A DNA stretch of 10,351 bases from Clostridium sp. CAG:575 (GTDB lineage: Bacteria; Bacillota; Clostridia; TANB77; CAG-508): NCBI GenBank assembly GCA_000435535.1, contig FR884533.1, forward strand, positions 17,344 through 27,694, written 5' to 3'. Below are positions 1 to 10,351 of the stretch, piece after piece. The notes under the pieces are model-generated. The model did not search any database and had not been told where the DNA came from. It was given only the letters and a program-made list of their open reading frames with translations. The stretch's first letter is position 1. Each line of letters starts with the position of its first letter. Made by a program: the position numbers and the translations under genes.

Positions 1-278
1 TAATATGGATATCTTTCAAACAAATACTTAATAATACTATCAGCATTTTCCTCAGTTATATGAACATACAATCCTTTATCCAAAGAAATCCACATAACTA
101 AATCAAATTTATCAAAATTATCTATAAAAACACCAATTATCTCTGCAAGTTCAATAGGATTATCATATTTATGCTCCCAATTTAAGTTATTATTAATATC
201 AAAAGAAGTATTATAATAAGACTTTAAAAAACTTTCAATTTCTTTTGAACTTTCACTATATAAATTTACTGAAACCAT
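1..278 (-). CDS. Hypothetical small acidic protein, C-terminal end at or beyond the left edge
   Basis: An open frame runs leftward from an ATG at 276-278 for 92 codons. It reaches the window edge with the bases TA of a following codon, so it either stops there or continues with Tyr. A Shine-Dalgarno AAAGGA (286-291) lies 7 bases upstream of the ATG and fixes the start. The product begins MVSVNLYSESSKEIESFL and has no signal peptide or membrane segment, so a small cytosolic protein is likely. It is acidic and aromatic-rich, with a central IGVFIDNFDKFDLVMWISLD stretch that looks like alternating strand and helix. I do not recognise a family and assign no function. It is transcribed divergently from the 310-residue membrane protein to its right. 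Confidence 0.72.
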   Translation of the reverse strand, partial: MVSVNLYSESSKEIESFLKSYYNTSFDINNNLNWEHKYDNPIELAEIIGVFIDNFDKFDLVMWISLDKGLYVHITEENADSIIKYLFERYPY

Positions 279-377
279 ATAAAAATCCTTTCTATATACT
301 GCAATGCTTGTATAATTAATTAAAAACTTACATAAAACTTGCAATATTTTCTTATAATATTATATTAACAAATTGAT

Positions 378-401
378 AAAAATATTCAAAAGAATATTTT
401 T
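378..401. repeat. Perfect 10-bp inverted repeat, possible operator in the divergent intergenic region
   Basis: AAAAATATTC (378-387) and GAATATTTTT (392-401) are perfect reverse complements separated by AAAA. The element sits between two divergent genes, so neither neighbour needs a terminator here. This makes an operator or a 5' leader structure more likely than a transcription stop. A weak sigma-A-like pair, TTGATA (373-378) and TATTTT (395-400) with a 16-base spacer, overlaps it and could drive the gene starting at 452. All stem bases but one pair per arm are A or T, so chance occurrence in this AT-rich DNA remains possible. Confidence 0.35.
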
Positions 402-451
402 TTAGAAGTTAGTAAATAATAGAAATAAAATAATAAAAATGGAGGGATATT

Positions 452-1384
452 TTGAACAAGTACAAAAAAATAGCATATGCATTTTTAATAATAATTATTA
501 TAGCTTCAGGATTTATAATTTATAAAGTTTCAGGAAAAGATGGAGATATCAATATAAAAGAAAAAGCTGATGCGGAAATACAGTATATAGATGGAAAATT
601 AGTAAATTTATTTAATGAATTAAATAATATAAAATTTGATGGATATACAATTTCTGCCACAAATATTTCAGAAAACGATACATCTACTCAAAGCTCCGAA
701 CAGAATTCTAGTTCCTCGAGTTCATCAGGAAGTTCTTCAGAAGGAGATTCTAAAGACAAATCAGCAGGAAACTCTGGTTCTGGTGGAAGTTCTGAAAATG
801 AAGGAAGTAGTGAAAAACAAAACAATAAACAATATACATTAGAAGGAACAGGAGTATTGAATAAAAAAGAAGAAATAAATTGGGAAGAAATAAAAAAAGA
901 AGTAGAAAATGCATATCCTTCACTATCATCAATGACCTTAGACTTATATAAAACAGATGCAAAACATCAAGAAATTTTAGACTTCAATAAAGAATACGAC
1001 AATTTAATAAAAGCTGTTAAAGAAGAAAACAAAGAAGATACATTAGCCGAATTAGCTAAATTATATGACTATATTCCAAAATTTAAAGAAGCATGTAGCA
1101 ATGAAAGTAGCCAAATAATTATTGCAAATACTAAAAATTATTTATTTAAGGCATATAGTATTTTAGATAAAGAAGACTGGGCAACAATTGCAAGTAATAT
1201 AAATCATTCTACACAAGAATTTACAAAATTAGTTACTAATGTAGAAAACAAAAATAATAAACAATATAATATCAACAAAGCATATATTATGATAAATGAA
1301 ATGCAAAATTCAGTTACACTTCAAGATAAAGAAGTTTTTTTAATAAAATATAAAAATTTACTGGAAGAATTAGAAAATATATGA
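452..1384 (+). CDS. Membrane-anchored protein with Ser/Gly-rich linker and helical C-terminal domain, unknown function
   Basis: The 310-residue product starts at a TTG (452-454). GGAGGG (441-446) lies 5 bases upstream, and there is no in-frame ATG before residue 161, so the TTG start is well supported. Residues 1-6 are basic and residues 7-25 form one hydrophobic segment without a lipobox Cys, consistent with an N-terminal anchor and an extracytoplasmic body. Residues 30-70 form a short first domain. Residues 72-126 are a Ser/Gly/Asn/Glu low-complexity linker including seven consecutive Ser (86-92). Residues 135-310 are predicted mostly helical and rich in Lys and Glu, with scattered Trp (144, 243). 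No catalytic motif is recognisable. The gene ends in TGA directly against the rnpB promoter. It could be a cell-envelope or stalk-like protein; that is inference from architecture only. Confidence 0.85.
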   Translation: MNKYKKIAYAFLIIIIIASGFIIYKVSGKDGDINIKEKADAEIQYIDGKLVNLFNELNNIKFDGYTISATNISENDTSTQSSEQNSSSSSSSGSSSEGDSKDKSAGNSGSGGSSENEGSSEKQNNKQYTLEGTGVLNKKEEINWEEIKKEVENAYPSLSSMTLDLYKTDAKHQEILDFNKEYDNLIKAVKEENKEDTLAELAKLYDYIPKFKEACSNESSQIIIANTKNYLFKAYSILDKEDWATIASNINHSTQEFTKLVTNVENKNNKQYNINKAYIMINEMQNSVTLQDKEVFLIKYKNLLEELENI

Positions 1385-1390
1385 TATAAT
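1382..1390 (+). promoter_or_regulatory. rnpB promoter, extended -10 (TGA-TATAAT) using the upstream stop codon
   Basis: TATAAT at 1385-1390 is preceded by TGA, which is the stop codon of the upstream gene and at the same time supplies a TGn extended -10 element. Counting about 6-7 bases downstream places the transcription start at about 1396-1398, exactly where the P1 helix of RNase P RNA begins. No good -35 box is visible at the matching distance (the bases near 1362-1367 read TGGAAG), as is common for extended -10 promoters. Confidence 0.65.
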
Positions 1391-1395
1391 CTAAA

Positions 1396-1746
1396 AATAG
1401 AGTAAATTGAATAGTCGCTGGTAGCTTCCGAAAGGAACTACGAGAGGAAAGTCCGGGCTCCATAGAGCAAAGATGCTAGATAACGTCTAGTAGGGGCAAC
1501 CCTAAGGAAAGTGCAACAGAAAATAACCGCCTATTTTAGGTAAGGATGAAAAGGTGAGGTAAGAGCTCACCGCCTTTATGGTGACATAGAGGGCTGTGTA
1601 AACCCCATCTGGAGCAACACCTTGTAAAGAAGATTAAACCTGCTCGGTGCCTTCTTGATTTGCGTGGCTTGAAATATATAGTGATATATATTCTAGATAA
1701 ATGACTATTTTAAAAGACAGAACCCGGCTTACAGATTTACTCTATT
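1396..1746 (+). ncRNA. rnpB: RNase P RNA, bacterial class A
   Basis: This is the catalytic RNA of ribonuclease P, which removes 5' leaders from pre-tRNAs together with the RnpA protein. The universally conserved core is visible: GAGGAAAGTCCGGGCTCC at 1444-1461, GTGCAACAGAAA near 1511-1522 followed by ACCGCC, the helix GGTGAGGTAAGAGCTCACC near 1553-1571, and the 3' P4 strand ACAGAACCCGGCTTA at 1717-1731. The order and spacing match the class A (E. coli-like) fold rather than the class B fold of Bacillus. The ends are set by a perfect 12-bp P1 pairing of 1396-1407 with 1735-1746. The helix around 1674-1694 is an A/T-rich ATATATA stem. A T-rich stretch follows P1, but I see no separate hairpin terminator before the convergent rluA. 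Confidence 0.97.
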
Positions 1747-1763
1747 ATTTTATCTTTATAAAA

Positions 1764-2636
1764 TTAAAAATCAAAAATTTTAAAATCAGATGGTAAATCA
1801 CCAAAAAAATCCAAACTACATTTAGTAACAGGATGAACAAAATGCAATTTATAACAATGCAAAGCCTGTCTATCAATAAAATCAGAAATAGTCCCATATA
1901 AACTATCACCAATTAATGGATGACCAATTGCAGCCATATGAACCCTAATTTGATGAGTTCTACCAGTTTCTAGAGTGCAATTAACTAAAGAATAGTTATT
2001 AAATTCTTTCAAAACCTTATAATGAGTAATAGATTTTTGACCATTTTCAGAAATACATCTTTCAATAATGCTATTTTCTTTTCTTGCAATAGGCAAATCA
2101 ATAATACCATGCTTTTTGTCAAAAATACCATTACAAATAGCTAAATATTCTTTTTTAAAAGTATTTGCTTGCATTTGCTTGATTAAACATTCTTGAATAT
2201 ATTCACATTTGGCAAATAAAACTAAACCAGAAGTGTTACGGTCTAATCTATTAACTGGACGAATTTTTTTATGCAGATTAATAGTATTAAAATAAGATTT
2301 TATACCATTAGAAAGAGAATCATCATAATGTAAAATAGAAGGATGAACTGCAATACCAGCAGGTTTATTAACTATTATCATCCAATCATCTTCATATATA
2401 ATATCAAGAGGCGTTTTTGTTGCAACTATATTAGAATTATCTTCTTGCATTGATAAGTCAACAGTTATAATATCTCCAATATTTGGCGAAATTCTAGTAT
2501 CACATTTAGTATTATTTAATAAAATTTTATTATTTTTAATCAATCTATTTAACAAAATAGAAGATATATCAAATTCTGTTTTTAATATTTGGTTTATAGT
2601 CATTGTATCACTTTTTACAGTATATTTTAATTCCAT
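1764..2636 (-). CDS. RluA-family ribosomal large-subunit pseudouridine synthase
   Basis: The 290-residue protein is the usual length for RluC/RluD-type enzymes, which isomerise specific uridines in 23S rRNA to pseudouridine. Residues 12-62 resemble an S4 RNA-binding domain (ILLNRLIKNNKILLNN). The catalytic domain begins near residue 78 with IIYEDDWMIIVNKPAGIAVH. The catalytic motif reads RPVNRLDRNTSGLVLFAK (126-143), with Asp132 as the expected nucleophile. The conserved RTHQIRVHMAAIGHPLIGD follows at 226-244. The usual His before RLD is Asn here. AGGAG (2643-2647) upstream of the ATG supports the start. The gene converges on rnpB, 17 bases from the RNA end. Family assignment is firm; the exact rRNA target (RluC-like, RluD-like or other) cannot be read from sequence alone. 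Confidence 0.93.
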   Translation of the reverse strand: MELKYTVKSDTMTINQILKTEFDISSILLNRLIKNNKILLNNTKCDTRISPNIGDIITVDLSMQEDNSNIVATKTPLDIIYEDDWMIIVNKPAGIAVHPSILHYDDSLSNGIKSYFNTINLHKKIRPVNRLDRNTSGLVLFAKCEYIQECLIKQMQANTFKKEYLAICNGIFDKKHGIIDLPIARKENSIIERCISENGQKSITHYKVLKEFNNYSLVNCTLETGRTHQIRVHMAAIGHPLIGDSLYGTISDFIDRQALHCYKLHFVHPVTKCSLDFFGDLPSDFKIFDF

Positions 2637-2721
2637 TCTAAATCTCCTAAAACTACTAAGGACAATAAATCTCCAAAAGACATCTACATCCTAATTATAT
2701 ATTTTTGTCGAAATGCAATTT

Positions 2722-2750
2722 ATTTTACCATTTATAATAAAAAAACACAA
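2722..2750 (-). promoter_or_regulatory. Candidate rluA promoter
   Basis: Read on the minus strand, TTGTGT (2745-2750) and TAAAAT (2722-2727) are 17 bases apart. The spacer ends in TGG, giving an extended -10 TGn. The predicted transcript leaves a leader of about 80 bases before the rluA start. It lies back-to-back with the trmB promoter, the two -35 boxes being only 8 bases apart. Confidence 0.45.
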
Positions 2751-2758
2751 ATATTTCC

Positions 2759-2787
2759 TTTACAATTTTTAAAATTATGTATATAAT
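2759..2787 (+). promoter_or_regulatory. Sigma-A-type promoter of trmB
   Basis: TTTACA (2759-2764) and a perfect TATAAT (2782-2787) are separated by 17 bases, the optimal spacing. The start would fall near 2794, leaving a leader of roughly 64 bases before the trmB ATG. I see no riboswitch-like or terminator-like structure in that leader. Confidence 0.65.
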
Positions 2788-2857
2788 CACATTAGAATTA
2801 TAATTGATTCAAAAATATAAATAAAATGTTAATATACCAATATAGGAAGGAAACATA

Positions 2858-3520
2858 ATGAGAATAAGATACAAAAAATGGGCAAGACCAGAATTAGAAG
2901 CAAGTGAATTTTACATAGATAATCCAGAAGAATATAAGGGAAAATGGAAAGAAACATTTAACAACAAAGAAAATCCGATTCATTTAGAATTAGGATGTGG
3001 AAAAGGACAATTTATATCACAATTAGCATCAAATAATTTAGATAAAAATTATATAGCAATCGATTTAGTAGATGCAATGTTGGGATTAGCAAAAAGAAAT
3101 GTAGAGCAAGTATATTTAGAAAAAAATATGAAACCAGAAAACGTAAAGCTTACAAGATATGATATAGAAAGAATATTAAATATTTTTGAAGAAAAAGATG
3201 AAATAGAAAGAATATATATAAATTTTTGTAATCCATGGCCAAAAGGAAAACATAGAAAAAAGAGATTGACACATACAAGACAGCTAGAAAAATACAAACA
3301 ATTTTTAGTGCCAAATGGAGAAATTTATTTTAAAACAGATGATGACGACTTATTTAATTCAAGTTTAATATATTTTGAAGAAAGTGGTTTTGAAATTTTA
3401 AATAAAACATATGATTTACACAATGAACCAATATTTGAACATAATATAGAAACAGAACATGAGAAAATGTTTTCTGAACAGGGAATAAAAATAAAAGCAT
3501 TAATTGCAAAGAAAATATAA
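2858..3520 (+). CDS. trmB: tRNA (guanine-46-N7)-methyltransferase TrmB
   Basis: TrmB uses S-adenosylmethionine to methylate N7 of G46 in the tRNA variable loop. The 220-residue length is typical. The Rossmann SAM-binding glycine motif is [12 protein letters not shown] at 42-53, and the acidic strand end is IAIDL at 66-70. The family hallmark is [19 protein letters not shown] at 121-139, corresponding to the PWPK-x-(R/K)H-x-(K/R)RL signature. [13 protein letters not shown] (154-166) and the C-terminal [18 protein letters not shown] (199-216) complete the substrate-binding set. The start is supported by AGGAAGG (2844-2850) 7 bases upstream. It heads a rightward run of genes with its own promoter. 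Its neighbours rnpB and rluA are also RNA maturation or modification genes, which may be only coincidental clustering. Confidence 0.97.
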
Positions 3521-3629
3521 ATAAAACAAAATAGAAGAGATAAGGTTGAAAAATAATTACAATTTTGGCTGTGTCAAATTTAAATTTTTCCAACTTGGCT
3601 TGTGTCTTAGGAAAGGAATAAGATTAAAA

Positions 3630-4151
3630 ATGGAAGCACCAGATGTAATAGAAATGAGAAAAAATTGCAATAATAGAGAATATGTTATAAAGGCAGTAGC
3701 TGAAAAAGGAAAACTTCTTGAATTTGCTGCACCAGAATTTCATGATGATGAAGAAATTGTAAAAGCAGCAATAACTCAGGATGGAGAAGCAATGGAATTC
3801 GTTAGTGATAGACTAAGAGATAATAAAGAACTAATGATGCTAGCAATAGAAAAAGCTCCTTGGACAGCATGTTATGCTTCAGAAAGATTAAAAGCAGATA
3901 GAGATATAATTATGGCAAGTGTTAAAACATATGGACAAACTCTATATTATGCAAGTGAAAATCTAAGAGATGATTATGATGTCGTAAAAATGGCAATACT
4001 AAATAAAGGACTAATAATAAAATATGCAAGTTTACGTTTAAGAAATAATAAAGAATTGGCGGAAATAGCAGTAAAACAAGATAAAAGAGCATATCATTTT
4101 TTAAGTCAAGAGTTAAAGAATGATGAAGAAATAAAAGCTCTTATACAATAG
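3630..4151 (+). CDS. DUF4116-type repeat protein with six exact 25-residue repeats
   Basis: I place the start at ATG 3630 (AGGAAAGGA at 3609-3617 upstream), giving 173 residues. The frame is open back to a TTG at 3546, but the added residues (FGCVKFKFFQLG and so on) do not resemble the repeats and the TTG has only a poor ribosome binding site. After a 15-residue lead (MEAPDVIEMRKNCNN) come six units of exactly 25 residues: 16-40, 41-65, 66-90, 91-115, 116-140 and 141-165, then a short partial unit. The consensus is roughly (K/R)E-hydrophobic pair, A-hydrophobic, then YASxxLRxD. This matches the DUF4116 helical repeat, a family of unknown function. It is probably a soluble alpha-solenoid binding module. 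It follows trmB by 109 bases without a clear promoter or terminator, so co-transcription is possible. Confidence 0.85.
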   Translation: MEAPDVIEMRKNCNNREYVIKAVAEKGKLLEFAAPEFHDDEEIVKAAITQDGEAMEFVSDRLRDNKELMMLAIEKAPWTACYASERLKADRDIIMASVKTYGQTLYYASENLRDDYDVVKMAILNKGLIIKYASLRLRNNKELAEIAVKQDKRAYHFLSQELKNDEEIKALIQ

Positions 4152-4265
4152 AAAAAAAGTTATATTATAAAAATTAAGAAAACCATAGCTGAAGATTAAA
4201 TTACCCATTAGTAAATTTATTAAAAAGCTAAGTTGTTTCTGTATAATAAAAAGGAGGATTTTAAA

Positions 4266-5411
4266 ATGATAAAAAAAGTTGCAATATTAGCAAATGGAGG
4301 AGATGTAGCAGGATTTAATGCTGTAATTAGAGGAATAGTAAAAACAGCAGAAAATAATGGAATAGAATGCTATGGATTTATAGATGGATATAATGGTCTA
4401 TTAAGAAATGAATATGAAAAATTAAGTACAGCAGAAGATGGAAATGCTGAAGGAATTTTACCAAAAGGTGGTTCAATAATAGGATCTTCAACAAATGCAA
4501 ATGTTTTTAATTATAAAGTAGTAGATGAAAATGGAAATATAGAATACAAAGATTTGTCAGATGTTTGTGTTCAAAATATTAAAGATGATGGATTTGATTG
4601 CTTATTTACTTTAGGAGGAGATGGAACACAGAAATCAGCAAGAGATTTTGCGGTAAAAGGAGTAAATGTTATAGGAGTTCCAAAAACAATAGATAATGAT
4701 GTTGCTTGTACAGAGATAACATTTGGATATAATACAGCAGTATCAGTTGCTATGGAAGCAATAGATAGACTTCATACAACAGGAGAAACTCATCATAGAA
4801 TAATGGTATTAGAAGTTATGGGAAGATATGCTGGGTGGATTGCTCTAGAATCAGCAATTGCAGGAGGAGCTGATGTAGCATTAATTCCAGAAATACCATA
4901 TGACATAAATAGAGTTGCAGAAAAAATTAAAAATAGAAAAAAAAGAGGTAAAAATTTTAGTGTTGTAGTTGTTGCAGAAGGTGCAAAACCAAAGGGCGGA
5001 GAAATAACAGTACAAAACACAAGAGATAATGGCAAAGGCGTTGACAATACAAAACTTGGAGGAGTAGGAGAAATAGTTGCAAAACAATTACAAGAATTAA
5101 CAGGTTTAGAAGCAAGAAACACAACTTTAGGATATATGCAAAGAGGTGGTACACCAACAGCATTTGACAGAGTTTTATCAACTAAATATGGAACAGCAGC
5201 AATGAGACTTGCAATAGAAGAAAAATTCGGAAATTTAGTTGTTATAAAAAATGGTAAAATAGATTATGCATCATTAGAAGATGTAGTAGGAAATAACAAA
5301 GAAATAGGAGCTGTATCAGGAAACACAACAGAAAGCAATCAAAGACATGTTACAATGGATGATGATTTAGTAAAAACAGCCAGAAGTGTAGGAATTAATT
5401 TAGGAGATTAA
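4266..5411 (+). CDS. 6-phosphofructokinase (PfkA superfamily), atypical active-site residues
   Basis: The enzyme phosphorylates fructose 6-phosphate to fructose 1,6-bisphosphate in glycolysis. I chose ATG 4266 because AAGGAGG (4251-4257) sits 8 bases upstream; a TTG at 4233 is in frame but lies before that ribosome binding site. The protein is 381 residues, longer than the about 320 of E. coli PfkA. Seen motifs: NGGDVAGFNAVIRG (10-23), GGDGT (117-121), PKTIDND (139-145, catalytic Asp143), LEVMGRYAGW (182-191), PEIPYD (208-213) and QRGGTPTAFDR (292-302). Gly120 at the position of E. coli Gly104 favours ATP, whereas Lys140 at the Gly124 position is typical of the PPi-type and mixed group. The usual Arg after the GGxxxGSS loop is absent (GSSTNAN at 73-79). 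So phosphofructokinase is firm but the phosphoryl donor is uncertain. The next gene follows after 27 bases. Confidence 0.93.
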   Translation: MIKKVAILANGGDVAGFNAVIRGIVKTAENNGIECYGFIDGYNGLLRNEYEKLSTAEDGNAEGILPKGGSIIGSSTNANVFNYKVVDENGNIEYKDLSDVCVQNIKDDGFDCLFTLGGDGTQKSARDFAVKGVNVIGVPKTIDNDVACTEITFGYNTAVSVAMEAIDRLHTTGETHHRIMVLEVMGRYAGWIALESAIAGGADVALIPEIPYDINRVAEKIKNRKKRGKNFSVVVVAEGAKPKGGEITVQNTRDNGKGVDNTKLGGVGEIVAKQLQELTGLEARNTTLGYMQRGGTPTAFDRVLSTKYGTAAMRLAIEEKFGNLVVIKNGKIDYASLEDVVGNNKEIGAVSGNTTESNQRHVTMDDDLVKTARSVGINLGD

Positions 5412-5438
5412 AAATATTAGAATACGAAGGAGAATATC

Positions 5439-6101
5439 ATGTTAAAAGAAAAATTAAAAAATAAAAAGAGGATAATTATTATAGTATTTATTTTTATAAT
5501 TTTGGTTATAGCAGGAATAATAATTGTAAATAACAATAAAAAAACAAATGAAACTGAAAGAACAAATCAAATTTATGCAGAAATTGTGCAATCAGATGAA
5601 ATAACTTTTAAAAGAATATTAGATAATGATAATGAAATAACAATTGCTAAAAGTGGAACAAGAGGATATAAAGAAGAGAAGATTAACGGGAAAATAAAAA
5701 AATATATAGTAATAGATGGTAACACATATTATTTGGATGAAAATAACAAAACATATTACGTTTATGATAATAATGATTCTATTTTAACTGAGATAGAAGA
5801 AATATTAGATTCTTTGGAAACTTCTCATAGAGAAAAAAATATAGGAAAAGAAATAATTAATTGGAAGAGCTATGATTACGAAGAATTTTCTTCATTTCAA
5901 GATTTTTTAGTTGATACAAATAGAGCACTAAAAAATGAAAGTAAAGCTAAAACAAGATTTTATTATGATAACAATAAATTGGTTTATATAAAAACAATAT
6001 TAGATAATGAAGAAGAATTGGTAAAAGCTGAGATTTCTCATAATAAAATAGATGATAGTTACTTTAAAATACCTTCAGATTATGTAAATGGGGAAGAATA
6101 A
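5439..6101 (+). CDS. Small single-pass membrane-anchored protein, unknown function
   Basis: The 220-residue product starts at ATG 5439 with AAGGAG (5427-5432) 6 bases upstream. Residues 1-11 are highly basic and 12-31 are an uninterrupted Ile/Val/Phe membrane segment with no lipobox Cys, so an N-in, C-out anchor is expected. The body (40-220) alternates charged turns with short strands (ITIAKSG, KYIVIDGNTYYLDE, TYYVYDN) and ends in SYFKIPSDYVNG. This late strand pattern is loosely like LolA-fold periplasmic and lipoprotein-carrier domains, but the resemblance is too weak for an assignment. It begins 27 bases after pfk and is probably co-transcribed with it. It precedes the Wzz/BY-kinase-like gene by 58 bases, and both products reach the cell surface side of the membrane. 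No catalytic motif is seen. Confidence 0.85.
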   Translation: MLKEKLKNKKRIIIIVFIFIILVIAGIIIVNNNKKTNETERTNQIYAEIVQSDEITFKRILDNDNEITIAKSGTRGYKEEKINGKIKKYIVIDGNTYYLDENNKTYYVYDNNDSILTEIEEILDSLETSHREKNIGKEIINWKSYDYEEFSSFQDFLVDTNRALKNESKAKTRFYYDNNKLVYIKTILDNEEELVKAEISHNKIDDSYFKIPSDYVNGEE

Positions 6102-6105
6102 ATTT

Positions 6106-6146
6106 TATTATTATAATATAAGTCTGAAATATATTTTATAATAATA
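6106..6146. repeat. A/T-only imperfect inverted repeat between the two membrane-protein genes
   Basis: TATTATTATAATATA (6106-6120) can pair with TATATTTTATAATAATA (6130-6146) with a 2-base bulge, around the loop AGTCTGAAA. It could modulate transcription or mRNA stability between the 220-residue gene and the downstream 925-residue gene. The stem is entirely A-T and has no following T-run, so I do not call it a terminator. Confidence 0.25.
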
Positions 6147-6159
6147 TATAGGTGATCAT

Positions 6160-8937
6160 ATGGAAATAGAAGAAAATATAGATATTAGGCGTTTTATAGA
6201 TATCATTTTTTCAAAAAAGAAAATATTAGTATTTATTATAATTGTTAGTATGGCAATAGGATATGTCTATTCTTATCATTTAAAACAAGATATATATAAA
6301 TCTTCAGAAACAATATTGCTAGCACAAAATGAAAAAGATGATATGCAAATAACTCAAAATGATTTAAATGTTAATACAAATTTAATAACTACGTATAGCA
6401 ATATTGCCAGAAGTTATAATGTAGTAGAAACTACTATTAATAATTTAGGAATTCAAATACCAATAAGTGAAGTTCAAAATAATATTGTAGTAGAAGAAAA
6501 AAAGAATACACAAATTATAGAAATAACTATAAAAAATAAAAATCCAGAAGTTGCAATGAAATTGACTAAAGAGCTTACAAAAGTTTTTGCAGAACAGGTA
6601 AAAAATATTTATAACTTAGAAAATATTAATATTATAGATGAAGCAGAAATAGAAAGTTTTCCATGTAATACAAATCATGTTAAAGATATGTCAATATTTG
6701 TTATAATGGGATTAGGATTAATAGGAGTTTTAGTTCTTATTTTTTATATGTTTGATGATACCATCAAACAGGAAAGTGATGTTGTAAATTATACAGGACT
6801 ACAGGCTTTAGGAATAATTCCAATGGTAGAGAATAAAAAACAAAATTTAGAATTAATATCACATCTGAATCCTAAATCTTATATATCGGAAGCATTAAAA
6901 ACAGTAAGAACTAATATTTTATATACTACATCAATAAGCAAAAGAAAATCAATTTTAATAACGAGTCCAAAGCAAGAAGAAGGAAAAACCTGGATATCAA
7001 ATAACATAGCTGTTTCTTTTGCACAAGCAAAAAAGAAAACTATAATAGTTGATTGTAATCTGAGGAAGAAACAAGATATAGAAGAATTTAACATAAAAAA
7101 TGAAAAAGGATTATCAAGTTGCATAAATAAAATAACTAAAGACAAAATTGAAAATGTTGGAATTATAGGTCAATACATACAAGAAACACAAGTACCAAAC
7201 TTACATATTTTAATAAATGGGATAATTCCACCAAATCCATCTGAATTGATATCTTCTAATAATATGAAAAGATTAATAGCAACTTTGAAATATATGTATG
7301 ATATAGTTATTTTAGATTCTACACCTTGCCTAGAGGTTTCAGATAGTGTTGCTTTGTCTTCTATGGTAGATAACACAATTTTAGTAGTAGAAAGTAAAAA
7401 AACAAAAATAAATGAAGTTAAAAGAGCAAAAAAATCAATAGAAGATGTAGATGGAAAAATTGCAGGTGTTATTGTTAATAAAAAGAAGTTTAGTAAAAGT
7501 GGATATTATGGAAAAAATTATGGATATGGATATTACTATGGACATACCAGTGAAAACAATATTAATATAAAAGAAGAACAAAAAGGATTCACTGTTGAAG
7601 AAATTATTGAACAAGCAAAGGCAAATATAAAACAAGAAGAAAAACAAAATAAAAATAGAACAATAAAAAAAGAACAAAACACAAAAGGCCAAAAAGCAGA
7701 AGTTAGAGTAATAAAATTAATAAAAAGATTATTTGAAAAAGTTTTAAAGATTCAAAAAAATGTTGATTTAAATTATATAGAACAAGAAAATAGAGAAAAG
7801 AATAATAAGCAAAAACAAGAAAATATAAATAATAATATTTTAAGTCAATTAAAAGATTTAAGAACAGAACAAGAAAAACAAAAAAACCAAAACAATGATA
7901 TTATACAACAAATTGCAAAAATAAAAGAGGATAGAGAGACAAAAGAAAAAAATATTTCAAATAAAATAAATCAGTTAAGAGAAGAAAGAAAAGTCAAAGA
8001 AGGAAATATCTTAAATCAAATTGATGGATTAAGGAAAGAACAGAAAAAAAATAAAAATGACGTTCTAAATAAAATAAAAAATTTAGATGATGATAACAAA
8101 AATATAAATTCTAAAATTTTAAATTATAAAAAAGAAAATAAAAATTCTAATATAACAAATGATGTAGAAAATATATCAACTTTGATAAGTGAATTGATTG
8201 AGAAACATAACCATATAGAAGAAAATATAAATTATTTAAAAGAGCAAAGAAAAGTTGTTATTGGAGACATTAATACATTAAAAGATAAAAATGAATATAT
8301 TTTAGATAGTATTACAGGACTAAAAACAGAAAAGAGCAATGTATTAGAAATAGTACGTTATTTAAAAGAAGACCAAAAATATATTGTTAGTGATATGGAT
8401 AACCTAAAAACAGAAAAAGCACAAATATTTAAAGCAATTGAACAACTAAAAATAGACAATAGGAAATTATTAGAGCAAAATGAAGATACAGAAGAAATAA
8501 AAAAGTTGCAAATTACTAATAAAAAAATGGCTATAAGAGTAAAAAAATTAACACAAACATTACAAAATTTAGAAGATAAAATTGCTAGTTTACAAGAATT
8601 AAATGATAGAATGACAAATACAGAAGATAATATATCACAAGCAAGGTTAATGCAAAGTATGCAAATTAGTAACATAAATAAACAATTGGAAGAATTAAGA
8701 AAAGCACAAGAATCTAATCCAGAAGAAAAAATAAAAATGCCTATTGAAGAAAAAGAGAAAAAACAAGAAAATGACAATATTATTAGCATTAATACTTTAA
8801 GAAAGAAAAACAAAAAAGCAAAAAAAGTATTTTCAATTAAAGATGATATTATGTATGATGATTTAGAAAATGCTTCTGAAATCATTTTAGATTTAAAAAA
8901 GGAAGCTAAAATAGATACTAAAATAATTAATAACTAA
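6160..8937 (+). CDS. Wzz/BY-kinase-like membrane protein fused to a long cytoplasmic coiled coil
   Basis: A 925-residue protein with AGGTGATC (6150-6157) before its ATG. Order: Wzz-type domain with membrane segments near 21-38 and 177-197 bracketing an external loop; then a bacterial tyrosine kinase (BY-kinase) ATPase domain, about 225-445. Seen signatures: SEALKTVRTNI (243-253), Walker A TSPKQEEGKTW (268-278), Walker A' IIVDCNLRKK (295-304), PPNPSELI (357-364), Walker B DIVILDSTPC (381-390), and a tyrosine cluster at 449-460 (seven Tyr in twelve residues). BY-kinases usually end just after this cluster. Here another 460 residues follow: a basic amphipathic stretch (512-534), 18-residue repeats (581-652), 14-residue repeats (686-769), more coiled coil to about 850, and a tail 890-925. 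Classical members control capsule or exopolysaccharide chain length, but no such genes are nearby and the nucleotide motifs deviate. Kinase activity is therefore uncertain; a scaffold role is inference. Confidence 0.85.
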   Translation: MEIEENIDIRRFIDIIFSKKKILVFIIIVSMAIGYVYSYHLKQDIYKSSETILLAQNEKDDMQITQNDLNVNTNLITTYSNIARSYNVVETTINNLGIQIPISEVQNNIVVEEKKNTQIIEITIKNKNPEVAMKLTKELTKVFAEQVKNIYNLENINIIDEAEIESFPCNTNHVKDMSIFVIMGLGLIGVLVLIFYMFDDTIKQESDVVNYTGLQALGIIPMVENKKQNLELISHLNPKSYISEALKTVRTNILYTTSISKRKSILITSPKQEEGKTWISNNIAVSFAQAKKKTIIVDCNLRKKQDIEEFNIKNEKGLSSCINKITKDKIENVGIIGQYIQETQVPNLHILINGIIPPNPSELISSNNMKRLIATLKYMYDIVILDSTPCLEVSDSVALSSMVDNTILVVESKKTKINEVKRAKKSIEDVDGKIAGVIVNKKKFSKSGYYGKNYGYGYYYGHTSENNINIKEEQKGFTVEEIIEQAKANIKQEEKQNKNRTIKKEQNTKGQKAEVRVIKLIKRLFEKVLKIQKNVDLNYIEQENREKNNKQKQENINNNILSQLKDLRTEQEKQKNQNNDIIQQIAKIKEDRETKEKNISNKINQLREERKVKEGNILNQIDGLRKEQKKNKNDVLNKIKNLDDDNKNINSKILNYKKENKNSNITNDVENISTLISELIEKHNHIEENINYLKEQRKVVIGDINTLKDKNEYILDSITGLKTEKSNVLEIVRYLKEDQKYIVSDMDNLKTEKAQIFKAIEQLKIDNRKLLEQNEDTEEIKKLQITNKKMAIRVKKLTQTLQNLEDKIASLQELNDRMTNTEDNISQARLMQSMQISNINKQLEELRKAQESNPEEKIKMPIEEKEKKQENDNIISINTLRKKNKKAKKVFSIKDDIMYDDLENASEIILDLKKEAKIDTKIINN
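7900..8115 (+). repeat. In-gene 54-bp (18-residue) coiled-coil repeats
   Basis: Residues 581-598, 599-616, 617-634 and 635-652 of the 925-residue protein are four contiguous 18-residue units. Each has the pattern hydrophobic-hydrophobic-x-x-I-x-x-(L/I)-(R/K/D)-(K/E/D)-(E/D), then a charged tail. A related 21-residue unit precedes them (560-580). The DNA copies have diverged more than the protein pattern, so this is an old, selected repeat rather than a recent expansion. Confidence 0.8.
8215..8466 (+). repeat. In-gene 42-bp (14-residue, two-heptad) coiled-coil repeats
   Basis: Residues 686-699, 700-713, 714-727, 728-741, 742-755 and 756-769 are six exact 14-residue units with no insertion. 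Each has hydrophobic residues at its start and an invariant LK at unit positions 8-9 (for example ILDSITGLKTEKSN). Fourteen residues are two heptads, consistent with a continuous left-handed coiled coil. Confidence 0.85.
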
Positions 8938-8953
8938 TTATATAAAAATTTTA

Positions 8954-8982
8954 TTGCATTACAAATATATTATTGATATAAT
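8954..8982 (+). promoter_or_regulatory. Strong sigma-A-type promoter of the fucO-like gene
   Basis: TTGCAT (8954-8959) and TATAAT (8977-8982) are 17 bases apart, and TGA precedes the -10 to form an extended -10. The predicted start near 8989 leaves a short leader of about 26 bases carrying AAGGAGG. The gene is thus likely transcribed separately from the upstream 925-residue gene. Confidence 0.7.
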
Positions 8983-9014
8983 TTAATTATTAAAATACGA
9001 AGGAGGAATAAAAA

Positions 9015-10175
9015 ATGTCAGTTAAATTTGTTTTAAATGAAACATCTTATTTTGGAGCAAATGCTAGACAAAGTTTAGCAGAAGAAATTAAAAAGAGAAA
9101 CTTAAGAAAGGTATTTTTAGTAAGTGATAAATCACTTGTAGAAGCGGGAGTTACAGCAAAAGTAGAAAAAATATTAAATGATGCAGAAATTGAATATTCA
9201 TTATATGATGAAATAAAACCAAATCCAACAATAAAAAATGTTTTAGATGGAGTTGAAGCTTGTAAAAAAGCTAAAGCAGATATAATTGTAGCAGTAGGAG
9301 GAGGTTCAAGTATGGATACAGCAAAAGGAATTTCAATAATAATGACAAATCCAGAAAGAGCAGATATAAAATCATTAAATGGATTATCAAATACAATTAA
9401 TAGAGGAATGCCAGTTATAGCACTTCCTACAACAGCAGGAACAGCAGCAGAAGTTACAATTAATTATGTTATAACAGACGAAGAAAGAAAAATAAAAATG
9501 GTATGTGTTGATCCTAATGATATACCAATTGTTGCAATTGTAGATGCAGAACTTATGGCATCAATGCCAAAATCACTTGCAGCAGCAACAGGAATGGATG
9601 CATTAACACATGCAGTAGAAGGATATATAACAAAAGCACATAATGATATGTCAGACATGTTCCATATGAAAGCCATAAAAATGATATTTGAATATTTACC
9701 AGCAGCAGTAAATGATAAGGAACCAGTTGCAATAGAAAAAATGGGAATGGCTCAATATATTGCAGGAATGGGATTTAGTAATGTTGGACTTGGAATAGTA
9801 CATTCAATGGCACATCAATTAGGAGCTGTTTATGATACACCACACGGAATTGCAAATGCAATGTTATTGCCAACAGTAATGAGATTTAATGGTGCAGATT
9901 CAGCAACAGCACAAAGATTTAGAGAAATATTATGTGAAATAGGAAGGCCAGATGCAGCCCACTTAAATGACCAAGATGTAATAAATACTTTTGTATGGAT
10001 GATAAGTGAATTATCAAAAAAAGTTGGAATTACTCAAACAATAAAAGACTATGGAGCAAAAGAAGAAGACTTCGAAATGTTAGCAGACAAAGCAATGGAA
10101 GATCCATGTAAACCAGGAAATCCAAGAGAAGTAACAAAAGAAGACTTTATAGAATTATATAGAAGAGCTATGTAA
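9015..10175 (+). CDS. fucO: Iron-containing alcohol dehydrogenase, lactaldehyde reductase type
   Basis: A 386-residue group III alcohol dehydrogenase, close in length and sequence to E. coli FucO (383 residues), which reduces lactaldehyde to 1,2-propanediol with NADH in anaerobic fucose and rhamnose breakdown. Seen: the NAD-binding GGGSSMDTAKG (95-105), the PTTAGTAAEVTINYVITDEE block (138-157), and the metal ligands Asp195 and His199 (TGMDALTHAVEGY), His263 (IVHSMAH) and His277 (DTPHG). The conserved GMGFSNVGLG (251-260) precedes His263. The ATG has AAGGAGG a few bases upstream. It has its own promoter and terminator and no sugar-catabolic genes beside it. It could equally serve as a 1,3-propanediol or ethanol dehydrogenase; family is certain, substrate is inferred from the close FucO match. 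Confidence 0.9.
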   Translation: MSVKFVLNETSYFGANARQSLAEEIKKRNLRKVFLVSDKSLVEAGVTAKVEKILNDAEIEYSLYDEIKPNPTIKNVLDGVEACKKAKADIIVAVGGGSSMDTAKGISIIMTNPERADIKSLNGLSNTINRGMPVIALPTTAGTAAEVTINYVITDEERKIKMVCVDPNDIPIVAIVDAELMASMPKSLAAATGMDALTHAVEGYITKAHNDMSDMFHMKAIKMIFEYLPAAVNDKEPVAIEKMGMAQYIAGMGFSNVGLGIVHSMAHQLGAVYDTPHGIANAMLLPTVMRFNGADSATAQRFREILCEIGRPDAAHLNDQDVINTFVWMISELSKKVGITQTIKDYGAKEEDFEMLADKAMEDPCKPGNPREVTKEDFIELYRRAM

Positions 10176-10176
10176 C

Positions 10177-10201
10177 AAAAGCTACCCAAAGGGTAGCTTT
10201 T
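10177..10201 (+). terminator. Intrinsic hairpin terminator after fucO
   Basis: AAAAGCTACCC (10177-10187) pairs perfectly over 11 bases with GGGTAGCTTTT (10191-10201) around an AAA loop, starting one base after the stop codon. The GC core is GCTACCC/GGGTAGC, and the T-run forms the end of the stem. The A-rich 5' side means it could also act on transcripts arriving from the right. Confidence 0.85.
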
Positions 10202-10226
10202 ATTAGTGAGAGATGAAAAATTATAA

Positions 10227-10351
10227 AAGGATCTTCTACTTGATTGAAAAAATTGTTACAGTTCAGTAAGAAATTATACGCTTATGAGGGGCTGGCTCTT
10301 AAGGATTTATACTTGATTGAATTTCTAAACTGTTCATTGCGTTCAAAAAGA
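10227..10351. repeat. Non-coding right edge with an imperfect direct repeat
   Basis: The 12-mer TACTTGATTGAA occurs at 10237-10248 and again at 10310-10321. Both copies are preceded by AAGGAT and followed about 10-15 bases later by similar ACAGTTCA and ACTGTTCA words. The two copies are 73-74 bases apart, and the second runs towards the window edge. No supported gene is visible in either direction. This may be the start of a dispersed or tandem repeat, or a decayed mobile fragment; the available sequence cannot decide. Confidence 0.4.

Follow-up and report, generated by a model that had tools for sequence, protein, structure and literature searches.

The window, by which we mean the whole 10.4-kb stretch of DNA (10,351 nucleotides) and not the gene alone, encodes a protein in which the known Wzz/BY-kinase framework is extended by a long rod and a conserved C-terminal tip situated behind the BY-kinase tyrosine cluster. 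This architecture is real, conserved, and uncommon. Our leading reading, to which we assign a probability of roughly 55%, is that the protein is a membrane-anchored tether derived from a paralogue of the polysaccharide copolymerase/BY-kinase proteins, with a tip that docks on a cytosolic partner. Because the source is uncultured gut bacteria, such a layout is unlikely to have been met in cultured models.

Gene and domain organization

The open reading frame is intact, begins with ATG, and specifies 925 residues (Table 1). The protein database has the identical protein on 35 contigs, and relatives retain the extension, findings that rule out a chance or assembly accident. The domain order proposed in the initial annotation is borne out by profile searches. 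Residues 5 to 96 match PF02706 (Wzz) at 43 bits against a cutoff of 25.5, TIGR01006 matches at 125.8 bits, under its cutoff of 296, and AlphaFold2 predicts membrane helices at residues 21 to 41 and 173 to 198 that would flank some 130 extracellular residues, so that the protein has a Wzz domain together with the two predicted flanking helices. The kinase part is recognized by AAA_31 of Pfam (residues 263 to 431) and by the BY-kinase model TIGR01007 (residues 244 to 455; 164.9 bits against a curated cutoff of 108.05). Its closest relatives of solved structure by sequence are the CapA-CapB chimeras and Wzc (CapA1B1, PDB 4jlv, at an E value of 1.4e-56 in a profile search), and Foldseek on the predicted fold ranks Wzc chains first, with CapAB (PDB 3bfv) at a target-normalized TM-score of 0.83. 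Tyrosines occupy positions 449, 450, 454, 456, 458, 459, and 460, and a further 464 residues lead to the C terminus; the cluster is internal, as had been claimed.

Table 1. Features of the rod BY-kinase gene (window coordinates; residues numbered in the 925-residue protein)
Feature	Position	Strand	Basis or remark
AGGTGAT, probable ribosome-binding site	6150..6156	+	Ends 3 bases 5' of ATG; function inferred from sequence
Rod BY-kinase gene, 925 aa	6160..8937	+	ORF and Pfam/NCBIfam profiles
Wzz/CpsC-like membrane domain, residues 1-222	6160..6825	+	PF02706, TIGR01006 below cutoff, AlphaFold2 helices
BY-kinase domain, residues 223-448	6826..7503	+	TIGR01007, CapA1B1 4jlv, Foldseek CapAB 3bfv
Walker A TSPKQEEGKT, residues 268-277, GKT kept	6961..6990	+	Alignment with CapB
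Walker A' TIIVDCNLR region, residues 295-302	7042..7065	+	Alignment with CapB; second Asp of DxD is Asn
Walker B VILDSTP, residues 383-389, D386	7306..7326	+	Alignments
Tyrosine cluster, residues 449-460, 7 Tyr, internal	7504..7539	+	Sequence
Conserved postcluster patch QKGFTVEEIIEQAKANI, residues 474-490	7579..7629	+	Alignment of relatives
Rod stretch with heptad-like periodicity, residues 526-840	7735..8679	+	Periodicity versus shuffles; AlphaFold2 helices
Rod block 1, residues 561-660, 18-residue periodicity, borderline	7840..8139	+	Lag identity
Rod block 2, residues 661-790, 14/28/42-residue periodicity	8140..8529	+	Lag identity, alignment
Conserved C-terminal motif, residues 873-912, candidate docking tip	8776..8895	+	Alignment, profile searches

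Conserved ends and a variable spacer

The extension had been described as mostly coiled coil with two repeat blocks, and this description is borne out. AlphaFold2 predicts helices at residues 512 to 654, 665 to 772, and 779 to 851 with modest confidence (mean pLDDT of 62.0), and a heptad-like hydrophobic periodicity near 3.5 rises above most shuffles in all 8 of the overlapping 70-residue segments that cover residues 526 to 840 (P ≤ 0.033 per single segment, uncorrected for multiple testing, 300 shuffles each), the remaining 17 of the 25 segments giving no heptad-like signal (P ≥ 0.163). Taken in one test, the whole rod scores 9.9 and does not exceed the top of 100 shuffles (10.3), as is expected where the heptad register breaks. 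The last 50 or so residues contain no coiled coil, yet no part of the extension is better conserved. Both repeat blocks are weak: identity at lag 18 in the first is 0.28, barely above the shuffle maximum of 0.27, and the second shows lags of 42, 28, and 14, with an identity of 0.24 at lag 42 against a shuffle maximum of 0.20. Tandem repeats in the DNA (positions 7622 to 7695) lie just before the first block.

Contrary to the possibility that close relatives lack the extension, 118 of 120 listed homologues (of 1,307; the window's own protein included) have one, of 281 to 559 residues, and the two exceptions terminate inside the rod. In all 118 listed proteins having the tip, it lies 0 to 6 residues from the C terminus, with the pattern NIISFxSLKxxRKxxKKxFxIxExIxYxDLExxSxCxIDL over 21 aligned relatives and a core (K-K-x-[FY]-x-[IT]-x-[ED]-x-I-x-[YSF]-x-[DE]-L-E...) within about 40 residues. 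The initial annotation overlooked this motif, which is the strongest point in favor of the scaffold that it proposed. Among nine representatives, mean pairwise identity is 58% in the Wzz domain, 62% in the kinase, 88% in the tyrosine block, and 54% in the tip, as against 29% in the rod, where 36% of the alignment columns contain gaps. A database search with the 464-residue extension alone returned 31 proteins with E values of 1e-6 or below, counting that of the window, all of the same architecture, and the rod itself is therefore recognizable only among close kin.

Rod length varies even between proteins that are at least 95% identical over their first 430 residues. One such group of 43 proteins comprises lengths of 737, 755, 773, 791, and 809 residues, in steps of 18 residues whose added units sit in the rod; others contain 22 proteins (845, 846, or 874 residues), 6 proteins (825 or 843), 7 proteins (944 in six, 974 in one), and, for the window protein, 20 members (925 in 19, 1,021 in one). 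The relative P0021 (1,021 residues; 98% identical over aligned columns) has 96 residues that the window protein lacks, inserted at residue 661, the joint of the two rod blocks, and since other relatives have a similar stretch there, the 925-residue form is, on this comparison, probably a shortened version. The spacer can also be exchanged altogether: in the 1,154-residue frame of locus L088, the place of the coiled coil is taken by 14-residue repeats (lag-14 identity of 0.40 against a shuffle maximum of 0.15) that show little heptad signal, and none through most of the spacer, and that are predicted as short helices (AlphaFold2 mean pLDDT of 43.6, a hint only), while the chain still ends in the tip. 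Thus, the kind and length of the spacer vary and the ends are constant. We count these conserved ends around a variable, replaceable spacer in favor of a tether, along with the 18-residue length steps in near-identical proteins; counted against it is the tip itself, which has no match among PDB sequences and a low AlphaFold2 confidence.

Occurrence and descent

Searching the tip profile in two overlapping samples, one of 292 genomes around G003 and the other of 287 around G001, yielded 12 genomes from each at an E value of 1e-5 or better, corresponding to 21 different genomes and 22 loci. A BY-kinase match is also present at 20 of these loci, some in broken frames, and the other two run off the end of a contig; no other kind of protein was seen to bear the tip among the 22 loci, a restriction that speaks for the tether. 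Of the weaker matches above this threshold, the two inspected, L066 and L067, lie on unrelated open reading frames. In a sample of the phylum, 128 of 299 genomes have a BY-kinase at an E value of 1e-20, and, scored by frame length, 2 of the 147 matches listed fall in frames of more than 560 residues, one being the rod protein of G003 and the other a Wzc-like 710-residue frame without a tail. Within the same group as the rod proteins, other long tails have different ends (L027, L029, L028, L034, L039, L040, and L094), and many split kinases have tails of 45 to 129 residues. Tails behind the tyrosine cluster are therefore a habit of the group, and it is the conserved tip that is peculiar to the rod family.

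The rod proteins fall into two strongly supported groups in a tree built from 65 kinase domains; these groups join at 80/98, and a single long-branched neighbor lies within. After removal of five long rows, the best tree does not unite the rod proteins as a clade (a single clade occurs in 13% of bootstraps), and L005, a kinase that ends at its tyrosine cluster and has no rod, falls between the two groups. This placement counts against the tether, with the qualification that a single rod clade is not rejected (p-AU of 0.459).

Relation to known BY-kinase systems

In BY-kinases, the tyrosine cluster forms the C-terminal end of the chain (PMC3795738, PMC4574921), and its internal position here leads us to class the window protein as a BY-kinase variant rather than a canonical member. 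With the Gram-positive pairs CpsC/CpsD and CapA/CapB (PCP-2b plus BY-kinase) it shares two membrane helices around an extracellular domain, a P-loop kinase of the CapB fold, a tyrosine cluster, and, in some rod relatives, a nearby CpsB. It differs from them in being one chain and not two, in the internal cluster, in the extra residues of the rod and conserved tip, and in the Asn of Walker A' and the Lys of EX2RX2R. Wzc of Gram-negative bacteria likewise has the membrane domain and kinase on one chain, but its tyrosine-rich peptide is described as the chain end that passes through the active site of a neighbor (PMC8285477), whereas the window protein continues past the tyrosines as a rod; the extra length of Wzc is noncytosolic. 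That well-studied BY-kinases might have the same rod was not borne out, as full-length Wzc chains of solved structure (720 to 738 residues) end 3 to 17 residues past the matched kinase stretch. The coiled coils named for copolymerases are located in the periplasmic domain (PMC12220298), and among the open-license papers listed by our searches, no title or abstract describes a BY-kinase with a cytosolic rod behind its tyrosine cluster, which is weak evidence of absence.

In both Wzc and CapAB, the tyrosine-rich end enters the active site of the next subunit, and the octamer comes apart upon phosphorylation (PMC8285477, PMC3795738). Where a rod follows the tyrosines, there would be no free end to thread the neighbor's active site, and the strand would have to lie in it as a loop. 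By keeping its tyrosines and placing a long rod and a conserved tip after them, the rod family tests the model in which a free tyrosine-rich end, threading the neighboring active site, governs ring assembly.

Genomic context and loss of the extracellular domain

The neighbors in the window are the RNase P RNA and genes for a pseudouridine synthase, a methyltransferase, a DUF4116 protein, a phosphofructokinase, a small membrane protein, and an iron alcohol dehydrogenase; no polysaccharide gene or CpsB was found in these 10.4 kb. The gene upstream (positions 5439 to 6101) is not an obvious partner, as its relatives occur in genomes without a listed rod gene (e.g., G126, G049, and G110). A link to Tad pili was likewise set aside: genes judged by eye to be CpaB-, CpaE-, CpaF-, and TadB-like occur about 12 kb or less from the rod gene at L003, L004, and L085, and the only Pfam hit was a single match to T2SSE, the CpaB candidates giving none.

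Elsewhere, a CpsB_CapC phosphatase gene directly adjoins the rod gene (L085, L086, L087, L088, and L090) or lies about 3 kb from it (L141 and L142). Thus, cpsB is nearby in 7 of 23 loci, and in the window and 15 other loci CpsB was not found in the DNA examined, the flanks being of unequal length throughout. In most of the loci near cpsB, a classical CpsC and CpsD adjoin it, and the classical CpsDs of L085, L086, L087, and L088 stop 2 to 5 residues past the matched kinase stretch. The proximity of cpsB counts against the tether, since a role in the ordinary CpsBCD phospho-circuit is as likely at these loci. It is also consistent with the alternative that survives best, namely that the rod proteins are ordinary CpsCD-type regulators of exopolysaccharide chain length in which the tail adds just stability or solubility, as are the membership of the window protein in the Wzz and BY-kinase families by sequence and the presence of 4 to 7 cluster tyrosines in all 59 nonredundant rod proteins. 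A conserved tip on a nonconserved rod would, however, be unexpected for an inert tail, and the context of the gene also disfavors such a regulator: the window is without a polysaccharide gene, and in G003 the rod gene stands alone at one place and a separate capsule-type locus (CpsB, CpsC, CpsD, LytR-CpsA-Psr, UDP-galactopyranose mutase, and a flippase) is present elsewhere, an arrangement that we count for the tether. The draft metagenome assemblies G002 and G004 count against the tether, as no second BY-kinase was found in them and the rod protein might be the only copolymerase there.

Further evidence against a regulator of chain length comes from four loci (L004, L089, L145, and L097) that have no extracellular domain and retain the kinase-like domain, rod, and tip. 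Judged by eye, L004 has two membrane helices with a short loop between them, and L089 and L145 have one each and, being alike, may represent a single event; L097 has no Wzz match, has lost its P-loop, and has a weak tip match (E value of 1.5e-6). If the extracellular part is dispensable where the other parts are kept, chain-length control cannot be the shared function; we regard this alternative as rather unlikely and the losses as support for the tether.

Active-site motifs and other readings of the rod

The window protein contains the Walker A lysine (EGKT, residues 274 to 277) and the Walker B aspartate. Its Walker A' reads DCNLR, which does not match the BY-kinase consensus DxDxR (PMC8517177). 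Among the 120 homologues listed (of 1,307), this motif is DxN in 54, DxD in 61, and something else in 4, with 1 unscored; in nonredundant sets, DxN occurs in 25 of 59 rod proteins (the window's included) but in only 1 of 42 other kinases, and that one is itself a truncated rod protein. We take the second Asp of DxD to be D564 of Wzc. This residue of the neighbor's active site is the yardstick used for the docked tyrosine (PMC11986026). The interface motif EX2RX2R is E-A-L-K-T-V-R in the window protein, with a conservative change of the first Arg to Lys that is found in 46 of the 47 rod proteins scored versus 7 of 33 others. Given the DxN and this Lys, kinase activity may be altered, though not necessarily lost, and a reduced activity is conceivable given DxN in part of the family.

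The BY pseudokinases EcpK and HfsB use the BY-kinase fold as a scaffold through protein contacts (PMC12004946), a feature shared with the role proposed here. Those proteins are without Walker motifs and tyrosines, whereas the window protein keeps GKT, the Walker B Asp, and seven tyrosines and is altered only in Walker A', so that a pseudokinase reading of this type is not supported.

Coiled-coil rods generally oligomerize, and this property, together with the Lys of EX2RX2R and the DxN of Walker A', would fit an intramolecular role in which the rod fixes the oligomer number (a dimer or trimer, not an octamer) and the kinase is regulated by the tip folding back onto it. That the tip might bind its own kinase domain counts against the tether. 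Length steps and spacer replacement would nonetheless disturb a fixed oligomer, more so than a fixed fold-back, and the spacer of L088, being mostly not heptad coiled coil, makes it unlikely that the rod imposes a shared oligomer state; on balance, an intramolecular role seems improbable to us. Least credible, and in our judgment very improbable, is a functionless tail of low complexity under neutral drift in an A+T-rich genome, because although the rod is highly variable, has abundant Lys, Glu, Asn, and Ile, and is located on short DNA repeats, its frame is preserved in relatives of 45 to 98% identity, its length changes by whole codons and repeats, and the tip is conserved.

Proposed mechanism of a tether

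The initial annotation had suggested a spacer or scaffold linking the envelope to a cytosolic partner. That suggestion draws partial support, at the level of sequence comparison, from the conserved ends, the replaceable spacer, and the loss of the extracellular domain; the ATPase-like label that it gave is based on motifs, and one of these is altered (DCN in place of DxD). In the tether that we favor, the membrane and kinase parts would be the anchor, assembled in the membrane as an octamer if they resemble Wzc and CapAB. The rod would be a spacer holding the tip up to tens of nanometers from the membrane (340 residues of helix at 0.15 nm each would reach about 50 nm), and the tip would be a hook that docks on a cytosolic or division-site partner. 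Docking would place the protein, and whatever its membrane part binds, or would signal to them at a distance. Tyrosine phosphorylation would act through ring assembly and disassembly, gathering or releasing several tips and so gating the avidity of the tether, which is the least supported step. In its full form, this proposal is of a phosphorylation-gated multivalent tether, in which membrane rings display several rods whose tips grip the partner, phosphorylation takes the ring apart, reducing avidity and releasing the partner, the spacer is freely lengthened, shortened, or swapped, and some lineages are pure tethers without the outer domain; we offer it tentatively, as possible rather than probable.

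A precedent that we count for the tether is available in pneumococcus, where an artificial C-terminal pole-targeting tag on CpsC (POLAR) is reported to reroute capsule synthesis (PMC10233549). POLAR-tagged CpsC may be a working analogue, a copolymerase with a C-terminal binding tag that decides its position in the cell, although that system is engineered, has no rod, and has a tag unrelated by descent. In the same organism, CpsD binds ParB (PMC4574921) and CpsC depends on the divisome, and the means by which CpsC and CpsD arrive at the septum is said to be unclear (PMC10233549); the rod family is a natural case for how capsule-type machinery could be positioned in the cell. From these interactions and the tag-moved capsule synthesis, a reasonable first guess at the partner is a protein of cell division or of the chromosome, and the tip, at about 40 residues, is short enough for direct use as bait.

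Relatives and variants of the rod protein

Besides the rod family, two further sets of Wzz/BY-kinase proteins carry long tails whose ends differ from the tip, the conserved C-terminal motif of rod proteins: one comprises the proteins at loci L027 (994 aa) and L029 (1037 aa) of related genomes, and the other those at L039 (1056 aa), L040 (a 969-residue frame), and L094 (793 aa), with the tyrosine cluster absent from its usual place in L039 and L040. The same bacterial group also has classical CpsD-type kinases (L017, L016, L030, L035, L045, L050, and others) with tails of approximately 90 to 130 residues after the tyrosines. Several of these tails close with similar versions of a short, helix-like motif, ILNQINSYLxxEK, which may be another type of tip.

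A relative in L097 lacks a Wzz match, the P-loop, and the tyrosine cluster, yet its tail is helical and still matches the tip weakly. The gene may be decaying, or its product may be a pure tether. Several Wzz/BY-kinase genes stand in a row in the single genome of L090, where the rod gene lies in two overlapping frames and is followed by a fast-evolving additional copy. The L096 contig (G256 contig 40) holds two genes with the tip, one of which runs off the contig end.

Neighboring genes

The single-helix membrane protein encoded upstream of the window's rod gene had no Pfam match above the cut-off; its relatives, present for example in G126 and G049, share 33 to 36% identity with it. Look-alikes of CpaB, CpaE, CpaF, and TadB (the Tad pilus set, judged by eye) lie within ~12 kb of the rod gene in L003, L004, and L085, with Pfam backing for only one of those tested.

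Coordinates of features in the window and in related loci
Sequence	Position	Feature	Remark
Window	452-1384	Membrane-anchored protein containing a low-complexity region rich in Ser, Gly, and Asn	Immediately precedes RNase P RNA
Window	1399-1747	RNase P RNA	
Window	5439-6101	Single-helix membrane protein gene	58 bases upstream of rod gene
L090	588-7542	Row of Wzz/BY-kinase genes	
L097	9426-10964	Relative lacking Wzz match, P-loop, and tyrosine cluster
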